Shown piece by piece: positions 1 to 64,000 of a stretch of 64,000 bases of DNA. A program made the position numbers and the translations under genes. Within the stretch, counting starts at the first letter, position 1; each line of letters starts with the position of its first letter. The notes beneath the pieces were generated by a model that did no database searches, was not told the origin of the DNA, and was given only the letters and a program-made list of their open reading frames with translations. Source of the DNA: Planctomycetota bacterium (GTDB lineage: Bacteria; Planctomycetota; Planctomycetia; Pirellulales; Pirellulaceae); the NCBI GenBank assembly GCA_026692865.1, contig JAPLNI010000051.1, positions 124,001 through 188,000 on the forward strand, given 5' to 3'.

Positions 1-195
1 ATCGCATGGTATCTCCCACGTTCTCTATTCATGGTGAAGCCCATCGGTGTCGCCACGATTTGTTTTGGGCTGTTGATGTATTGGATCGACTTGGCTGAGG
101 GGATGCCAACATATTGGTCGGCTGTTGAGGGAACAGCGCTGATACTTGGAGGCGGATCGTTTATCGTAATGGCTTCGTGCGTCGATGCCGAGTAG
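1..195 (+). CDS. C-terminal end of a membrane protein (5' partial)
   Basis: The reading frame is open from the first base and stops with TAG at 193-195, giving the last 64 residues of a protein that starts left of the window. The visible part has two hydrophobic stretches (around residues 12-26 and 44-58 of the fragment) separated by a short polar turn, so it looks like the end of an integral membrane protein. No family motif is visible. The stop lies just before a structured repeat (201-326). Confidence 0.55.
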   Translation: MAWYLPRSLFMVKPIGVATICFGLLMYWIDLAEGMPTYWSAVEGTALILGGGSFIVMASCVDAE

Positions 196-200
196 TTGTT

Positions 201-326
201 TCGTTCTCGTACTCTAATGAAGTGGTACTTGTACTCGAATCGACTGCAATCCGATCGAGTGCGAGTATCGGCTTACGCCTGAGTACGAGTACGAAAATGC
301 AGAAATACTAGGTTTCTAAGCTGGAA
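201..326. repeat. Intergenic GTACTC-rich palindromic repeat, copy A
   Basis: This stretch is built of GTACTC and GAGTAC units arranged around a dyad, followed by ACGCCTGAGTACGAGTACGA and then TTTCTAAGC. Read base by base it matches the reverse complement of the element at 17920-18092 over most of its length, including the GATCGAGT core, the CGCCTGAGTACGAGTACGAAAA block and the TTTCTAAGC end. The copy is more decayed than the one at 18 kb, with weaker stems. It lies between two genes and has no coding capacity. Confidence 0.7.
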
Positions 327-383
327 AGTCTCTATCGCGAGTCGGCTTATTTTTGCTTCTTTAAATTCAAACACGGCATCATG

Positions 384-1340
384 TCAAAGGATGATTCTCA
401 CACGTTTTGGCAGGACGCGAATTTCCACCGGTAGGTTTCCTCCCCAATCACCGTCGATTTGATAGGACGCGGAGTTCGTTTTGTTTTCAGAACCTTTGGG
501 ATCGATTTCTTCGATGCGAAAGTCGCTGATACAGATCGATTGAAAGTCTTCGAGCAGAGAATGCTGTCCGCGACGAAGGGCATAAAAATACTTCAAGCCC
601 GAAACCAACCCACCAAGCCGAAATGATGACACGTTGAGCAATCCATCGTCATCGATTGCATGCTTTGCAATCGCGAGGTTATCGGCGTAGCAAGGTAGAT
701 TTTGCACAAACAGCCAAGCCACCTCGGCATTGGATAAACTATTGGAGTCGAAGATCTTCTCTTCGGGAGTAACATCGGCTATTGGGATGACTCGCAGCTT
801 CGGGAATCGGTAGCTGAAAACAGAAGCCACGATGTACCACCAGTAGTGCCAACGTCGAATGTGTCCTGTGCGGTTTGTGTGAAGTCGTCGAACAACATCC
901 GCATCAAAGCCAATACCGGCCATAATCAGGAAGAGTTTTCCGTTGGCGGTCGCGGCGTCGATTTGATGTGTCTTCATTCGTTCAATTGCATTAGCCGTCG
1001 TAACGGGATTCGCATCGAATTGAAAATTCTTGGCAAGCAAATTTTCGGTACCAAGCGGGAAGACTCGAAGTGGGACGCTTTGGTTAACTCTGGTAGCGAC
1101 AGCGGCAGCCGTGCCGTCCCCCCCTGCGGCGACGACCGCGCGAAGCTTTCCCTCAGAAAACAGAAGATTGACCCGTTGCTCGAAAGTATTCAGGTCATGA
1201 AACGACTCGACATTCCAGCCGCGCGAGCGAAGCTCTGCAAGCAGTTCGTCAATCAGTTCAATGGCATGTCGCGCTCCTGATTTTGGGTTGTGCAGGACTG
1301 CGACAGTATCTGATTGTTTCAAGCTATCGGTATCGGACAT
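384..1340 (-). CDS. Diacylglycerol/lipid kinase family protein (YegS/DagK-like)
   Basis: The 318-residue protein has the layout of the DAGK catalytic family: NPKSG at residues 18-22, the nucleotide-binding GGDGT at 73-77, PLGTEN at 95-100 and a GIGFDA segment near 143. The C-terminal half is the beta-sandwich domain typical of YegS-like kinases. The family phosphorylates diacylglycerol or related lipids with ATP and acts at the cytoplasmic membrane face; the substrate cannot be read here. The length (about 300 residues) is usual. The gene stands alone, with its ATG at 1338-1340 and a divergent gene starting 175 bases away. Confidence 0.88.
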   Translation of the reverse strand: MSDTDSLKQSDTVAVLHNPKSGARHAIELIDELLAELRSRGWNVESFHDLNTFEQRVNLLFSEGKLRAVVAAGGDGTAAAVATRVNQSVPLRVFPLGTENLLAKNFQFDANPVTTANAIERMKTHQIDAATANGKLFLIMAGIGFDADVVRRLHTNRTGHIRRWHYWWYIVASVFSYRFPKLRVIPIADVTPEEKIFDSNSLSNAEVAWLFVQNLPCYADNLAIAKHAIDDDGLLNVSSFRLGGLVSGLKYFYALRRGQHSLLEDFQSICISDFRIEEIDPKGSENKTNSASYQIDGDWGGNLPVEIRVLPKRVRIIL

Positions 1341-1515
1341 ACGCTACTTTAGATAGCCAAGCGGAAAGATTTCGCAACGCGTTACAGTTTACCAAGCTTA
1401 CCGAACCGGCATAAGCGCGATTGGATGAACGGGATACTCGTTAAGCTCCGATGACATACTTGTGAAGTTGTATCTGACAACCAGCAATTCTTGCCAGCCG
1501 AGGGAGTAAAAACCC

Positions 1516-2466
1516 GTGCCTCGTCTCTCGATTCTCATTCCGCACCTCGACTCCCCTCGCATCGAATCGACTCGAAGCAAGCGCTGCTTTGAGAAAGATT
1601 CGTCGTTTGAATCGACGGTCTTAGCAGTCTTGGAAAGTCAGCCTTCCGATTCTGAAGTAATCGTTGCACACAGTGGATCTTACGCGGATCCGTATGAGTT
1701 AGACGGCAACGAAGTGAAAATGGTCAATGTCGGCGAGGGAGCTGGGTTTGCCGAGTTGATCAACTCGGCACTCTCCCAATCGCGAGGAACAATTGTTCAC
1801 ACGTTACTGCCAGGTTGTGTTGTCGAATCTGGTTGGACAGACCCAGCGATGGAACACTTTCGCGATGTAAATGTTTCGAGCGTTGCTCCAAGACTTGCTC
1901 CCAACGATTGCAAAGAAAGAAGTTGCTATTCCTTAGACCCCAACTGGATTCCTAGGAGAGCTTGGTTGAACCATGCGCGGTCGGGCGATCCAGGGGTTGC
2001 ATCGTTGTGTGGTGGCTTCTATCGAAGAAGTTCACTTCTAGCGACGAGTGGATGGATCGGGACGGCTGAGGAATCAGTAGCTCGCGAAACAGCGGAAGTG
2101 GAATTGGCGATGATGTTTCGCGTTCTTGGGTTGAACGGAGTATGCGAACCCGATTGTATGGTTGCGGCTCCCAAGCGAGTGATTGACGGAATAATGGGCG
2201 GCTATGCACTAGGCCACGATGCCGGTCGACTAGCGATGGCCTATGCCGAAGTATCGCAAGTTTTCCCTCAGCCTGAAAGCCTCGCAGGAAGACTTGGATA
2301 TCTTGCTGGTGGACTTGTTAGCCCCAAGAGCGTCGCCGAACGACTTGGTTGGGTCGTGGGGAGCACCGACCGCTCGCTTGTCGCCGACATTCGATGGCGG
2401 TTTGCACGAGCCGAAATGGAACTGGCGAGCCGAAGCAAGTCGACATCCATAAAAGTTGCTGCTTAG
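1516..2466 (+). CDS. Glycosyltransferase family 2-like protein
   Basis: The 316-residue product begins at a GTG and opens with the GT-A pattern LSILIPHL, followed by a segment like the family's 'nucleotide-binding' strand (EVIVAHSGS) and a helix near residue 75 (AGFAELINSALSQSRGTIVH). Where GT2 enzymes carry the metal-binding DxD, this one has LLPGC, so metal-dependent sugar transfer is doubtful. The C-terminal third is helical and has no recognised domain. A GNAT gene starts three bases after its stop, so the two are probably cotranscribed. The fold assignment is reasonable; the function is unknown. Confidence 0.62.
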   Translation: MPRLSILIPHLDSPRIESTRSKRCFEKDSSFESTVLAVLESQPSDSEVIVAHSGSYADPYELDGNEVKMVNVGEGAGFAELINSALSQSRGTIVHTLLPGCVVESGWTDPAMEHFRDVNVSSVAPRLAPNDCKERSCYSLDPNWIPRRAWLNHARSGDPGVASLCGGFYRRSSLLATSGWIGTAEESVARETAEVELAMMFRVLGLNGVCEPDCMVAAPKRVIDGIMGGYALGHDAGRLAMAYAEVSQVFPQPESLAGRLGYLAGGLVSPKSVAERLGWVVGSTDRSLVADIRWRFARAEMELASRSKSTSIKVAA

Positions 2467-2468
2467 TC

Positions 2469-2936
2469 GTGTCACCGGAAATACATATCGATTCGCTGTA
2501 TTCGGTTTTACATCCTCAGGCGTTGCCTTTGGTTTGGGAACTCCGATATGAAGTTTTGCGTAAGCCGCTCAGTATGCCTTTTTCGACCGTCGCGTTCGAT
2601 GAAGACGATTTGGATACAACTGTTCACGTTGTTGCGTTCTCGGGAGATCATGGGGTTGGATGCGTGACACTGCTGAAGGATCCATCTAAGCAATCGATCC
2701 AGCTTCGAGGGATGGCAGTCCGAGTCGAGTATCAAGGCTTAGGAATTGGTGCGAGACTTCTCAAGGCAGCCCACGGAATTTCGGCGCAGCATAAAAAAAA
2801 CCTGTGGTGTAATGCTAGGCAATCGGCTGTTTCTTTCTACGAAAAGAACGGATGGACTTCGTACGGTCCGTTTTTCGAAATACCGATTATTGGGCAGCAT
2901 GTTGCAATGCAGTGGAAAATTCCCGATCGCGAATAG
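2469..2936 (+). CDS. GNAT family N-acetyltransferase
   Basis: The 155-residue product carries the acetyl-CoA-binding signature of GNAT proteins: a beta strand ending RGMAV followed by the loop QGLGIG and a helix (ARLLKAA) at about residues 79-97. It closes with the usual NARQSAVSFYEKNGW segment. The start taken is GTG at 2469, immediately after the stop of the preceding gene; the open frame extends further upstream but only inside that gene. The length fits a single-domain GNAT. The substrate is unknown. It resembles the ElaA-like or YjcF-like subgroup only in general layout. Confidence 0.82.
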   Translation: MSPEIHIDSLYSVLHPQALPLVWELRYEVLRKPLSMPFSTVAFDEDDLDTTVHVVAFSGDHGVGCVTLLKDPSKQSIQLRGMAVRVEYQGLGIGARLLKAAHGISAQHKKNLWCNARQSAVSFYEKNGWTSYGPFFEIPIIGQHVAMQWKIPDRE

Positions 2937-3053
2937 TAAATGCGCGCGATAGCAGTCCTGGTAGAATAGAGGATCGTTTTGCCGATCGGGACGCTTAGGG
3001 CTAACAATTGCTTTAGCCAACAACCTTGTGGGCGTCTTGCGAATAATTGGTAC

Positions 3054-3283
3054 ACCTAACACGAAGCGCAAGTTTTGAAGTTGCATATTAAGCCCCGACA
3101 GGGGCGACAGCAATGTGTAGCTATCGCCCCTTTGGGGCTTAAAAACCAAATTAAACTATGTCCCGGGGACTTTCGTCCCCGGCAGGGAGCTATCGTGCCT
3201 TCGGCACTAAAAAGTGTGCAACTTCAAAAGCGTAAGCTAGTGGTTCAAGTTGTAACGCCACTTGATTGCGCGTCGTGTTAGGT
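3054..3283. repeat. Composite palindromic intergenic element (MITE/REP-like)
   Basis: The outer ends are inverted repeats: ACCTAACACGAAGCGCAA at 3054-3071 pairs with 3266-3283 at 17 of 18 positions. Inside them TTTTGAAGTTGCA (3073-3085) pairs perfectly with 3217-3229. Within these lie three hairpins: 3088-3142 (TTAAGCCCC ... GGGGCTTAA with an inner GGGGCGA/TCGCCCC stem), 3163-3182 (CCGGGGAC TTTC GTCCCCGG) and 3195-3207 (GTGCC TTC GGCAC). AGCTATCG precedes both a GCCCC hairpin and the GTGCC hairpin, which suggests repeated REP-like units. There is no open frame; it fills most of the gap between the GNAT and threonine aldolase genes (2937-3339). Confidence 0.8.
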
Positions 3284-3339
3284 GCACTTTTTCGCGGAAA
3301 TTGCCTAACATCCGTTGCTTGTAAATTGAAGGTTTCATC

Positions 3340-4404
3340 TTGAATGAATTGAATTCGAACCGTCCAGCGAAGCACTTTGCAAGCGACAACTACGCTGGCA
3401 TCTGTCCTGAAGCGTGGGCGGCTATGGAGCTTGCCAATCATGACCATGTTCCTGGTTATGGCGATGATGTTTGGACAGCGAAAGCAGCTGACTTGATTCG
3501 CGATCTCTTCGAAGTTGAGTGCGAAGTCTTTTTCGTGTTTAACGGAACGGCTGCAAACTCGCTTGCGTTATCAGCGATGTGTCAGTCGTACCAAAGTATC
3601 CTGTGTCATCATCTTGCACATGTCGAAACCGATGAGTGCGGGGCTCCGGAATTTTTTTCGAATGGGTCTAAGATTTTGTTGCTTCCGGGCGAGGAAGGAC
3701 GCATTCAACGCAGTTCGGTAGAAATGGCTGTAGAGAAGCGGTCCGATCTTCATTATCCCAAGCCGAAGATCTTGAGTATCACGCAAGCGACAGAACTTGG
3801 AACTGTGTACTCAGTTGCACAGTTGCAAGAGCTTACTGAGACAGCCAAGCGGCTTGGCCTTAGAATTCACATGGACGGAGCACGCTTTGCAAACGCGGTT
3901 GCATCGTTAGGCGTTCACCCCAAGGAAATAACATGGGAACTGGGAGTCGAAGTATTGTGCTTTGGTGGAACGAAGAACGGAATGGGAGTTGGCGAAGCCG
4001 TCGTGTTCTTCGATTTGGAACTGGCGAAAGACTTCGCTTATCGATGCAAGCAGTCCGGGCAGCTTGCATCGAAAATGCGATTCCTCGCAGCTCCTTGGGT
4101 TGGATTGCTCGAGCATGAAGTGTGGTTAAGTAATGCTCGCCACGCAAACGATTGTGCATCGCGACTTGCGCAACAACTGCGGACGATCCCTGGGGTCAAA
4201 TTCATGTCGGATCGTCAAGTGAACTCGGTATTCTTGGAGTTGCCAACGGCTGTCATTCATGAGATGCGGAGTCGCGGTTGGCGGTTCTACACATTCATCG
4301 GTGAGCACGGCGCTCGATTCATGTGTTCTTGGGACACCACTGACGCGGATATTAATTCACTGGTTCAAGACCTGCGTGAAGCCTTCCAGATCGCTAAAGT
4401 TTAA
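3340..4404 (+). CDS. ltaE: Low-specificity threonine aldolase (PLP-dependent)
   Basis: The 354-residue protein belongs to the beta-eliminating lyase group of fold-type I PLP enzymes. It starts SDNYAGICPEA as in threonine aldolases, has the HMDGARFANA segment (Asp179, which holds the PLP ring nitrogen in the family) and the Schiff-base lysine in GGTKNG (Lys212). The family cleaves threonine or allo-threonine to glycine and acetaldehyde. The start is TTG at 3340 with GAAGG nine bases upstream; the nearby ATG at 3344 is out of frame. It is monocistronic and sits directly after a palindromic repeat element. Confidence 0.88.
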   Translation: MNELNSNRPAKHFASDNYAGICPEAWAAMELANHDHVPGYGDDVWTAKAADLIRDLFEVECEVFFVFNGTAANSLALSAMCQSYQSILCHHLAHVETDECGAPEFFSNGSKILLLPGEEGRIQRSSVEMAVEKRSDLHYPKPKILSITQATELGTVYSVAQLQELTETAKRLGLRIHMDGARFANAVASLGVHPKEITWELGVEVLCFGGTKNGMGVGEAVVFFDLELAKDFAYRCKQSGQLASKMRFLAAPWVGLLEHEVWLSNARHANDCASRLAQQLRTIPGVKFMSDRQVNSVFLELPTAVIHEMRSRGWRFYTFIGEHGARFMCSWDTTDADINSLVQDLREAFQIAKV

Positions 4405-4558
4405 TGAACTTTCGACGATTAGGAACGGATTTGCAATCGTGATCCTGATGCCACCGGCGTCGCATTTGACTGCGACTGCGGTTAACATTCCCTCTGCAAT
4501 GGTTCGGCTTTTTCAACTCGAAGGAGCCTGGTTATACAATTAAGTCGTGGAGTTACGA

Positions 4559-4852
4559 ATGTTTGTTGTCTGTGTTGAATTTGAAATCGTTCCGGAATTT
4601 GTCGATCGCTTTCGAAGCACGGTTTTAAAGCAAGCCAGCAACTCGCTATCGCTTGAACCGATGTGTAAGAGATTCGATGTTTCCCAGGGCGCAGATAACT
4701 CATCCAGGTTTTTTCTGTACGAGCTCTACGAAGACGCGGCGGCATTTGCCTTTCATCGAACGACGCCGTACTTTGCTCAATTCAACTCGGATGTAACCAA
4801 CATGATCGCGAGTAAGGCTTTGAAGACTTACGAACTTGTACCAGCGATCTGA
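4559..4852 (+). CDS. Antibiotic biosynthesis monooxygenase (ABM) domain protein
   Basis: The protein is about 97 residues, the size of a single ABM/dimeric alpha-beta barrel domain such as YgiN. It shows the typical order: strand MFVVCVEFEIVPE, a helix, Gly/Cys-containing strand (CKRFDVSQ), FFLYELYED, then a helix ending HRTTPYFAQF. These proteins are small dimeric quinol or aromatic monooxygenases, or act in stress defence. GTG at 4547 is also in frame, but GGAG at 4549-4552 lies six bases before ATG 4559, which favours the ATG. The gene is isolated and its substrate is unknown. Confidence 0.75.
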   Translation: MFVVCVEFEIVPEFVDRFRSTVLKQASNSLSLEPMCKRFDVSQGADNSSRFFLYELYEDAAAFAFHRTTPYFAQFNSDVTNMIASKALKTYELVPAI

Positions 4853-5094
4853 GCTACTTGGCCGAATTAACCGATTGCCAGCGTCGCAGTTTGCCGAATC
4901 AAAGGTTGGCTGATCCAATCGAAATACAAGCGACCTATTACTGAAAGAAAAACTTGAAAATTCCGACAATTGCTCTGCAAAACAACGGCTCCTTACAATT
5001 TGTGCTGAGAACTTTAGGCCGCTTAATCTTATTGCGGATCGTTGGTACAATTCTTTCCTGCAAAAATATTGAACTCACCACCGGTTTATACTAG

Positions 5095-6423
5095 ATGTCG
5101 CCAACTGAAACTAATGTCTCAAAAACGCGTGTTGTCATTACGGGACTAGGAGTGGTTTGCCCACTCGGGCTGGAATTAGAAGTTTTTTGGGACGCTTTGA
5201 AGAGTGGAAAAAGTGGTGTTTCCGCTTTTGACAATCTTCCGCAGCAGTCCATTCCCGTGAAAAACGGCGGACAGGCGAAGTGCTTCACCGGGGCGATCGA
5301 AGACTTTGGGCCGCTGGACAAGGTGCTTCAGCGGTCTATCAAGAAAAACCAGAAAGTCATGTGCCGAGAGATCGAGATGGGGGTCGCTGCATGTCAGAGA
5401 GCGATCAACCATGCGAACCTTTCGGCCGACCAACGCGATCCAGAACGGACCGGTATCACTTACGGATGCGACTACATTTTGACTCGCCCGGAGGAATACA
5501 CCGACGGCATCAAGGCATGCTTCGATGAGAACGGAGTATTTTGTATCGATCGCTGGCCGACAATTGGAATGCCTCAAGTAAATCCACTTTGGCTTTTGAA
5601 GTACTTGCCAAACATGCCAGCCAGTCACGTGGCAATCTTCAATGACCTTCGCGGGCCTAGTAACTCGCTTACCGTTCGCGAGGCGAGTAATTCGCTTACG
5701 ATTGCCGAGGCGACAGCAGCGATTCGACGTGGCGCGGCCGATGTCATGGTAGTCGGTGCAACTGGAAGCCGAATTGAACCTCTTCGATTTCTCCACGTGA
5801 CGCAGCAAGAAACACTTGCCAAGGACCGGACGGATCCTTCTGAAATGTGCCGACCATTTGATAGTCAACGCGATGGGATCGTTCTTGGCGAAGGGGCGGC
5901 AGCTTTCGTAATCGAGTCGCTTGAAAATGCGACTCGACGCGGTGCGAAAATCCTTGCCGAAGTCGTTGCCTCAAGTGCCACGACCGTGGGTCGGACTCAG
6001 AATGGCGATCATATTCGGCAAGCGACGAAAAACATTCTTGGCGGGATCATCAAGAAAGCTGAGAAGGAACTTGGTAACCGATGGCACGTTCACGCAGCCG
6101 GTCGCGGTGATATTCCACTGGATATTGCCGAATCGCAAGGGATTTACGATTGCATTGGTGACAACAAAAACATCCCTGTAGTCGCAAGCAAGGGTTATTT
6201 GGGAAGCCTGGGAGCGGGTAGTGCTGCGGTCGAAGTTGCTGCAAGCATTCTCGCCCTGCAGAATGACGAGTTGTTCTCGACGAAGAACTACAAAAACCCA
6301 GATCCCAATTGCCCAACGAAAATGGTCTCAGAGCCTTGTGATCCCGGTGAAGCGTTTGTGCACTTGGCTTATTCACCGCAAGGACAAGCGTCCGCGATTG
6401 CCATTCGCAAGTTTAAGTCGTAG
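5095..6423 (+). CDS. Beta-ketoacyl-ACP synthase-fold protein lacking the catalytic triad
   Basis: The 442-residue protein has the FabF (KAS II) layout: N-terminal VVITGLGVVCPLG, a GPSN turn at 187-190, PFDSQRDGIVLGEGAA at 254-269, and a C-terminal Gly-rich segment. All three KAS active-site positions differ. By alignment of the surrounding motifs, the nucleophile Cys of TACSS becomes Glu196, the His of NAHGT becomes Ala335 and the His of TGHL becomes Tyr368. Condensation is therefore unlikely; a chain-length-factor-like partner, scaffold or decarboxylase role is possible. Residues 189-197 and 198-206 are a tandem duplication across the nucleophile site. The gene ends 11 bases inside the convergent cinA gene. 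Confidence 0.85.
   Translation: MSPTETNVSKTRVVITGLGVVCPLGLELEVFWDALKSGKSGVSAFDNLPQQSIPVKNGGQAKCFTGAIEDFGPLDKVLQRSIKKNQKVMCREIEMGVAACQRAINHANLSADQRDPERTGITYGCDYILTRPEEYTDGIKACFDENGVFCIDRWPTIGMPQVNPLWLLKYLPNMPASHVAIFNDLRGPSNSLTVREASNSLTIAEATAAIRRGAADVMVVGATGSRIEPLRFLHVTQQETLAKDRTDPSEMCRPFDSQRDGIVLGEGAAAFVIESLENATRRGAKILAEVVASSATTVGRTQNGDHIRQATKNILGGIIKKAEKELGNRWHVHAAGRGDIPLDIAESQGIYDCIGDNKNIPVVASKGYLGSLGAGSAAVEVAASILALQNDELFSTKNYKNPDPNCPTKMVSEPCDPGEAFVHLAYSPQGQASAIAIRKFKS
5659..5712 (+). repeat. Two-unit 27-bp tandem repeat inside the ketosynthase-like gene
   Basis: Bases 5659-5685 and 5686-5712 are alike at 22 of 27 positions and encode SNSLTVREA followed by SNSLTIAEA. The repeat covers exactly the loop that holds the nucleophile Cys in normal ketosynthases. 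The total length of the loop equals the canonical one, so this may be a replacement by duplication or a chance resemblance. Confidence 0.6.
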
Positions 6424-7693
6424 TGCGAAACGCTTTGATCTGCCTAAGTAAATGATCCAAGCCTGTTTTGCCTAGTCTTGCGAGGATGATCTCTGGGTGG
6501 CCGCCCATCTCGATTGTATTGCTTGTGATAGAGCCATTCGGATCCACGATCGTTATTGAGAATCGAAAGGTCGGCAATCCACTCATGGAACCGATCGCTT
6601 GCGGTGATGGATACGGACCTATCATCAAGCACCAATCGGTTTCAAATTGATCTCGAAAATCGATCGCTTTTTGAAGACGATTTTGATCCTGTTGTTCGGT
6701 TAAGTGGATGCCCGAAAGACTCATCACAGGATCGCGTCGATACCATTTCGAAGCCGTCATTCCGTAGCGAGTAGAATCTGGATCGCTTAAGCTTGCGAGC
6801 CAGGGAGCAACCACCGCCGCATCACCAAACTCGATTACACCAAGGCTATGACCAGCAGCAACCAACTTGTCATGGATCACGTGATGAAGTTCGTGATGGT
6901 CAGCTCCAAAAACCAGCTCACCGAGCGCCTTATGAATTTCTTGCTTAGTCGGTTCCGCTATGACTCGAGCTTCGGATTCGTCTTTTGCAAGAATCGCGAT
7001 CCGCAAAGTAATTGTCGCTTGGTGGACCGTGATACCAACTCTTGGAATGCGATCACGTTTGATTAAATCGGGCAGAAGTGCTTCGCAGTCGCTTTCACCA
7101 ATACCAAAAACTTTTAGCTCGTGATAGAACCACTGTTCTTGGCCGATCCCTAGTTCAGATTGAAGTCGTTTCTGAACGGTCTCGGTCCACATCTGCTTCA
7201 TCTCAGCCGGAACGCCTGGTAAAGCGAAAAAGCGACACGATTGAATCGATCCGTCTTGACGAAATGTATTGACGGCAAGATCGATTCCCGGAGCAGTACC
7301 ATGCGGGTTTGGAATGATTTTCGAAGCCATTGGAAACATCGCTTGAACACGATTACGTTCAGGCATCGCACGTTTGCGAGCAGCAAAGAGCGACTCGATA
7401 TGCTCGAGTGCATCATGCCGCAGTTCTAGCGGTCGATCAAATGCCTGCGAAAGTGCGTCGCGAGTCAAATCATCTGCGGTTGGTCCTAGCCCGCCAGAAC
7501 AGATTACGATGTTGGCCCTTTTTGCGGCGGTGCGAAACACATCGACATTCGACGGTAAATCATCGCCAACTGTTGTGTGAAAAAGCGTTTGCACGCCGAG
7601 ATCGGAAAGTTTTTGGCTGAGCCATTGGCTGTTCGTATCCAGCCGTTGACCGCTAGTCATTTCATCACCGATCGAAATTATCTCGGCCCGCAT
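6413..7693 (-). CDS. cinA: CinA family protein (molybdopterin-binding domain, degenerate amidase domain)
   Basis: The 426-residue protein has a full N-terminal MoCF/CinA domain: AEIISIGDEMTSGQRLDTNS at the start, then SGGLGPTADDLTRD near residue 66 and the LPGVPAEMK segment near 157. This domain is linked to ADP-ribose pyrophosphatase activity in CinA and COG1058 proteins. The C-terminal part follows the order of the NMN deamidase (PncC) domain, but where PncC has its ESCTGG catalytic loop this protein has EFGDAA, so amidase activity is probably lost. The gene runs against the ketosynthase-like gene and overlaps its end by 11 bases. Confidence 0.85.
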   Translation of the reverse strand: MRAEIISIGDEMTSGQRLDTNSQWLSQKLSDLGVQTLFHTTVGDDLPSNVDVFRTAAKRANIVICSGGLGPTADDLTRDALSQAFDRPLELRHDALEHIESLFAARKRAMPERNRVQAMFPMASKIIPNPHGTAPGIDLAVNTFRQDGSIQSCRFFALPGVPAEMKQMWTETVQKRLQSELGIGQEQWFYHELKVFGIGESDCEALLPDLIKRDRIPRVGITVHQATITLRIAILAKDESEARVIAEPTKQEIHKALGELVFGADHHELHHVIHDKLVAAGHSLGVIEFGDAAVVAPWLASLSDPDSTRYGMTASKWYRRDPVMSLSGIHLTEQQDQNRLQKAIDFRDQFETDWCLMIGPYPSPQAIGSMSGLPTFRFSITIVDPNGSITSNTIEMGGHPEIILARLGKTGLDHLLRQIKAFRTTT

Positions 7694-7762
7694 CGTTTTT
7701 CTTTTCTAGGAGTTATTACCGTGCATCGGTAGTCTGGCTGGGGTTGCGAAGAAGGGCTCTGG

Positions 7763-9235
7763 CTAACTCAAGCTAATTGTGACAGTCTTGACTTCCGTGT
7801 AAGCCTTGAGGCCTTCTTCGCCCATCTCGCGACCCTGGCCACTCATCTTGAAGCCGCCAAAGGGTGCTGCTGCGTCGAAGACATCGTAGCAGTTAACCCA
7901 GACTGTTCCAGCACGAACGCGACGTGCAAAGTCGTGCGCTCGGGAAAGATCCTTTGTCCAGATTGCTGCTGCGAGACCGTAAAAGGTGTTGTTCGCTCGT
8001 TCTACCATTTCTTCCCAGTCATCGAACGTGAGTACTGACATGACGGGTCCAAAAATTTCGTCTTGTGCGATCGACATCGAATCTTGGACGTTATCAAAAA
8101 CGGTCGGTTGAATGAAGAATCCTTTGTCGCCTGCTCGTTCGCCGCCGGAGACGCATGTTGCGCCTTCGCTTTTACCTTTTTCGATGTAGTGCATGATCTT
8201 GTCGAATTGAGCTTTGTCGATTTGTGCGCCTTGTTCGGTGTCCATCGCCATTGGATCGCCAACTTTTCGGGCTCGGGTAAGCTTCGTAAGCTTTTCAACA
8301 AACTGGTCTTTGATTCGGCGGTCAACAAAGACACGGCTACCAGCACAGCAGCACTGTCCTTGGTTAAGGAACAGTCCGATGTAAGAGCCCGCGACGGCTT
8401 TGTCCAAATCGGCATCGGCCATAATGACGTTTGGGCTCTTGCCACCAAGTTCGAAGGTGAGGCGTTTTAGCGAGTCCGCTGCGTTTCGCATGATGAGCTG
8501 CGCGGTTCGGTGTTCACCAGTGAAGGCGATCTTGTCCACGCCTCGATGTGCCACCAGTGCGCCACCGGCGGTGGGACCGAAGCCAGGCACAACGTTGATA
8601 ACGCCATTGGGAATTCCCGCTTCAGAAGCAAGTTGAGCCATTCGCAAGCAGCTTAGAGGGGTTTGCTCGGCAGGCTTCATCACGATGGTACAGCCAGCAG
8701 CAAGAGCCGGTCCCCACTTCCAAGCGGCCATCAACATTGGGAAGTTCCAAGGAATGATTTGCCCAGCGACTCCAACCGGTTCCTTACGAGTGTAGGTTAA
8801 GTAATTGCCGCGAATGGGAATCGTGCTGCCGTGAATCTTGTCGGCAAAGCCTGCGTAGTATCGAAGGCAATCAATCACGAGGGGAAGATCGGCTGTTCGG
8901 GCTTCTTTATAGGGCTTTCCGTTATCCAAAGACTCCAAAGCAGCGAGTTCATCGGCTTCTTCCTCGATGAGGTCCGCAAGCCGATACATCATTCTGCCTC
9001 GATCCCGCGCATCCATCCGAGTCCAAGGACCTTTGTCGAAGGCTTTCCTAGCTGCTTTCACTGCGCGGTCTATGTCCTCCTGGTCACCTTCAGCGACTTC
9101 TGCAATGACTTCTTCGGTGGCTGGGTTAATGGTTTCAAAGGTTTTTCCGGAAGCGGCCGGAATCCAGGCCCCGTCTATAAAGCAGTCGGTATGCTGGATT
9201 CTAGGGGAACGAACGGGACTGGTGATAGTTGCCAT
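7763..9235 (-). CDS. NAD(P)-dependent aldehyde dehydrogenase
   Basis: The 490-residue product is a standard [16 protein letters not shown] near residue 162, the general-base Glu262 in FELGGKSPN, and the catalytic Cys296 in [11 protein letters not shown]; the C-terminal EIFGPV and PFGGFKMSG segments are also present. It oxidises aldehydes to acids; the substrate is not readable. The usual FTGSTxxG cofactor loop is FTGEHRTAQ here, so coenzyme contacts may differ. A long open frame continues upstream to 9529, but ATG 9235 has a strong AGGAG eight bases before it and begins the normal ALDH N-terminus. Confidence 0.93.
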
Positions 9236-9243
9236 GTTTTTCT

Positions 9244-9249
9244 TCTCCT
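9244..9249 (-). promoter_or_regulatory. Ribosome binding site that fixes the aldehyde dehydrogenase start
   Basis: On the minus strand AAGGAG lies eight bases before ATG 9235. This supports a 490-residue product over the 588-residue open frame that begins at 9529. Confidence 0.75.
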
Positions 9250-9685
9250 TCGGAGGCCTGAGTGTCTGTGGGAAAGGATTACCTACGAAATGATCGCTCG
9301 GATATTTCTCATTTGATGCTTTTCGTTTGAGACTACCGTTTCCAGAATGGGTATGCCAGTAGGCGATGCTATTTCGATAGATCTTGCGCATCGCCAGCAC
9401 GAATTGATTTCTTTCGCTCTCGTCTTCGTCCTTACGAAATTGTTCCGAATCACGTGATAGTACCAATTCTCGCGTGGAAGCTCGCCGTCCAAGTTTGCTC
9501 CAGGAATTCCTAGCAAGCTTTTCAAGCAATCGCTCGTGTTGGTTACCCGCGTTACACCAAGTTTTTGCATCGATTTGCGGTTGTTCGTTGCCGAGTCTGA
9601 CTTTCCTTGTAGTCAGATGGAGGCTACACTTAATTTTTTGGTTCCGGCTGAACCTCTATATTCATTTTCTTGGTAATCGTAAAAA
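9250..9685. other. Intergenic region between divergent ALDH and map genes
   Basis: These roughly 430 bases separate two divergent genes and must hold both promoters. I see no clear -35/-10 pair, no repeat and no convincing small gene. The open frames that cross it have no start signal or recognisable protein motif. Confidence 0.5.
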
Positions 9686-10528
9686 ATGCGTTTTGCTTTT
9701 TCGGCCAAGCCTAACCCGAACGCTGATACCACAATGCAGGGCAACCGAAAGCTTCTGTTGAACGAGCCTCAGCGGGATTCGATGCGTGCTGCAGGCAAGT
9801 TTAATGCGAACCTAATGGACTATCTCCGGCCTTTCATTTTGCCAGGGATATCGACCGAAGAAATTGACAAGCTCGTCTACGATTACACGATTCGGCACGG
9901 TCACATACCTGCGACGCTTGGGTACCTGTCTTACAAGAAGTCGTGTTGCACCAGTGTCAACAACGTGATCTGTCATGGGATTCCAAGCAGCTATCGATTG
10001 AAGGAAGGCGACATCATCAACGTTGATATCACATCGATTGTTGATGGATGGCATGGAGACCAATCGGAGACATTTTTAGTCGGAAAGTGTAGCGATGAAG
10101 CTCGCGCGATCACGCAGGCTGCGTTCGATTGCATGCATCGCGCGATCCGAGCTCTTACACCGGGATGCTTTGTGAGCGTGATAGGTGATAACGTCGTCAT
10201 GGAGGCTCATCGACGCAATTATTCTGTCGTCCGAGAATACGTAGGACATGGTTTAGGAAAGCGTTTCCACCAGTACCCGAACATCCCGCACGTTCCAGAT
10301 CGTAAGTCGCGTCAAGAACGCTTGTATCCGGGCTTAGTATTTACTGTCGAGCCAATGATCAACTGCGGGACTCGGTTTACGAAACTCGATAGCCGCGATA
10401 ATTGGACCGTGACAACTCGCGATGGTCGATTGTCTGCTCAATTCGAGCACACCGTGCTGATGACCGAGACCGGGCCTGAGATCCTAACATTAACGCAAGA
10501 CGGTCCCCAGTACGGGCATCAGTTCTAG
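9686..10528 (+). CDS. map: Type I methionine aminopeptidase
   Basis: The protein (up to 280 residues) removes the initiator methionine from nascent proteins in the cytoplasm. All five metal ligands of the pita-bread fold are present: Asp114 (INVDITSIVDG), Asp125 (HGDQSETF), His188 (VGHGLGKRFH), Glu222 (FTVEPM) and Glu254 (QFEHTV). His97 in CHGIP matches the substrate-binding His. The N-terminus is about 25 residues longer than usual; ATG 9734 is an alternative start and neither has a good ribosome site. The gene is solitary, followed by a paired-hairpin repeat that could serve as its transcript end. Confidence 0.93.
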   Translation: MRFAFSAKPNPNADTTMQGNRKLLLNEPQRDSMRAAGKFNANLMDYLRPFILPGISTEEIDKLVYDYTIRHGHIPATLGYLSYKKSCCTSVNNVICHGIPSSYRLKEGDIINVDITSIVDGWHGDQSETFLVGKCSDEARAITQAAFDCMHRAIRALTPGCFVSVIGDNVVMEAHRRNYSVVREYVGHGLGKRFHQYPNIPHVPDRKSRQERLYPGLVFTVEPMINCGTRFTKLDSRDNWTVTTRDGRLSAQFEHTVLMTETGPEILTLTQDGPQYGHQF

Positions 10529-10553
10529 TGCTTTGTCCAGATTAGTTTTTTGG

Positions 10554-10636
10554 GTAGCGGAATTCGTAAGAATTCCGAAGTTGGTGGAAACCGTTCCTAA
10601 ACATGCTGCATTCAGATGTCTTACGACATCTGCTAC
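10554..10636. repeat. Paired-hairpin REP/BIME-like element, copy 1
   Basis: On the plus strand GTAG (10554-10557) is followed by a perfect hairpin CGGAATTC GTAA GAATTCCG. On the minus strand a second unit has GTAG (10633-10636 as CTAC) followed by CAGATGTC GTAA GACATCTG. The two face each other across 35 bases. A second copy with the same layout lies at 42385-42466. GTAG plus a palindrome is the format of REP sequences handled by RAYT transposases. Confidence 0.82.
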
Positions 10637-10676
10637 CGATTTAGACCTTCGCTTATTAAGTTAGCAAGAGCAACGG

Positions 10677-11963
10677 TCAGAATAGCCCGCGGATATAGCT
10701 TTTGAAGTCACACATGTCATCAGGTGGATTGGGGCCGATGATAAGAGGGCCATCCTGGCCGGTGACACCCAGGCCATGGCTGCCACGAACGAGTGACGGA
10801 TCGAGTGGAATAACGTCCATCCGATATCGAAAACCAAGCTTCTTTTGCGCTAGCCGAAACATGGCTCTTGGCACAGAAGTCATGAACAGTTCGGCTGGAT
10901 CATAGCCAGGCTTGCGATGAATATCGATTGTACGTGCGTAGTCAGGAGCGTTACGATCATCGAACCAAAAGTAGTAGTTGAACCAAGCGTTGGGCTTTGC
11001 AAGGGCGATCAACTCGCCACTTCGAGGGTGATCCAAATCGATTGCCTCAGGAAAGACTACGCGGTCGATCCCAGCTAAAGACTCAAGGAGAGATTTGACT
11101 TCGTTTTGCATGCCTGGGTCTTGAATATAAATGTGTGCCACTTGGTGATCGGTAACCGCGAAGACCTTCGACTCTCCGGGCATCAGCTGTTCGCCATAGG
11201 GACCGTTTCGGACGGTAAGCCACCCTGCTTTGCGAAGTTCACGATTGATCGCGATTGACCGACTGACGGGAACCAATCCATATTCGGAGACGACGATTAC
11301 TTTGGCTCCGATCTCTTGAGCGGCATCGATAACGATGCTGGCAGCTTGGTCCAGTTCTTTGACTCGCTCCATTGATGGTTCTGAGAAACGCTGGAAGTCG
11401 TAATCCAAATGAGGTAGATAGGTCAGAGTGAGTTGCGGACGATTACTTCGCATGACCTGGGCAGTCGCGCGGGCGATCCAGTCGGTGCTTGGTAATCCGG
11501 CTTTGGGGCCCCAGAAGGATGCAAATGGAAAGGCCCCCAAGGATTGCTCGAGCTGACAATCGGTGCGGTCTAGTATCCCAAAGGACTTAGACCCGTCGCA
11601 ACCATAATGTGGCTTGGGGGTCGCACTCCAGCGAACGGGAGCGTTTTGGTTGAACCACCAAAACATCTTGGCGGTTTCGACTCCTTCGTAAAGCTTTCCG
11701 CCGAGAGATTTTTCGCATTGAATGAGCGAGTTCGACTGCTGCCAAAAGCGAATCTCGGCTGTGTCTCGGAAGTACCAACCGTTGGCGACAACCCCATGCT
11801 CTCGTGGCTTAAGTCCGGTAAGCATGGTTACTTGCGAGGTGCACGTCACGGCCGGAATAGGACTTCGCCACGCTTTCGATTCGCCTAAATTCGCGAGACT
11901 CGGGGCGTAGGGAAGAAGCTTTTGAGTAAGGCCGACCGCGTTGATGACACAAATTTTTTGCAT
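10677..11963 (-). CDS. Alkaline-phosphatase-superfamily protein (nucleotide pyrophosphatase/phosphodiesterase-like)
   Basis: The 428-residue protein follows the type I phosphodiesterase/NPP pattern: an N-terminal strand (ICVINAVGLT), a PAVTCTSQVTMLTG segment with the likely nucleophile Thr42, REHGVVANGWYF, a LPHLDYDFQRF segment with metal-ligand Asp/His, VVSEYGLVPV (where the family usually has SDHG) and HGLGVTG near the end. The first family Asp is replaced by Asn8 and SDHG by SEYG, so metal binding may be altered. No signal peptide is seen, so it is probably cytoplasmic. A TTG codon precedes ATG 11963; the ATG is preferred. Confidence 0.75.
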   Translation of the reverse strand: MQKICVINAVGLTQKLLPYAPSLANLGESKAWRSPIPAVTCTSQVTMLTGLKPREHGVVANGWYFRDTAEIRFWQQSNSLIQCEKSLGGKLYEGVETAKMFWWFNQNAPVRWSATPKPHYGCDGSKSFGILDRTDCQLEQSLGAFPFASFWGPKAGLPSTDWIARATAQVMRSNRPQLTLTYLPHLDYDFQRFSEPSMERVKELDQAASIVIDAAQEIGAKVIVVSEYGLVPVSRSIAINRELRKAGWLTVRNGPYGEQLMPGESKVFAVTDHQVAHIYIQDPGMQNEVKSLLESLAGIDRVVFPEAIDLDHPRSGELIALAKPNAWFNYYFWFDDRNAPDYARTIDIHRKPGYDPAELFMTSVPRAMFRLAQKKLGFRYRMDVIPLDPSLVRGSHGLGVTGQDGPLIIGPNPPDDMCDFKSYIRGLF

Positions 11964-12259
11964 CAAAACATATTCGTAGCGAGCAGGAGGCCCGTCAAGA
12001 CGGATCTCCTGTCGGCGGGTGCGTTTAAGCTGGACCAGTATTCTAATAAGAATCCATGCCTCAAAGATCCGGACCTGCCAAACGGGAGCCGTTTGGTGTA
12101 TCCTGAACCACTAGTGGACTGCGTTCGTAGCTTCACCAACAGCCAATTTCGTTTTGCGATTTCCGAGGGGATCTTTGCATTTGCAAAGACCAAATTTTTA
12201 TCATTAGCTGTTTTGCGACATCGTTTTCGGCACTCTCCATCGTTGGTAGGAATTTTGTT

Positions 12260-14080
12260 TTGTTGACAGCAAGCAACCTTTTTGATTGTCCAGATTCTGT
12301 TTTGCTACCGATTGGCCAATTGTTCCCGCTCTCGGCGAATCTGTTTCCAAATTCGATGTTTCCGCTTGCTGCGGTAGCATCGGAATTTTGGATGACTCGA
12401 TGGCTAACTGGTTTTTGGTTGATGGGGGTTGGGATGCTGGCAGGGTTGGTAGTACTGCTTGTTTTCCTAGGAATCTTTTTTCTTCTGTCCAAGATCAGCG
12501 GGATCGATTCTTTCAGAAGATCCGGCGGGGCGTTTTGGGGTACTTTAATTGTTTCTACTCTCCTTGCAGGGTTGGGGGCTATTCAGATTCGGTCAACCTT
12601 TGGAAGCAACTTTAGAAGTGACGAGTGGGCCCTTCTGGTAATTGCCTCGTGGCCTTTGATTGGAATTGTGGTCGGCTCCCTATTTTATTGCAGCCAAAGT
12701 CGTTTCCTTGGCGAGATCGTCGGGACCTTGACGGAGGGCATTGGCGCCTGGATTAGTACGGTTGTAGTTGTAGTCGCGTTTCTAGGCGTCGTCTGCTGGC
12801 CTCTGATCGATGAACCTGCCGCAGTTTTTAGAAGCTTGAACGGTCTGTTTTCGACAGGGGAAGTCACTACATCCGTCACCATCGCTGGCAGTAAGGTCGA
12901 TGGTAATTCCAATGTATTTGAACCGGTAAAATTGAAATATGACGGTGCTTTAGTCGATTCGATTCGTATTGAAAGCGACCGAAATCTTACGCTTTCGGAT
13001 TCAGATCAGATTGAGACGATTAGAAGTCAGCCTGTTCAGGTAGAAGCCAGAACGCCCTTGGACTGGAATCGGCGGTCCTCGCAGCAGTCTCCGATTTCGC
13101 TGGTTGCAGGTGCTAATCTTTTCGCACAAAACCAGGAAATTGATCCGGCAACCGTAAAGATAGCTATTCGCACTTTACCGCCGTATCCGGAAGCTGGAGC
13201 GATGGTTTTGTTCGCGATCTTGACGACCTTAGTTGGGTTATTCTGGATGCTTCAACAGGCTGCAGCTCCAAAGCTATCAGCGATTGCGATGGCGGCGGCC
13301 AAGAGCGAGCTTTCGCAACCGCTACCTCTGATGTTGATGACCATCGGAAGCCTTCTTTTGTTTGGATTCGTTTACCTGCCGTTTCATACCGAGGGGGAAG
13401 ACATCAAGATGCTCAAGGACAATGGGCTGACCTTGATTTTGATCTTAGCGCTCTTCCAGGGGATTTGGTCCGCAAGCAGTACCGTGAGTGACGAAATTGA
13501 AGGTCGGACGGCGCTGACACTTCTCAGCAAGCCAATCCATCGAAGATCATTTATCTTCGGGAAGATGCTAGGGATTTTCTGGGTTTTGTTCTTTATGTTC
13601 TTGGTTCTCGGTTCGATTTTGCTGCTTACTGTGTCCTACAAGCCAATTTATGACGCTCGTGAGACTTCAGCCGAGATGCCCCTTTGGCAGGGATGTTTTG
13701 CAGAGTTGATCCGCACTCTTCCTGGGCTCGTCATGGGGTTTTTCCAAGCTTGTACGCTGTCCGCAATTGCTGTCGCGCTTGCAACGCGAGTTCCCCAATT
13801 GGCAAATTTCGCTATCTGTTTCTCGTTATACTTGGTAGGGCACCTGACTCCGACTATCGTAAGCAGCAGTGCGACCGAGTTCCCGATTATCCAGTTCGTT
13901 GCCCAATTGATTGCGGTGATTGTTCCAACGCTCGATTGGTACTCGATGGATAAAGCCATCGATACAGGAAACGCGGTGCCAATGGTGTACTTAGCCGGGA
14001 TTATGATCTATTCGATCGTGTATACGGCGATTGCAGTGCTGCTTGGGCTATTACTTTTTGAGGATCGAGATTTAGCGTGA
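12260..14080 (+). CDS. ABC-2 type transporter permease-like membrane protein
   Basis: The product of up to 606 residues has about five hydrophobic segments in its first 180 residues, a soluble stretch of roughly 120 residues (about 200-310), and a C-terminal ABC-2 permease core. That core contains the characteristic SDEIEGRTALTLLSKPIHR segment, which in ABC-2 permeases follows the first core helices and contacts the ATPase. Six or so helices follow. The frame opens at TTG 12260; ATG 12356 is a plausible alternative. Its last four bases overlap the start of the next gene, so the two are translationally coupled. The cargo is unknown. Confidence 0.75.
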   Translation: MLTASNLFDCPDSVLLPIGQLFPLSANLFPNSMFPLAAVASEFWMTRWLTGFWLMGVGMLAGLVVLLVFLGIFFLLSKISGIDSFRRSGGAFWGTLIVSTLLAGLGAIQIRSTFGSNFRSDEWALLVIASWPLIGIVVGSLFYCSQSRFLGEIVGTLTEGIGAWISTVVVVVAFLGVVCWPLIDEPAAVFRSLNGLFSTGEVTTSVTIAGSKVDGNSNVFEPVKLKYDGALVDSIRIESDRNLTLSDSDQIETIRSQPVQVEARTPLDWNRRSSQQSPISLVAGANLFAQNQEIDPATVKIAIRTLPPYPEAGAMVLFAILTTLVGLFWMLQQAAAPKLSAIAMAAAKSELSQPLPLMLMTIGSLLLFGFVYLPFHTEGEDIKMLKDNGLTLILILALFQGIWSASSTVSDEIEGRTALTLLSKPIHRRSFIFGKMLGIFWVLFFMFLVLGSILLLTVSYKPIYDARETSAEMPLWQGCFAELIRTLPGLVMGFFQACTLSAIAVALATRVPQLANFAICFSLYLVGHLTPTIVSSSATEFPIIQFVAQLIAVIVPTLDWYSMDKAIDTGNAVPMVYLAGIMIYSIVYTAIAVLLGLLLFEDRDLA

Positions 14081-15909
14081 GTAAAACTGCACTTGCTTAC
14101 TTAGAAGAGCGGTTCGGTCGCAAGGAAGCAATTGTTTTACCATGGTTCGTAGGTCTGCTAGCGGCACTGTTAACGGTCGCATGTATTCTGCTAGCCGGCT
14201 GGGCAATTGAGTTATTGATTATTGCTGCCCATTCCACTGTCTTGCCGCAGCGGCTAGCACTTGGAACCATGTTGGAGTTCCCCCAAGATTGGCTTTTGCA
14301 ATTTGGTACTCCATTAGCTGCGATGACCGGGCTCATCCTATTTTCGGTTATCTTGGGTGGATTGAACGTCGCAATACTTTGGTGGATCTATCGATGGTCG
14401 CTCCTGCAAGCCATCCAAAATGAAGCCAGCTTTCGACTCGCACTTTTTTCCAAGTATCACGATTTAGCTTCGGTCCAAGGTGTTTCGGGACAGCAAAAAA
14501 CGCACTCCCTTGCGATCAGCAGTTGGATTCCGCAGATTCGCGATGGAATTCTTTTTTGGTATCGAAACATCCCTCGGCACCCGCTTTTATGCGTCGCCTG
14601 TATTGTTCCCGCATTGTTGATTCATGCACCGTTGACAATCCTTTGTATTGTCTCGATCGTACTTCTTTGGCGAGTCAACTCGCTGCTTGATCGTAAATCA
14701 CGCACAAGGCGTCCGATTCTTTTTGATCGCAGTCAATCGATTCAGCGAAGCATCGAGGAGCTGATACAACGTGGACCACTTTTAGCTTCCGTTCAACCAT
14801 CGGATGCAAATTTAGAATCCTTTGAATCGCACGTAAGAAATTTGAATGAAATCGAAAGGTCTATCGGCAACAGCTACATCTGGAAGCGTCCGGCCATGGC
14901 TGCGGTCCTTATTCCTGCGATTGGCGTGCTTTGCTGGATCGTTTCAGTAAGGATCCTAGATCGTCAGGGTACACTTAATGTTTCCGGTGCGTTTGTACTG
15001 GCTTCCCTAGTTGTGGTCAGTGCGATTTCGCTGTTAAGAACGACTCGTTCGATCACGCGACTGAAGGCGGCGGCGCTCGCGTCGCAGAAGCTACTTGCGG
15101 TGCTTGATCAAGCGGTCCCCTCGCGAAATTATCAACTGAAGGCGGTCCCCAAACTAAGCAATCGACTGGCCATCGAGCATGTCACTCTCACGGAATCCAA
15201 TGGAAGTAAGCTTCTGGAAGATGTTTCGGCTGTCATTCGCCCTGGGCAATTGACGGCCGTGTTGTCGACTTCTCGGCAAGACGCAGAGACACTCGGCGAG
15301 CTATTGCTTGGATTTGGAACACCGATTTCGGGTCGGATCTTGTGGGACGACAATTTGTCTTCGGATCTTTCCTCCAAAGAACTGCACTCGCGATGCATCT
15401 GGGTGGCTGCCAATGGGCCACTCCTTTCCGGAACTGTCCGTGAAAATCTTACCGTTCACGTCCGCGCAATGTCGGAGGATCTCGTCACCGCTCTGAAGAA
15501 GTCACGGTCGCACGAAAGCGTTTTCGAGCTGCCAGACAACTTGGATACACTTGTCTCGGCCAGTGACGATCGATTTAAGGGTGACACAGCTTTTCGGATT
15601 GGAATTGCCCGCGCAATTCTTGCTGAGACGAGCGTTTGTGTCGCTTACGAACCAAGCGAAGTCGTGAAACCCGCTGAAGAAACTCAAACACTCGACGCTC
15701 TTAAGCAGCTCACCGCTCAAAACGCGGCAGTCGTAGTTTTGGCTCAGAGAGTCAGCACACTCCGAGAAGCCGACCAAATCATTGTCATGCACCAGCATCG
15801 AGTCGCGGCGATCGGCAAGCACGATGATCTTCTCGAAACTAGCGATCTCTACAGACACCTAAACTACACGATGTTTTCGCCGCTTCGCCGAATTCACATC
15901 GATTCGTGA
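14077..15909 (+). CDS. ABC-exporter-like protein with degenerate ATPase domain
   Basis: The 610-residue protein has a type I exporter layout: about six membrane segments up to residue 330, then an ABC domain. Every nucleotide motif is altered. The Walker A site reads LSTSRQDAETL (about 395-405) with no Lys; the Q-loop Gln is missing in VAANGPLLSGT; the LSGGQ signature is FKGDT; Walker B is VCVAYEP, keeping Glu but not Asp; and the H-loop is AQRVSTLREAD with Gln for His. Fold-defining stretches such as LLSGTVRENL and RIGIARAIL are well kept. It is probably a non-hydrolysing partner of the overlapping ABC-2 permease. Confidence 0.8.
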   Translation: MSKTALAYLEERFGRKEAIVLPWFVGLLAALLTVACILLAGWAIELLIIAAHSTVLPQRLALGTMLEFPQDWLLQFGTPLAAMTGLILFSVILGGLNVAILWWIYRWSLLQAIQNEASFRLALFSKYHDLASVQGVSGQQKTHSLAISSWIPQIRDGILFWYRNIPRHPLLCVACIVPALLIHAPLTILCIVSIVLLWRVNSLLDRKSRTRRPILFDRSQSIQRSIEELIQRGPLLASVQPSDANLESFESHVRNLNEIERSIGNSYIWKRPAMAAVLIPAIGVLCWIVSVRILDRQGTLNVSGAFVLASLVVVSAISLLRTTRSITRLKAAALASQKLLAVLDQAVPSRNYQLKAVPKLSNRLAIEHVTLTESNGSKLLEDVSAVIRPGQLTAVLSTSRQDAETLGELLLGFGTPISGRILWDDNLSSDLSSKELHSRCIWVAANGPLLSGTVRENLTVHVRAMSEDLVTALKKSRSHESVFELPDNLDTLVSASDDRFKGDTAFRIGIARAILAETSVCVAYEPSEVVKPAEETQTLDALKQLTAQNAAVVVLAQRVSTLREADQIIVMHQHRVAAIGKHDDLLETSDLYRHLNYTMFSPLRRIHIDS

Positions 15910-16187
15910 AGATCGGAATTGAGGTACCCAGTTAGCCCGTCAACCATCTGGCTTCACAGCAGATCGTGCGGTTTGAAAACCTTGCAAATGCCCTTTTCGG
16001 TTCTTTGGGGGTGCTACAACCGCGATAACCGTCGCAATTTGTGAAGACTTTCGACTGTAGCGGAGTAAACGAGACTAGAAAAACGCCTTCCCTCTGAGCA
16101 TACTTGAAGTTCAGCATTGAACATACCACGCCGCCCGGACGGGCTTTTTCTGCCCCTTTGCAACGGTGTGGCTCGACTTTGAGGAGA

Positions 16188-17807
16188 ATGGCTTTGGCAA
16201 CGAATTCAAAAACAAAAGACGGCAAATCGACGAAGAAAAATGCGAAATTGGTGAAAACCAAGTCGGTGCCTAAGCCTGTGCCTGCGACGAAGGCAAAAGA
16301 AAAATCGGTTTCTAAGTCACAAGCGATACCGGTTGTGAAAAAGCTTTTGGCATCTAGAAAGTCAACCGCAGCGCCTGTTGTCAGCAAAAAGGTCGTTAAA
16401 GCAACTTCCAAAGTTGTAGAAACTTCGGCTAGTGCTCGAAAAGCATCTGCCAAAAAGTCGCAGAATTCATCGAAACCATCTCCTGCTGGCAAGGTAGTTA
16501 AAGTTTCTGTTGAGAGTGCCGCAGGGCCTAAATCTGCTTCGAAATCTGCGGCAAAACCCCAAGGAAAATCGCTGCCTTCAAAGAAAGCGGTGCCAGCAGC
16601 CGCTGTGAAATCAACTTCCACAATGTCGGCAAGTTCGACCGCTGGTTCAACAGGCGCGAAGGCTTCCAAGTCGAAATCAATAGACCCGAAGGCGACAAAA
16701 ATTACGCCCGTTGCCAAGGGAAAAGCCCCCGTTGCGGCAGCGATCGAACCAAAGAAAACAATCGCAAAGAAAATGGGGATGTTGACCGCGGGTGCCAAAA
16801 CGAACGCGGCAGCAGGCGTTAATGACGATGAAAAAGAAATTCTACCGGTAATAAATAACGGTCCACCAACGGACCCTAAGATTCTTGCCAAAATTCGTAG
16901 CATGCAATCCGATCAGGAGAAGCGAAAGGATTTTGCACAACCGCCGACCGCAAAGCCTGTCCTTGTTCACAGCAGCAAACTGTTTGACCAAGCCAAAGAT
17001 CCAGCCAAGGACCGTTTGATCTTGATGGTGCGTGATCCATTTTGGTTGCATGCGTGCTGGGACATTACACGAAAGAGTGTCGAAAGAGCTAAAGCTTCAC
17101 TTGCAGGACATTGGCATGCTGCAAAGCCCATCCTTAGATTGCTGCGAACCGAAGACAATTCCACTACAAGTAACTCCGAGTCGGTCTTCCGTGACATTCC
17201 GATCCACGGTGGCGTACGAAATTGGTATATCGATGTCGAAGATTCGCAAACGACCTTTCGAATTTTGCTCGGATACATGTTTGGAAATGGTCGATTTCAC
17301 GAACTGGCTAGAAGCAATCCTGTTACAACTCCAGTCCCGGGGAGCGCAGATGCGACAGACGATCATTGGGCCGATATAGCAACCGATGCCGAGCGAGTTT
17401 ACGCGCTCAGCGGCGGATACGATGAAGAGTCTACCCATGTCGAACTTCAGCAAATGATGCAGGAGAAGCTAAAGCGACCGATTGGTACTCCGGCAATGTC
17501 TCAGTTTGGAAGTGGTGCTGAAGGGTCACTGAAGCGATCAAAGAACTTCCACTTTACTTTGGACGCAGAGATGGTTGTCTTTGGAGCGACGCCCGCTAAC
17601 GCGTACGTCACTCTAAACGGCGAACCCATTAAGATTCGCGGCGATGGAACCTATTCGGCTCGCGTTCCCCTTCCGAATAATCGTCAAGTGATGGCGGCGA
17701 CTTCGAAGAGTCGTGATGGACTGGACGAACAGACGATTGTGATTGCCGTTGAACGCAACACCAAGATTATGGAACCTCTATCATTGACCGAACCCGACCT
17801 TGACTAA
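16188..17807 (+). CDS. Histone H1-like Lys/Ala-rich protein with DUF4912 domain
   Basis: The 539-residue protein has two parts. Residues 1 to about 250 are low-complexity Lys/Ala/Ser/Pro repeats (KKS, AKP, SKS units) like histone H1-type bacterial proteins and probably bind DNA or another polyanion. Residues about 275-395 match the DUF4912 pattern: LILMVRDPFWLHACWDIT, then RNWYIDVEDSQTTFRILLGY. A further beta-rich stretch (about 453-530) resembles an Ig-like fold, with the TLNGEPIKIRGDGTYSARVP segment. ATG 16188 begins the basic tail; the frame stays open to 16104. Its role is unknown. A long antisense frame here is a by-product of the repeats. Confidence 0.78.
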   Translation: MALATNSKTKDGKSTKKNAKLVKTKSVPKPVPATKAKEKSVSKSQAIPVVKKLLASRKSTAAPVVSKKVVKATSKVVETSASARKASAKKSQNSSKPSPAGKVVKVSVESAAGPKSASKSAAKPQGKSLPSKKAVPAAAVKSTSTMSASSTAGSTGAKASKSKSIDPKATKITPVAKGKAPVAAAIEPKKTIAKKMGMLTAGAKTNAAAGVNDDEKEILPVINNGPPTDPKILAKIRSMQSDQEKRKDFAQPPTAKPVLVHSSKLFDQAKDPAKDRLILMVRDPFWLHACWDITRKSVERAKASLAGHWHAAKPILRLLRTEDNSTTSNSESVFRDIPIHGGVRNWYIDVEDSQTTFRILLGYMFGNGRFHELARSNPVTTPVPGSADATDDHWADIATDAERVYALSGGYDEESTHVELQQMMQEKLKRPIGTPAMSQFGSGAEGSLKRSKNFHFTLDAEMVVFGATPANAYVTLNGEPIKIRGDGTYSARVPLPNNRQVMAATSKSRDGLDEQTIVIAVERNTKIMEPLSLTEPDLD

Positions 17808-18486
17808 GTGCATGCCGCCTCGGAGCAGACGCTTGATTTGAGTCCGCCGCAGGCGCCGTAAATCCCAGTCCAAATCGGGTTCGTGAACATCCGAGTCGCT
17901 AATCAGCCGCTTTGCAAGTGAGAGCGTCCCGCTTAGAAACTCTGCATTTCGGCCTTTTCGTACTCGTACTCAGGCGGATGCCGGTACTCGTACTCGTACT
18001 CGATCGGTTTGCATTCGAATCGAGTACGAGTACGAGTACCATTTCATTGAGTACCAGTACGATTTTTTGGCAACGCTAAGCGGGACGCTCTCTCATGCAT
18101 TGCGGTTTTGGTAGCCTGGCGAATTGTGAAAAAGCAGTAAATCCATCAGATTTTTCTCTGTCAAGAAAATCGCTTGACCAAAATCGGATTTTGCAGGCAT
18201 GGCCAAAGGATCTACGTAAGTTATAATCCCTGCGCAGGCTTTGAGTGGCGTTGGCGAGTCCGCTAAAAACGGTCTGTGTTGCATTCTTGTGACGAATGCA
18301 AGTCAGCGAACGGTTTTTCTCGTCACTAGAGACGACTTTCTAAGATGATGGATTTCGATAGATTATAGAGAGTGATTAATCGCTATAGACGAGTCGACTC
18401 GAAAGTCTCTATCCTCTCGCTGCGTACCAATAATCCCTATCCAATAAACGGACACCGTAAGCGCGCGGTGCGAAGTAAACACAAGC
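17808..18486. other. Long intergenic region upstream of sucA
   Basis: These 679 bases hold a 173-bp palindromic element (17920-18092) and then about 390 bases of leader before sucA. A TATAAT-like hexamer sits at 18222-18227 but no matching -35 is seen 16-18 bases upstream. No open frame with protein character was found. Confidence 0.5.
17920..18092. repeat. 173-bp nested palindromic element with 17-bp terminal inverted repeats (copy B)
   Basis: The ends are perfect 17-base inverted repeats: GAGAGCGTCCCGCTTAG at 17920-17936 and its complement at 18076-18092. Inside, TCGTACTCGTACTCA (17958-17972) pairs with 18048-18062 at 14 of 15 positions. The core is a perfect 22-base stem, 17983-18004 with 18019-18040, made of GTACTC units around a 14-base loop. 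The whole element could fold as one long hairpin or cruciform. A diverged inverted copy lies at 201-326. It has no coding capacity, as expected of a MITE or REP-type element. Confidence 0.85.
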
Positions 18487-21288
18487 ATGAACACTTACAG
18501 TCTCGATTACATCGACGACTTGTATGTACAGTACATTCAAGACCCCAATTCGGTATCCTCGCAATGGCGAAAGTATTTCGAGGAGTTTTCGCTTGCGTCA
18601 CAACAAGAGAGGTCGCAAGGCTACGTCGCATCGAATTCGATGTCAGAAGGTAGCTTTGGAGGCGGCTCGGTTGGTGCTGCGGTCGCAACGGAAACAGCAT
18701 CTCTGCCGGACAATCTTTGGCTAGCGCGGATGCAAGAACGTGTCGATCGATTGGTGCGCGAGTATCGTGTACGTGGGCACTTGATGGCGCAATTAGATCC
18801 ACTCGGACTGCGTCGTAGTGGTGCCCCTGAACTCGATCCAGTTTCCCATGGATTGAGCGAAGAAGATCTTCACCGCCCTTTCACCGCCCCAACGGACAAG
18901 TACAGCGGTGGTAAAACCATCGGCGACATCCTTCAGAAGCTTCGCAACACTTACTGCAGAAGCATTGGTGCTCAGTTCACGCACATTGACGATGCGAGGA
19001 TTCGCGATTGGTTGCAGCGGCGCATGGAAAGCACCGAGAATAGGTTACAGCTTTCGCGTGATGTTCAAGTCCGTATCTATCAAAAATTGGCTGATGCAAC
19101 AATCTTTGAAGAGTTTGTGCGAAAGAAATTCGTGGGTGCCAAGACTTTCTCGCTGGAAGGGGCCGAAAGCTTGATTCCGCTATTGGATAGAGCACTCGAA
19201 AAAGCTGGTGAGCACGGCATCAAGAGCGTCGTCGTTGCGATGGCTCACCGTGGGCGATTGAATGTGCTTGCGAACATCATGAACAAGCGAGCGAAAAGTA
19301 TCTTCTGGGCCTTTGATGACCCGCGACCAGAGCTTTACCGTGGCGGCGGCGACGTCAAATACCACATGGGATACAGCAGTGACTGGTCAACCGCTGCCAA
19401 TCAAAAAATACACATCTCGCTTTGCTTCAACCCAAGCCACCTTGAATACGTGAACCCGGTTGTATTAGGAAGATGCCGCGCCAAGCAGGATCGAAACGGT
19501 GATCGAAATCGCAACGAGCATATGTCGATCCAAATTCACGGCGATGCGGCTTTCGCGGGCGAAGGAGTCGTTCAAGAAACGCTGAATCTAAGCCAATTAA
19601 AAGGTTACGAAACGGGTGGTTCGCTCCACATCATTTTGAATAACCAAATCGGCTTTACTACTGAACCTCATGAGGCTCGCAGCAGCACCTACTGCACCGA
19701 CGTCTTCAAGATGTTGCAAGCGCCAATCTTCCACGTCAATGGTGAAGACCCCGAAGCAGTCGCACAAGTCGTCGCGGTTGCAATGGATTTTCGCCGCGAG
19801 TTCCGCCGAGATGTCATCATCGACATGTATGCCTATCGACGCTTGGGGCACAATGAAGGAGACGAACCTCGATACACGCAACCTTTGGTTTACGATGCTA
19901 TCGATAAGCGAAAGAACGTTCGCGAAGGTTACCTCGAACGATTACTTGAAATTGGTGACATCTCAAGGCAAGAAGCTGAGACGATTGCGGAGATTCGAAC
20001 GAACAAGCTTTCCAACGAATTCGAAGCAGCCAAGAAAGAAGAATTCGTATCCGACCAGCAATCGCTCGGCGGGCATTGGGTTGGCTACATCGGTGGTCCA
20101 GAGCCGGCCGACAATGATGCAACGCCAACTGCCCTCTCAACAGCCGTTGCGAAAGATTTGCTCGGCAGGCTTTGTCAGTTCCCCTCAGGTTTTAATCTGA
20201 ACAAAAAGCTTCAGAGAATGTTCGAGTTTCGCGCAGAGATGGCTCAAGGAGTCAAATCGCTCGATTGGGCCTCAGCGGAACTTCTTGCATTTGCTTCGTC
20301 TTCCGTTGAAGGTCATCCTATTCGACTTTCGGGTCAAGACTGCGAACGAGGGACTTTTACGCAGCGTCACGCAGTGGTGCACGATACGCAGACTAATGCG
20401 AAGTTTATGCCACTGGCGAACCTCTCACCGACTCAGGCACGTGTTGAAATTATAAACAGCCCCCTCTCAGAAGCGGGTGTCTTGGGCTTTGACTACGGTT
20501 ATAGCCTTGATTGCCCAGAAGGCTTGGTTGCTTGGGAAGCTCAGTTCGGTGACTTCTGGAACGCAGCGCAAGTGATCGTCGATCAGTTTATTACCAGCGC
20601 TGAAGATAAATGGCGACGGTTTTCGCGACTGGTAATGTTGCTGCCTCACGGTTTCGAAGGGCAAGGCCCAGAGCACTGCAGTGCTCGACTTGAAAGGTTC
20701 CTTTTGCTAACAGCAGAGGACAATGTACAAGTCGCTCAACCATCGACTCCGGCTCAGTACTTCCACCTTCTGCGTCGACAGGTCAAATCGCGATGGAGCA
20801 AGCCACTGATTGTCCTGACACCAAAAAGCCTTTTGAGAAACCCGCATTGCGTTTCTCCGCTTGGAGAGTTTACTCACGGGAACTTCCGAAAAGTTCTCCC
20901 CGACGATCGACCCGCAGGAACTCTCACCAAGCGGGTGATTATGTCGACTGGAAAAGCTTATTACGATCTACTCGAAGAGCGAAATCGTCTTCAGAACGAT
21001 TCGGTCGCGTTGGTGCGAATCGAGCAGTTCTACCCCATGAATTCGAAGTTGTTGATGGATGTTTTAAGCGTCTATCCCGAGGGTACCGATCTAGTTTGGT
21101 TCCAAGACGAACCAACCAACATGGGTGCGTGGACATACATGAAGATGAGACTGGGTGAAGCGATCGAGACGCGATTCAAGATGCGGCTTATCAGTCGCCC
21201 CGAATCGGCTAGTCCATCTACCGGATCAGGAAATGCACACAAGCTTGAAGCTCGTGATTTGCTCGATCAAGCATTTTTGGATCTGTAG
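18487..21288 (+). CDS. sucA: 2-oxoglutarate dehydrogenase E1 component
   Basis: The 933-residue thiamine-diphosphate enzyme decarboxylates 2-oxoglutarate in the TCA cycle and passes succinyl groups to the E2 lipoyl subunit. It begins with the E1o N-terminal segment (SLDYIDDLYVQYIQDP, SVSSQWRKYFEEF). The ThDP region reads GDAAFAGEGVVQETLNLS, then GGSLHIILNNQIGFTT. AMAHRGRLNVLANI and the C-terminal RIEQFYPMN and VWFQDEPTNMGAW segments are also typical. The length is the usual 900-940. No E2 or E3 gene follows; the next gene is a PIG-L deacetylase, so sucA is separated from sucB. Confidence 0.96.
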   Translation: MNTYSLDYIDDLYVQYIQDPNSVSSQWRKYFEEFSLASQQERSQGYVASNSMSEGSFGGGSVGAAVATETASLPDNLWLARMQERVDRLVREYRVRGHLMAQLDPLGLRRSGAPELDPVSHGLSEEDLHRPFTAPTDKYSGGKTIGDILQKLRNTYCRSIGAQFTHIDDARIRDWLQRRMESTENRLQLSRDVQVRIYQKLADATIFEEFVRKKFVGAKTFSLEGAESLIPLLDRALEKAGEHGIKSVVVAMAHRGRLNVLANIMNKRAKSIFWAFDDPRPELYRGGGDVKYHMGYSSDWSTAANQKIHISLCFNPSHLEYVNPVVLGRCRAKQDRNGDRNRNEHMSIQIHGDAAFAGEGVVQETLNLSQLKGYETGGSLHIILNNQIGFTTEPHEARSSTYCTDVFKMLQAPIFHVNGEDPEAVAQVVAVAMDFRREFRRDVIIDMYAYRRLGHNEGDEPRYTQPLVYDAIDKRKNVREGYLERLLEIGDISRQEAETIAEIRTNKLSNEFEAAKKEEFVSDQQSLGGHWVGYIGGPEPADNDATPTALSTAVAKDLLGRLCQFPSGFNLNKKLQRMFEFRAEMAQGVKSLDWASAELLAFASSSVEGHPIRLSGQDCERGTFTQRHAVVHDTQTNAKFMPLANLSPTQARVEIINSPLSEAGVLGFDYGYSLDCPEGLVAWEAQFGDFWNAAQVIVDQFITSAEDKWRRFSRLVMLLPHGFEGQGPEHCSARLERFLLLTAEDNVQVAQPSTPAQYFHLLRRQVKSRWSKPLIVLTPKSLLRNPHCVSPLGEFTHGNFRKVLPDDRPAGTLTKRVIMSTGKAYYDLLEERNRLQNDSVALVRIEQFYPMNSKLLMDVLSVYPEGTDLVWFQDEPTNMGAWTYMKMRLGEAIETRFKMRLISRPESASPSTGSGNAHKLEARDLLDQAFLDL

Positions 21289-21388
21289 TGTTGCACTCGG
21301 GGCTGTTGTGTCTACGGTTCGCCAAAGCATGCGCCCTGCACTTTCGATTAAAAATCCATACATTCATGGCACTATGCCCGATTTTTAT

Positions 21389-21478
21389 ACTGAGCCGCTG
21401 GCGCTAGCCGCGTCGTTGGACGTTTCTGCGCAAGCGTTTGGCGAGTCGTTTGAACTTGGCTAACGCCTGAGGCTCAAT
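21389..21478. repeat. 90-bp inverted-repeat element after sucA
   Basis: ACTGAGCCGCTGGCGCTAGCC (21389-21409, written here as two halves of one 21-base arm) pairs with 21458-21478 at 17 of 21 positions, around a spacer of 48 bases. It lies 100 bases after the sucA stop and may act as a transcript-end structure or be a decayed mobile repeat. No T-run follows, so it is not a standard intrinsic terminator. Confidence 0.6.
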
Positions 21479-21552
21479 TTCAAGACCACTTAATTACTTG
21501 GTCTAATAAATCGAATTTATTTTGGAATTGCCAGGAAGCAGAGAAGAAAAAA

Positions 21553-22374
21553 GTGAGTTCATTGTCAATCGATTCAAGCGTTCGAATTTTGGTTCTCGGT
21601 GCGCATCCAGATGATGCCGAGTTTCATGCTGGGGCGTTTCTTGCCCGGCATGCAAGCCTTGGAGCGACCATCCGGATCATCAGTGTGACTGACGGACGCA
21701 GCGGTCATCAATCGATTCCATCACCAGAACTTGTGGAGATTCGCCGCAAAGAGGCCGCAGCAGCCGGGGCGGTAATCCAATCCGAGTATGTGACATGGGA
21801 TTTCCCGGATGGATCGTTGACTCCGTCGTTGGACGTCCGATGGGCAATCATTCGCGAACTGAGAACCTTCCAGCCTGAACTAGTTTTGACTCATCGGACA
21901 ATCGATTATCACCCAGACCATCGCGCGGTTGCACAAGCTGTTCAAGATGCGTCTTACATGGTTCGCGTTCCCAAGGTCGTTCCGGATGTTCCGCCAGTGG
22001 AGCGCGAGCCTATTGTGGCTGCTATGAACGATCGGTTTACTCGTCCATGTCCGTTTCGCGCGGATTATGTAATCGACGGCACCAACGAATTTGACAAGAT
22101 GTTGGACATGATGGATTGTCACCAGTCGCAGTTCTACGATTGGATGCCATGGATCGATAGAGCGGCCCCGCCTAGCTCTATGGTTCGTGCTGACCGATTA
22201 GCGTGGCTCAAAGAATGGTTTTTGCAATTCAATGAATATCGCACAAACGCTTTTTGGAATTCTACTTGGGGAACCAAGCCAGTCCATGTTGAAGCTTTTG
22301 AAATTAGCGAGTACGCGGGCGTTCTTTCAAGCGAACAATCGCAAAGGCTTTTCCCGGGCGCTCACTCGAAGTGA
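21553..22374 (+). CDS. PIG-L/LmbE family zinc deacetylase
   Basis: The 273-residue protein carries the metal-binding HPDDAEFHAG motif at about residues 17-26 and the second motif HRTIDYHPDHRAV at about 116-128, the hallmark of LmbE/PIG-L N-deacetylases. The family removes acetyl groups from GlcNAc-type substrates, including bacillithiol and mycothiol precursors and lipid-linked sugars. No signal peptide is present. The start is GTG at 21553 behind an AGAGAAG stretch. No bacillithiol genes are adjacent, so the substrate is open. Confidence 0.87.
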   Translation: MSSLSIDSSVRILVLGAHPDDAEFHAGAFLARHASLGATIRIISVTDGRSGHQSIPSPELVEIRRKEAAAAGAVIQSEYVTWDFPDGSLTPSLDVRWAIIRELRTFQPELVLTHRTIDYHPDHRAVAQAVQDASYMVRVPKVVPDVPPVEREPIVAAMNDRFTRPCPFRADYVIDGTNEFDKMLDMMDCHQSQFYDWMPWIDRAAPPSSMVRADRLAWLKEWFLQFNEYRTNAFWNSTWGTKPVHVEAFEISEYAGVLSSEQSQRLFPGAHSK

Positions 22375-22680
22375 TCGTCTCTCGATAATTTTTGGCTAGT
22401 AAAGCTTTGAGTTTATTTGATTTAGCTTTCGGATTGAACTCGGACGAGTCAAATTTCTCGAACGATCTAGCTTCGCTGTTTCCTTTATGGGATGGAACAA
22501 GCCTTTGCTGATGCATTAACATCGCACTCTTCCCCTTCGTTTTGGCTTGAACATAAAGCTTTCACAATTAGTGCTAAGGGTGGATGACAAACCATTGTTC
22601 TTTCCTACAATGTGGCCTGGATGTGGCGGTGTGAAGAGGATGTTCACAGTCGTATTTCAGGGCGATAAACAGACCCCCCA
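22375..22680. other. Intergenic region upstream of the nuo operon
   Basis: This 306-base gap should contain the promoter of the 14-gene complex I operon. No clear sigma-70 pair, hairpin or small gene could be picked out by eye. Confidence 0.45.
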
Positions 22681-23076
22681 ATGCATGGTTTGCAAGCGAT
22701 GAGTTACCTACCGATTCTGCTCTATCTGATTGCCGTAATTGGTTTTGCGGCTGTGTCTCTAATACTTCCACACTTGGTTGCTCCACGGAAGCCAACAACG
22801 ATCAAAGGGATGCCATATGAATCGGGTATGGATCCCGTTGGTGATACGCGAAAGCCACTGGACGTTAAGTTCTACTTGATAGCGATTCTTTTCTTAGTCT
22901 TCGATATCGAACTTCTGTTTCTGTATCCTTGGGCTGTAGCTTTGAACAATCCGGAGGGTATTCCTGCTGAATATCGCATTCCTGTGCTTTGGGTGTTGTT
23001 AGTCCTACTAGCGACTCTCGGTTTGGCTTACATAGTAGCAGTCAAAAAAGGGATATTCGAATGGCGTCGGAAGTAA
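22681..23076 (+). CDS. nuoA: NADH-quinone oxidoreductase subunit A
   Basis: The 131-residue membrane subunit has three hydrophobic helices and the family segments [11 protein letters not shown] (loop 1) and [25 protein letters not shown] (helix 2, given here as a family landmark in residues 60-84). It helps form the quinone-entry region of complex I in the cytoplasmic membrane. ATG 22699 (second Met) is an alternative start. It is the first gene of the operon and its end overlaps nuoB by 16 bases. Confidence 0.92.
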
Positions 23077-23663
23077 AAAAACAACTTGGTGACAATATCT
23101 TTCTCACCACGCTCGATGCAGCAGCATCGTGGGCCCGGTCAAACAGTCTGTGGCCTATGCCTTTCGCTACCGCATGTTGCGGGATCGAATTGATGTCGAC
23201 CGCTGCATCTCGTCACGATCTCTCGCGTTTCGGTAGTGAGGTCATGCGATTTTCTCCTCGGCAGTGCGACTTGATGATCGTGGCAGGTCGGGTGGCTATG
23301 AAAATGCTACCAGTTTTGCAGCGAATTTGGCTTCAAATGCCCGAGCCAAAATGGTGTATTTCGATGGGTGCATGTGCTTGCTCGGGCGGTGTCTTTGATA
23401 CCTATGCGGTTGTACAAGGAATTGATCGCTTCATGCCTGTTGATGTTTACATTCCCGGATGTCCTCCACGCCCCGAGCAATTGATTAAAGCGATTGTTGA
23501 TTTGCAAGAGATGATCAAGGCTGGCGGGACTTACAACGCCAGAGAGTTTGCATTGCGAGACTCGGCCGAGGGCCCTGCACGATTCGATGAAGAGGAGTTG
23601 ATTCGGATTCGCGAACGCAACGGCTTGAAGCTGGATTCGCCCAAGTACGACCCGGTCCACTAA
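23061..23663 (+). CDS. nuoB: NADH-quinone oxidoreductase subunit B
   Basis: The 200-residue subunit carries cluster N2, the last Fe-S centre before quinone. The four ligands are all present with canonical spacing: the tandem Cys39-Cys40 (ATACCGIE), Cys105 (GACACSGG) and Cys134 (PGCPPRPE). ATG 23061 lies inside the end of nuoA and starts the usual N-terminus; the frame is open farther upstream but only within nuoA. It sits in the peripheral arm between NuoD and the membrane. Confidence 0.94.
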
Positions 23664-23723
23664 TGAGTAATTTTTTGTTGGATCTTGGTTGATCGTAAAC
23701 GAAGGATTCAGGAAACTTAAAGT

Positions 23724-24245
23724 ATGGCTTTGGATAACACGACGGTTGGCTCAGAAGTTCAGATTCGATTGCAATCTTCGTTGCCTGATGTTGCACAAAC
23801 TTGGTCGTCTTTCCAAGGGCAAGAACGCGTAGTTGTTCCAGCAAGCCACATTTTGACGTTCCTGAAGGCTTGTCGCGACGTCACAGGTTTTGACCAGTTG
23901 ATCGACCTGACGTGCGTTGATCATCTTGAGATGCAGGGAGCTGTCGACAGATTCGAGCTCGTTTACTGCCTGCTCAGTGTGGATGTGGGAACTCGGCTCA
24001 TCGTGAAGACCTATCTTAACGAACCCAACTTGACTGTTCCTTCAGCGACCCAAGTATGGTTTGGTGCGGATTGGCTCGAGCGTGAAGCTTATGACATGTT
24101 CGGAATCGTCTTTGAGGGGCATCCGAATTTCAAGAGGTTGTTGTTGCCTGACGAGTTTGTATCGTTTCCGTTGCGAAAGGACTACCCGCAACAGGGCCGA
24201 GGCGAACGTCATAACTTTCCTATTATTACGCGTTCAAAAAGCTGA
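23724..24245 (+). CDS. nuoC: NADH-quinone oxidoreductase subunit C
   Basis: The 173-residue peripheral-arm subunit has the family's 30-kDa-subunit signature in the WLEREAYDMFGIVFEGHPN region, followed by RLLLPDEF and FPLRKDYPQQGRGER. It has no cofactor and packs against NuoB and NuoD. It is a separate gene, not a NuoCD fusion. A 60-base gap separates it from nuoB and 82 bases from nuoD. Confidence 0.93.
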   Translation: MALDNTTVGSEVQIRLQSSLPDVAQTWSSFQGQERVVVPASHILTFLKACRDVTGFDQLIDLTCVDHLEMQGAVDRFELVYCLLSVDVGTRLIVKTYLNEPNLTVPSATQVWFGADWLEREAYDMFGIVFEGHPNFKRLLLPDEFVSFPLRKDYPQQGRGERHNFPIITRSKS

Positions 24246-24327
24246 TGGAATTGAACGTGAGTTTTACGATTATGGTCTGTCGGCAGTTTTGTGGCATTCA
24301 GATAAAAGATTGCGGGAAATATAAAAA

Positions 24328-25548
24328 ATGCCTTTAGAACTTCTGGATTCACCAGGATTACTTGAAAACCAAAAAGAGGGTTTGTGGACCCTCAATTTTG
24401 GTCCCCAGCACCCGGCAACGCACACAACGCTCCGGCTTGTTCTTCAATTGGACGGCGAGACGGTCATCGATGCAGAGCCAGACATTGGTTTCTTGCACAG
24501 TGGTTTTGAAAAACTTGGTGAGTCGCTCGACTTCAATCAGTATGTCACGATCGTTGATCGGATGAACTACATTTCACCGTTAGCCAATGAGATCGCTTGG
24601 CATCATTCGGTGGAAGCGCTCATGGGCATTGAGCTGACTCCAAGATGTAAATACATCCGAACGATTTTTGCAGAGCTGATGAGGATCCATGATCACCTGC
24701 TTTGCACTGGAACTTGCGTGTTAGATTTGGGCGGAGCGACCGCTTTCATGTACGCGTTTAACGAACGCGAGTACATCTACGAGATTTGCGAACGAGCGTC
24801 CGGGCAACGCTTTCATACATCCTACACGCGTGTGGGTGGTCTCTTGTACGATGTCACTGATGATTGGATTGCGATGGTTCGGAAGTTCTGCAAAAACTTC
24901 CCTAAGGCTTACGCTGACTTCGCTGGTTTGGTCATGAAGAATCGTATCTTTATTGAACGAACGCGTGGCGTTGGTGTTCTTTCAAAAGAGGACGCGATCG
25001 CTGGTGGAGCTACAGGTCCAGTTGCTCGCGCCAGTGGCGTTACGCGTGATCTTCGAATCGACGAACCCTACTTGGCTTACAACGATTTAGATTTCGATAT
25101 TTGCTGTGCAAAAGCAGGTGACTGCTACTCGCGTTTCCAGGTCCGAATGATGGAAATGGAGCAGAGCCTGAAGATTATCGAGCAAGCTATCGAAAATCTT
25201 CCGTCTGGTCCGATCTACAACGAAGAGCATGGCAAGACCGGCGTCCCAGACAAAACTGAAGTGTATCGAAGTATCGAAGGATTGATCCACCACTTCGAAA
25301 ACATTATGCCGAATCGTCAGATGAACGTTCCGGTTGAATCGTTCTATGCAGCGACGGAATCGCCCAACGGCGAGCTTGGTTACTACATTGTTTCAGATGG
25401 AAATTTCAGGGCCTATCGAGCACGCACTCGGCCACCCTCCCTTCTGCACTTCGCTCTGTTTCCGAGGATGATTCGGAATTGCATGCTGAGCGACGTAGTG
25501 GCAGTTTTGGGAAGCATCAACATTATTGCAGCGGAGTTGGATCGATGA
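24328..25548 (+). CDS. nuoD: NADH-quinone oxidoreductase subunit D
   Basis: The 406-residue 49-kDa subunit shapes the quinone pocket with NuoB. It starts with the LNFGPQHPATHTTLRL segment, whose His contacts the quinone head group in the family, and has GFLHSGFEKLGE, the MNYISPLANE region and the C-terminal SINIIAAELDR end. The size is standard. The stop overlaps the nuoE start in an ATGA arrangement. Confidence 0.95.
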   Translation: MPLELLDSPGLLENQKEGLWTLNFGPQHPATHTTLRLVLQLDGETVIDAEPDIGFLHSGFEKLGESLDFNQYVTIVDRMNYISPLANEIAWHHSVEALMGIELTPRCKYIRTIFAELMRIHDHLLCTGTCVLDLGGATAFMYAFNEREYIYEICERASGQRFHTSYTRVGGLLYDVTDDWIAMVRKFCKNFPKAYADFAGLVMKNRIFIERTRGVGVLSKEDAIAGGATGPVARASGVTRDLRIDEPYLAYNDLDFDICCAKAGDCYSRFQVRMMEMEQSLKIIEQAIENLPSGPIYNEEHGKTGVPDKTEVYRSIEGLIHHFENIMPNRQMNVPVESFYAATESPNGELGYYIVSDGNFRAYRARTRPPSLLHFALFPRMIRNCMLSDVVAVLGSINIIAAELDR

Positions 25549-26015
25549 GTGAGCTTACTGACGACATGAAGGCGAAGATTCGCGAGCACTTCGGTCACTA
25601 TCCGACGAAGCAAGCGATAACATTGCCGGCACTCCACATGGTGCAAGACGCGAAGCGTTGCGTGTCGAACAAAGCGATTGAAGAGATCGCAGACATGCTT
25701 GAGTTGGCTCCATCGCAAATCAACGACACGCTTTCGTTCTATGGTTACTTTCGTACCGAGGATGCTCCGACGGGTGAAAAGCGAGTTTGGATTTGTAGGT
25801 CTCTCCCTTGCATGCTTCGCGGTGGTGAAGAGCTGCTTGCCGAGCTATGCGAACGATGGGGCATTCAGCCGGGACAAACAACTGCCGATGGCAAAGTGAC
25901 GCTTGAGTTGGCAGAATGCTTGGGAGCTTGTGATGGTGCTCCGTGCATGTTGCTGGGCGATGAATTGTCGCTGCGAATGACTGCCGATTCGGTTGAAGAA
26001 CACGTGAAAGGTTAA
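25545..26015 (+). CDS. nuoE: NADH-quinone oxidoreductase subunit E
   Basis: The 156-residue 24-kDa subunit has a thioredoxin-like fold that binds the [2Fe-2S] cluster N1a. The ligand pattern is seen as ICRSLPCMLRG (C-x4-C) and ECLGACDGAPC (C-x3-C). ATG 25545 overlaps the nuoD stop by four bases; a longer frame back to 25479 lies within nuoD and is ignored. It works with NuoF and NuoG in the NADH dehydrogenase module. Confidence 0.93.
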   Translation: MSELTDDMKAKIREHFGHYPTKQAITLPALHMVQDAKRCVSNKAIEEIADMLELAPSQINDTLSFYGYFRTEDAPTGEKRVWICRSLPCMLRGGEELLAELCERWGIQPGQTTADGKVTLELAECLGACDGAPCMLLGDELSLRMTADSVEEHVKG

Positions 26016-26023
26016 TTGTTGCT

Positions 26024-27358
26024 ATGACAAACGCTTCGTTTGAACCAGTATTGCTCGCGCGAATTAACAAGCCTGATAGCGCATCGCTTGCGTCTTATAA
26101 AGCGGACGGTGGGTACGCTGGGTTGCGTAAAGCACTCGACATGACTCAGGCTCAAGTAATCGATCTGGTGAAAGCATCAGGGCTGCGCGGACGCGGTGGA
26201 GCTGGATTTCCTACCGGGATGAAATGGTCATTTCTGCCACAAAACATCACCGGCCCGATTTACATGTGCATCAACGGTGACGAGAGCGAACCCGGCACTT
26301 TTAATAACCGCATTTTGATCGAGGAAGATCCCCATCAAGTTCTCGAAGGAATTGTGATTGGTTGCTACGCGACGCGTGCAACGACTGCCTACTTTTATCT
26401 TCGATACGAATACGGTCACTGCTATCGAACACTTCAAAAAGCAGTCGATGAAATGTATGCCGCCGGGCTTCTCGGAAAGAACATTCTCGGGAGTAATTAC
26501 AGCCTTGATATCCACTTGCATCGTGGTGCTTGTGCTTACATTTGCGGCGAAGAGACCGGGTTGATCGAAAGCTTAGAAGGCAAGCGAGCTTGGCCTCGGA
26601 TCAAGCCACCATTTCCCGCTGTGGAAGGTGCTTTCCGCCGACCGACCGTGGTCAACAATGTCGAGACCATGGCTTGTGTTACGCACATCGTCAATCGCGG
26701 TGCTGAATGGTTTCAATCGATGGGTATCGCTAAGGATCCAAACAATCCACGAGACGCTGGTTCATATGGTCCCAAGTTGTATTGCATTTCCGGTCACGTA
26801 AATAAACCTGGCTTGGTGGAATTGCCGCTGGGTGTTACTGCTCGTGAATTGATCGATAAACATGCTGGCGGTGTTTGGAAGGGTCGCAAGGCGAAGGCTG
26901 TGGTTCCTGGTGGAATTTCGATGGGGTTCATGTCCGAAGCCGAGCTTGATACGCCTCTCGATTTTGCAGGTCCTGGTCGTGTTGGATGCTTGGGACTTGG
27001 TACGGCAGCAGTGATTGTTATTGATGATCATACGAGCATGGTTGATGTGCTGTATAACGCTTGTCGATTCTTTGCACATGAATCATGCGGCCAATGTACG
27101 CCTTGTCGCGAAGGTACAGCCTGGTCGACGAAAATTTTGGAACGAATCCGCTCTGGAAACGGCAAGCTGAGTGACATCGATTTGTTACTTGAGATATCTT
27201 CTTCCATCGGGACAATTCCCGGTACAACAATTTGCGGCTTGGCAGATGGAGCCGCATGGCCGATCAAGACGGCAATCGCAAAGTTTCGCCCTGAGTTGGA
27301 AGAATACATCCGGTCTGGTCGGAAGAGTGCAGCCCCACAACTGGTAGGAGCCCATTAA
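26024..27358 (+). CDS. nuoF: NADH-quinone oxidoreductase subunit F
   Basis: The 444-residue subunit holds FMN, the NADH site and cluster N3. The glycine-rich GLRGRGGAGFPTGMKW (nucleotide binding), GDESEPGTFNNR (FMN) and ICGEETGLIESLEG segments are present. The [4Fe-4S] ligands are Cys355, Cys358 and Cys361 in ESCGQCTPCREG plus Cys404 in TICGLADG. It follows nuoE after eight bases and precedes nuoG by two. Confidence 0.96.
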   Translation: MTNASFEPVLLARINKPDSASLASYKADGGYAGLRKALDMTQAQVIDLVKASGLRGRGGAGFPTGMKWSFLPQNITGPIYMCINGDESEPGTFNNRILIEEDPHQVLEGIVIGCYATRATTAYFYLRYEYGHCYRTLQKAVDEMYAAGLLGKNILGSNYSLDIHLHRGACAYICGEETGLIESLEGKRAWPRIKPPFPAVEGAFRRPTVVNNVETMACVTHIVNRGAEWFQSMGIAKDPNNPRDAGSYGPKLYCISGHVNKPGLVELPLGVTARELIDKHAGGVWKGRKAKAVVPGGISMGFMSEAELDTPLDFAGPGRVGCLGLGTAAVIVIDDHTSMVDVLYNACRFFAHESCGQCTPCREGTAWSTKILERIRSGNGKLSDIDLLLEISSSIGTIPGTTICGLADGAAWPIKTAIAKFRPELEEYIRSGRKSAAPQLVGAH

Positions 27359-27360
27359 AC

Positions 27361-29106
27361 GTGTCGACTGTTTTTGTAAACGACATCGAAGTCGAAGTTG
27401 GTCCGAGGGATAACTTGATCCAAGCGGCTCGCGCTGCGGGTGTAGAGATTCCTCACTATTGTTGGCACGAAGCGTTGTCGGTAGTTGCCTCGTGTCGGAT
27501 GTGCTTGGTCGAAGTCGGCGAAAAGAAGCCTGACGGCACGATCGCGATGGGGCCAAAATTGGTCCCTGCATGTCAAACTCCGGCGAAGCCTGGGACGGTT
27601 GTTAAGACCGAAACTGCCAAAGTGAAAACCGGGCAACAGATGACGCTTGAATTTCTTTTGCTTAATCACCCGCTGGATTGCTCGATTTGCGATCAAGCTG
27701 GCGAGTGCTATTTGCAGGACTACACCTATAAGTTCGGTAAGGCACAGAGTCGGTTAAACGAGCCGAAGGTTCAGCGTTTAGATAAATATCACATTGGTGA
27801 GCAGATAGCATTGTTTACTGATAGATGCGTCATGTGTACGCGTTGTGTTCGATTCACACGTGAAATTAGTGGCACTGCGGAGCTTCAAGTAGTCGCGCGG
27901 GGAAGCGTGGAAGAGATCGATGTGTTTCCAAACAAACCTTGCAACAACAAGCTCGCTGGAAACGTTGTTGATTTATGCCCTGTTGGAGCACTTTGTAGCA
28001 AAGACTTCCTCTACAAAAAGCGGGTTTGGTGGCTGAAAAGTCAGAAGAGCGTGTGTGCAGGTTGTTCGACCGGATGCAGCATTGAAGTCGATCAGAACGA
28101 AGACCATGTGTATCGCCTAAGACCTCGAGCTAATCCATTAGCGCAAGGCCACTTCATGTGCGATGAGGGACGCTTCGGGTTCAAGTATGTTCAAAGCACT
28201 AATCGACTGAGCGGTCCAACTTCCAAGTCGATTGCCACAGTGGGTGTGGCCGCCAGTGCTGTAACGAAATTTAATGGGAATGTCGCTGGTAAATTGTTCC
28301 AGCCAGCAGATCTAGCGGTAGTGGACCATTGGCCTGCTGCAATTCAAGAGGCCCGCGAGAAGATCAAAGCTGCCGTGGACTCCAGCGCGAGTTCCTTTGC
28401 TGCTGTGTTCTCACCAATGATGTCGGTCGAAGAAGCGTATCTCCTTGCTAGTTATTTGAAGGGGCTCAATCGCAATGTGAAATTGCTGATGGGTCCAGTG
28501 CCCGTCGTCGGCGAAGATGATTGTTATCCAAAGAACGTAAACGGTTCTGCTCCAACTGCCGAGAAAACCAAGTTCACCATTCGGGCCGAAAAGTGCCCTA
28601 ATCGCTTGGGTGTAGAGAAGGTCTTGAAGCACTTCCAAGGTGCCCTTGTTCCGATCGAAGACGCAATTCAGGGTGCTCACGGAATACAAGCTTGGTATTT
28701 TGTTGGTGGGTATGCCACGCCTGATGATTCGATCGGTTGGGTGTCGCCGTCAATTGCGAAGGCCACGGAGCCGGCCAAGTTGTTGATCGTTCAGGATATA
28801 TTTCCTTCTGTTTTGTCGAAGCGAGCTGACATCGTCTTCGCTGGTGCGGCATTCACCGAGCGGGACGGAACATTCATCAATCACAGTGGGCTCGCACAAG
28901 CTTTCCGAGCTGCAACACGGCCTCCGCAGGCGAGCCGTGCAGACGGACGCATATTGAATGAGCTTTGCTTGAGACAAGGTCTTTACAATACAGAATTCTT
29001 GCGAAAAGAGATCGCGAGCAAAATCCCTAGTCTCGAGTCGTTGAGCGTTGGTGATCTCGGCGTTCATGGAGTTGAACTGCATCAGTTGGTAGGAGCCCAC
29101 TTATGA
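27361..29106 (+). CDS. nuoG: NADH-quinone oxidoreductase subunit G (short form)
   Basis: The 581-residue subunit relays electrons through several clusters. Seen in order: an N-terminal [2Fe-2S] ferredoxin domain (HYCWHE, SCRMCLVE, PACQTP), the His/Cys cluster motif (HPLDCSICDQAGEC), the CVMCTRCVRF motif and a distal NVVDLCPVGAL Cys. It also has the extra N7 site C-x2-C-x3-C-x27-C starting VCAGCSTGC, found only in some bacteria. The C-terminal molybdopterin-type domain is reduced: NuoG is often 680-900 residues. The start is GTG 27361; the stop overlaps nuoH by four bases. Confidence 0.93.
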   Translation: MSTVFVNDIEVEVGPRDNLIQAARAAGVEIPHYCWHEALSVVASCRMCLVEVGEKKPDGTIAMGPKLVPACQTPAKPGTVVKTETAKVKTGQQMTLEFLLLNHPLDCSICDQAGECYLQDYTYKFGKAQSRLNEPKVQRLDKYHIGEQIALFTDRCVMCTRCVRFTREISGTAELQVVARGSVEEIDVFPNKPCNNKLAGNVVDLCPVGALCSKDFLYKKRVWWLKSQKSVCAGCSTGCSIEVDQNEDHVYRLRPRANPLAQGHFMCDEGRFGFKYVQSTNRLSGPTSKSIATVGVAASAVTKFNGNVAGKLFQPADLAVVDHWPAAIQEAREKIKAAVDSSASSFAAVFSPMMSVEEAYLLASYLKGLNRNVKLLMGPVPVVGEDDCYPKNVNGSAPTAEKTKFTIRAEKCPNRLGVEKVLKHFQGALVPIEDAIQGAHGIQAWYFVGGYATPDDSIGWVSPSIAKATEPAKLLIVQDIFPSVLSKRADIVFAGAAFTERDGTFINHSGLAQAFRAATRPPQASRADGRILNELCLRQGLYNTEFLRKEIASKIPSLESLSVGDLGVHGVELHQLVGAHL

Positions 29107-30257
29107 ACTGGTACGAAATCTGGGCAGAGCTTTGGCCCACGTTGATTGCTATCGGGATTATCTTGGCGGTGGTTCCGGTTGTTGGTTTGTATGCGACTTT
29201 CGTCGAACGTAAATTAGCAGCTGCGGTACAGGACCGTCTTGGGCCTAATCGTGTCGGACCTTTTGGGTTGTTCCAAGCGATTGCTGATGGGATCAAGATT
29301 TTCTTGAAAGAGCAAATCATTCCGTCACACGTGCATACTTTCATTTACATGCTTGCACCCTGCATCAGTCTCATGACAGCTATGTTTGCATTAGCGGTGC
29401 TGCCTTATGGTCCGACTCCAGTCAACTACTTTGGCGGTTTACGTTTTATTGTAATGCCTGGCTTGGATATCAGTTTGTTGATTATGTTTGCGATCAGCAG
29501 CCTTTCTGCTTACGGAATCATCTTGGGTGGGTGGGCTTCGAACAACAAGTACTCTCTATATGGTGCAATCCGATCTTGCGCTCAATTTATTAGCTACGAA
29601 ATCCCAATGGGACTATCAGTTATCGGCGTGATTTTGGTTGCCGGTTCAATGAACATTGAGACTATTGTGGCAAGTCAAGGCTCTGGTGATGGAATCAGTG
29701 GTTGGAATCTGTGGTGGCAACCCTTAGCGTTAATTATCTTCTTCACGAGCGCTCTAGCTGAGACGAATCGACTTCCATTTGACTTGCCCGAATGCGAGCA
29801 AGAACTTGTTGGCGGCTTTCACACTGAGTACGGTGGGATTAAGTTCGTGTTGTTCTTCTTGGCTGAGTACACGCACGTCGTAACTGTCAGCTTTCTAACA
29901 ACCTTGCTTTTCTTTGGTGGATGGCACTTCCCAGGAGTTCCGTCGGAAGTGACTGCTTCGTACGGAATACTGGCATTACAGATGCTAGTCTTATTAGTGA
30001 AAGTTTGCGGTGTGGTTTGCTTTATCATGCTACTGCGATGGGCGTTGCCTAGATTTCGATTCGACCAATTGATGGGGTTGGCTTGGAAGGGATTGATTCC
30101 GCTCGCTATGCTCAACCTCGTTTTTCTAGCTGTGTTCGAAAGTCTGGGATGGCACCGGTGGCCTTTGGCTGTGTTGTCCGTGCTGTTGTTTGTTGCGGCT
30201 GGATATTGGAGTGCTTGGCAATCGCAATCATTCGTTCGGAAAGCTTCGGTTACATAA
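29103..30257 (+). CDS. nuoH: NADH-quinone oxidoreductase subunit H
   Basis: The 384-residue membrane subunit, with about eight helices, links the quinone cavity to the proton channels. Family landmarks are VERKLAAAVQDRLGPNRVGP after the first helix, the ADGIKIFLKE loop, AETNRLPFDLPECEQELVGG and HTEYGGIKF with its acidic residues on the cytoplasmic loop. It overlaps nuoG by four bases; nuoI follows after 71. Confidence 0.95.
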   Translation: MNWYEIWAELWPTLIAIGIILAVVPVVGLYATFVERKLAAAVQDRLGPNRVGPFGLFQAIADGIKIFLKEQIIPSHVHTFIYMLAPCISLMTAMFALAVLPYGPTPVNYFGGLRFIVMPGLDISLLIMFAISSLSAYGIILGGWASNNKYSLYGAIRSCAQFISYEIPMGLSVIGVILVAGSMNIETIVASQGSGDGISGWNLWWQPLALIIFFTSALAETNRLPFDLPECEQELVGGFHTEYGGIKFVLFFLAEYTHVVTVSFLTTLLFFGGWHFPGVPSEVTASYGILALQMLVLLVKVCGVVCFIMLLRWALPRFRFDQLMGLAWKGLIPLAMLNLVFLAVFESLGWHRWPLAVLSVLLFVAAGYWSAWQSQSFVRKASVT

Positions 30258-30328
30258 GCCGCATTTGTATAGAACATTGCGTTGACGCATAGCGAGTTGA
30301 AATCGCATTAACAGTTTGGTGAATAGTT

Positions 30329-30979
30329 ATGAGTACTGCTGAGACACCTGTCGCACAGGTTGAAAAGAAGCAAAAAAAGAAAACAGTCCAGTGGGGAGAC
30401 GACCCTAAGATTGGCTTCGTTGAAGCTTTGTATCTTCCGGCAATTGCTGGCGGAATTGCGACTGCTTTGAAGCACGCTTTTTTTAAGAAGCGATCAACGG
30501 CACAGTATCCAGAGCAAAAGCCAGAGATGCCGCCCAACTATCGCGGCGTGCATCGTTTGAATCGTGACGAAGAGGGACGTGTAAAGTGCGTCGCCTGTTA
30601 CATGTGCCAGACAGCTTGCCCTGCCAATTGCATTGAGATCATTGCAGCACCTGCACCACAAGACGATCCGAAGTGGGCCAATCGCGACAAGTTCCCCGCT
30701 ACCTTTACGATTGACGAGTTGCGGTGTATTTATTGTGGCATGTGCGAAGAAGCATGTCCGGTGGATGCGATTGAACTCACAAGCATCTACGATCTTACCG
30801 GGATGAGTCGGCAGGAGATGATTTTCGATAAGGAAAAGCTCTTATCCGTATTTGATGAAACATCCAAGGCTGGTCTTGATCCAGTAAGAACAAATCGAGG
30901 CGCACTGGGTCCAGCTTCGGAGAAGTCAATGCAATCAACTGACTCGCCTCCACCACCTGGTCGCGGTAAACACGGTTAG
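30329..30979 (+). CDS. nuoI: NADH-quinone oxidoreductase subunit I
   Basis: The 216-residue ferredoxin-like subunit holds clusters N6a and N6b through two C-x2-C-x2-C-x3-C motifs: CVACYMCQTACPANC and CIYCGMCEEACP. Its first 25 residues are Lys/Gln-rich and longer than in typical NuoI, and the C-terminal 40 residues are a polar tail. It contacts NuoB and NuoH at the base of the peripheral arm. Confidence 0.95.
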   Translation: MSTAETPVAQVEKKQKKKTVQWGDDPKIGFVEALYLPAIAGGIATALKHAFFKKRSTAQYPEQKPEMPPNYRGVHRLNRDEEGRVKCVACYMCQTACPANCIEIIAAPAPQDDPKWANRDKFPATFTIDELRCIYCGMCEEACPVDAIELTSIYDLTGMSRQEMIFDKEKLLSVFDETSKAGLDPVRTNRGALGPASEKSMQSTDSPPPPGRGKHG

Positions 30980-31039
30980 AAAAGCGACGCACAATAACTG
31001 ATCGCTTGAGAACCAAAGTACCTAAGGAATTTAGATAAA

Positions 31040-31813
31040 GTGGATTTATCCAAAGTTAATTATCTCACACAGTGCGTGAATGTCATTGCACAATCCGATC
31101 TGGATAAGCTAGGAGTTCCTAATTGGAGCCTCATGGCATTTTTTTGCATCGCATTGGCTGGCTTTGGTTACTATTGCCTTCAATACGGAGTAGTAAAATC
31201 TAATGCGATGATAACTGTTGGCGTCGTTGCGTTGCTCGCATCTGGCTTGCTCATCGCGGTCACTCAAAATCCATCGTTAGAGTTGTATGTCTTCTATGCT
31301 TTTGCAGGGCTTGCAACCGCAGGCGGCGTTGCGTTTTTAACTGCGAGGCAACCCGTGTATTCGGCACTTGGGTTTGCGACCGCAATTCTTTCAGGGACGG
31401 GCGTTTTATTTATGGAGTCGGCTCACTTCGTAGCGGCCGCTACCATGATCGTTTACGCAGGTGCAACGATTATCATCTTCTTGTTTGTTCTGATGTTCGC
31501 TCAACAAGGCGATCTCACAACTTATGATGTGAAGTTAAACAATCCAGCGATCGCAACCGTAATCGGTGCGATTTTGCTTGGGACAATTGTTATGTGTGTT
31601 CAGGCTGTTCCAGAGTCTGATGCGATCGCTGGGAATGCGGCAACTGCTAGGCCATTGAGTCAAAGTGGTGAAGCCGAACCTAGCGGTACAGCACGACTCG
31701 GTCGATCGATGTTTACAGAGTATCTTTTCATGGTCGAACTCGCAGGAACGCTCCTGCTAGTAGCAACGATCGGTTCAATCGCTGTCGCTCAACGAAGTCT
31801 CGAGGCGGAATAG
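31040..31813 (+). CDS. nuoJ: NADH-quinone oxidoreductase subunit J
   Basis: The 257-residue membrane subunit has five hydrophobic helices. The third helix region reads AATMIVYAGATIIIFLFVLM, matching the pi-bulge-containing helix of NuoJ. It has a N-terminal extension of about 30 residues compared with usual NuoJ (around 170-200) and a polar Ser/Glu-rich loop before its last helix. It starts at GTG 31040; its final base is the first base of the nuoK start. Confidence 0.93.
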   Translation: MDLSKVNYLTQCVNVIAQSDLDKLGVPNWSLMAFFCIALAGFGYYCLQYGVVKSNAMITVGVVALLASGLLIAVTQNPSLELYVFYAFAGLATAGGVAFLTARQPVYSALGFATAILSGTGVLFMESAHFVAAATMIVYAGATIIIFLFVLMFAQQGDLTTYDVKLNNPAIATVIGAILLGTIVMCVQAVPESDAIAGNAATARPLSQSGEAEPSGTARLGRSMFTEYLFMVELAGTLLLVATIGSIAVAQRSLEAE

Positions 31814-31905
31814 TGACTCAAGAAACAACTCACCTAATCTATTTCGGTAGCGCGATTTTCACGCTGGGGATGATTGGATTCCTAACGCGAAGATCGATGA
31901 TATGC
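31813..31905 (+). pseudogene. nuoK: N-terminal fragment of nuoK, out of frame with the rest
   Basis: From GTG 31813 (sharing one base with the nuoJ stop TAG) the frame encodes LIYFGSAIFTLGMIGFLTRR and then SMI, which is helix 1 of NuoK and the loop after it. The frame then leaves the family pattern and stops at 31987-31989. The rest of NuoK continues in a frame reached by stepping back one base near 31902. The position, directly coupled to nuoJ, shows this is the true start of the gene. Confidence 0.7.
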
Positions 31906-32273
31906 TCGCCGGGGTCAGCATCAACTTGGTTGCGTTTTCGAAACAGCATCATAATTATCAGGGACAAGTTCTCGCGATTATCATCCTGACGGTTGCCGCA
32001 TGCGAAGCAGCGATCGCTCTTGCGTTAATCGTGTCGCTATCACGCCGTAAATCCACATTGGATATACAGGCTTGGTCGGAATTGAATGAGGTTCCGATGA
32101 GAACCGCTGAGGTGCCTGTCGTAATGGTCGATCAAGTCAGACACTATCCTAAGTTGACTCCGGCAGGCTTGGAGCCTTCATTGACGCCGTCTCCTGTGGA
32201 GTTGGGATACGAAAACTGGAACGAATTAGGCGAGAATACTGATACGCCAATGGAGAAGACACAGAATGCTTGA
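31902..32273 (+). CDS. nuoK: NADH-quinone oxidoreductase subunit K, C-terminal part (frameshifted gene)
   Basis: The 123-residue frame encodes the second half of NuoK: the end of helix 2 (MLAGVSINLVAFS), helix 3 with the conserved buried Glu (VAACEAAIALALIV, Glu35 of this frame) and a polar tail with KLTPAGLEP, which I recall as common in planctomycete NuoK. Helix 1 lies upstream in another frame (31813-31905). Compared with the family (RRN-I-VMFL-x2-E-MML), about seven or eight residues including the helix-2 glutamate are missing. This is either a real disabling deletion or a sequence error. ATG 31902 itself is not expected to be the natural start. It overlaps nuoL by eight bases. Confidence 0.75.
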   Translation: MLAGVSINLVAFSKQHHNYQGQVLAIIILTVAACEAAIALALIVSLSRRKSTLDIQAWSELNEVPMRTAEVPVVMVDQVRHYPKLTPAGLEPSLTPSPVELGYENWNELGENTDTPMEKTQNA

Positions 32274-34230
32274 GATGCTCGCCTGGGCTATTCCCGTGGC
32301 GCCGTTGGTTGGGTGCCTTGTTTGTACGATCCTTGCGTTTCAGGGAGATCGTGATTGGGCTCATTGGCCAGCCGTTATGGCGTTGGCTGTATCGGCTATT
32401 TGCACCCTTGCATTGGTCGCAACATTCAGTGATGAATCTGGAGCGGCAGTTGTACACGGTTATACGTGGCTCGACATTGGCTCGCTGCGACTGGACGTTT
32501 CACTTCGATTAGATTCGCTCTGCCTTACGCTACTTTCGGTTGTGACTGTCGTAAGTTGTTTAGTTGCGATTTACTCGCGAGAGTACATGCGTGGCGATCC
32601 CGGTTATGCCAGATTTTTTGCTGTTTTCAGCGGCTTCGTCTTTTGCATGACGATGCTTGTAATGGCGAATAACTTGCTTCTGCTTTACGCATTTTGGGAA
32701 GGCGTGGGAACCTGTAGCTACTTGTTGATTGGCTATTACTATCGCAAACCATCGGCAGCCAAGGCGGCGGTCAAAGCATTCTTGGTCAATCGCGTCGCGG
32801 ATTGCGGATTCCTTCTCGGGATCTTGTTGCTTTCGTATGCGATAGGACAAACAACCGTTGGAGCGGGTGCATCTGTCGTGGGTCGATTGGATTTCGCGAC
32901 GATCTTCGCTTCCTCTCAAGAGTTGTTCAATAAGTTCCCTGAGCTAGTTGGTTGGATTGCGTTCTTGTTAGTTATCGGTGCGATCGGCAAGTCGGCTCAG
33001 TTTCCACTTCACGTGTGGTTACCAGACGCCATGGAAGGTCCGACGCCCGTTAGCGCTCTTATTCACGCGGCGACGATGGTTACGGCAGGTGTCTACTTGA
33101 TGGCAAGGATGGCTCCGTTGATGGTCTACGCACCGGATGTTTTAGTGACACTTGCTTGGCTTGGAGCAATCACTTCCATCGCTGCGGCTGTAATGGCAAT
33201 GTTCCAATATGACTTGAAGCGGGTGCTGGCTTATTCGACTGCAAGCCAACTTGGCTATCTGTTCATGGCGTTGGGTTGCATTGCAGTTCCGGACATGATG
33301 ACGATCGCTGTTATGGCGGCAATGTTTCACTTGTTTACGCACGCTTTCTTCAAGGCCTTGCTGTTCTTGTCTGCCGGTAACGTGATGCATGCCATGGGAG
33401 ACGTCATCGACATGCGTTACTTCTCGGGGCTACGTAAGATTTTGCCAAAGACAAATATTTTGTTTGGGATTGGTGCGGCAGCCTTGGCGGGTTTACCACC
33501 TTTCGCAGCGTTCTTCAGCAAGGATACAATTCTCAGTCTCTTGTCAGATGCGAGCGCCGACACGGATTACGGCGGGCACTTTACAGGACTGATGGTCGTT
33601 GGATTTTTGACGGCATTTTTGACTGCGATTTACACCTCGAAGACATACTTCCATACTTTTTGGGGTAAGGAAGTTACTCCGCCGGAAGCCGGTGATCATC
33701 CACACGAAGCGACGACAATTATGTTGCTGCCAATGGTAATTCTAGCGGTTGGTGCAATTCTCGCTGGGCTCGCACTTGGACCGACCGGTTGGATTTTGCA
33801 CTACATTGCAAAGACTCCGGGAATGGACGCTCTACACGGTGAGCATCATGAAGCGATGTGGGTATTGGTGACATCTACACTTGTTGCCCTGATCGGCGTT
33901 GGTATCGGATACAAACTTGCCCAAGCTTCAACAGCGAATTCCAAGGCCGTTTCGAATGATTTCGTTACAGCGATTGGCGATTTCGGCAGGAATCGTTTGT
34001 ACATCGACTCGATCTATCAAGCCTTGATAGTGACACCTTCTGAGTGGTTTGCAAAATGGTTAGGTTGGTTCGACGAAACCGTTGTCGATGGCTTAACACA
34101 ATTGATTGGTCAGTTACCTGGTTTTGTCGGTTTATTGCTGAAGCGATTCCAGACGGGCATGGTGTCGTCTTACGCGATGGTGACTGCTTGCGGGATAGCG
34201 GCATTGGCTCTTTGGATTGCGACGCAATAG
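32266..34230 (+). CDS. nuoL: NADH-quinone oxidoreductase subunit L
   Basis: The 654-residue antiporter-like subunit has about 14-16 membrane helices and the long lateral helix. Family landmarks include NNLLLLYAFWEGVGTCSYLL, the KSAQFPLHVWLPDAMEGPTP loop and VSALIHAATMVTAGVYLMAR, with the Glu and Lys/His residues of the proton path. The C-terminal lateral-helix and anchor helix end at ALWIATQ. It overlaps the end of nuoK by eight bases. Confidence 0.95.
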   Translation: MLEMLAWAIPVAPLVGCLVCTILAFQGDRDWAHWPAVMALAVSAICTLALVATFSDESGAAVVHGYTWLDIGSLRLDVSLRLDSLCLTLLSVVTVVSCLVAIYSREYMRGDPGYARFFAVFSGFVFCMTMLVMANNLLLLYAFWEGVGTCSYLLIGYYYRKPSAAKAAVKAFLVNRVADCGFLLGILLLSYAIGQTTVGAGASVVGRLDFATIFASSQELFNKFPELVGWIAFLLVIGAIGKSAQFPLHVWLPDAMEGPTPVSALIHAATMVTAGVYLMARMAPLMVYAPDVLVTLAWLGAITSIAAAVMAMFQYDLKRVLAYSTASQLGYLFMALGCIAVPDMMTIAVMAAMFHLFTHAFFKALLFLSAGNVMHAMGDVIDMRYFSGLRKILPKTNILFGIGAAALAGLPPFAAFFSKDTILSLLSDASADTDYGGHFTGLMVVGFLTAFLTAIYTSKTYFHTFWGKEVTPPEAGDHPHEATTIMLLPMVILAVGAILAGLALGPTGWILHYIAKTPGMDALHGEHHEAMWVLVTSTLVALIGVGIGYKLAQASTANSKAVSNDFVTAIGDFGRNRLYIDSIYQALIVTPSEWFAKWLGWFDETVVDGLTQLIGQLPGFVGLLLKRFQTGMVSSYAMVTACGIAALALWIATQ

Positions 34231-34247
34231 GATATTGATTTAAAGAA

Positions 34248-35885
34248 ATGACTTCTCAACTACTTATTCCATTGCTTGTTTTCCTTCCAATTTTGGTGGG
34301 GATAGTACTCTGCCTTGTTGCAGGGAAAAAAAGCTCGTGGATCTCCGACATTGCGACTAGCTTCTCTGGGTTAATGGTGATCGCGGCTATTGCTTTGCTG
34401 TGTGCCGTTCATAGTGCTCAAGGCAATTCTGAAGCGGTTGGATTGATTCAACCACAGATTGTTTTTGGACCTTCTTGGATGGAGCTTAAGCTTCCCTTTG
34501 CAATTCAAGGACATAGCGTCAATTGGCAATTGCAATTGGGTGCGGATAGCTTCTCAGCCATGATGGTCCTGCTGACGTCACTTGTTACGTTCGCTGTTCT
34601 TATGACGGCTCGCACGCAAATCACAGAGCGAAGGGATCTCTACGACGGGATGATTCTCATCACCCAAGGAATCTTGATGGGTATTTTCCTTGCGATGGAT
34701 CTGTTGCTGTTTTATGTCTTCTTTGAAGCAGTTTTGATCCCGATCATTTTGTTAATGAACATCTGGGGTGATCCGAAAGAGTCGCTACGCGCATCACGCA
34801 AGTTCCTGCTGTTCACGTTGGCTGGTAGCATTCCGATGATTGTTGGTATCGTTGGAATTGTTTTGCAATCGGCAACAGCCGACCGTGCCTCGACAGTACT
34901 TCTTCCTCAGCTTTCTGCGATTGCCTTCGAGTCCCAATTGACACGAGGCGTTACGGAAAATTTTGCGACTAGCCAGTTCCTTATTCTGGCGGCCTTGATG
35001 CTTGGCTTTGGAATCAAGATGGCTTTATTGCCGCTGCATAGTTGGCTTCCAACGACTTATTCAGCATCGCATCCGAACACCACTGCTTTGATAGCGGCTG
35101 TAGTCGGAAAGCTGGGAGTTTATGGACTGCTTCGAATCGTTCTACCTTTGACACCGGTTGCGTTGTCTGTGTATTACCAGATTGTAGTTGGAACCTTGGG
35201 TGCAATTGCGATTGTTTACGGGGCATTGATCGCATTAAGGCAAACGGATTTGAGGCGGTTGATGGCCTACTCATCGCTTTCGCACATGGGCTTTGTAACG
35301 CTCGGCCTGATGGCGATGAATCGTGAAGGGATCGCGGGAGCGACCATTCAGATGTTCAACCACGGTCTAATCACTGCTGCGATATTTCTGATGATTGGGA
35401 TGATTGAGCAACGTAGAGGTCGATTGGTCCTGGGCAATGAAAATTTTGGGTTAGCAGCCGCTTATCCGCATCTCGGTTTTTTGATGGTTTTCTTTACGCT
35501 TGCTGGTGCCGGCTTACCAGGACTCAATAGTTTTGTCGGCGAAATCTTAGCGTTGATGGGAATGCTTCGCGTTTCGGCTGGCATTGTTGGGATCGCAGTA
35601 TTGGGTACCGTTTTGGGTGCGTGGTATGCATTGCGGGTGTTGCAGCACGTGATGTTCAGTAGCGATGGAAAGACCAATAAACGCGACGCAGCAACGGCCG
35701 ACATCGGTTGGGCAGATTGGGCCGCGCTCGCTCCTTTAGCATTGTTGTGTGTCGTTATCGGTGTCCGTCCTTCGACCTTCACCGATACCATGAAAGTCGA
35801 CGTGGATCGAATGGCTGTTTCGCTTGAGCCAGCAGCCAAAGCACTACATCCAACGATCGATACGCTTGCAGTAGTGAAGAAATAA
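34248..35885 (+). CDS. nuoM: NADH-quinone oxidoreductase subunit M
   Basis: The 545-residue antiporter-like subunit has about 14 helices. It shows the NuoM pattern FFEAVLIPIILLMNIWG, KMALLPLHSWLPTTYSASH (NuoM has HTWLPDAHxxAP in many species), AVVGKLGVYGLLRI and RRLMAYSSLSHMGFVTLG. Together with NuoL and NuoN it forms the proton-pumping arm. It sits 17 bases after nuoL. Confidence 0.95.
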   Translation: MTSQLLIPLLVFLPILVGIVLCLVAGKKSSWISDIATSFSGLMVIAAIALLCAVHSAQGNSEAVGLIQPQIVFGPSWMELKLPFAIQGHSVNWQLQLGADSFSAMMVLLTSLVTFAVLMTARTQITERRDLYDGMILITQGILMGIFLAMDLLLFYVFFEAVLIPIILLMNIWGDPKESLRASRKFLLFTLAGSIPMIVGIVGIVLQSATADRASTVLLPQLSAIAFESQLTRGVTENFATSQFLILAALMLGFGIKMALLPLHSWLPTTYSASHPNTTALIAAVVGKLGVYGLLRIVLPLTPVALSVYYQIVVGTLGAIAIVYGALIALRQTDLRRLMAYSSLSHMGFVTLGLMAMNREGIAGATIQMFNHGLITAAIFLMIGMIEQRRGRLVLGNENFGLAAAYPHLGFLMVFFTLAGAGLPGLNSFVGEILALMGMLRVSAGIVGIAVLGTVLGAWYALRVLQHVMFSSDGKTNKRDAATADIGWADWAALAPLALLCVVIGVRPSTFTDTMKVDVDRMAVSLEPAAKALHPTIDTLAVVKK

Positions 35886-35922
35886 TTTTCGTTTGAACTG
35901 GGTTTGTGGCTCGGAGTGTTTT

Positions 35923-37377
35923 ATGTCGGTGTCGGAACAAATGCTTGTCTCGTTGAAGTGGATGTCACCCGCGTTGGTGCTCCTGTTTGGCGGCTGCTTG
36001 ATACTATGCTCGAGCGTTTTCCTAAGCCCGTTGAAGCCAACCGGTGTGGATAATCGTCGTAACTTGATGGCATCGATCTCGATGTTTTTCTTAGTTGCAG
36101 CGGCCGCTTTCCACTTGCTCGTTACAAGCCATATCTCTACCAACACGATCGACTCTTGCCTCTTTCGTTTCGATAGTATCTCAATCGCGGCAGAGAGACT
36201 CGCGTTAATCGGGGGTGTCATCTTAATTCTTTTAAGCTGGTCACTCGCTCCAAAGAATTACTTGCCGGAATTTTACGGATGTCTGCTTTTGATTCTTGCT
36301 GCGATACCGATTATCGGCGCGTCGAATGACTTGATCGCAATGTTCTTGGGGTTGGAACTCGTAAGCATTCCCACTTACATCATGTTAAGTATTGCCAAAG
36401 GGGATAACGCTAGTTTCGAAGCGGCCCTCAAGTACTTCACACTTAGCGGGTTCGCATCTTGCTTTTTCCTGCTTGGAATTAGCTTCCTCTATGGTTTGTC
36501 AGGTTCGATGGATTTGGGAAGTGTTTGTGCGATGCTTGGCAACGGTGGCGGCGGGAAGCTTGGGCTGTTGGCGGTGCTTTTGATTTTGTGCGGTTTAGCC
36601 TTTCGAATCACAGCCGTCCCGTTTCATTTCTATGGGCCTGATGTTTTTGAGGGGACTTCTCTGACCATGGCCGCTGTGATGAGCTATCTACCCAAAGTAG
36701 CAGGGTTTGTCGCGATGGTAAGACTGTTCGGAGCGTCTCCGGTCGGGGAGTCTCTCACTCCGATGGTAGTTCCCGTGTTGCTTGTGACATCGGTTTTGAC
36801 GATGTGTATTGGCAATGCACTGGCCGTAGCACAAACCAGCTTGCGTCGATTACTTGGCTATTCAAGTATAGCGCACACCGGCTATTTGTTGCTTGGGTTC
36901 GCTGCGTTGATTTTGAGTAGCGCGGAGCCTCAAGTCCTTTTCACTTATCTCGCGGCCTACGCGGCGATGACACTCGGTGTTTTTGCTTGCTTGGCAGAAG
37001 TAGACGAAGCTGGCGGGCAGTCGATCGTTGTTGGCGATCTCTCTGGAATGTATTACCGAAGACCGGCGGCATCTATTGCGATGGCAATCTGTCTTTTATC
37101 TTTAATTGGTTTGCCGCTCACTGCGGGCTTCGTGGCAAAGCTTCAACTGTTCTTTGCCGCTGGTGGAGCCAATCGATGGGACATGACTGTTTGTGTTTGG
37201 GTGATGGCGATCAACGCTGCGGTTGCTGCTGGGTATTATTTCAGATTGTTAAGTAAGCTGTTCGAACGAGGACTGGATTTACCGCCGTTGCGATTGTGGC
37301 GGCCAAGTCTTTTCCTGGCCTATTCTTTATGTGCTGTGCTTACGATTGTTTGGTTCTTTCAACCGACATCGATGTAA
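35923..37377 (+). CDS. nuoN: NADH-quinone oxidoreductase subunit N
   Basis: The 484-residue antiporter-like subunit is the last gene of the operon. The landmarks are MFLGLELVSIPTYIMLSI, FRITAVPFHFYGPDVFEG, RRLLGYSSIAHTGYLLLG and the late ASIAMAICLLSLIGLPLTAG stretch. ATG 35923 is chosen because a GGAG lies a few bases before it and helix 1 follows directly; an in-frame TTG at 35893 would add ten residues. No clear terminator was found in the 147 bases that follow. Confidence 0.94.
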   Translation: MSVSEQMLVSLKWMSPALVLLFGGCLILCSSVFLSPLKPTGVDNRRNLMASISMFFLVAAAAFHLLVTSHISTNTIDSCLFRFDSISIAAERLALIGGVILILLSWSLAPKNYLPEFYGCLLLILAAIPIIGASNDLIAMFLGLELVSIPTYIMLSIAKGDNASFEAALKYFTLSGFASCFFLLGISFLYGLSGSMDLGSVCAMLGNGGGGKLGLLAVLLILCGLAFRITAVPFHFYGPDVFEGTSLTMAAVMSYLPKVAGFVAMVRLFGASPVGESLTPMVVPVLLVTSVLTMCIGNALAVAQTSLRRLLGYSSIAHTGYLLLGFAALILSSAEPQVLFTYLAAYAAMTLGVFACLAEVDEAGGQSIVVGDLSGMYYRRPAASIAMAICLLSLIGLPLTAGFVAKLQLFFAAGGANRWDMTVCVWVMAINAAVAAGYYFRLLSKLFERGLDLPPLRLWRPSLFLAYSLCAVLTIVWFFQPTSM

Positions 37378-37524
37378 GCAGCCGTCGTTCGTATCTTAGC
37401 GGTATCGGTTTCAGGTTAGCTGGGTGCGGCGAACCGTTTTAACATAGAGACGCCCAATATCTGTCGACTGCGCTTAGGCTCAATTCTGTGGGTATCTACA
37501 GAAGTTGTCGCCAATCTTTATTGG

Positions 37525-39015
37525 TTAAGCACGAAGCGAAGAAGAGCTTCGGCTTGCGAGTAATGAATTCGCGAAATGCATCGCAGCTAGTGCAATCACG
37601 CAAGGCCACAGAACTGAAGCCGGTGCCATATAGCGGCCGACAGAAGGTTCGACTAAAACGACTAGCCCAGTTTTACCTGCTGAATACCAAGTCGAAAGCC
37701 AGAACAAGTATTGAAACTCGGAGAACGCCGAATGACCGATGAGGCTGGATTGCGGGTTGTAGTCAGATTGTGTTATTGAATCTGTTGGTTGCGAGTCCGA
37801 GGACCGTAAATCCAGTTGAGTGAGTGCACCCTGGAAACCTAGTGGGTTCAAGAGACTGCAAAAAATGACCATTCCAATAATTGCGAAAACCAAGATAGTT
37901 CCAATGTTTCGAAATGTGAGGAGGACTTGGTCTCCAATGCCATGAAACAGATTTCCGACGATCCATCGTAGATATAGTTTCGGATGTATCTTGAATACAG
38001 CCAGCGAAAGCTTGTTAAACGCGGCGTTCGTTTTGCGTATGTTATCTCCGTAAATTTTCCGAGCCTCAGGCACGGAAACTTGATAAACGTACGCTGGGTA
38101 GTTTGGCTCCATCGTGTTGTAAGAAGAGATGTCTACCTTTAGATTGAGTTCAGCTATCCTGTTGACGATGGCCGTGGCGAGCGGTTTAACTTCTTCGGGC
38201 AATTGCGCAATGGTTGGTGGGTCCAAAAACTGGATTGCGATGCCAATAATGTTGTAGCCACCAAACGCAACCAATCCGAAGTATCCGGTTACCAAACCTC
38301 GAAGGATTGTGTACGAAAAAAATGGTATCACGCTGACTGCCGAATAGGCTAAAAGACGATGAAAGCAACGTTTTGCAAAACCAAAACGGGGCTCGAAGAA
38401 GAATGCTACCCACACACCCATCAACGGCCAAAGGACAAGCAAGAAAAGGTAAGCGGGGCGAACTTGATAGGTGACAAAGGTCAAAAAGGCCAAAGTAAGC
38501 CAACTCCAAGTATTCGTCGGCTTTCGCAAGGTCCATGTAAAGGCAGCCATCGCCATGATGCTTACAGATAAAGCTAACGAATCTGTGAGCACATGCGTTC
38601 CGAGGTAAGACAGATTCACACCAAGAGCCAGCGGAACTGAGACCGCGAGTGCTGATAATGGGCGATAACCAATTCCGAGGAGAGCAAAGTGGAAAGCGAT
38701 AACAGCCCCGAAGTAGGCTATCGCATGTGCGGTCGGAATTGCATCCAGTCCAAAAGTCGCCATTATTGTTTGAAGAAACAATGGATAACCAGGGGTTCGC
38801 AAGCCATTGAATCCTTTATCGCTCAAGTCCCATTGGAACTGAATATAGCCTTCGCTATCCGGATTCAGGATCGGTTGCAAATATCCCCGGTAGGCGTGAC
38901 CGGCGAGTGACAAACCACATAAGATTAACAAGACTCCAAGGCCGACTCGCGTGTTGCTGAGATGCATGAGTAGTCGAGTCGTTACGGTTGTCGAGGAAGC
39001 GATTTTGTTTTCCAT
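37525..39015 (-). CDS. GT-C-fold-like polytopic membrane protein (dolichyl-P-mannose-type glycosyltransferase-like)
   Basis: The 496-residue protein has about ten hydrophobic helices and, after helix 1, the first-loop pattern PDSEGYIQFQWDLSDKGF followed by LRTPGYPLFLQ. An acidic residue in this loop and a downstream TPGYP-type segment are typical of GT39/PMT-like GT-C enzymes, which use a lipid-linked sugar at the outer membrane face. The family assignment is from the layout, not from a full match. It lies five bases after a methyltransferase gene and near a polyprenol-sugar-type GT2 gene on the same strand, so a role in surface glycan assembly is a fair inference. Confidence 0.6.
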   Translation of the reverse strand: MENKIASSTTVTTRLLMHLSNTRVGLGVLLILCGLSLAGHAYRGYLQPILNPDSEGYIQFQWDLSDKGFNGLRTPGYPLFLQTIMATFGLDAIPTAHAIAYFGAVIAFHFALLGIGYRPLSALAVSVPLALGVNLSYLGTHVLTDSLALSVSIMAMAAFTWTLRKPTNTWSWLTLAFLTFVTYQVRPAYLFLLVLWPLMGVWVAFFFEPRFGFAKRCFHRLLAYSAVSVIPFFSYTILRGLVTGYFGLVAFGGYNIIGIAIQFLDPPTIAQLPEEVKPLATAIVNRIAELNLKVDISSYNTMEPNYPAYVYQVSVPEARKIYGDNIRKTNAAFNKLSLAVFKIHPKLYLRWIVGNLFHGIGDQVLLTFRNIGTILVFAIIGMVIFCSLLNPLGFQGALTQLDLRSSDSQPTDSITQSDYNPQSSLIGHSAFSEFQYLFWLSTWYSAGKTGLVVLVEPSVGRYMAPASVLWPCVIALAAMHFANSLLASRSSSSLRA

Positions 39016-39020
39016 ACGAT

Positions 39021-39644
39021 TTAGTTTTGTGTAGACGATGGGTGAAGTTTATCGACTGAAAGTAGCTGCAAGAAATGGAGCTTTCGCTCAAAGATCCACG
39101 ATAACGGCCAGACGTAAAGCCCCAAATGATCTCTACGGATAATTGATTGAAGATGGTTGTTTGCGTAAAGCAAGTTCCACTGGTCTTCGGTTTGATAGTT
39201 CGCTGGAATGGCGATACCGAATTGGCGGTTAGATACGTTATCCATGAGGGTCAGCGTCTGACGAGCAAGCCAACCTCGAACAAAATGATCTTTAATCAAG
39301 ATAAACTGCCGACTGACGCGAGCTGCTTCCGCCAACATCAAATCAATATCCTCCACATGATGAAGAACATCAATCATCATCACTAGATCAACGGACTTCT
39401 CTTCGAAAGGGAATCTCTTACCGTCGTAGTGAGTTGTCGGAATCATGGCGTTGTCGCGAACGGTCGTATCGATTGCACTCAGCTTCAGGTCTGGCCTCAG
39501 CTCCATAACGGCCGATCCAATTCGTCCATCACCACTACCGACATCCAGAACTGAGAGGTCGCGAGGAATCAGCTTAGCAAGATGCGTAGCCAAGACTCGG
39601 ACTCGACGTGAATGAATCAGTTTACGATGGAGATGTCGAAGCAA
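39021..39644 (-). CDS. Class I SAM-dependent methyltransferase
   Basis: The 207-residue protein has motif I LSVLDVGSGDGRIG near residue 35, which binds S-adenosylmethionine, then acidic motif II (LSAIDTTVRDN) and the VDLVMMIDVLHHVEDID motif near residue 88, followed by a LAEAARVSRQFILIKDH strand. It is a small type 11-like methyltransferase. It is flanked by a GT2 gene one base upstream and a GT-C-like gene five bases downstream, which suggests it modifies a glycan or glycolipid. Confidence 0.8.
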   Translation of the reverse strand: MLRHLHRKLIHSRRVRVLATHLAKLIPRDLSVLDVGSGDGRIGSAVMELRPDLKLSAIDTTVRDNAMIPTTHYDGKRFPFEEKSVDLVMMIDVLHHVEDIDLMLAEAARVSRQFILIKDHFVRGWLARQTLTLMDNVSNRQFGIAIPANYQTEDQWNLLYANNHLQSIIRRDHLGLYVWPLSWIFERKLHFLQLLSVDKLHPSSTQN

Positions 39645-39645
39645 G

Positions 39646-40857
39646 TTAGCGCTCTCGGTGCATTTGCAACACGCCTGCTAAGAGCGATGCAATGATTGTT
39701 TGAAAGGATGCAGCAACGAATGTTACTCCAGGGATAACCAGCCGCATCGTCTTAGGATAATCGAGAGGTCCAAAGTTTTGTTGCCACCAATGGAAGATGA
39801 CTGCCGCAATCATGAAAACTCCGAAAACTCCGGCAATGATTCCGGCCACCAAGCCATGTTCGACGCTCAGCTTTTCCAGCCGCTCGTGACGCGGAAGCAT
39901 CCCCTCGCGACCGGTGAAAATTCTTGCCAAGACGGCCAACAAGATGGACTGCCATCCAAGTAAACCTGCGAGGCTTGCAACGAGCAACGTGTGGACGTCC
40001 AGCACAATGCCTCCAATCGACACTTGGGGGATCGCTAAAGCGTAGCCAAGTGCGGCCACCGCAATGAAAAAACATCCAGGAATAAAAAACGTCCATCGAG
40101 GACTGAAAACGAGAAAAAGCCTCAGCGTTCGCCAGCCGTCGCGAAAGGTCCTTAAATGTGGCCCGTGGGCTTTGCGACCGTCTGGGTGAAGCGACAGCGG
40201 AACCTCCGCGATCTTAGCCCCAATCGTCCCACTGCGAATGACCATTTCGGTTGCGAACTCCATTCCCGGCGATCGCAAATCCAATCGATCGTAAAGGTCT
40301 CGCGTGAAGCCACGCATGCCGCAATAGACGTCGCTGATTGGAATGCGAAACATCCACCGAACTAGCCACGACAAGACCGGATTACCTAAATAACGATGTA
40401 AAAAAGGCATTGCTCCAGGATAAATCTTGCCACCACCTCTTGGGAAGCGGCATCCTTGAGCAAGGTCAAACCCCCGTTGCAGTGGCTCGATCAACCTTGG
40501 CGATTCCAGGAAATCGTAGCTATCGTCAGCATCTCCCATGACGATGAATTTGCCGTTACTAGCCGCAATTCCCCCGGCAAGCGCGGATCCGTATCCTTTC
40601 GCAGGTACGTGTACGATGCGAGCACCGGCGGATTGAGCAATCGCGATGGATCCGTCGGAGCTGCCGTTATCGGCAACGATGACTTCTGCCTCGTATCCGG
40701 CCTGCTTCATCGCGTTGATCGCTTTGGTAACGCACGACGCGACTGTATCAGCTTCATTCAAGCAAGGCATCACAATCGACACTTCCATATCGCATTCAAC
40801 GCATTCTATCGAAGGATTTTCAAGGAAATTTGAAGCGATTGGAGCTGGTTGTTGCAT
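39646..40857 (-). CDS. Glycosyltransferase family 2 with C-terminal membrane helices (polyprenol-P-sugar synthase-like)
   Basis: The 403-residue protein has the GT2 order: VSIVMPCLNEADTVASCV at about 26-43, VIVADNGSSDGS at about 60-71, and the DxD metal site MGDADDSYDF near 107-116. A QGCRFPRGG segment and VYCGMRGFTRDLYDRLDL follow, as in dolichyl-phosphate-mannose-synthase-like enzymes. Four hydrophobic helices from about 255 anchor it in the membrane. It is likely to load a sugar onto a polyprenol carrier. It begins the minus-strand glycan cluster and its last gene is the GT-C-like protein. Confidence 0.85.
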   Translation of the reverse strand: MQQPAPIASNFLENPSIECVECDMEVSIVMPCLNEADTVASCVTKAINAMKQAGYEAEVIVADNGSSDGSIAIAQSAGARIVHVPAKGYGSALAGGIAASNGKFIVMGDADDSYDFLESPRLIEPLQRGFDLAQGCRFPRGGGKIYPGAMPFLHRYLGNPVLSWLVRWMFRIPISDVYCGMRGFTRDLYDRLDLRSPGMEFATEMVIRSGTIGAKIAEVPLSLHPDGRKAHGPHLRTFRDGWRTLRLFLVFSPRWTFFIPGCFFIAVAALGYALAIPQVSIGGIVLDVHTLLVASLAGLLGWQSILLAVLARIFTGREGMLPRHERLEKLSVEHGLVAGIIAGVFGVFMIAAVIFHWWQQNFGPLDYPKTMRLVIPGVTFVAASFQTIIASLLAGVLQMHRER

Positions 40858-41155
40858 GCGGTTTGGGGCGATTGATTGCCGGAATTCGCGAAACGAATAG
40901 CGAAACGCGGAACACTTTTTTTAGGCAGCGTTGGATACTTGGCGACGTACAACACGCTGTGCCCTACAGTGTAATTTTTGTGACATCAAATAACATCCCA
41001 GGCAATCAAAACCGAGTCGGAATTCCGCTACCTAATTTCCCCGAAAGCAATCGATTTTCGGTGGTTTTTGTCTGCAAACCCTAGCCGATCGCAAAGCAGT
41101 CGGTGTAAGATGATGTCAGTTCGAGTTTCCTCTCTTCGCCAAAGTTGCCACGAAC

Positions 41156-42355
41156 ATGCGATTGAATTCGTTTTTCAAAAAAGGCTATCGAACTTGGGCG
41201 GTATGCCGTATCGGCCAAGATGCTTCCCCCAGCCGAGTCCGAGTTCCAAGTGCAATGAAGGCTAGGGACTCGCGATCACCGAGGTGGCTCTCCTTTGACC
41301 TGCTCGAAGCGAGACGAGTTCTCGACAGTTCTTTGCCACCCCTTATCGACCAGTCCCCAACGGACATCACCGCGAATCTGGTTAGTTCGATCCCCGAAAA
41401 TCAAACCAACATTCTTCTTGGGACCATTGAGATCCAAGATCCAGATGGTGGCTACTTAATCGACTTCGGTTCGTTCGACGATGTGCTCGAGCTGACTGCG
41501 ACTCCCACGGGTAACGAGCTACGATACATCGGACCCAACGGCTTTGACTTCGAAGAGTCGTCCTCGTTTGTTTTTGAAGTACGCGTCATCGATGTCGACA
41601 TTGTCGAACCGGTTCTGGCAAAATCCTTTACGATTGCTATTTCAGACCAAAACGATCCGCCCCTGGGCATTGATTTTCGCGGCGAGTTGGTTGTACAAGA
41701 ATTTGTAAAAGGTTATGAGTTTGGGACGATTGAAATCGTTGACCAAGACGTAGGTGAGTCTTACACCTACCAAGTTAGCGATTCACGATTTGAAGTTGCC
41801 GATGGAAAGTTAAAACTCAAGTCGGACTCTTCACTTCGATACAACCCAACAAGCGCTGTGTCCTTTGAAGTCGTTGCGACAGGTACTGTCTCCGGAGATG
41901 TACTCCGTGAAGCTTTCCTGGTCGGAGTCACTCTTGCCCCTCCACCATGGCAGAACAAACACTGGGCGCTGGATGTGAATGATGACGGTTCAGTTACGGC
42001 TCTGGACGCTTTGGTCGTCATTAATCATATGAATCGACACGGCATCGGAAGTGCCGACACGCCACCTCCGGCTGGTAGCGCGACGTTTGTTGATGTGAAT
42101 GGCGATCGCTTTATCACCCCGCTAGACGTGCTGATAATCATTAACTTCTTGAATCAGGTTCAAGGCACCCCAAACGAGTCGGGTAGCGCAGAAGGCGAAC
42201 CTGTTCCGCCAAGATCGCCAGTACCGCCAAGCGAACGAACGCCGCTGGTTCCTTCCGCTCGAATCGTTTCGAGTGAATGGAGTTCAAGTAGCAATACTGT
42301 TAGCTTCGATTCTAGTGATATTGCGAGCACCAAGCGACGGTTGATCGTAAGCTGA
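41156..42355 (+). CDS. Dockerin type I domain protein with LEPR-like N-terminal motif
   Basis: The 399-residue protein starts with a basic region and the motif FDLLEARRVLDSS near residue 48, which resembles the LEPR-type N-terminal motif common on planctomycete surface proteins. Residues about 60-265 are cadherin- or Ig-like beta repeats (SIPENQTN, DQNDPP). Two EF-hand-like dockerin half-repeats follow: LDVNDDGSVTALDALVVIN (about 272) and VDVNGDRFITPLDVLIIIN (about 312). These bind calcium and normally dock to cohesins. The C-terminus is Pro/Ser-rich. It is an extracellular protein with unknown partners. Confidence 0.8.
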   Translation: MRLNSFFKKGYRTWAVCRIGQDASPSRVRVPSAMKARDSRSPRWLSFDLLEARRVLDSSLPPLIDQSPTDITANLVSSIPENQTNILLGTIEIQDPDGGYLIDFGSFDDVLELTATPTGNELRYIGPNGFDFEESSSFVFEVRVIDVDIVEPVLAKSFTIAISDQNDPPLGIDFRGELVVQEFVKGYEFGTIEIVDQDVGESYTYQVSDSRFEVADGKLKLKSDSSLRYNPTSAVSFEVVATGTVSGDVLREAFLVGVTLAPPPWQNKHWALDVNDDGSVTALDALVVINHMNRHGIGSADTPPPAGSATFVDVNGDRFITPLDVLIIINFLNQVQGTPNESGSAEGEPVPPRSPVPPSERTPLVPSARIVSSEWSSSSNTVSFDSSDIASTKRRLIVS

Positions 42356-42384
42356 TTGGTTCGACCTAAGCTCTGAATTCTCAA

Positions 42385-42466
42385 GTAGCTGAATTCGTAA
42401 GAATTCAGGCGTTGATTAGTTTACCCTTGCCGCCTTAGTCTTCAGATGTCTTACGACATCTACTAC
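42385..42466. repeat. Paired-hairpin REP/BIME-like element, copy 2
   Basis: On the plus strand GTAG (42385-42388) is followed by CTGAATTC GTAA GAATTCAG. On the minus strand GTAG (42463-42466 as CTAC) is followed by a seven-base-pair stem with a GTAA loop (42444-42461). Relative to the copy at 10554-10636 the outer base pairs differ by a compensating change (G-C to T-A) while loop, tetranucleotide and spacing (34 against 35 bases) are kept. Confidence 0.82.
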
Positions 42467-42501
42467 GAGTGCAAATCAACCTTTTTCGACTTGGCGAATT
42501 G

Positions 42502-43131
42502 TTAGTGGCTTGTGTTAAAGATTCGATCGCCTGCGTCTCCAAGACCGGGGACGATGAATTTGTTGCCGTCTAGCCGTTCGTCGACGCTAGCAACGAAGAG
42601 TTTTACTTCGGGTGCATCTTGGTGAAGTAGCAAGATTCCTTCTGGAGCCGCGATCAAGCTCAGCACGCGAATGTCTTTAACGCCCCAGCGCTTGAGTGCA
42701 CCTACGGCTGCGCGAATTGAGCCACCTGTCGCAAGCATAGGGTCTAAGATCAGTCCCACATCGGTGCAGTGATTGGGTGGTAGTTTGCTGTAATATTCGA
42801 CAGGCTGAGCGGTTGCTTCGTCGCGATACATCCCCAGATGCCTTACTTCTGCATCCGGCAGCAACTGCAGCACCGGTTCAACCATGGAGAGACCTGCTCG
42901 TAATATGGGAACAATTGCTACGCTGACCGCAAGTTCCTGGGCATCGTGCTCCACGAGCGGGGTACGAATTCGTTTCGTCTGAAGCGGTAAGTCACGCGTT
43001 GCGTGAACGGCCAGAAGCATCGATAGCCGTTGCACGGTCGCTCGAAAAGTTTCTGATGGAGTGTTGATGTCCCTCAGGACGGAAAGGTGATGTGCTGCGA
43101 GAGGATGATCCAGTTGTAAGACGTTACCCAC
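42502..43131 (-). CDS. upp: Uracil phosphoribosyltransferase
   Basis: The 209-residue enzyme salvages uracil to UMP with PRPP. The PRPP-binding motif LDPMLATGGSIRAAV lies near residue 130 and is followed by LKRWGVKDIRVLSLIAAPEG and the C-terminal GLGDAGDRIFNT end. GTG 43131 is taken as the start because AAGGAG lies six bases upstream and the length then matches E. coli Upp (208); the open frame extends to 43158. It is monocistronic. Confidence 0.94.
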   Translation of the reverse strand: MGNVLQLDHPLAAHHLSVLRDINTPSETFRATVQRLSMLLAVHATRDLPLQTKRIRTPLVEHDAQELAVSVAIVPILRAGLSMVEPVLQLLPDAEVRHLGMYRDEATAQPVEYYSKLPPNHCTDVGLILDPMLATGGSIRAAVGALKRWGVKDIRVLSLIAAPEGILLLHQDAPEVKLFVASVDERLDGNKFIVPGLGDAGDRIFNTSH

Positions 43132-43137
43132 GCAACA

Positions 43138-43143
43138 CTCCTT
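43138..43143 (-). promoter_or_regulatory. Ribosome binding site that fixes the upp start
   Basis: On the minus strand AAGGAG lies six bases before GTG 43131. It supports the 209-residue product instead of the version starting at GTG 43158. Confidence 0.7.
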
Positions 43144-43495
43144 AAGGACAAAAACCACTATCCGGTTGCTAACCCCACTATCCTGAGAATAGCGGAGTTC
43201 GAAACCTTTGAAAAGCCGCCGATTGCTGGGCCGGCGTAATGTTCATTCTGAAAATTGATATCGATGATAGCCTTACGAAATGTAGCGACCGGTCCTGTTT
43301 TGCGCCGGAGGAGTGAATAAAGTAATACTAACTATCGTAGAGACGTACAATTTAGGTCGAATCACAACCGTGGTATACTTTTATGTTGCTTAAATCAACT
43401 CGCGTTGCACCTGCCGACTCCCGTTCCTGTTGTCAAAGCACCGTTTAAAATTACGTTTGACAGCCTATTTCTGACCTCGCCCCGCTCAACCATTT
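43144..43495. other. Intergenic region between divergent upp and secreted-protein genes
   Basis: About 350 bases between divergent genes. A TATACT hexamer at 43374-43379 could be a -10 for the plus-strand gene but the -35 is poor. No hairpin or small gene is evident. Confidence 0.4.
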
Positions 43496-46012
43496 ATGAA
43501 TTCATTAGCCTACCGTTGTAGCGTTGTTCTTTCTGTAATGGTCTTCCTGGCATTTCACGCTGATGCGCAAGACCTTCCATCCAGTTCAGCACCCACCTCC
43601 GCAAAAAAAACTCCCGTGGCAGAAATCACGGAAACCACTGGAACTCGAATCCTAAACGGTGTCTATCCTCATCTAACCGTTTACTCGCAAAGTCGGGTCG
43701 ACGGGTTGTTTAACCGTGGTGACTCATCCGAGTGCGGTATTGGGGCTGTCGTTCCGTGGGCTGGAAAGCTCTGGATGGTAACTTATGCGCCTCACATGCC
43801 CTATGGATCGGATCATAAGCTCTACTCGATAGAGCCAAACACGATGAAGATGACGATTCATAAAGAATCTGTCGGAGGCACTCCAGCCGGACGAATGATC
43901 CATGAGGAATCGCGTCAGCTTTTCATCGGCCATCACATAATCAATGAAAAAGGTGAGGTTCGCACGATTCAGCCCAAGGAGATGCCGGGGCGAGTGACTG
44001 CATGGGCGCGGCATCTTGCTGATCCAGTAAGCATGGTCTACATGTATGACATGGAAGGCATGCTTTATGAGGTTAACGTGAACTCGTTAGCTGTAAAAAA
44101 GCGGTTCCATAATCCTGTGCCGGGTGAACATGGCAAAGGTGCTTACACAGCACAAGGGAAACTGGTTGTTGCGAATAATGGTATCTCTGGTGCTCATGAT
44201 CCTAAGAAAGATTGGGTCGTCACGCCGCCGGGCAAACTGGGACCTGAGGATCGCGGATCACTTGCGACGTTCGATGGCAAGGATTGGAAGATAATTGAGC
44301 AGCGGCAATACACTGATGTCACTGGTCCCGACGGAATCACCCCGACGACAGCAAGTTCCGGAAAGCCGCTTTGGTCTGTTGGTTGGGATAAACGATCGCT
44401 CCGATTACAAGTCATGGATGGTGGTCAGTTTCATACTTTTCTTTTGCCGAAGGGGTGCCTCAACAACGATGCTGCTCACGGTTGGTTTACTGAGTGGCCA
44501 CGTATTCGCGAGGTGAGTAACGGTCGGTACATAATGGACATGCATGGATTGTTCTTTGATTTCCCTGGAAGCTTCCGTCCGGGTAATACAGCGGGTATTG
44601 CACCGATTGCAAGGCATTTACGTTACATTCCCGATTTCTGCGATTGGAATGGCCGATTGGTTTTGGCGACCGATGAAACCAGCGTCCAAGGCAATCCGCT
44701 TGCAGGTCAGCCGCAATCGAATCTTTGGTTTGGAAGTTACGATGATTTGAAAACTTGGGGAGAGTCATCGGCGGCTGGCTCAATATGGATCGACGAAGCT
44801 GTTAAAGCCAACGAACCATCGTCTCCATTTTTGATCAACGGATTTGCACGACGAGTTGCTCATCTCGCAGCCGCTCCTGGTACCTCGTTTAAGTTGGAGG
44901 TGGACCTCAATGGCGATGATAAATGGACTCTTTACGAAGTAGTAAAAGCTGGTGATGAAGGTTACATTACTCATGTTTTTCCGGAGACCTTTAAGGCACA
45001 ATGGATTCGAATTACTTTGGATCGCGATAACGAAAAAGCTTCCGTAGCATTTCACTACTCCGATACTCGTTCGCACGATCCAGCTGGGCCGGGCCGACAA
45101 CTCTTCGCAGCACTTGCCGATGCGAATTCGGCTGAGAAAGTGCCGTCACTTCACATGTTTCCAGCGAAGAAAAATCGCAATCTTGAAATCATCTCGAAGG
45201 AGGGCGACCAAGTTAGTTTTTCTGAACTCAATGCGGAAACATTTGCTTACAGTTCGGTAGAAGCGAATGAGGAGCTTACGAAAAAGGGAATCATCAAACC
45301 TGTATTCACCGTCGATGACGCATCGGTGATCCTAAACATTTCCGAGAGTATCAACGGCAAAACAACCAAGCACACATTGAGGTTGCCTAAAGGGTCAAGC
45401 TACTTCGATAAAGCCTTTGCAGAAGGTTGGCCTCGCGACGAAAGAGAAATCGAATCAGAGCGGACTCTCGCAAACATTCATGGAACGTTTTACGAAGTCC
45501 CGTTTTGGATCGTTGGGCAGGGCCCGCTTTTCACAAAGATGAAGCCAGTTTGCTCGCACAACAAACGCATCGACGACTTTGCAACTTGGCGAGGATTACT
45601 CTGGCTGAGCGGCGTTAAGTCCGATGCGGTTGAAAGCGAGAATGTCGTCAAATCGAGAGATGGTAAATTGGCTCTATGGGCTGGTGGTGTTGATGAACTG
45701 TGGAAACTAGGCAAGCCGATTGGAACCGGTGGGCCTTGGAAGAACACCGCAGTGAAAAAAGACATTCCGTCCGATCCATACTTGATGAACGGCTACGACA
45801 AAAAAACACTCACCTTAAATTCAGACCGCGACTGCACTGTTCATCTAGAGATTGACTTTGATTTACTATCAGGGTTCCATCGCTACAAGTCTTTTGGACT
45901 CAAAGCAGGCCAAGAGATAACCCACCTCTTTCCAACCGGATTCAACGCTCATTGGATAAAATTTACAAGTTCCAGCGACGCAACAATTACTGCCTCGCTT
46001 CAATACGAGTAG
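43496..46012 (+). CDS. Secreted hypothetical protein with duplicated beta-rich module
   Basis: The 838-residue protein opens with a signal peptide (basic start, hydrophobic core, cut after FHADA or nearby). The first 320 residues look like a beta-propeller (repeated short strands, DHKLYSIEP, LYEVNVNS). From there two copies of one module can be seen: about 328-524 and 641-838. Shared landmarks are the WPR start, DMHG/NIHG with FYEVP or FFDFP, a CDWNGRLVLAT/ATWRGLLWLSG strand, the PFLINGF/PYLMNGY turn and a THVFPETFKAQWI/THLFPTGFNAHWI end. I do not recognise a named family. It precedes a cytochrome/DUF1553 gene by 42 bases and is probably exported with it. Confidence 0.72.
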   Translation: MNSLAYRCSVVLSVMVFLAFHADAQDLPSSSAPTSAKKTPVAEITETTGTRILNGVYPHLTVYSQSRVDGLFNRGDSSECGIGAVVPWAGKLWMVTYAPHMPYGSDHKLYSIEPNTMKMTIHKESVGGTPAGRMIHEESRQLFIGHHIINEKGEVRTIQPKEMPGRVTAWARHLADPVSMVYMYDMEGMLYEVNVNSLAVKKRFHNPVPGEHGKGAYTAQGKLVVANNGISGAHDPKKDWVVTPPGKLGPEDRGSLATFDGKDWKIIEQRQYTDVTGPDGITPTTASSGKPLWSVGWDKRSLRLQVMDGGQFHTFLLPKGCLNNDAAHGWFTEWPRIREVSNGRYIMDMHGLFFDFPGSFRPGNTAGIAPIARHLRYIPDFCDWNGRLVLATDETSVQGNPLAGQPQSNLWFGSYDDLKTWGESSAAGSIWIDEAVKANEPSSPFLINGFARRVAHLAAAPGTSFKLEVDLNGDDKWTLYEVVKAGDEGYITHVFPETFKAQWIRITLDRDNEKASVAFHYSDTRSHDPAGPGRQLFAALADANSAEKVPSLHMFPAKKNRNLEIISKEGDQVSFSELNAETFAYSSVEANEELTKKGIIKPVFTVDDASVILNISESINGKTTKHTLRLPKGSSYFDKAFAEGWPRDEREIESERTLANIHGTFYEVPFWIVGQGPLFTKMKPVCSHNKRIDDFATWRGLLWLSGVKSDAVESENVVKSRDGKLALWAGGVDELWKLGKPIGTGGPWKNTAVKKDIPSDPYLMNGYDKKTLTLNSDRDCTVHLEIDFDLLSGFHRYKSFGLKAGQEITHLFPTGFNAHWIKFTSSSDATITASLQYE

Positions 46013-46054
46013 TTCACCGGAACGATCCAGTATAAAATTTAGGAGCTTAAGATA

Positions 46055-49000
46055 GTGCGAGATACGACCATTACAGTACGATTGGAAATAGCTTTGTTTC
46101 TTGCGATTGCATGGACGGCAACTTGCGTGCTAGGAGCAGATATCGATCCTGAGTCCATTCCTGTTTCATTCAATAACGAGATTCGTCCGATACTTTCCAA
46201 TCGATGTTTCGCTTGTCATGGCCCCGACGAGGAGACAATCGAGGCAGGCTTGAGGTTGGACTCTCAAGAAGCAGCGACTCGACCTCTCGATTCCGGGCTC
46301 CCCGCAATCGTCGTCGGAGATCCTGACAAAAGCGAAATGTTGGCTCGCGTCACATCGGAGGATCTTGATATTCGCATGCCGCCCCCTCACTTCGCCAAGG
46401 GGCTTACTCAAGAAGAAGTTATTAAAATCCGTCGATGGATAAAACAAGGTGCGAACTACGAGAAGCATTGGTCATTTGATACGCCAGTGTTGCCACCCAT
46501 ACCATCGCTAGATGAAAGTGATTCTAAGATCAACTCTCCAATCGATGCTTTCGTCATCGCGAAGGCGACGGAGTACGCAAAGAAGATTGGTTGGAACGGG
46601 AGCCATCCGGCCCGGCTTCAGTCACCTCCCGCATCACGCGAAGTGCTCTTGCGACGCGTCTCACTTGCTTTGATCGGTTTGCCTCCGACGGTCCAAGAGC
46701 AAGACGATTTTTACAATGATGCTTCACCAGATGCTTATGAAAAACTTGTTGATCGCTTACTAGCTTCACCAGCATTTGGCGAGCATTGGGCGAGACTCTG
46801 GTTGGACATGGCTCGCTATGCCGACAGTAACGGGTATGCCGATGATGGCCCTCGAACTATTTGGGCCTACCGTGACTGGGTTATTCGTGCAATCAATTCA
46901 AATATGCCATTCGATCAATTCACAAAAGAACAATTAGCCGGAGACCTCCTACCGAACCCAACTGATGACCAATTGATCGCGACGGCCTTTCATCGTAACA
47001 CTCTGACAAACAATGAAGGCGGAACGAATGACGAAGAGTTTCGAAACGTCGCAGTAGTCGATCGAGTGAACACAACGATCGCTGTTTGGATGGGTTTAAC
47101 CATGGCATGTGCACAATGCCATACACACAAGTATGACCCAATAACACAAAAGGAATACTTTGAGGTCTTCGCGTTATTCAACCAGTCCGAAGATGCTGAT
47201 CGTCGCGACGATTCGCCTCGCCTAGCACTGTATTCAGCCGAACAGAAGGAACGTCGAGCGGAACTTTTAAAGCACCAAGAAGAACTTACCAAGCAGCTAG
47301 AACCGACAGAAGAAACCGAAAGCCAACTGAGCACTGGCTTAGCCGCCTGGGAAGCAATTCAAACTCATCAACCAGCCAAGAAAACGATCTACCCGAATTC
47401 AATAGTTGCCGCCTCTGGTGACACGCTTGATATTTCCGAATCGGGTGACATTGTCGTGAAAGCGGGTCGCGATTCGGACACATATACGATCGAATGGCAA
47501 TTGCCTGAGGATTTCTCGATAGAACAAATCACTCGACTACGAATTGATACCCAACCGTGGCCCAAATTTAGTGAAGGTGCTGCAACGCCTGCGGCCGATC
47601 CATCTGTTTCACCGAAAAGTTTTTTCCTGTCGGAATTCTCCGTCTCCATGGAAGGGGTAGCCGATGACAAGCCGTTTTCGAAGCCTTGGAAGATTGTAAA
47701 AGCGACTGCTGACTTTGAGTCGGACAATCGAACCGCAGCGCACGCGATTGATGGAAAGCCAAAGACTGGATGGGGAGTTGCACCGAAACTTGATAGCCCG
47801 CATTGGATCGAATTCCAATTGCAATCGCGAAAACAAAACGATGCACCGGAGAACGGCAGTCCAAGTCGGCTCAAAATAGAGCTCACCCAAAGTCCGACTT
47901 ATTTAGGTCATGTACTGGGGAATTTTAAACTCAGCTATTCCACCGAACCGATTAATAAAGAGACCGAAGCGCAGATCGCTCCGATTCCGATTCGTGCGAT
48001 TGCATCTATTCCCGAAGCAAGCCGAAATTCAGAGCAAAAGCGAGAACTGCTACAGCATTATGTTCGATGGTTTGCACCCGAGTTTGCTGAAGTAAGATCC
48101 CGCCTAAATAAGATAGAAAAGGAGCTTGCAGCGATAAAACCCGAGACGGATTTGCCAATCATGCGCGAGCTTGACGCGAAAAAACAACGTGACACTCATA
48201 TTCAAATTCGTGGCAACTACAAGATGAAGGGGGAGCAAGTTCATCCGGCACTACTCTCTGCGTTTCACCCATTATCCGATTCAACGCAGCCATTAAACCG
48301 ATTGCAGTTGGCAAATTGGCTGATGCAAGAGAATAATCCTTTAACGCCACGCGTCATTGCGAACCGCTATTGGGAAACGCTTTTTGGATTGGGTTTGGTT
48401 CGTACGAGTGAAGACTTTGGTTCACAAGGAGATCCGCCAACCCACCCCGAATTGCTCGACTGGCTAGCGATTGAGTTGGTGCAATCGAAATGGGATACCA
48501 AAGCTTTTCTTCGGAAGTTGGTTCTTTCGGCGACGTATCAGCAATCGTCAGCGACTAACGCTGATTCATCTGCTTTTGATATGGAAAATGTTTACTTGAC
48601 GCGTGGCCCTCGAGTTCGACTATCCGCGGAGCAAGTGCGGGACGCCACCTTGGCATCGGCGGGACTACTAAACAGCAAACAGTTTGGCCCCCCTGTGCGA
48701 CCTACTCAACCTTCTTCAGGTCTTTCGGCTGCCTTTGGATCAAAGACGGACTGGGAAGTCAGTGCGGGAGATGATAAGCATCGTCGAGCCATCTACACGC
48801 TTTGGCGACGAAGTAATCCCTATCCTTCAATGGCAACTTTCGATGCACCCAATCGTGAGAATTGTATATTGCGACGTGATCGGACCAATACTCCCTTGCA
48901 AGCCTTGGTGACGATGAACGATCCGACATACATCGAAGCCGCTCAAGCCCTCGCACGAAAGTTAATGGCTTTGAATGAAACGAATGCGGAAACAATTCAG

Positions 49001-49246
49001 ATGGCTTATCGATTAGTACTGTCAAGGAAAGCCACTGCTGAGGAGACATCATTAATCGGCGAATTTTATGAACAGACTCGCAAGGCATTTTTGAATGAAT
49101 CGGATGCAGCACTGAAAATGGCGACCGATCCAATCGGTCCAATGCCAAGCGAGTTTACGTCGACAGATTCGATTGCGTCCTCCGCAGCCTGGGCTGTTGT
49201 TGCGAATGTGTTACTGAATCTGGACGAGACACTAATGCCGCAATAA
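46055..49246 (+). CDS. Planctomycete cytochrome C / DUF1549 / DUF1553 protein
   Basis: The 1063-residue secreted protein starts at GTG behind a signal peptide. Residues about 35-140 form the planctomycete cytochrome C (PSCyt1) domain with the haem motif Cys51-FA-Cys54-His55 and a distal Met in DIRMPPP. DUF1549 (PSCyt2, about 165-380) holds a second CxxCH, Cys352-AQ-Cys355-His356. A discoidin-like insertion (HAIDGKPKTGWGV near 568) separates it from DUF1553 (PSD1, about 745-1010). Such proteins are widespread in planctomycetes and often adjoin DUF1501 and sulfatase genes; their redox role is not settled. The DUF1501 gene follows in TAATG overlap. Confidence 0.92.
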   Translation: MRDTTITVRLEIALFLAIAWTATCVLGADIDPESIPVSFNNEIRPILSNRCFACHGPDEETIEAGLRLDSQEAATRPLDSGLPAIVVGDPDKSEMLARVTSEDLDIRMPPPHFAKGLTQEEVIKIRRWIKQGANYEKHWSFDTPVLPPIPSLDESDSKINSPIDAFVIAKATEYAKKIGWNGSHPARLQSPPASREVLLRRVSLALIGLPPTVQEQDDFYNDASPDAYEKLVDRLLASPAFGEHWARLWLDMARYADSNGYADDGPRTIWAYRDWVIRAINSNMPFDQFTKEQLAGDLLPNPTDDQLIATAFHRNTLTNNEGGTNDEEFRNVAVVDRVNTTIAVWMGLTMACAQCHTHKYDPITQKEYFEVFALFNQSEDADRRDDSPRLALYSAEQKERRAELLKHQEELTKQLEPTEETESQLSTGLAAWEAIQTHQPAKKTIYPNSIVAASGDTLDISESGDIVVKAGRDSDTYTIEWQLPEDFSIEQITRLRIDTQPWPKFSEGAATPAADPSVSPKSFFLSEFSVSMEGVADDKPFSKPWKIVKATADFESDNRTAAHAIDGKPKTGWGVAPKLDSPHWIEFQLQSRKQNDAPENGSPSRLKIELTQSPTYLGHVLGNFKLSYSTEPINKETEAQIAPIPIRAIASIPEASRNSEQKRELLQHYVRWFAPEFAEVRSRLNKIEKELAAIKPETDLPIMRELDAKKQRDTHIQIRGNYKMKGEQVHPALLSAFHPLSDSTQPLNRLQLANWLMQENNPLTPRVIANRYWETLFGLGLVRTSEDFGSQGDPPTHPELLDWLAIELVQSKWDTKAFLRKLVLSATYQQSSATNADSSAFDMENVYLTRGPRVRLSAEQVRDATLASAGLLNSKQFGPPVRPTQPSSGLSAAFGSKTDWEVSAGDDKHRRAIYTLWRRSNPYPSMATFDAPNRENCILRRDRTNTPLQALVTMNDPTYIEAAQALARKLMALNETNAETIQMAYRLVLSRKATAEETSLIGEFYEQTRKAFLNESDAALKMATDPIGPMPSEFTSTDSIASSAAWAVVANVLLNLDETLMPQ

Positions 49247-50766
49247 TGAGATGTGATGAATCGAAGCCTCCATTCACAGAATACGAAATCATGAATAGCA
49301 GACTTAGCAACTCCGATTATCAAAAACTCGTCGCACAGCGTACACGTCGATTTTTCCTACAAGAATCCGGCGTCGGCTTCGGCGCGGCTGCACTGGCGCA
49401 TTTGATTGGCAGCCCACAAGCTGTCATGGCGTCCGATTTGACAATCACAAATCCATTAGCCAAGAAACCACCGGAGTTTGCCGCGACGGCGAAGCAAGTC
49501 ATCTACTTGCACATGACCGGTTCACCGCCCAATTTGGATCTGTTTGATTACAAGCCGGAATTGGTGCGGATGAACGACATGGACACGCCCGACTCCGTTC
49601 TGAAGGGCAAGGAATTTGCGTTCACGACAGGCGTCCCTAAGTTGCTTGGAACCAAACAGAAGTTCGCGCAGCACGGAAAGTCCGGACTTTGGTTGAGCGA
49701 CGCAATTCCACATCTGCAAAGCGTTGCTGATGAGATGTGCATGGTTCATTCAATGCATACCGACCAGTTCAATCATGCCCCAGCCGAACTTTTGGTCTAC
49801 ACCGGCTCACCCCGTTCTGGGCGTCCTTCGTTTGGCTCTTGGGTGACGTATGGATTGGGATCAGAAAATGAAAATCTTCCGGCGTATGTAGTTCTAATTA
49901 GTAGCGGTGTCCAACCCAACGGTGGTAAAGCAACCTTCGGAAGCGGCTTTCTGCCAAGTATCTATCAAGGCGTCCAATGTCGCTCGCAAGGAGACCCCGT
50001 ACTGTTCGTCTCCAACCCTCCTGGCATGAGTCGCGAGTTGCGACGGGAATCACTGGATGTTCTTGGCAAGCTAAATGAGTTCCAAGCCAACTTACAGGGG
50101 CATCGTGAAACGCAAACGCGTATTTCGCAATATGAACTCGCCTTTCGGATGCAGACCAGCGTCCCCGACGTGATGGACATCTCAAAAGAAACAAAAGAAA
50201 CGCTCGAAGCATATGGTGCAAAGCCCGGCGAAGCCAGCCTTGCGAACAATTGTCTCCTAGCACGGCGATTGGTAGAGTCCGGAGTCCGATTTGTTCAACT
50301 GTTCGATTGGGGATGGGACTTTCACGGAACAGGTCCAAATGAAGACATCCGAGATGGACTCGTAAACAAATGCAAAACGATGGACCGACCTGTAGCCGCG
50401 CTAATCAAAGACCTCAAGCAACGTGGCTTACTCGATTCAACCCTGATTATCTTTGGTGGCGAATTCGGACGAACTCCCTTCCGCGAAGGACGCACCGCGA
50501 CAACAGGTAATCTAGGTCGTGATCATTATCCCGATTGCTTCTCAATGTGGATGGCAGGAGGAGGAACCAAGGCCGGGTACGAATACGGGAAGACCGATGA
50601 ACTCGGATTCTCGATCGCAGAAGATCCAGTCCATGTGCACGATCTACAAGCAACCTGGCTTCATCTGCTGGGATTGGAACATACTCATCTTACCTATCGA
50701 TTCCAGGGACGCGACTACCGACTGACCGATGTACACGGTAAGGTCGTCAAGGACTTAATCGCGTAA
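49246..50766 (+). CDS. DUF1501 domain protein (Tat-exported-like)
   Basis: The 506-residue protein belongs to DUF1501, a sulfatase-like fold found next to DUF1553 proteins. The first 40 residues have RTRRFFLQESG, a twin-arginine-like signal, and a hydrophobic stretch. VIYLHMTGSPPNLDLFDYKP opens the domain; STLIIFGGEFGRTPFREG and the GRDHYPDCFSMWMAGGG segment (metal-site-like) are conserved, and KGKEFAFTTG is also typical. ATG 49246 overlaps the stop of the preceding gene; ATG 49291 is an equally good start. The molecular role is unknown. Confidence 0.9.
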   Translation: MRCDESKPPFTEYEIMNSRLSNSDYQKLVAQRTRRFFLQESGVGFGAAALAHLIGSPQAVMASDLTITNPLAKKPPEFAATAKQVIYLHMTGSPPNLDLFDYKPELVRMNDMDTPDSVLKGKEFAFTTGVPKLLGTKQKFAQHGKSGLWLSDAIPHLQSVADEMCMVHSMHTDQFNHAPAELLVYTGSPRSGRPSFGSWVTYGLGSENENLPAYVVLISSGVQPNGGKATFGSGFLPSIYQGVQCRSQGDPVLFVSNPPGMSRELRRESLDVLGKLNEFQANLQGHRETQTRISQYELAFRMQTSVPDVMDISKETKETLEAYGAKPGEASLANNCLLARRLVESGVRFVQLFDWGWDFHGTGPNEDIRDGLVNKCKTMDRPVAALIKDLKQRGLLDSTLIIFGGEFGRTPFREGRTATTGNLGRDHYPDCFSMWMAGGGTKAGYEYGKTDELGFSIAEDPVHVHDLQATWLHLLGLEHTHLTYRFQGRDYRLTDVHGKVVKDLIA

Positions 50767-50796
50767 GCGAGCACCTTATTGCCTGTATTTGCGATG

Positions 50797-52308
50797 CTAT
50801 CTCGTCATAGTGTTCACACCGGGAATCGATAGCGGGAACACCCTGTTTTCATTGATTTCTTGACGCAAAATGTTTTCTGCTTGCGCGATTATATCAACAC
50901 GCTTATCAGCCAGGTTGTGCTGTTCGGATCGATCTTTCGAAAGATCGTAAACTTCCCAGTCGCCTGGTTTCTTTGTCTTCAATCCTTGTCGAAGTACTTT
51001 GAGATCGCCGATTCGTAGAGCCACTTGACCTCCATATTCAGGGAATACCCAAATCAATGGCTTCCGACCTTCTAGCGTTTTCCTTTTACCAGATAAAACC
51101 GGCCAAAGGCTATCGCCATCCAGCCCCTCTGGCTTAGTAAATCCAGCCGCATCACAGAGTGTCGGGAACCAGTCCGCAAAGTAGCTCGGAGTATTGTTAA
51201 CAGCATTAGATTCCAAGATGCCAGGCAGCCGAGCAATCATAGGAACGCGAATACCACCTTCGTAAACGCTTCCTTTGTATTCTCTTAAATCAGCAGTGCT
51301 TTGGAAGAACTTCGGATCAGCGCCGCCGACATGAAAATGGGGATCGCCAGCCCCCTCATGTGTCGCGCCGTTATCACTGCTGAAAATGACAAGTGTGCGT
51401 TCCTTTAGATGAGCTTGATCAAGTGCATCGATTACTCGACCGACATAGCTATCGAGATCGTTGATCATCGCTGCGTAGGCGGCACGTGGGCGCGGGTGGG
51501 GCAAGTAGCCGTTGAATCCTCTATAAACATTGTTGTCCCATTCGACCGGAAACTTTTCTACGGACTCTTGCGAAGGATGCATCGCGACGTGCGGTTCGAT
51601 GAATGGTAAGTAAAGAAAGAATGGGTTATTCGCATTTGCGTGAATGAATTTTTCCGCCTCGGCAATCATTAATTTCGGTGCGTAAGTCTCGCCGATCCAG
51701 TCTGACATTTTCACTTCGCCACTGGTTTGTTTTTCACGTCCAGGTATTGGCTTCTTATTGATTTCGATTTTCTCTCGATTACGCCAAAGGTGCGGTGGAA
51801 AATAACTATGCGCGACTGACTGGCAGTTGTAGCCGAAGAATAAATCAAAGCCCTTTCGGTTGGGCTCGCCGGTGCTTCCGACCGGACCAAGTCCCCATTT
51901 ACCAAACGCACCTGTCGCATAGCCCGAATTCTGGAACAGTTGAGCGATCGTGACCGCTTGCTCCGACAGCGGGTATTGCCCTTCGTTGAATTCTGGGAAC
52001 TTCAGCTTCGCCTGTTGATTGCCACGTACTTCAGCATGGCCGAGATGCTTGCCGGTCATCAATACGCAGCGAGAAGGAGCACAAACAGGTGCACCGCTAT
52101 AATGCTGAGTGAACCGAATTCCTTCTGACGCAAGTCTATCAATGTTAGGTGTAGGGATTTTTGTCTGACCGTAACAACCCACGTCACCCCAACCGAGATC
52201 GTCTGCCAAAATGAAAACGACGTTCAGTCGCTCTTCCGCGTAACTCGGAAAACAAGCGATGCAAATAGTCAATAAAGCAATCACGCAGTATCTGATGAGA
52301 AAAATCAT
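50797..52308 (-). CDS. Sulfatase (formylglycine-dependent), secreted
   Basis: The 503-residue arylsulfatase-type enzyme has a signal peptide (cut near SYA at 22-24), the metal-site NVVFILADDLGWGDVGCYG at about 29-47, and the modified-residue motif Cys76-APSR (CxPSR), where Cys becomes formylglycine. GKWGLGPVG and SSDNGATHEG carry further active-site residues. The two sulfatase genes overlap by four bases, so they are cotranscribed with this one second. The substrate, probably a sulfated polysaccharide, cannot be read. Confidence 0.93.
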   Translation of the reverse strand: MIFLIRYCVIALLTICIACFPSYAEERLNVVFILADDLGWGDVGCYGQTKIPTPNIDRLASEGIRFTQHYSGAPVCAPSRCVLMTGKHLGHAEVRGNQQAKLKFPEFNEGQYPLSEQAVTIAQLFQNSGYATGAFGKWGLGPVGSTGEPNRKGFDLFFGYNCQSVAHSYFPPHLWRNREKIEINKKPIPGREKQTSGEVKMSDWIGETYAPKLMIAEAEKFIHANANNPFFLYLPFIEPHVAMHPSQESVEKFPVEWDNNVYRGFNGYLPHPRPRAAYAAMINDLDSYVGRVIDALDQAHLKERTLVIFSSDNGATHEGAGDPHFHVGGADPKFFQSTADLREYKGSVYEGGIRVPMIARLPGILESNAVNNTPSYFADWFPTLCDAAGFTKPEGLDGDSLWPVLSGKRKTLEGRKPLIWVFPEYGGQVALRIGDLKVLRQGLKTKKPGDWEVYDLSKDRSEQHNLADKRVDIIAQAENILRQEINENRVFPLSIPGVNTMTR

Positions 52309-53846
52309 TGGGGCCTGCTACCTTCTGCGGTGACAATCTTATCTAGTTTAGCGGACATCTCTTGAACGACTTCGGGATACTTCGCAGCAACATCATTTCG
52401 CTCGGCGGGATCATCAGAAAGTTTATAGAGCCCGTACTTTCCCTTCGGGAATGGATACTCATTTTTGCTAACGATTGCTTGTGACTTACCTTTCTGAAGC
52501 AGCCTCACAAGTTTCCAATCGCCGACGCGAAGTCCGAAATTCCCACTGCCGTTATCTTGTTGAAGGAAGTGGTCCCGACCTTTCGCACCGCTTTGACCTA
52601 GTAACGCACTGAGCACATCAAAGCTATCGCGGCATGTGTTCGGTGCGAGTGTTTGTCCAGTAAGCGAGGCAACACTGGCGGCGAGATCAATTGTTGAAAC
52701 GATCTCACCTGATACATCGGATGCGATGCGACCTTTCCATCTTGTAATGAAGGGTGTTCGTGTTCCACCTTCCCACACGCTGTACTTGCCACCACGAAAA
52801 GGGCCTGCTGGGCGATGGTCGCCAAGCTTTTCAACAGCATCGTCCTTATATCCATCATCGAGTACCGGACCGTTATCAGAACAAAACACAATCAGAGTGT
52901 TCTCAGCTAATCCGAGTCGATCTAAAGTGTTCGTCAGTTCTCCCACGCACCAGTCCAATTGTATAATGCAGTCGCCTCTGGGCCCGAGTTTCGTTTTGCC
53001 TTGAAAACGTTCGTGAGCAATTCGCGGCACATGGATATCATGAGAGGCGAAGAACAGAAAAAAGGGTTTATCTTTGTTTGACTCAATCCAACGTGTAGAT
53101 TCCTTGACCCATTCGTCCGCTAGGTCTTCATCGCGGAACCTCGCCTTGGTTCCTCCTGTGTAGAAGCCAATGCGGCTTATCCCATTGTGGATCGTTTGGT
53201 TATGTCCATGAGTCCAATCCATTTTGAGCGTATCTCGATGAGTCAACCCGGTTGGATGATCGCTAGTTGGCTTTTCGCTAAGAACGCGGATAGGATCGTT
53301 CGGATCGAGGTTCTTGACGCGGCGATCTTCAACATAAACCTGCGGCACACGATCGTTGGTAGTAGGCAACAGGTAGCAGTGATCGAAACCTATATCGAGC
53401 GGTCCCGGCTTTAGTTCGCCATTCCAATCGGGTGCGGGCTCGCCAAGCCCCAAATGCCATTTGCCGATAACTGCCGTAGCATAATCGGCTCTCTTGAGAA
53501 TCGACGGTAATGTCTCGGTTCCTGGCTTGATGATCGATGGCCCGTTTGGTGAAGCGATACCAGTGCCCTTCTGACGAAAAGCATAAGTCCCTGTAAGCAA
53601 CGAGAATCGAGTTGGAGTACATGTCGATGCCGAGCAATAGCCGCTTGTGAATCGCAACCCTTCGCTCGCCAATCGATCAATTGCAGGAGTATGCAATGCA
53701 GTCGCACCATAACACGAGACATCTCCATACCCAAGGTCATCCGCCATGATGACAATAATGTTCGGCTTTTCCGCCGCCACATTCGATGAATGCAACAATG
53801 CTGCGCAAAATCCTGTTGCGTAAAAAAATATAAGAATGCGATTCAT
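52305..53846 (-). CDS. Sulfatase (formylglycine-dependent), secreted
   Basis: The 513-residue enzyme has a signal peptide (MNRILIFFYATGF core), NIIVIMADDLGYGDVSCYGA, and Cys76-TPTR as the formylglycine motif (CxPTR, a variant of CxPSR). IGKWHLGLG and FCSDNGPVLDDG are the other metal and substrate loops. ATG 53846 is chosen since it begins the signal peptide; the open frame continues upstream to 53912. Its stop overlaps the following sulfatase by four bases. Confidence 0.92.
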   Translation of the reverse strand: MNRILIFFYATGFCAALLHSSNVAAEKPNIIVIMADDLGYGDVSCYGATALHTPAIDRLASEGLRFTSGYCSASTCTPTRFSLLTGTYAFRQKGTGIASPNGPSIIKPGTETLPSILKRADYATAVIGKWHLGLGEPAPDWNGELKPGPLDIGFDHCYLLPTTNDRVPQVYVEDRRVKNLDPNDPIRVLSEKPTSDHPTGLTHRDTLKMDWTHGHNQTIHNGISRIGFYTGGTKARFRDEDLADEWVKESTRWIESNKDKPFFLFFASHDIHVPRIAHERFQGKTKLGPRGDCIIQLDWCVGELTNTLDRLGLAENTLIVFCSDNGPVLDDGYKDDAVEKLGDHRPAGPFRGGKYSVWEGGTRTPFITRWKGRIASDVSGEIVSTIDLAASVASLTGQTLAPNTCRDSFDVLSALLGQSGAKGRDHFLQQDNGSGNFGLRVGDWKLVRLLQKGKSQAIVSKNEYPFPKGKYGLYKLSDDPAERNDVAAKYPEVVQEMSAKLDKIVTAEGSRPQ

Positions 53847-54173
53847 AAAAGCAGCTTCTTGTAGAGAGGGATTCGATTCACTCTTTAATGACGGTCGAAA
53901 TATTATAAGCAAAGCATGAGCTAAACGTTTATGAGTAATCGCAGATTTGAAATGGCGGATTTAAGCGAAGACGCATACTCCAAAGTCAACATGCCTGTTG
54001 CAAAGGAGGTTTTACTTGAGCAGTACACGCTAAACTCAGATAAATTCTGGCGAACTATTGCAGCATCAATACCCGTTAATAGCGTCATCGGATCAGACGT
54101 TTGACGGCAAAAGCCAACGGGACCCTCAACTGCGGCTAATACTTTTCCAAAAAGCCAATTCAAATACATCGCG
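53847..54173. other. Intergenic region with ambiguous small reading frames
   Basis: This 327-base stretch lies between the sulfatase start and the end of the VWA/GATase gene. On the plus strand a 57-residue frame (53931-54104) has a charged, protein-like composition (MSNRRFEMADLSEDAYSK start). On the minus strand an 82-residue frame (53921-54169) begins four bases after the VWA stop. They overlap, at most one can be real, and neither has a recognisable domain. Confidence 0.4.
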
Positions 54174-56972
54174 TTAAGCGAGTTTACTTAGTCTTCGTAG
54201 TAACCACTCTAACGACAACGAGGTCGCTATCAAAGCCATGAACCATCCCATCAGGCGTTGTTGAAAAGGGCGGTCTGGAGCACCGGGAAGATAGTTTACT
54301 TGTTCTCTTGTCGAGATCGATGCGAGAGTATCAACCGAATCACTGAGTGATGAACTGTATTGGCCACCCGTTTTCTTTGCGAGGTCCAGTAGTAGTCGAT
54401 CGTTCCGTTGAGGACGTTGAACTTCTCGCGTTGGAACACGGATCGCAACGGACTGAGTCAGGATTTGCCGATCGCTTAACGAGCCAATCGGAAGCTGGAC
54501 TTCATAAGTCCCTGTTTGCTTTGCAAGGAACTGGCCAACGTAAACTCCTAATTGACTTGCATCTTGCATGGGCATTAAATCGATTGGCGTCGACCGACCA
54601 CCTGGATCAATAATGCGGCCCGTGGTCTTGCTGAGAATTAGCGGTTGAAATTGGTTGTCTTTCAAGATTGCTCGCACGCCGATTTGTTCACCAACGAGTG
54701 CTTGCTGCTTATCAAGTAGCAACATCCCTCGATCCGAGTCACGCAGCAGTCGCCCTTGAGAAGCCCAACGCACAAGCTTCGTGTAATACGTATCAAAATA
54801 GTCGTCGCTCATTTGCCTTAACCGCCAAATCTCACCGCTCCCTTGAAAGACAACACGACCGCCGCCATAAAACTGGCAGGCAAGATAAACAGGTAGCTTG
54901 CTATCCATTGAAGTGGTAGGATCGGAAAAATAAGCCAGCGGCAAGGCTCCCGGCTTAGGATCATAGGTTGCAAAGAAACTGTAAACACCCGGAAAGTTAT
55001 TCCACACGGACTCGCTTTCCGAGGGATCCAAAGTGACTTGAAAAAAATCTATCGCAGCAGCGTTGGCTGTCAGTTTGAGTGGCCATAACGTTTCGCTTTC
55101 AAAACGTCCCATCGATATTAAACGAGAACCACGAGCGTTCAAAATCACAGGCGATAGATTACGCAGTATCTCGGCTCGTCGATCTCCATTTCCGCTGCTT
55201 CCGGTCCATCGCGGAGAGGCGACGGGACCAGCGATAATCACCAGACCACCTGCTTGATTTGAAACCCATTTTTCTAGATTTTCTACTTGCGCAACCGACA
55301 ATGCCATCCAGTCAGCGTCGAATGCAAGGACGCAATCATACTGAGACATCTCGGACGGAGTTTTCGGAAACTCGGTTAGCAGAAGATCCGACTCTTGGGA
55401 TATTCCAGGGCTACCTGTTTGCAAGTAAACGTGCGATTGAACTGTTTCGTCTCGGAACAACAAGTTGCGCACAAACTGATACTCTCGCGTTGGACCGCCT
55501 GCGATGACCAAGACAGTTGACTTCGGCTGAATCACGCGGACCTCTGTCTCCATTGCGTTATCTTGTGCATTGGCATCACTCGCCGGTGGTATGACTTTGA
55601 CGTCATAGACCCACACACCCAACTCACGAGGCTTCACGTCAAATGTCACCGGTTGAAGCGAGTCATCTGCAGCCAAGTTAAGCTTGACTTCTTCTTCGAT
55701 CGCAAACTGGTCTGATCCATTTGCGTTAGATGTTTTATCCGTCGAACTCCCGCCGGAACGCCTTCGAAGCTGTACAACACAGGGCTTTCCTCCCAGTCCA
55801 CTTGATTGGACCAACGCGGATACTCGGAAGCGATCTCCGGGGAAGACTCGCTTCGGAGCCTCGACATCGACCACACGAACATTGATTGGATCGTCCGGCG
55901 AACCCACACCCACGGCATAGATTGGAACCGTGTTCGCAGCCGCAACCGAAGCGATTGCAACAGGGTCTTGGCCTGCGTTGTTTTGCCCATCGGTGATCAA
56001 GACGATCCCCGCAAGTGCGGAGCCTTGTTGTTGATCGAGTATAGCTCCGATGGCGTCGCCGAACCGAGTCTCTGAACCCGACGCACGCAGGACCGTCGCC
56101 CAGTCGGTCTTCGATGGGTCCGTGTTGGCTGCAATGATACTAGCTGTAGTAATGTTGGCCGAACTGGAGGCTGAATTTGCTTCCTGGTTCAAAACGGTAT
56201 CTAGCGAAATCGATTCTGGAGGAATCTTAGCGGGCTCCGAAAGCGACCATAGGCTTTGCATCGGATAGTCAGCACCTCTAAGAGCAGCAGTACCAACCAG
56301 CGTGAGTCCAGACAGAAAAAGAACGACGCCCGCTAGCACAACATATGGCCAAACCGGCATTCGCGAGCCGGCGATTCTTGCAGCCATGGCGACTAACATT
56401 GCTATGATGGAAATGATTAAAAGTACGGAGCCAGCCCAAACGAAACGTGAGATCCAGGGCCACGGGCTATCTACACTGACGTTGGCTGCGAGGTCATTCG
56501 CGTCGGGACCCGACTTCAGTTTGGCAAACGAAGCTACTAATACTGGTCGCTGCGTCACGTCAAATCGATAGACCGAAACGTCATGTTGGCTTTGCAGTCG
56601 ATTCAGCAGTGGCGACTTCGAAAGGAATTCGGTAACGGCATCCATGCGATTACCTTCACCAAGGGAAGTCAGCGGAAGTGACATGCTTAGTGACGTATCG
56701 ACAAGCACTGCCAAACGCGAAGGCACAACCAACTTTTGTTCGCTTCGCTTTTGAAGATCAAAGAAGAACAGGAGTAGGCCGGTCAACGCGGTAAGTCGCA
56801 AAAGAAGCAACGCCCAACCAAGGCTCTTTGGTAGCTCACCCCAATCGCGACGATACCAATAGACGACATACGAGACAATCGCGCCGATTATTATTGCGAG
56901 AACAAGCCAATGCCACCACTGATCGAGTGCTTCGAATCGCATCCATTGATAGTAAACCCTTGTCTCGTTCAT
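54174..56972 (-). CDS. VWA domain membrane protein with GATase1-like domain
   Basis: The 932-residue protein has two N-terminal helices (about 20-40 and 52-71) and the MIDAS motif Asp92-TSLS, typical of von Willebrand A domains. The rest of the VWA domain, including ITDGQNN at about 325-331, comes more than 200 residues later; the intervening region contains two or three extra hydrophobic helices (about 174-232). A beta-sandwich and a GATase1-like domain (TVLVIAGGPTREYQ, about residues 500-620) follow, with a last helix near the C-terminus. It is the last gene of the MoxR operon and overlaps its neighbour by four bases. Confidence 0.78.
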   Translation of the reverse strand: MNETRVYYQWMRFEALDQWWHWLVLAIIIGAIVSYVVYWYRRDWGELPKSLGWALLLLRLTALTGLLLFFFDLQKRSEQKLVVPSRLAVLVDTSLSMSLPLTSLGEGNRMDAVTEFLSKSPLLNRLQSQHDVSVYRFDVTQRPVLVASFAKLKSGPDANDLAANVSVDSPWPWISRFVWAGSVLLIISIIAMLVAMAARIAGSRMPVWPYVVLAGVVLFLSGLTLVGTAALRGADYPMQSLWSLSEPAKIPPESISLDTVLNQEANSASSSANITTASIIAANTDPSKTDWATVLRASGSETRFGDAIGAILDQQQGSALAGIVLITDGQNNAGQDPVAIASVAAANTVPIYAVGVGSPDDPINVRVVDVEAPKRVFPGDRFRVSALVQSSGLGGKPCVVQLRRRSGGSSTDKTSNANGSDQFAIEEEVKLNLAADDSLQPVTFDVKPRELGVWVYDVKVIPPASDANAQDNAMETEVRVIQPKSTVLVIAGGPTREYQFVRNLLFRDETVQSHVYLQTGSPGISQESDLLLTEFPKTPSEMSQYDCVLAFDADWMALSVAQVENLEKWVSNQAGGLVIIAGPVASPRWTGSSGNGDRRAEILRNLSPVILNARGSRLISMGRFESETLWPLKLTANAAAIDFFQVTLDPSESESVWNNFPGVYSFFATYDPKPGALPLAYFSDPTTSMDSKLPVYLACQFYGGGRVVFQGSGEIWRLRQMSDDYFDTYYTKLVRWASQGRLLRDSDRGMLLLDKQQALVGEQIGVRAILKDNQFQPLILSKTTGRIIDPGGRSTPIDLMPMQDASQLGVYVGQFLAKQTGTYEVQLPIGSLSDRQILTQSVAIRVPTREVQRPQRNDRLLLDLAKKTGGQYSSSLSDSVDTLASISTREQVNYLPGAPDRPFQQRLMGWFMALIATSLSLEWLLRRLSKLA

Positions 56973-59461
56973 GCTGTGACCCTACGAGGCAAGTGGAAGC
57001 TGGCACTCCAAGCCAGGAACTGTTCGATCAAAAGCAATCCAATTAATAGAGCGAGTAAAAATCCTTGACGGTTTGTGAGGCCAGCAAGAGCAGAGCTCGA
57101 CAACACCGAATCTGCAACGCGATACTTCACAGGTAACCCCTGCAAGCCAAGTAGCAGATCAGCCGAGCTAATTTTTTTGAGTTCTCCCTCGATAGCAGGT
57201 GCGTTTCTCGCAAAGCTTTTGATAAAACGATTCCCTTGTAAACTTGTCGCCCAAAACTCAGTCACACCAGTCGACAAAGCCGCGCGAACTTGTTCATCGG
57301 TAAACCCTGGAGAATTGGGGTCGACCTGCGCGAGTAAATTCGGTTCTTTCGAAGGCTTCGCAATTAATCCAATCGATGAGCGTATAAATGATTTACCCGA
57401 ACCGCCCAAGATCGCTTCAATCTCCGGCAGATAATCACGGCTCGAAAAATCCCAAGCCACTGGAATCCCGACCCGCTGATGAAAATCAGTGATTCGAAAC
57501 GACGCGAGATAGCCTGTCATTTTCAGTATGGCAACAACAAATGTTGGGTCTTGAGGCCAGTTAGTCCAGTCTGGATCCAGCGGTATCGATGTCAAGACAA
57601 CGTGGCCTTTTCCAAGGCCATGGTCGACTATCAATGGGCTCCCGTCGCGAAGACTTGCGACGACTTGAGGAGCAGATCGAAAAAGTTTGGGATCCGTATC
57701 CGCTTCGGCCACCAAAGCTAGAACGTTCGGAGGTTGAGTTGATGCGTCTTGGCTCTTGAGGGCTTTGTCGGCGTCTGCTGCTTTCGATTTCGTGTCGAGT
57801 CGCACGTACTTGGAGACGCGGACAAACTGAAGCGGTGAATTACTTGACCCTAATAATGGAGCGAAGATTGGATGTGGTTGCGGTAGGATGTCTGGTGTTG
57901 CCGAATCTAGATCCTGGCGCGAAAGTTCAACGATCGAAGTGGCCGGCATGGGGCTTAAACCTTGCCCATCGCGATACCATTCACGATTCCATTTCGGCAG
58001 TTCTGCCTCCGTGAGATTTCCACCTAAAAAAATCGCCAATCCACCGCCATCGCGAACGTAGCTTTCTAAATTAGCCAACGCGCGTGGATCAAGTGAAGTC
58101 GTCTTCATTAGAACGATACTGGCAAACTTTGAAAGGACCGACGCGTCGTTGTCTCGTAAGAATCCGGGGCCTTCGCTTCGAGTCTTCCAGCCTGTTCGCG
58201 TCATTCCGCCTGGATTGAGTGTTGCTTCCAAGAAGAAAGCGCCCATGCGTCGATCATCTCCATCGATGACTAGCAGTTCTTGTCCTTCCAGGATATCGAG
58301 CACTGCGGAAAACGAGTTGTCTTCCAGTAATGCGTCATCGTTGATGGTCGCTTGAACAACTTGAGAGCCACTCTTGCCGAACACCATTTGCGTTCTCGCA
58401 ACAGCCGTTTCACCTGGTGCAATAGTATCAATCACTAGCGGCGGAAGTGTCGATTCATTTCCCGAAGCGAAGCGATCAACGCGAGGTTGAGTTTGACTTG
58501 AATCAAACTCATATTGTTTGAGTGTGATATTCACGTTCTTAACAGCGGTTTGCCCATTGTTGCGAACTTCCACTCGCATCATCAGGGGAACACTCGCAGC
58601 AAGTATCTCTTCGTCAGGAACAAGCGATACTATCGACAGGTTTTCATGAGCTATTGCCGCGCAGTCAATCAGTTCGATGTTCACATTTTTCTGACCGATT
58701 GGTTCTAACGCCGATTTGATCTGTGCGTTTTGTCGCCAGTCTTTATCTCGAAAATCACCAACTAAATAGACAACAGCTTGTTCGCCAGTGGCTTGCGAAA
58801 TGAGTTCAGACACATTCTGGATAGCTTTGACAGGCGAGACGTCGAGTGCAAAGGGGCGTGTTGAATTCAAACGCTCCAAGATCGAATCAGGATTACTTGG
58901 AATAGTTCTCGCCAAAACATCAGCAGTCGCACTTGCATCGGCAAGGACGGGATCGCCTGTTGTACTCTTCGGTGTATCTTTCTGTGCGGCAATTGGTTCG
59001 CATCGCGAATAACGGAAAATAGTCGTTTGGTGAGAGCCGCTATCGTCGGCGACCGAGCGGAGAAGGTTTGATATGGCTCGCAAACCAGCTTGATAGGCAG
59101 CACCCGTTTGGATCTGCCCAGAGGTCGCTTGACCAGCAGTCATTTGATCTGCCATCGAAAGGCTATCATCGAGCAGAATGTAGTGGTGGGTAACCGATTG
59201 GCCAAACATGGACAGCCACTTCGATCCGCTTACCCATTGGGCCAGCAGCATCACTAAGACCGCCATCATCGCCATTCGTGAAAGCAGCAACAGGAACTGC
59301 TTTAGCCAAACCCATCGCTTATGCTTGCGATAGCTTTCCATCAAAAATTCCATCGCGGCCCAACGTTGCCGACGATGTCGCAACAGATTGATCAAATGGA
59401 TCAACAGCGGCACAAGTACCAGCAAGAAGCCCCAAGCGAGTGGTTGATAAACGAATTGCAT
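56969..59461 (-). CDS. BatA-like membrane protein with VWA domain
   Basis: The 830-residue protein has the aerotolerance-regulator (BatA) N-terminal domain: a first helix, then LLRHRRQRWAAMEFLMESYR and a second helix up to about 78. The VWA MIDAS motif Asp98-DSLS follows at 98-102, then a Rossmann-like DVSELISQA region, an adhesion-type (CARDB-like) beta domain near 285-400 (VRNNGQTAVKNVNITL) and a GATase1-like part (ELLVIDGDDRRMGAFF). A helix ends the protein. ATG 59461 lies two bases after the DUF58 stop; an in-frame ATG upstream at 59518 is inside that gene. Confidence 0.82.
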   Translation of the reverse strand: MQFVYQPLAWGFLLVLVPLLIHLINLLRHRRQRWAAMEFLMESYRKHKRWVWLKQFLLLLSRMAMMAVLVMLLAQWVSGSKWLSMFGQSVTHHYILLDDSLSMADQMTAGQATSGQIQTGAAYQAGLRAISNLLRSVADDSGSHQTTIFRYSRCEPIAAQKDTPKSTTGDPVLADASATADVLARTIPSNPDSILERLNSTRPFALDVSPVKAIQNVSELISQATGEQAVVYLVGDFRDKDWRQNAQIKSALEPIGQKNVNIELIDCAAIAHENLSIVSLVPDEEILAASVPLMMRVEVRNNGQTAVKNVNITLKQYEFDSSQTQPRVDRFASGNESTLPPLVIDTIAPGETAVARTQMVFGKSGSQVVQATINDDALLEDNSFSAVLDILEGQELLVIDGDDRRMGAFFLEATLNPGGMTRTGWKTRSEGPGFLRDNDASVLSKFASIVLMKTTSLDPRALANLESYVRDGGGLAIFLGGNLTEAELPKWNREWYRDGQGLSPMPATSIVELSRQDLDSATPDILPQPHPIFAPLLGSSNSPLQFVRVSKYVRLDTKSKAADADKALKSQDASTQPPNVLALVAEADTDPKLFRSAPQVVASLRDGSPLIVDHGLGKGHVVLTSIPLDPDWTNWPQDPTFVVAILKMTGYLASFRITDFHQRVGIPVAWDFSSRDYLPEIEAILGGSGKSFIRSSIGLIAKPSKEPNLLAQVDPNSPGFTDEQVRAALSTGVTEFWATSLQGNRFIKSFARNAPAIEGELKKISSADLLLGLQGLPVKYRVADSVLSSSALAGLTNRQGFLLALLIGLLLIEQFLAWSASFHLPRRVTA

Positions 59462-59462
59462 A

Positions 59463-60365
59463 CTAACGTTTCCGCATGTGTGCCATGCGAGCGGCCAAGA
59501 ACGCGGTAAGGGTTGCATCCAGTGGGCGACTGGTACGCGTCAAGTGATATTCCATTTGATTCGAAGCACATCCATGACGAATGCGATCGAGAAATTTCTG
59601 CAACGACTCAAGATAACCTTCTCGAAGCGATCTCGGATTGCAGGCAAGTGCATCAAGCGATTCCATTCCTTCAAATCGCGTTGGATCATTAAATGGGAAG
59701 TCCAATTCATCATCATCCATTACGTGAAAAACCAAACAATCGTGTCCCGACTGCCGTAACGCAGCAAGGCCTCGAAGAACCGAATCATCAGCACCAAGAA
59801 AATCGGTCATCAGTATGATCATCGATCTCTTGGGATAGGTGTCTTGGATTTCACGAAAGACTTTGGTGAGGTCCGTTTTTTCTGCGGGTTGTCGTTGCTC
59901 AAGCGATTGATAAATCGATTGCAAGTGCTTACGACCACTACGCCAAGGGAGTTTTATTCGAACCTTGGTATCAAAAATCGTGAGTCCAACAGCATCTTGC
60001 TGACGTATTGCCAAGTACGCCAAACTGGCGGCGATGGTTGCAGCATAATCGAATTTATTCAGTGGGCCACGGCCGTATTCCATGCTAGACGAAGCATCCA
60101 CCAGCAAAGTACAGCGAAGATTCGTATCTTCTTCGTATTGCTTGACGACCAATCGGTCTTGACGGCCCCAGACTTTCCAGTCGATGTGGCGCAGGTCGTC
60201 ACCTGGCACGTATTGGCGATGCTGAACGAATTCGACGGACTGACCAAAGTACGGGCTGCGATGCATACCGGATAAGAATCCGTCTACGATTCGCTGCGAC
60301 CGCAACTCCATCGGTGCAATCCGACGAATTGCTTCAGGATGCAAATATTTTCTGGAATCGGGCAT
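59463..60365 (-). CDS. DUF58 domain protein
   Basis: The 300-residue protein starts with the DUF58 lead ([38 protein letters not shown]) and the [22 protein letters not shown] segment, followed by a VWA-like MIDAS site [16 protein letters not shown]58 proteins are encoded next to MoxR ATPases throughout bacteria and are thought to act with them in protein maturation or complex assembly. ATG 60365 is preferred; it overlaps the end of moxR by 32 bases. The frame stays open to 60440. Confidence 0.88.
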
Positions 60366-61380
60366 CGCGTAATAATTCGTCTTGTGCGGTAGGAGTATTT
60401 TCCAAGATGCGTTCGATGATGCTATCGGTGGTGATGCCATCGCTTTCGGCTGCGAAGGTCACGTTCATACGATGGCGAAGGACGGGCTTTGCCAAGTACT
60501 GGATGTCTTGCGGATCAACGTGAGATCGACCGAGCATTGCTGCACGAGCCTTTGCTCCAATGATCAAGAACTGAACAGCTCGAGGGCCAGCCCCCCAACC
60601 AACTTGTTCTTTGACAAAGTCCGGTACGCCGTCTTGTTTAACTCGCGTTTGACGAACGATCGCAAGAGCGTATCGGATAACATTTTCAGAAACTTCGATC
60701 GTTCGAACGAAGTTCTGTAGGTGAATGATTTCTTCACCACCGAGAACGCTTTCTACTTTGCTTCCACCAACGCCGGTTGTTCTTCGAGCGACTTCGAATT
60801 CTTCGTTAAAATTCGGATAGTCGACAAGCACCTTGAACATGAATCGATCTTGTTGAGCTTCAGGAAGGGGATAAGTTCCTTCCTGTTCAAGTGGGTTTTG
60901 AGTCGCAAGAACGAAGAACGGGTCTGAGAGCTCGTGACGATCGCGACCAACGGTAATTTGACGTTCTTGCATCGCTTCCAGAAGAGCTGCTTGAGTCTTT
61001 GGTGGAGTCCGATTTATCTCGTCGGCCAAAATCACGTTGGCGAATAGCGGCCCTTCCATGAATCGCCGTTCACGAGCACCTGTTGTTCGGTTTTCTTCTA
61101 TGATTTCCGTACCAGTGATATCCGCAGGCATTAAGTCAGGAGTGAATTGAATACGACTGAAGGATAGGTTCATCGTCTTGGCAAGGGAGCTGATCATCAG
61201 CGTTTTTGCTAAGCCTGGAACGCCTTCAAGCAAGCAATGTCCGCGACTGAAGATTCCTATCAGCAGTTGTTCGACGACTTCGGTTTGTCCGACGATAGCT
61301 TTAGAAATTTGTTCGAGGATTTGTGTGCGAGCGACCTGAAGCCGATCCAGGTCTTGATGCATCGTAGCTGGGGTGTTCAT
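60334..61380 (-). CDS. MoxR family AAA+ ATPase
   Basis: The 348-residue ATPase has the MoxR layout: [14 protein letters not shown], the Walker A GVPGLAKT, then [14 protein letters not shown], and Walker [25 protein letters not shown]. Sensor 1 ([19 protein letters not shown]) and sensor 2 regions follow. MoxR proteins act as chaperone-like ATPases for VWA-domain clients, and here the two VWA-protein genes and DUF58 lie directly downstream. Its start overlaps the stop of the preceding gene in ATGA form. Confidence 0.93.
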
Positions 61381-64000
61381 TGATCCTCTTTTTGCTGGAA
61401 CAGTTGATCGTAATCTGCTGGACGTCCCAACGGGTCGTCGGGATTGTCTCCAGATTGTAGACGCTCGAGCAGCTTTGCGGGAACGCCTGACTGAATTGAC
61501 TTTTTATCAAATTTCCCGATTTCCCGAGTAGCATCCGTTTCAGATTCTTTCAGGGGATCTTTTTCTGGGTTTGTATCAGCCTTTTTCTGAACGTTCGCTT
61601 GAGCGTCAGGCTGATCGTCTGGTGTTTTATTTGACCACTTTATCAGAACTTCGGACCCCCGATACTGAAAGGTCACTTCGCCGTCTCCGAGACGTGAGAG
61701 ACATTGAAAGTCCGCTCCTCCTCGTGTAGAGAAAAGATAGTTGTCGTTGTACAAGAGAGCCCCCGTTCTGCTATCCAAAACTGCAACCGAGACTGTCTCG
61801 GTATTGATGAGACCGTTGGCTTTGAACTTCAAAGGGCGATTCAAGATAATCGCTGGTGTGTTACGAACCTGTGCTATCGGGAAACGAAAGTCGTAGACGA
61901 TAACAGGACTTTTCCAAAGAGGGTGGCCATCTTGAGGATCAATCGCAAGCATCGCTCCAGAGACTTTTCTAAATCGATCTGGTTCCTCGGTCTGGACGAC
62001 ATCGTTTCTCAATGAAGGAGATTCAGGAAGAATCAAAATGTGACCTCCAGTTCGTTCCAGCGTGATCGAGCGCATCGGGAACTTGTTCGGGACAGGATAG
62101 CTGGACTCTTTCCCCGATTTTAGATTCCAAAATAGAAGCGGTTGATTCGCTTGCCAGGCTACCATGCAGGCAGGGTTGGTTCCGGAAGCAGCGATTACTT
62201 CTGCGCGTATCTCGTTGTCTTTAGGGAACGACTTTTCTAAAACAACGTTTCCCGAAATGCCGTCGATCAGTTTGAAACGAATTGTACTGCTGGAAGCCTT
62301 TCCGTCTCTAACGCTTACTTTTTCTTCGCTTGCGGTAAGTAAGTTCTTACCAGCCGAAGTCCAAACTTCCCATTTCTCAGTCAAAGGGTGTCTCGATATC
62401 AGCTTTCCATCACGTGCGTCGATAAGCAGCCGTTCGGACTTTGTCGTATCCAGGACAATTAATGTGTGATCGTCTTGGCCAATAGTCAATTGCGAACCGA
62501 ATCCAGAGCGAACCCAACGACGTGTCCCAGTTCTCGGGTCTAGCGAAATGACGCTCCCGCTTTGCGAAACAATTACACCGTAATGATTTGCCGGCCCAAT
62601 CGCAAACCCTCTGCGGTTCTTAATTCGGTCTGAACCCCAAGGCATTCGTTCAGTAACAAGTTTTGAACCACCAAATCGATTGGGTTCTTCTGTTAGCTGA
62701 CTGGAAAAGCTTTCACGCCACAGAATGTAATCACCGTTCGAGCTAGCAACCTCATTGTTATTCATGGCTGCGCGAAGCGTGTCGATCGCGATGATTTCGG
62801 TCGGCAGTTCCAAGAGCAAGATGCTATCGATGATGTGAGCAATCGTTCCCGTGGGCCCAATTCCTCGCGGGATAATCTCGGCCTGAATTGTCAGTCGCTG
62901 CGATCCGGTCGGGCCAACCAGTTCAATAGCACCCTGTTGAAGATATACCATCCAACCCGCTAGCGCCGTTCCTGTTGCTTGCTTAACGGGACAAGTCGTA
63001 CTGCCAAGGATTGGTTGCAATGGTCTATCAGCGATTCGCGAATCGACCGTCACTTTACCATTTGGCCAGGCTGCTAATCCACCCGACAAACGTTTGAAAT
63101 CTGCGACCGTGGTTTCGCTTGGTGTTTCTTTTGCACGCCGATTAAGCATCAACGGATTCGGATTTGCTGCCTTGAATGGTTCAGTGCGAATCGAATCGAG
63201 CGATTCACCGAGACTACTTGAGATCGGAACGCTTGTAGTCCACCTTCCAACGGTGTTGTAGATAGCGAGTCGAAGTTTGTCCATTTTGCTTTGAAGAAGC
63301 TTTTGTTCCTCGGTCGATTCGCTCGAGTTTGCCGAGGAATCACGTTGCAATGACGCGGAAGCAACTTGAGCAGCCTCTCCCAGTAACTGCTCCGCGAGCA
63401 GTAGGTCACCGCCATCGAATACCTTTTTAGCAATCTCCAAACGAAGTGACGATGCAGCAGGCAGCCAACGAAACATATCACTTCGCGTTTCGGTATCGGC
63501 TGCGGCAATCGACTTGGATAACTGCTGGATTCGATCCGCAACGATTGAGATCATGCCTGCACGCGCATTGGTGTTGCTGGCTTCGTATAGCTGAGCCAGT
63601 TTAGCTGCGGTCCAAATATCGTTTTGAAGTGTCAGGTTGTTTTCCGGATCAATCGTGTCACTGAGAGAAGGCCCGGCAAAACGTTGTTGATACATGTCGT
63701 TTTGCAATTCAAGCAGTTTTCGAGTCACCTCAACCGATTCTCCGCGTTTGACAAGACCATCAATCACCGAAATCAGGTACAACGTTCGCTCGGGTCCAGC
63801 GTTGATAAGATCTTCGTATTCGAGCACACGCGACGAATGCTTATCGAAGTCTTCTTGAAGAGCACGCATCGCAATGTAGCGGAGCAGATGTTGAACTTCG
63901 GGGTCTTTACGATCCATGCGATAGGCTTTCTCCGCCGTATCGATTGCCGAGTCGATGTCGCCTTCCGCGAGATAAATTTTGCTTTTGCGTTGAAGGCCTG
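61377..64000 (-). CDS. TPR/PQQ-like repeat protein (N-terminus outside the window)
   Basis: The frame is open to the right edge of the window, so the protein is cut at its N-terminus; at least 874 residues are visible. The part next to the edge reads [20 protein letters not shown], a TPR-like repeat, and helical TPR-like segments continue for about 230 residues. The C-terminal 500 residues are a PQQ-type beta-propeller, with repeat ends such as [23 protein letters not shown] and [11 protein letters not shown]. The C-terminal tail is polar. ATG at 63915-63917 is internal. The gene overlaps moxR by four bases and probably encodes an assembly or scaffold protein of the same system. Confidence 0.78.

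Follow-up and report, generated by a model that had tools for sequence, protein, structure and literature searches.

The complex I operon in this planctomycete genome carries a nuoK gene split over two reading frames, and we lean slightly towards reading this as a very recent, private 25-base deletion that truly occurred in the strain or population and inactivated nuoK, the rest of the operon being intact. An artefact of the assembly is a near-equal rival. The window, that is, the whole stretch of 64,000 bases that was analysed, is part of contig C51 of a draft genome (G000) with 72 contigs, 5.55 Mb, and 99.4% completeness. The genus is represented by two genomes, this one and G001.

Structure of the split nuoK gene

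A GTG at 31813 on the forward strand, overlapping the nuoJ stop codon by one base, opens a 58-residue nuoK frame among the window ORFs, with its stop codon at 31987-31989. The 5' part of the gene (31813-31900, +) encodes helix 1 and the start of helix 2 as far as RRSMI, and runs into an out-of-frame tail (31901-31989, +). The 58-residue product had no Pfam or NCBIfam match. The remainder of nuoK occupies 31902-32273 (+) and lies in the -1 frame relative to the upstream part; it supplies the latter half of helix 2, helix 3 carrying the other conserved glutamate, and a C-terminal extension, and it matches positions 33-93 of PF00420. The split described in the earlier note, with a gene that begins at GTG 31813 and continues one base back near 31902, was seen both in the frames and in the alignment with G001.

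In G001 (L021), nuoK is a single frame of 161 residues, scoring above the NF004320 and PF00420 cut-offs. Its alignment with the window gene contains a single gap of exactly 25 bases after window base 31900, with matching flanks, and the junction (31900-31901, +) shows about one base of microhomology when compared with G001. The length falls within the 22-25 bases estimated earlier from the window. Likewise, the seven or eight residues thought to be missing, including the helix-2 glutamate, proved to be eight, corresponding to residues 31-38 of G001 NuoK with Glu37, the equivalent of E. coli Glu36. The statement that the frameshift removes helix 2 was right for about the first half of the helix, whereas the rest of it is still encoded in the other frame. 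The nuoK of the closest relative, with which a comparison had been suggested, has one frame and carries the 25 bases. A related assembly restoring bases and frame had been held to count against the break; G001 does restore both, but it shows the ancestral state and is no proof of an error here.

Judged as a member of the NuoK/ND4L family (PF00420, Oxidored_q2; NCBIfam NF004320), the window gene retains the location expected of a functional NuoK, between nuoJ and nuoL, together with helix 1, the latter half of helix 2, and a helix 3 whose glutamate (E. coli Glu72) is kept as ACEAAI in 31902-32273. It differs from the family in having two frames broken at 31900 instead of a single frame with three transmembrane helices, and in the absence of the helix 2 glutamate together with the first half of that helix. 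Both the helix 2 and the helix 3 glutamates are E in 137 of the 137 locus matches covering them; 140 loci were matched, the other three being the window's own gene, and the loci are partly redundant (G001 occurs several times), with 99 distinct segments. E. coli NuoK E36 is placed on the E-channel proton path (PMC13324432), and the E-channel is described as built from NuoH, NuoJ, and NuoK, with several conserved glutamates (PMC9271201).

As a separate observation, NuoK in this genus extends about 60 residues past the canonical family end (window 32090-32273; L021). The family profile match ends at residue 99 of the 161-residue G001 protein, and matches to the extension reach residues 130-159 in several other genomes of the family.

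Occurrence of the break among relatives

The contig scan, which may leave out the window's own record, returned the record of G001 as the only close relative (98%, L036), and the next stood at 61% (L037). When the G001 NuoK was submitted as the query, 110 of the 241 family genomes matched, G000 and G001 included, and among the matches listed for these 110 genomes nuoK was split over two frames only in G000. Four further candidates were rejected. The nuoK of G101 (C237) appeared as two match pieces, yet it is one frame with an insertion; the gene of G120 is cut by contig ends; in G253, the stops in the match fall beyond the gene end; and the stop in G027 was placed past the gene end by inference, as the family-matching stretch of this gene is free of stops. 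The G101 insertion (L149 597-1100, -) is in frame, about 20 residues long, and lies between helices 2 and 3. Among the papers found to mention both NuoK and a frameshift, none concerns planctomycetes, as judged by title.

Selection on nuoK and state of the operon

The two parts of nuoK differ between G000 and G001 by 62 synonymous and 4 non-synonymous changes, the latter all conservative (I/V, I/V, V/I, and T/S); the 5' part has 1 non-synonymous difference in 29 codons. By Nei-Gojobori counting, with a high dS and equal branches assumed, dS was 1.14, dN 0.012, and dN/dS 0.010. Had the lineage evolved neutrally throughout, about 196 non-synonymous changes would be expected, and neutral evolution can account for at most about 5% of it. 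The relaxed selection that should follow the break in a long-standing pseudogene is not seen in either part. Such strong purifying selection on both parts implies that nuoK was unbroken until a very short time ago, or is intact even now.

The complex I operon, nuoA-nuoN, spans 22681-37377 (+), with 13 of the 14 genes intact and a DNA identity to G001 of 86%. As the earlier note had judged, the thirteen other genes are sound: none has a frame-breaking gap relative to G001, all match their Pfam families, and their dN/dS ranges from 0.008 to 0.043. Upstream of the break, nuoJ (31040-31813, +) is intact, as is nuoL downstream (32266-34230, +), which has one in-frame 6-base difference from G001. 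The nuoL ATG precedes the nuoK stop codon (32271-32273) by 5 bases.

In the operon alignment, the stretch at 32169-32280, covering the end of nuoK and the start of nuoL, differs from G001 at 1 of its 112 bases, against about 15 expected. This is the lowest divergence in the 15-kb alignment and was reached in 1 of 1000 codon-block shuffles. Among the ten lowest-divergence stretches, seven are at gene junctions, at gene starts, or just before nuoA (besides 32169, those at 22549, 22975, 25974, 27292, 34184, and 35892), and three are inside genes (30477, 31526, and 36064). It looks as if start regions or translation coupling may constrain synonymous sites at these stretches. Between 31700 and 32400, we counted three promoter-like matches (shuffle mean 0.8), each at the minimum of 9 of 12, and one terminator-like site, compared with 0.5 in shuffles.

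Search for a second NuoK and for other NADH dehydrogenases

The earlier suggestion that a second nuo cluster or nuoK lets the organism tolerate the broken gene found no backing in the assembled genome. The G001 NuoK query matched nothing but the two pieces of the split gene, no contig of the assembly holds an intact nuoK, and NuoH is present in one copy. The only other PF00420 match, on contig C49, was rejected as MrpC/MnhC; this protein shares the Pfam family with NuoK but scores above the cut-off of NF006573 (Na+/H+ antiporter subunit C), and by eye it adjoins a frame resembling another mrp subunit. A second PF01512 match (C57) was also discarded as a sign of a further nuo cluster, being a fused NuoE/NuoF-like protein. 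This fusion has 640 residues (L034 700-2622, -), and its contig has no NuoH or NuoK match.

Regarding other NADH dehydrogenases, NQR2_RnfD_RnfE had no match in the genome. A 430-residue protein matched Pyr_redox_2 with 171.6 bits and NDH2_C with 28.1 against a cut-off of 27.7, and no NCBIfam model was above its cut-off among the best 25 of its 43 matches; it is a probable type II NADH dehydrogenase. G001 likewise has an NDH2_C match in a frame of the same length, alongside its intact nuoK. Since a probable type II enzyme is encoded, loss of complex I may be survivable. Pseudomonas aeruginosa can grow with nuoK mutated, and its NADH/NAD+ ratio is then raised (PMC3197603).

Control for frame breaks in the assembly

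For the control of assembly quality, the window and 20 further stretches of the same genome were compared with 21 G001 sequences, and alignments of at least 800 bases and at least 75% identity were kept. The kept alignments involved the window and 4 of the 20 stretches on one side and 4 of the 21 G001 sequences on the other, with 60,156 aligned bases in all, half of them around the nuoK locus. Indels were counted when a stop-to-stop frame of at least 120 codons enclosed them in one genome but no such frame did so in the other, a filter that some breaks can escape. Of the 32 indels listed, only the one in nuoK clearly breaks the frame of a conserved gene.

Three clusters of small indels fall in frames of uncertain reality (L158 8790-8795, L166 9863-9875, and L167 1916-2057), and most of the others lie, by eye, between genes or on the strand opposite to nuo or other genes. 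The indel at L166 10578 was dismissed as a gene break because it falls upstream of an intact 352-residue frame, and those at window 9380-9561 because they are in the upstream leader of the gene at 7763-9529. For this minus-strand gene, the 5' end of the frame (window 9309-9561) is matched by no G001 frame, and its true start is probably further downstream than the listed TTG. With the control largely clean, the assembly is not visibly indel-rich.

Interpretation of the nuoK break

A recent deletion would account for these results as a single event of 25 bases, very young, in a sequenced strain or population whose operon has been under selection until now. In favour of a real mutation, the bases are missing in one block with clean flanks, nuoK is the only clear break of a conserved gene in the compared sequence, both parts bear the mark of selection until almost the present, no second split nuoK occurs among the listed family matches, and the probable type II enzyme could make the loss survivable. 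The competing explanation, to which we give somewhat under an even chance, is that the cells have an intact nuoK and that the 25 bases were lost in assembly or consensus, or that the contig represents a minor variant; graph simplification, gap closing, consensus calling, and a mixed population were considered as routes. An intact gene would explain why both parts have stayed under purifying selection until the present and why no other gene of the operon is relaxed or broken, and a break private to one assembly and conserved elsewhere is also the pattern that an assembly error would give. Furthermore, such a block can be lost locally in a 72-contig draft, and the junction lacks a repeat: no direct repeat is found at the endpoints as inferred from the G001 sequence, so that a repeat-driven deletion was rejected and slippage, the usual way in which short deletions arise, is not evident. 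A hairpin-driven deletion was rejected as well, as the G001 segment showed no stronger folding than its shuffled versions (z 0.48). Against an artefact stand the largely clean remainder of the compared sequence, the absence of any other contig with an intact nuoK, and the block itself, which is not an error of the homopolymer type, as the earlier note had also argued.

It is very unlikely that NuoK is produced in two chains, or through ribosomal frameshifting at 31900, and works in a shortened form. This reading could draw on the selection seen on both parts and on the in-frame ATG at 31902, but recency explains the selection equally well, helix 2 is cut in half, and its invariant glutamate would be absent from any product. 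Programmed ribosomal frameshifting uses a slippery heptamer of the form X-XXY-YYZ, a stimulating structure, or both. No such heptamer is present at the junction TCG-ATG-ATA-TGC-TCG, RNA structure around it is at chance level (fold z 0.12), and no stop-start overlap serves ATG 31902, nor was a reinitiation signal seen there. Conservation in relatives, expected of a programmed frameshift, is also missing, as G001 has a single frame and no other split occurs among the listed matches. Neither frameshifting nor reinitiation would restore the eight lost residues, and recoding, which the earlier note had offered as an option, is unsupported. E. coli complex I is reportedly severely impaired when NuoK Glu36 is replaced, in work attributed to Kao in 2005 and Torres-Bacete in 2012. 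A functioning complex I built around NuoK in two pieces, with neighbouring carboxylates taking over the proton path, is very unlikely. An older, established pseudogenisation, with a type II NADH dehydrogenase replacing complex I, is highly improbable too. The probable type II enzyme is compatible with it, and 131 of the 241 family genomes have no match to G001 NuoK, a number that counts matches and not complex I losses; however, the 13 other nuo genes are intact with dN/dS of 0.008-0.043, nuoK itself stands at 0.010, and G001 combines its NDH2_C match with an intact nuoK.

If the recent deletion is real, translation would stop at 31989 and no three-helix NuoK would be made. Because nuoL starts just before the regular nuoK stop codon, termination at 31989 would also be expected to weaken nuoL translation or uncouple it from that of nuoK. 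Complex I of the strain would then be inactive or unassembled, and the probable type II NADH dehydrogenase could oxidise NADH. The break resembles an ordinary frameshift pseudogene or a spontaneous nuo loss-of-function mutant in its one frame-breaking deletion, conserved operon, and lack of a compensating copy in our search, and it differs from them in being known from the assembly alone. The finding has little reach beyond this genome, in which an annotation would either miss nuoK or show it in two pieces and a metabolic model could get complex I wrong. Should the deletion exist in the cells, the window would show a planctomycete caught very soon after a natural mutation knocked out its complex I.
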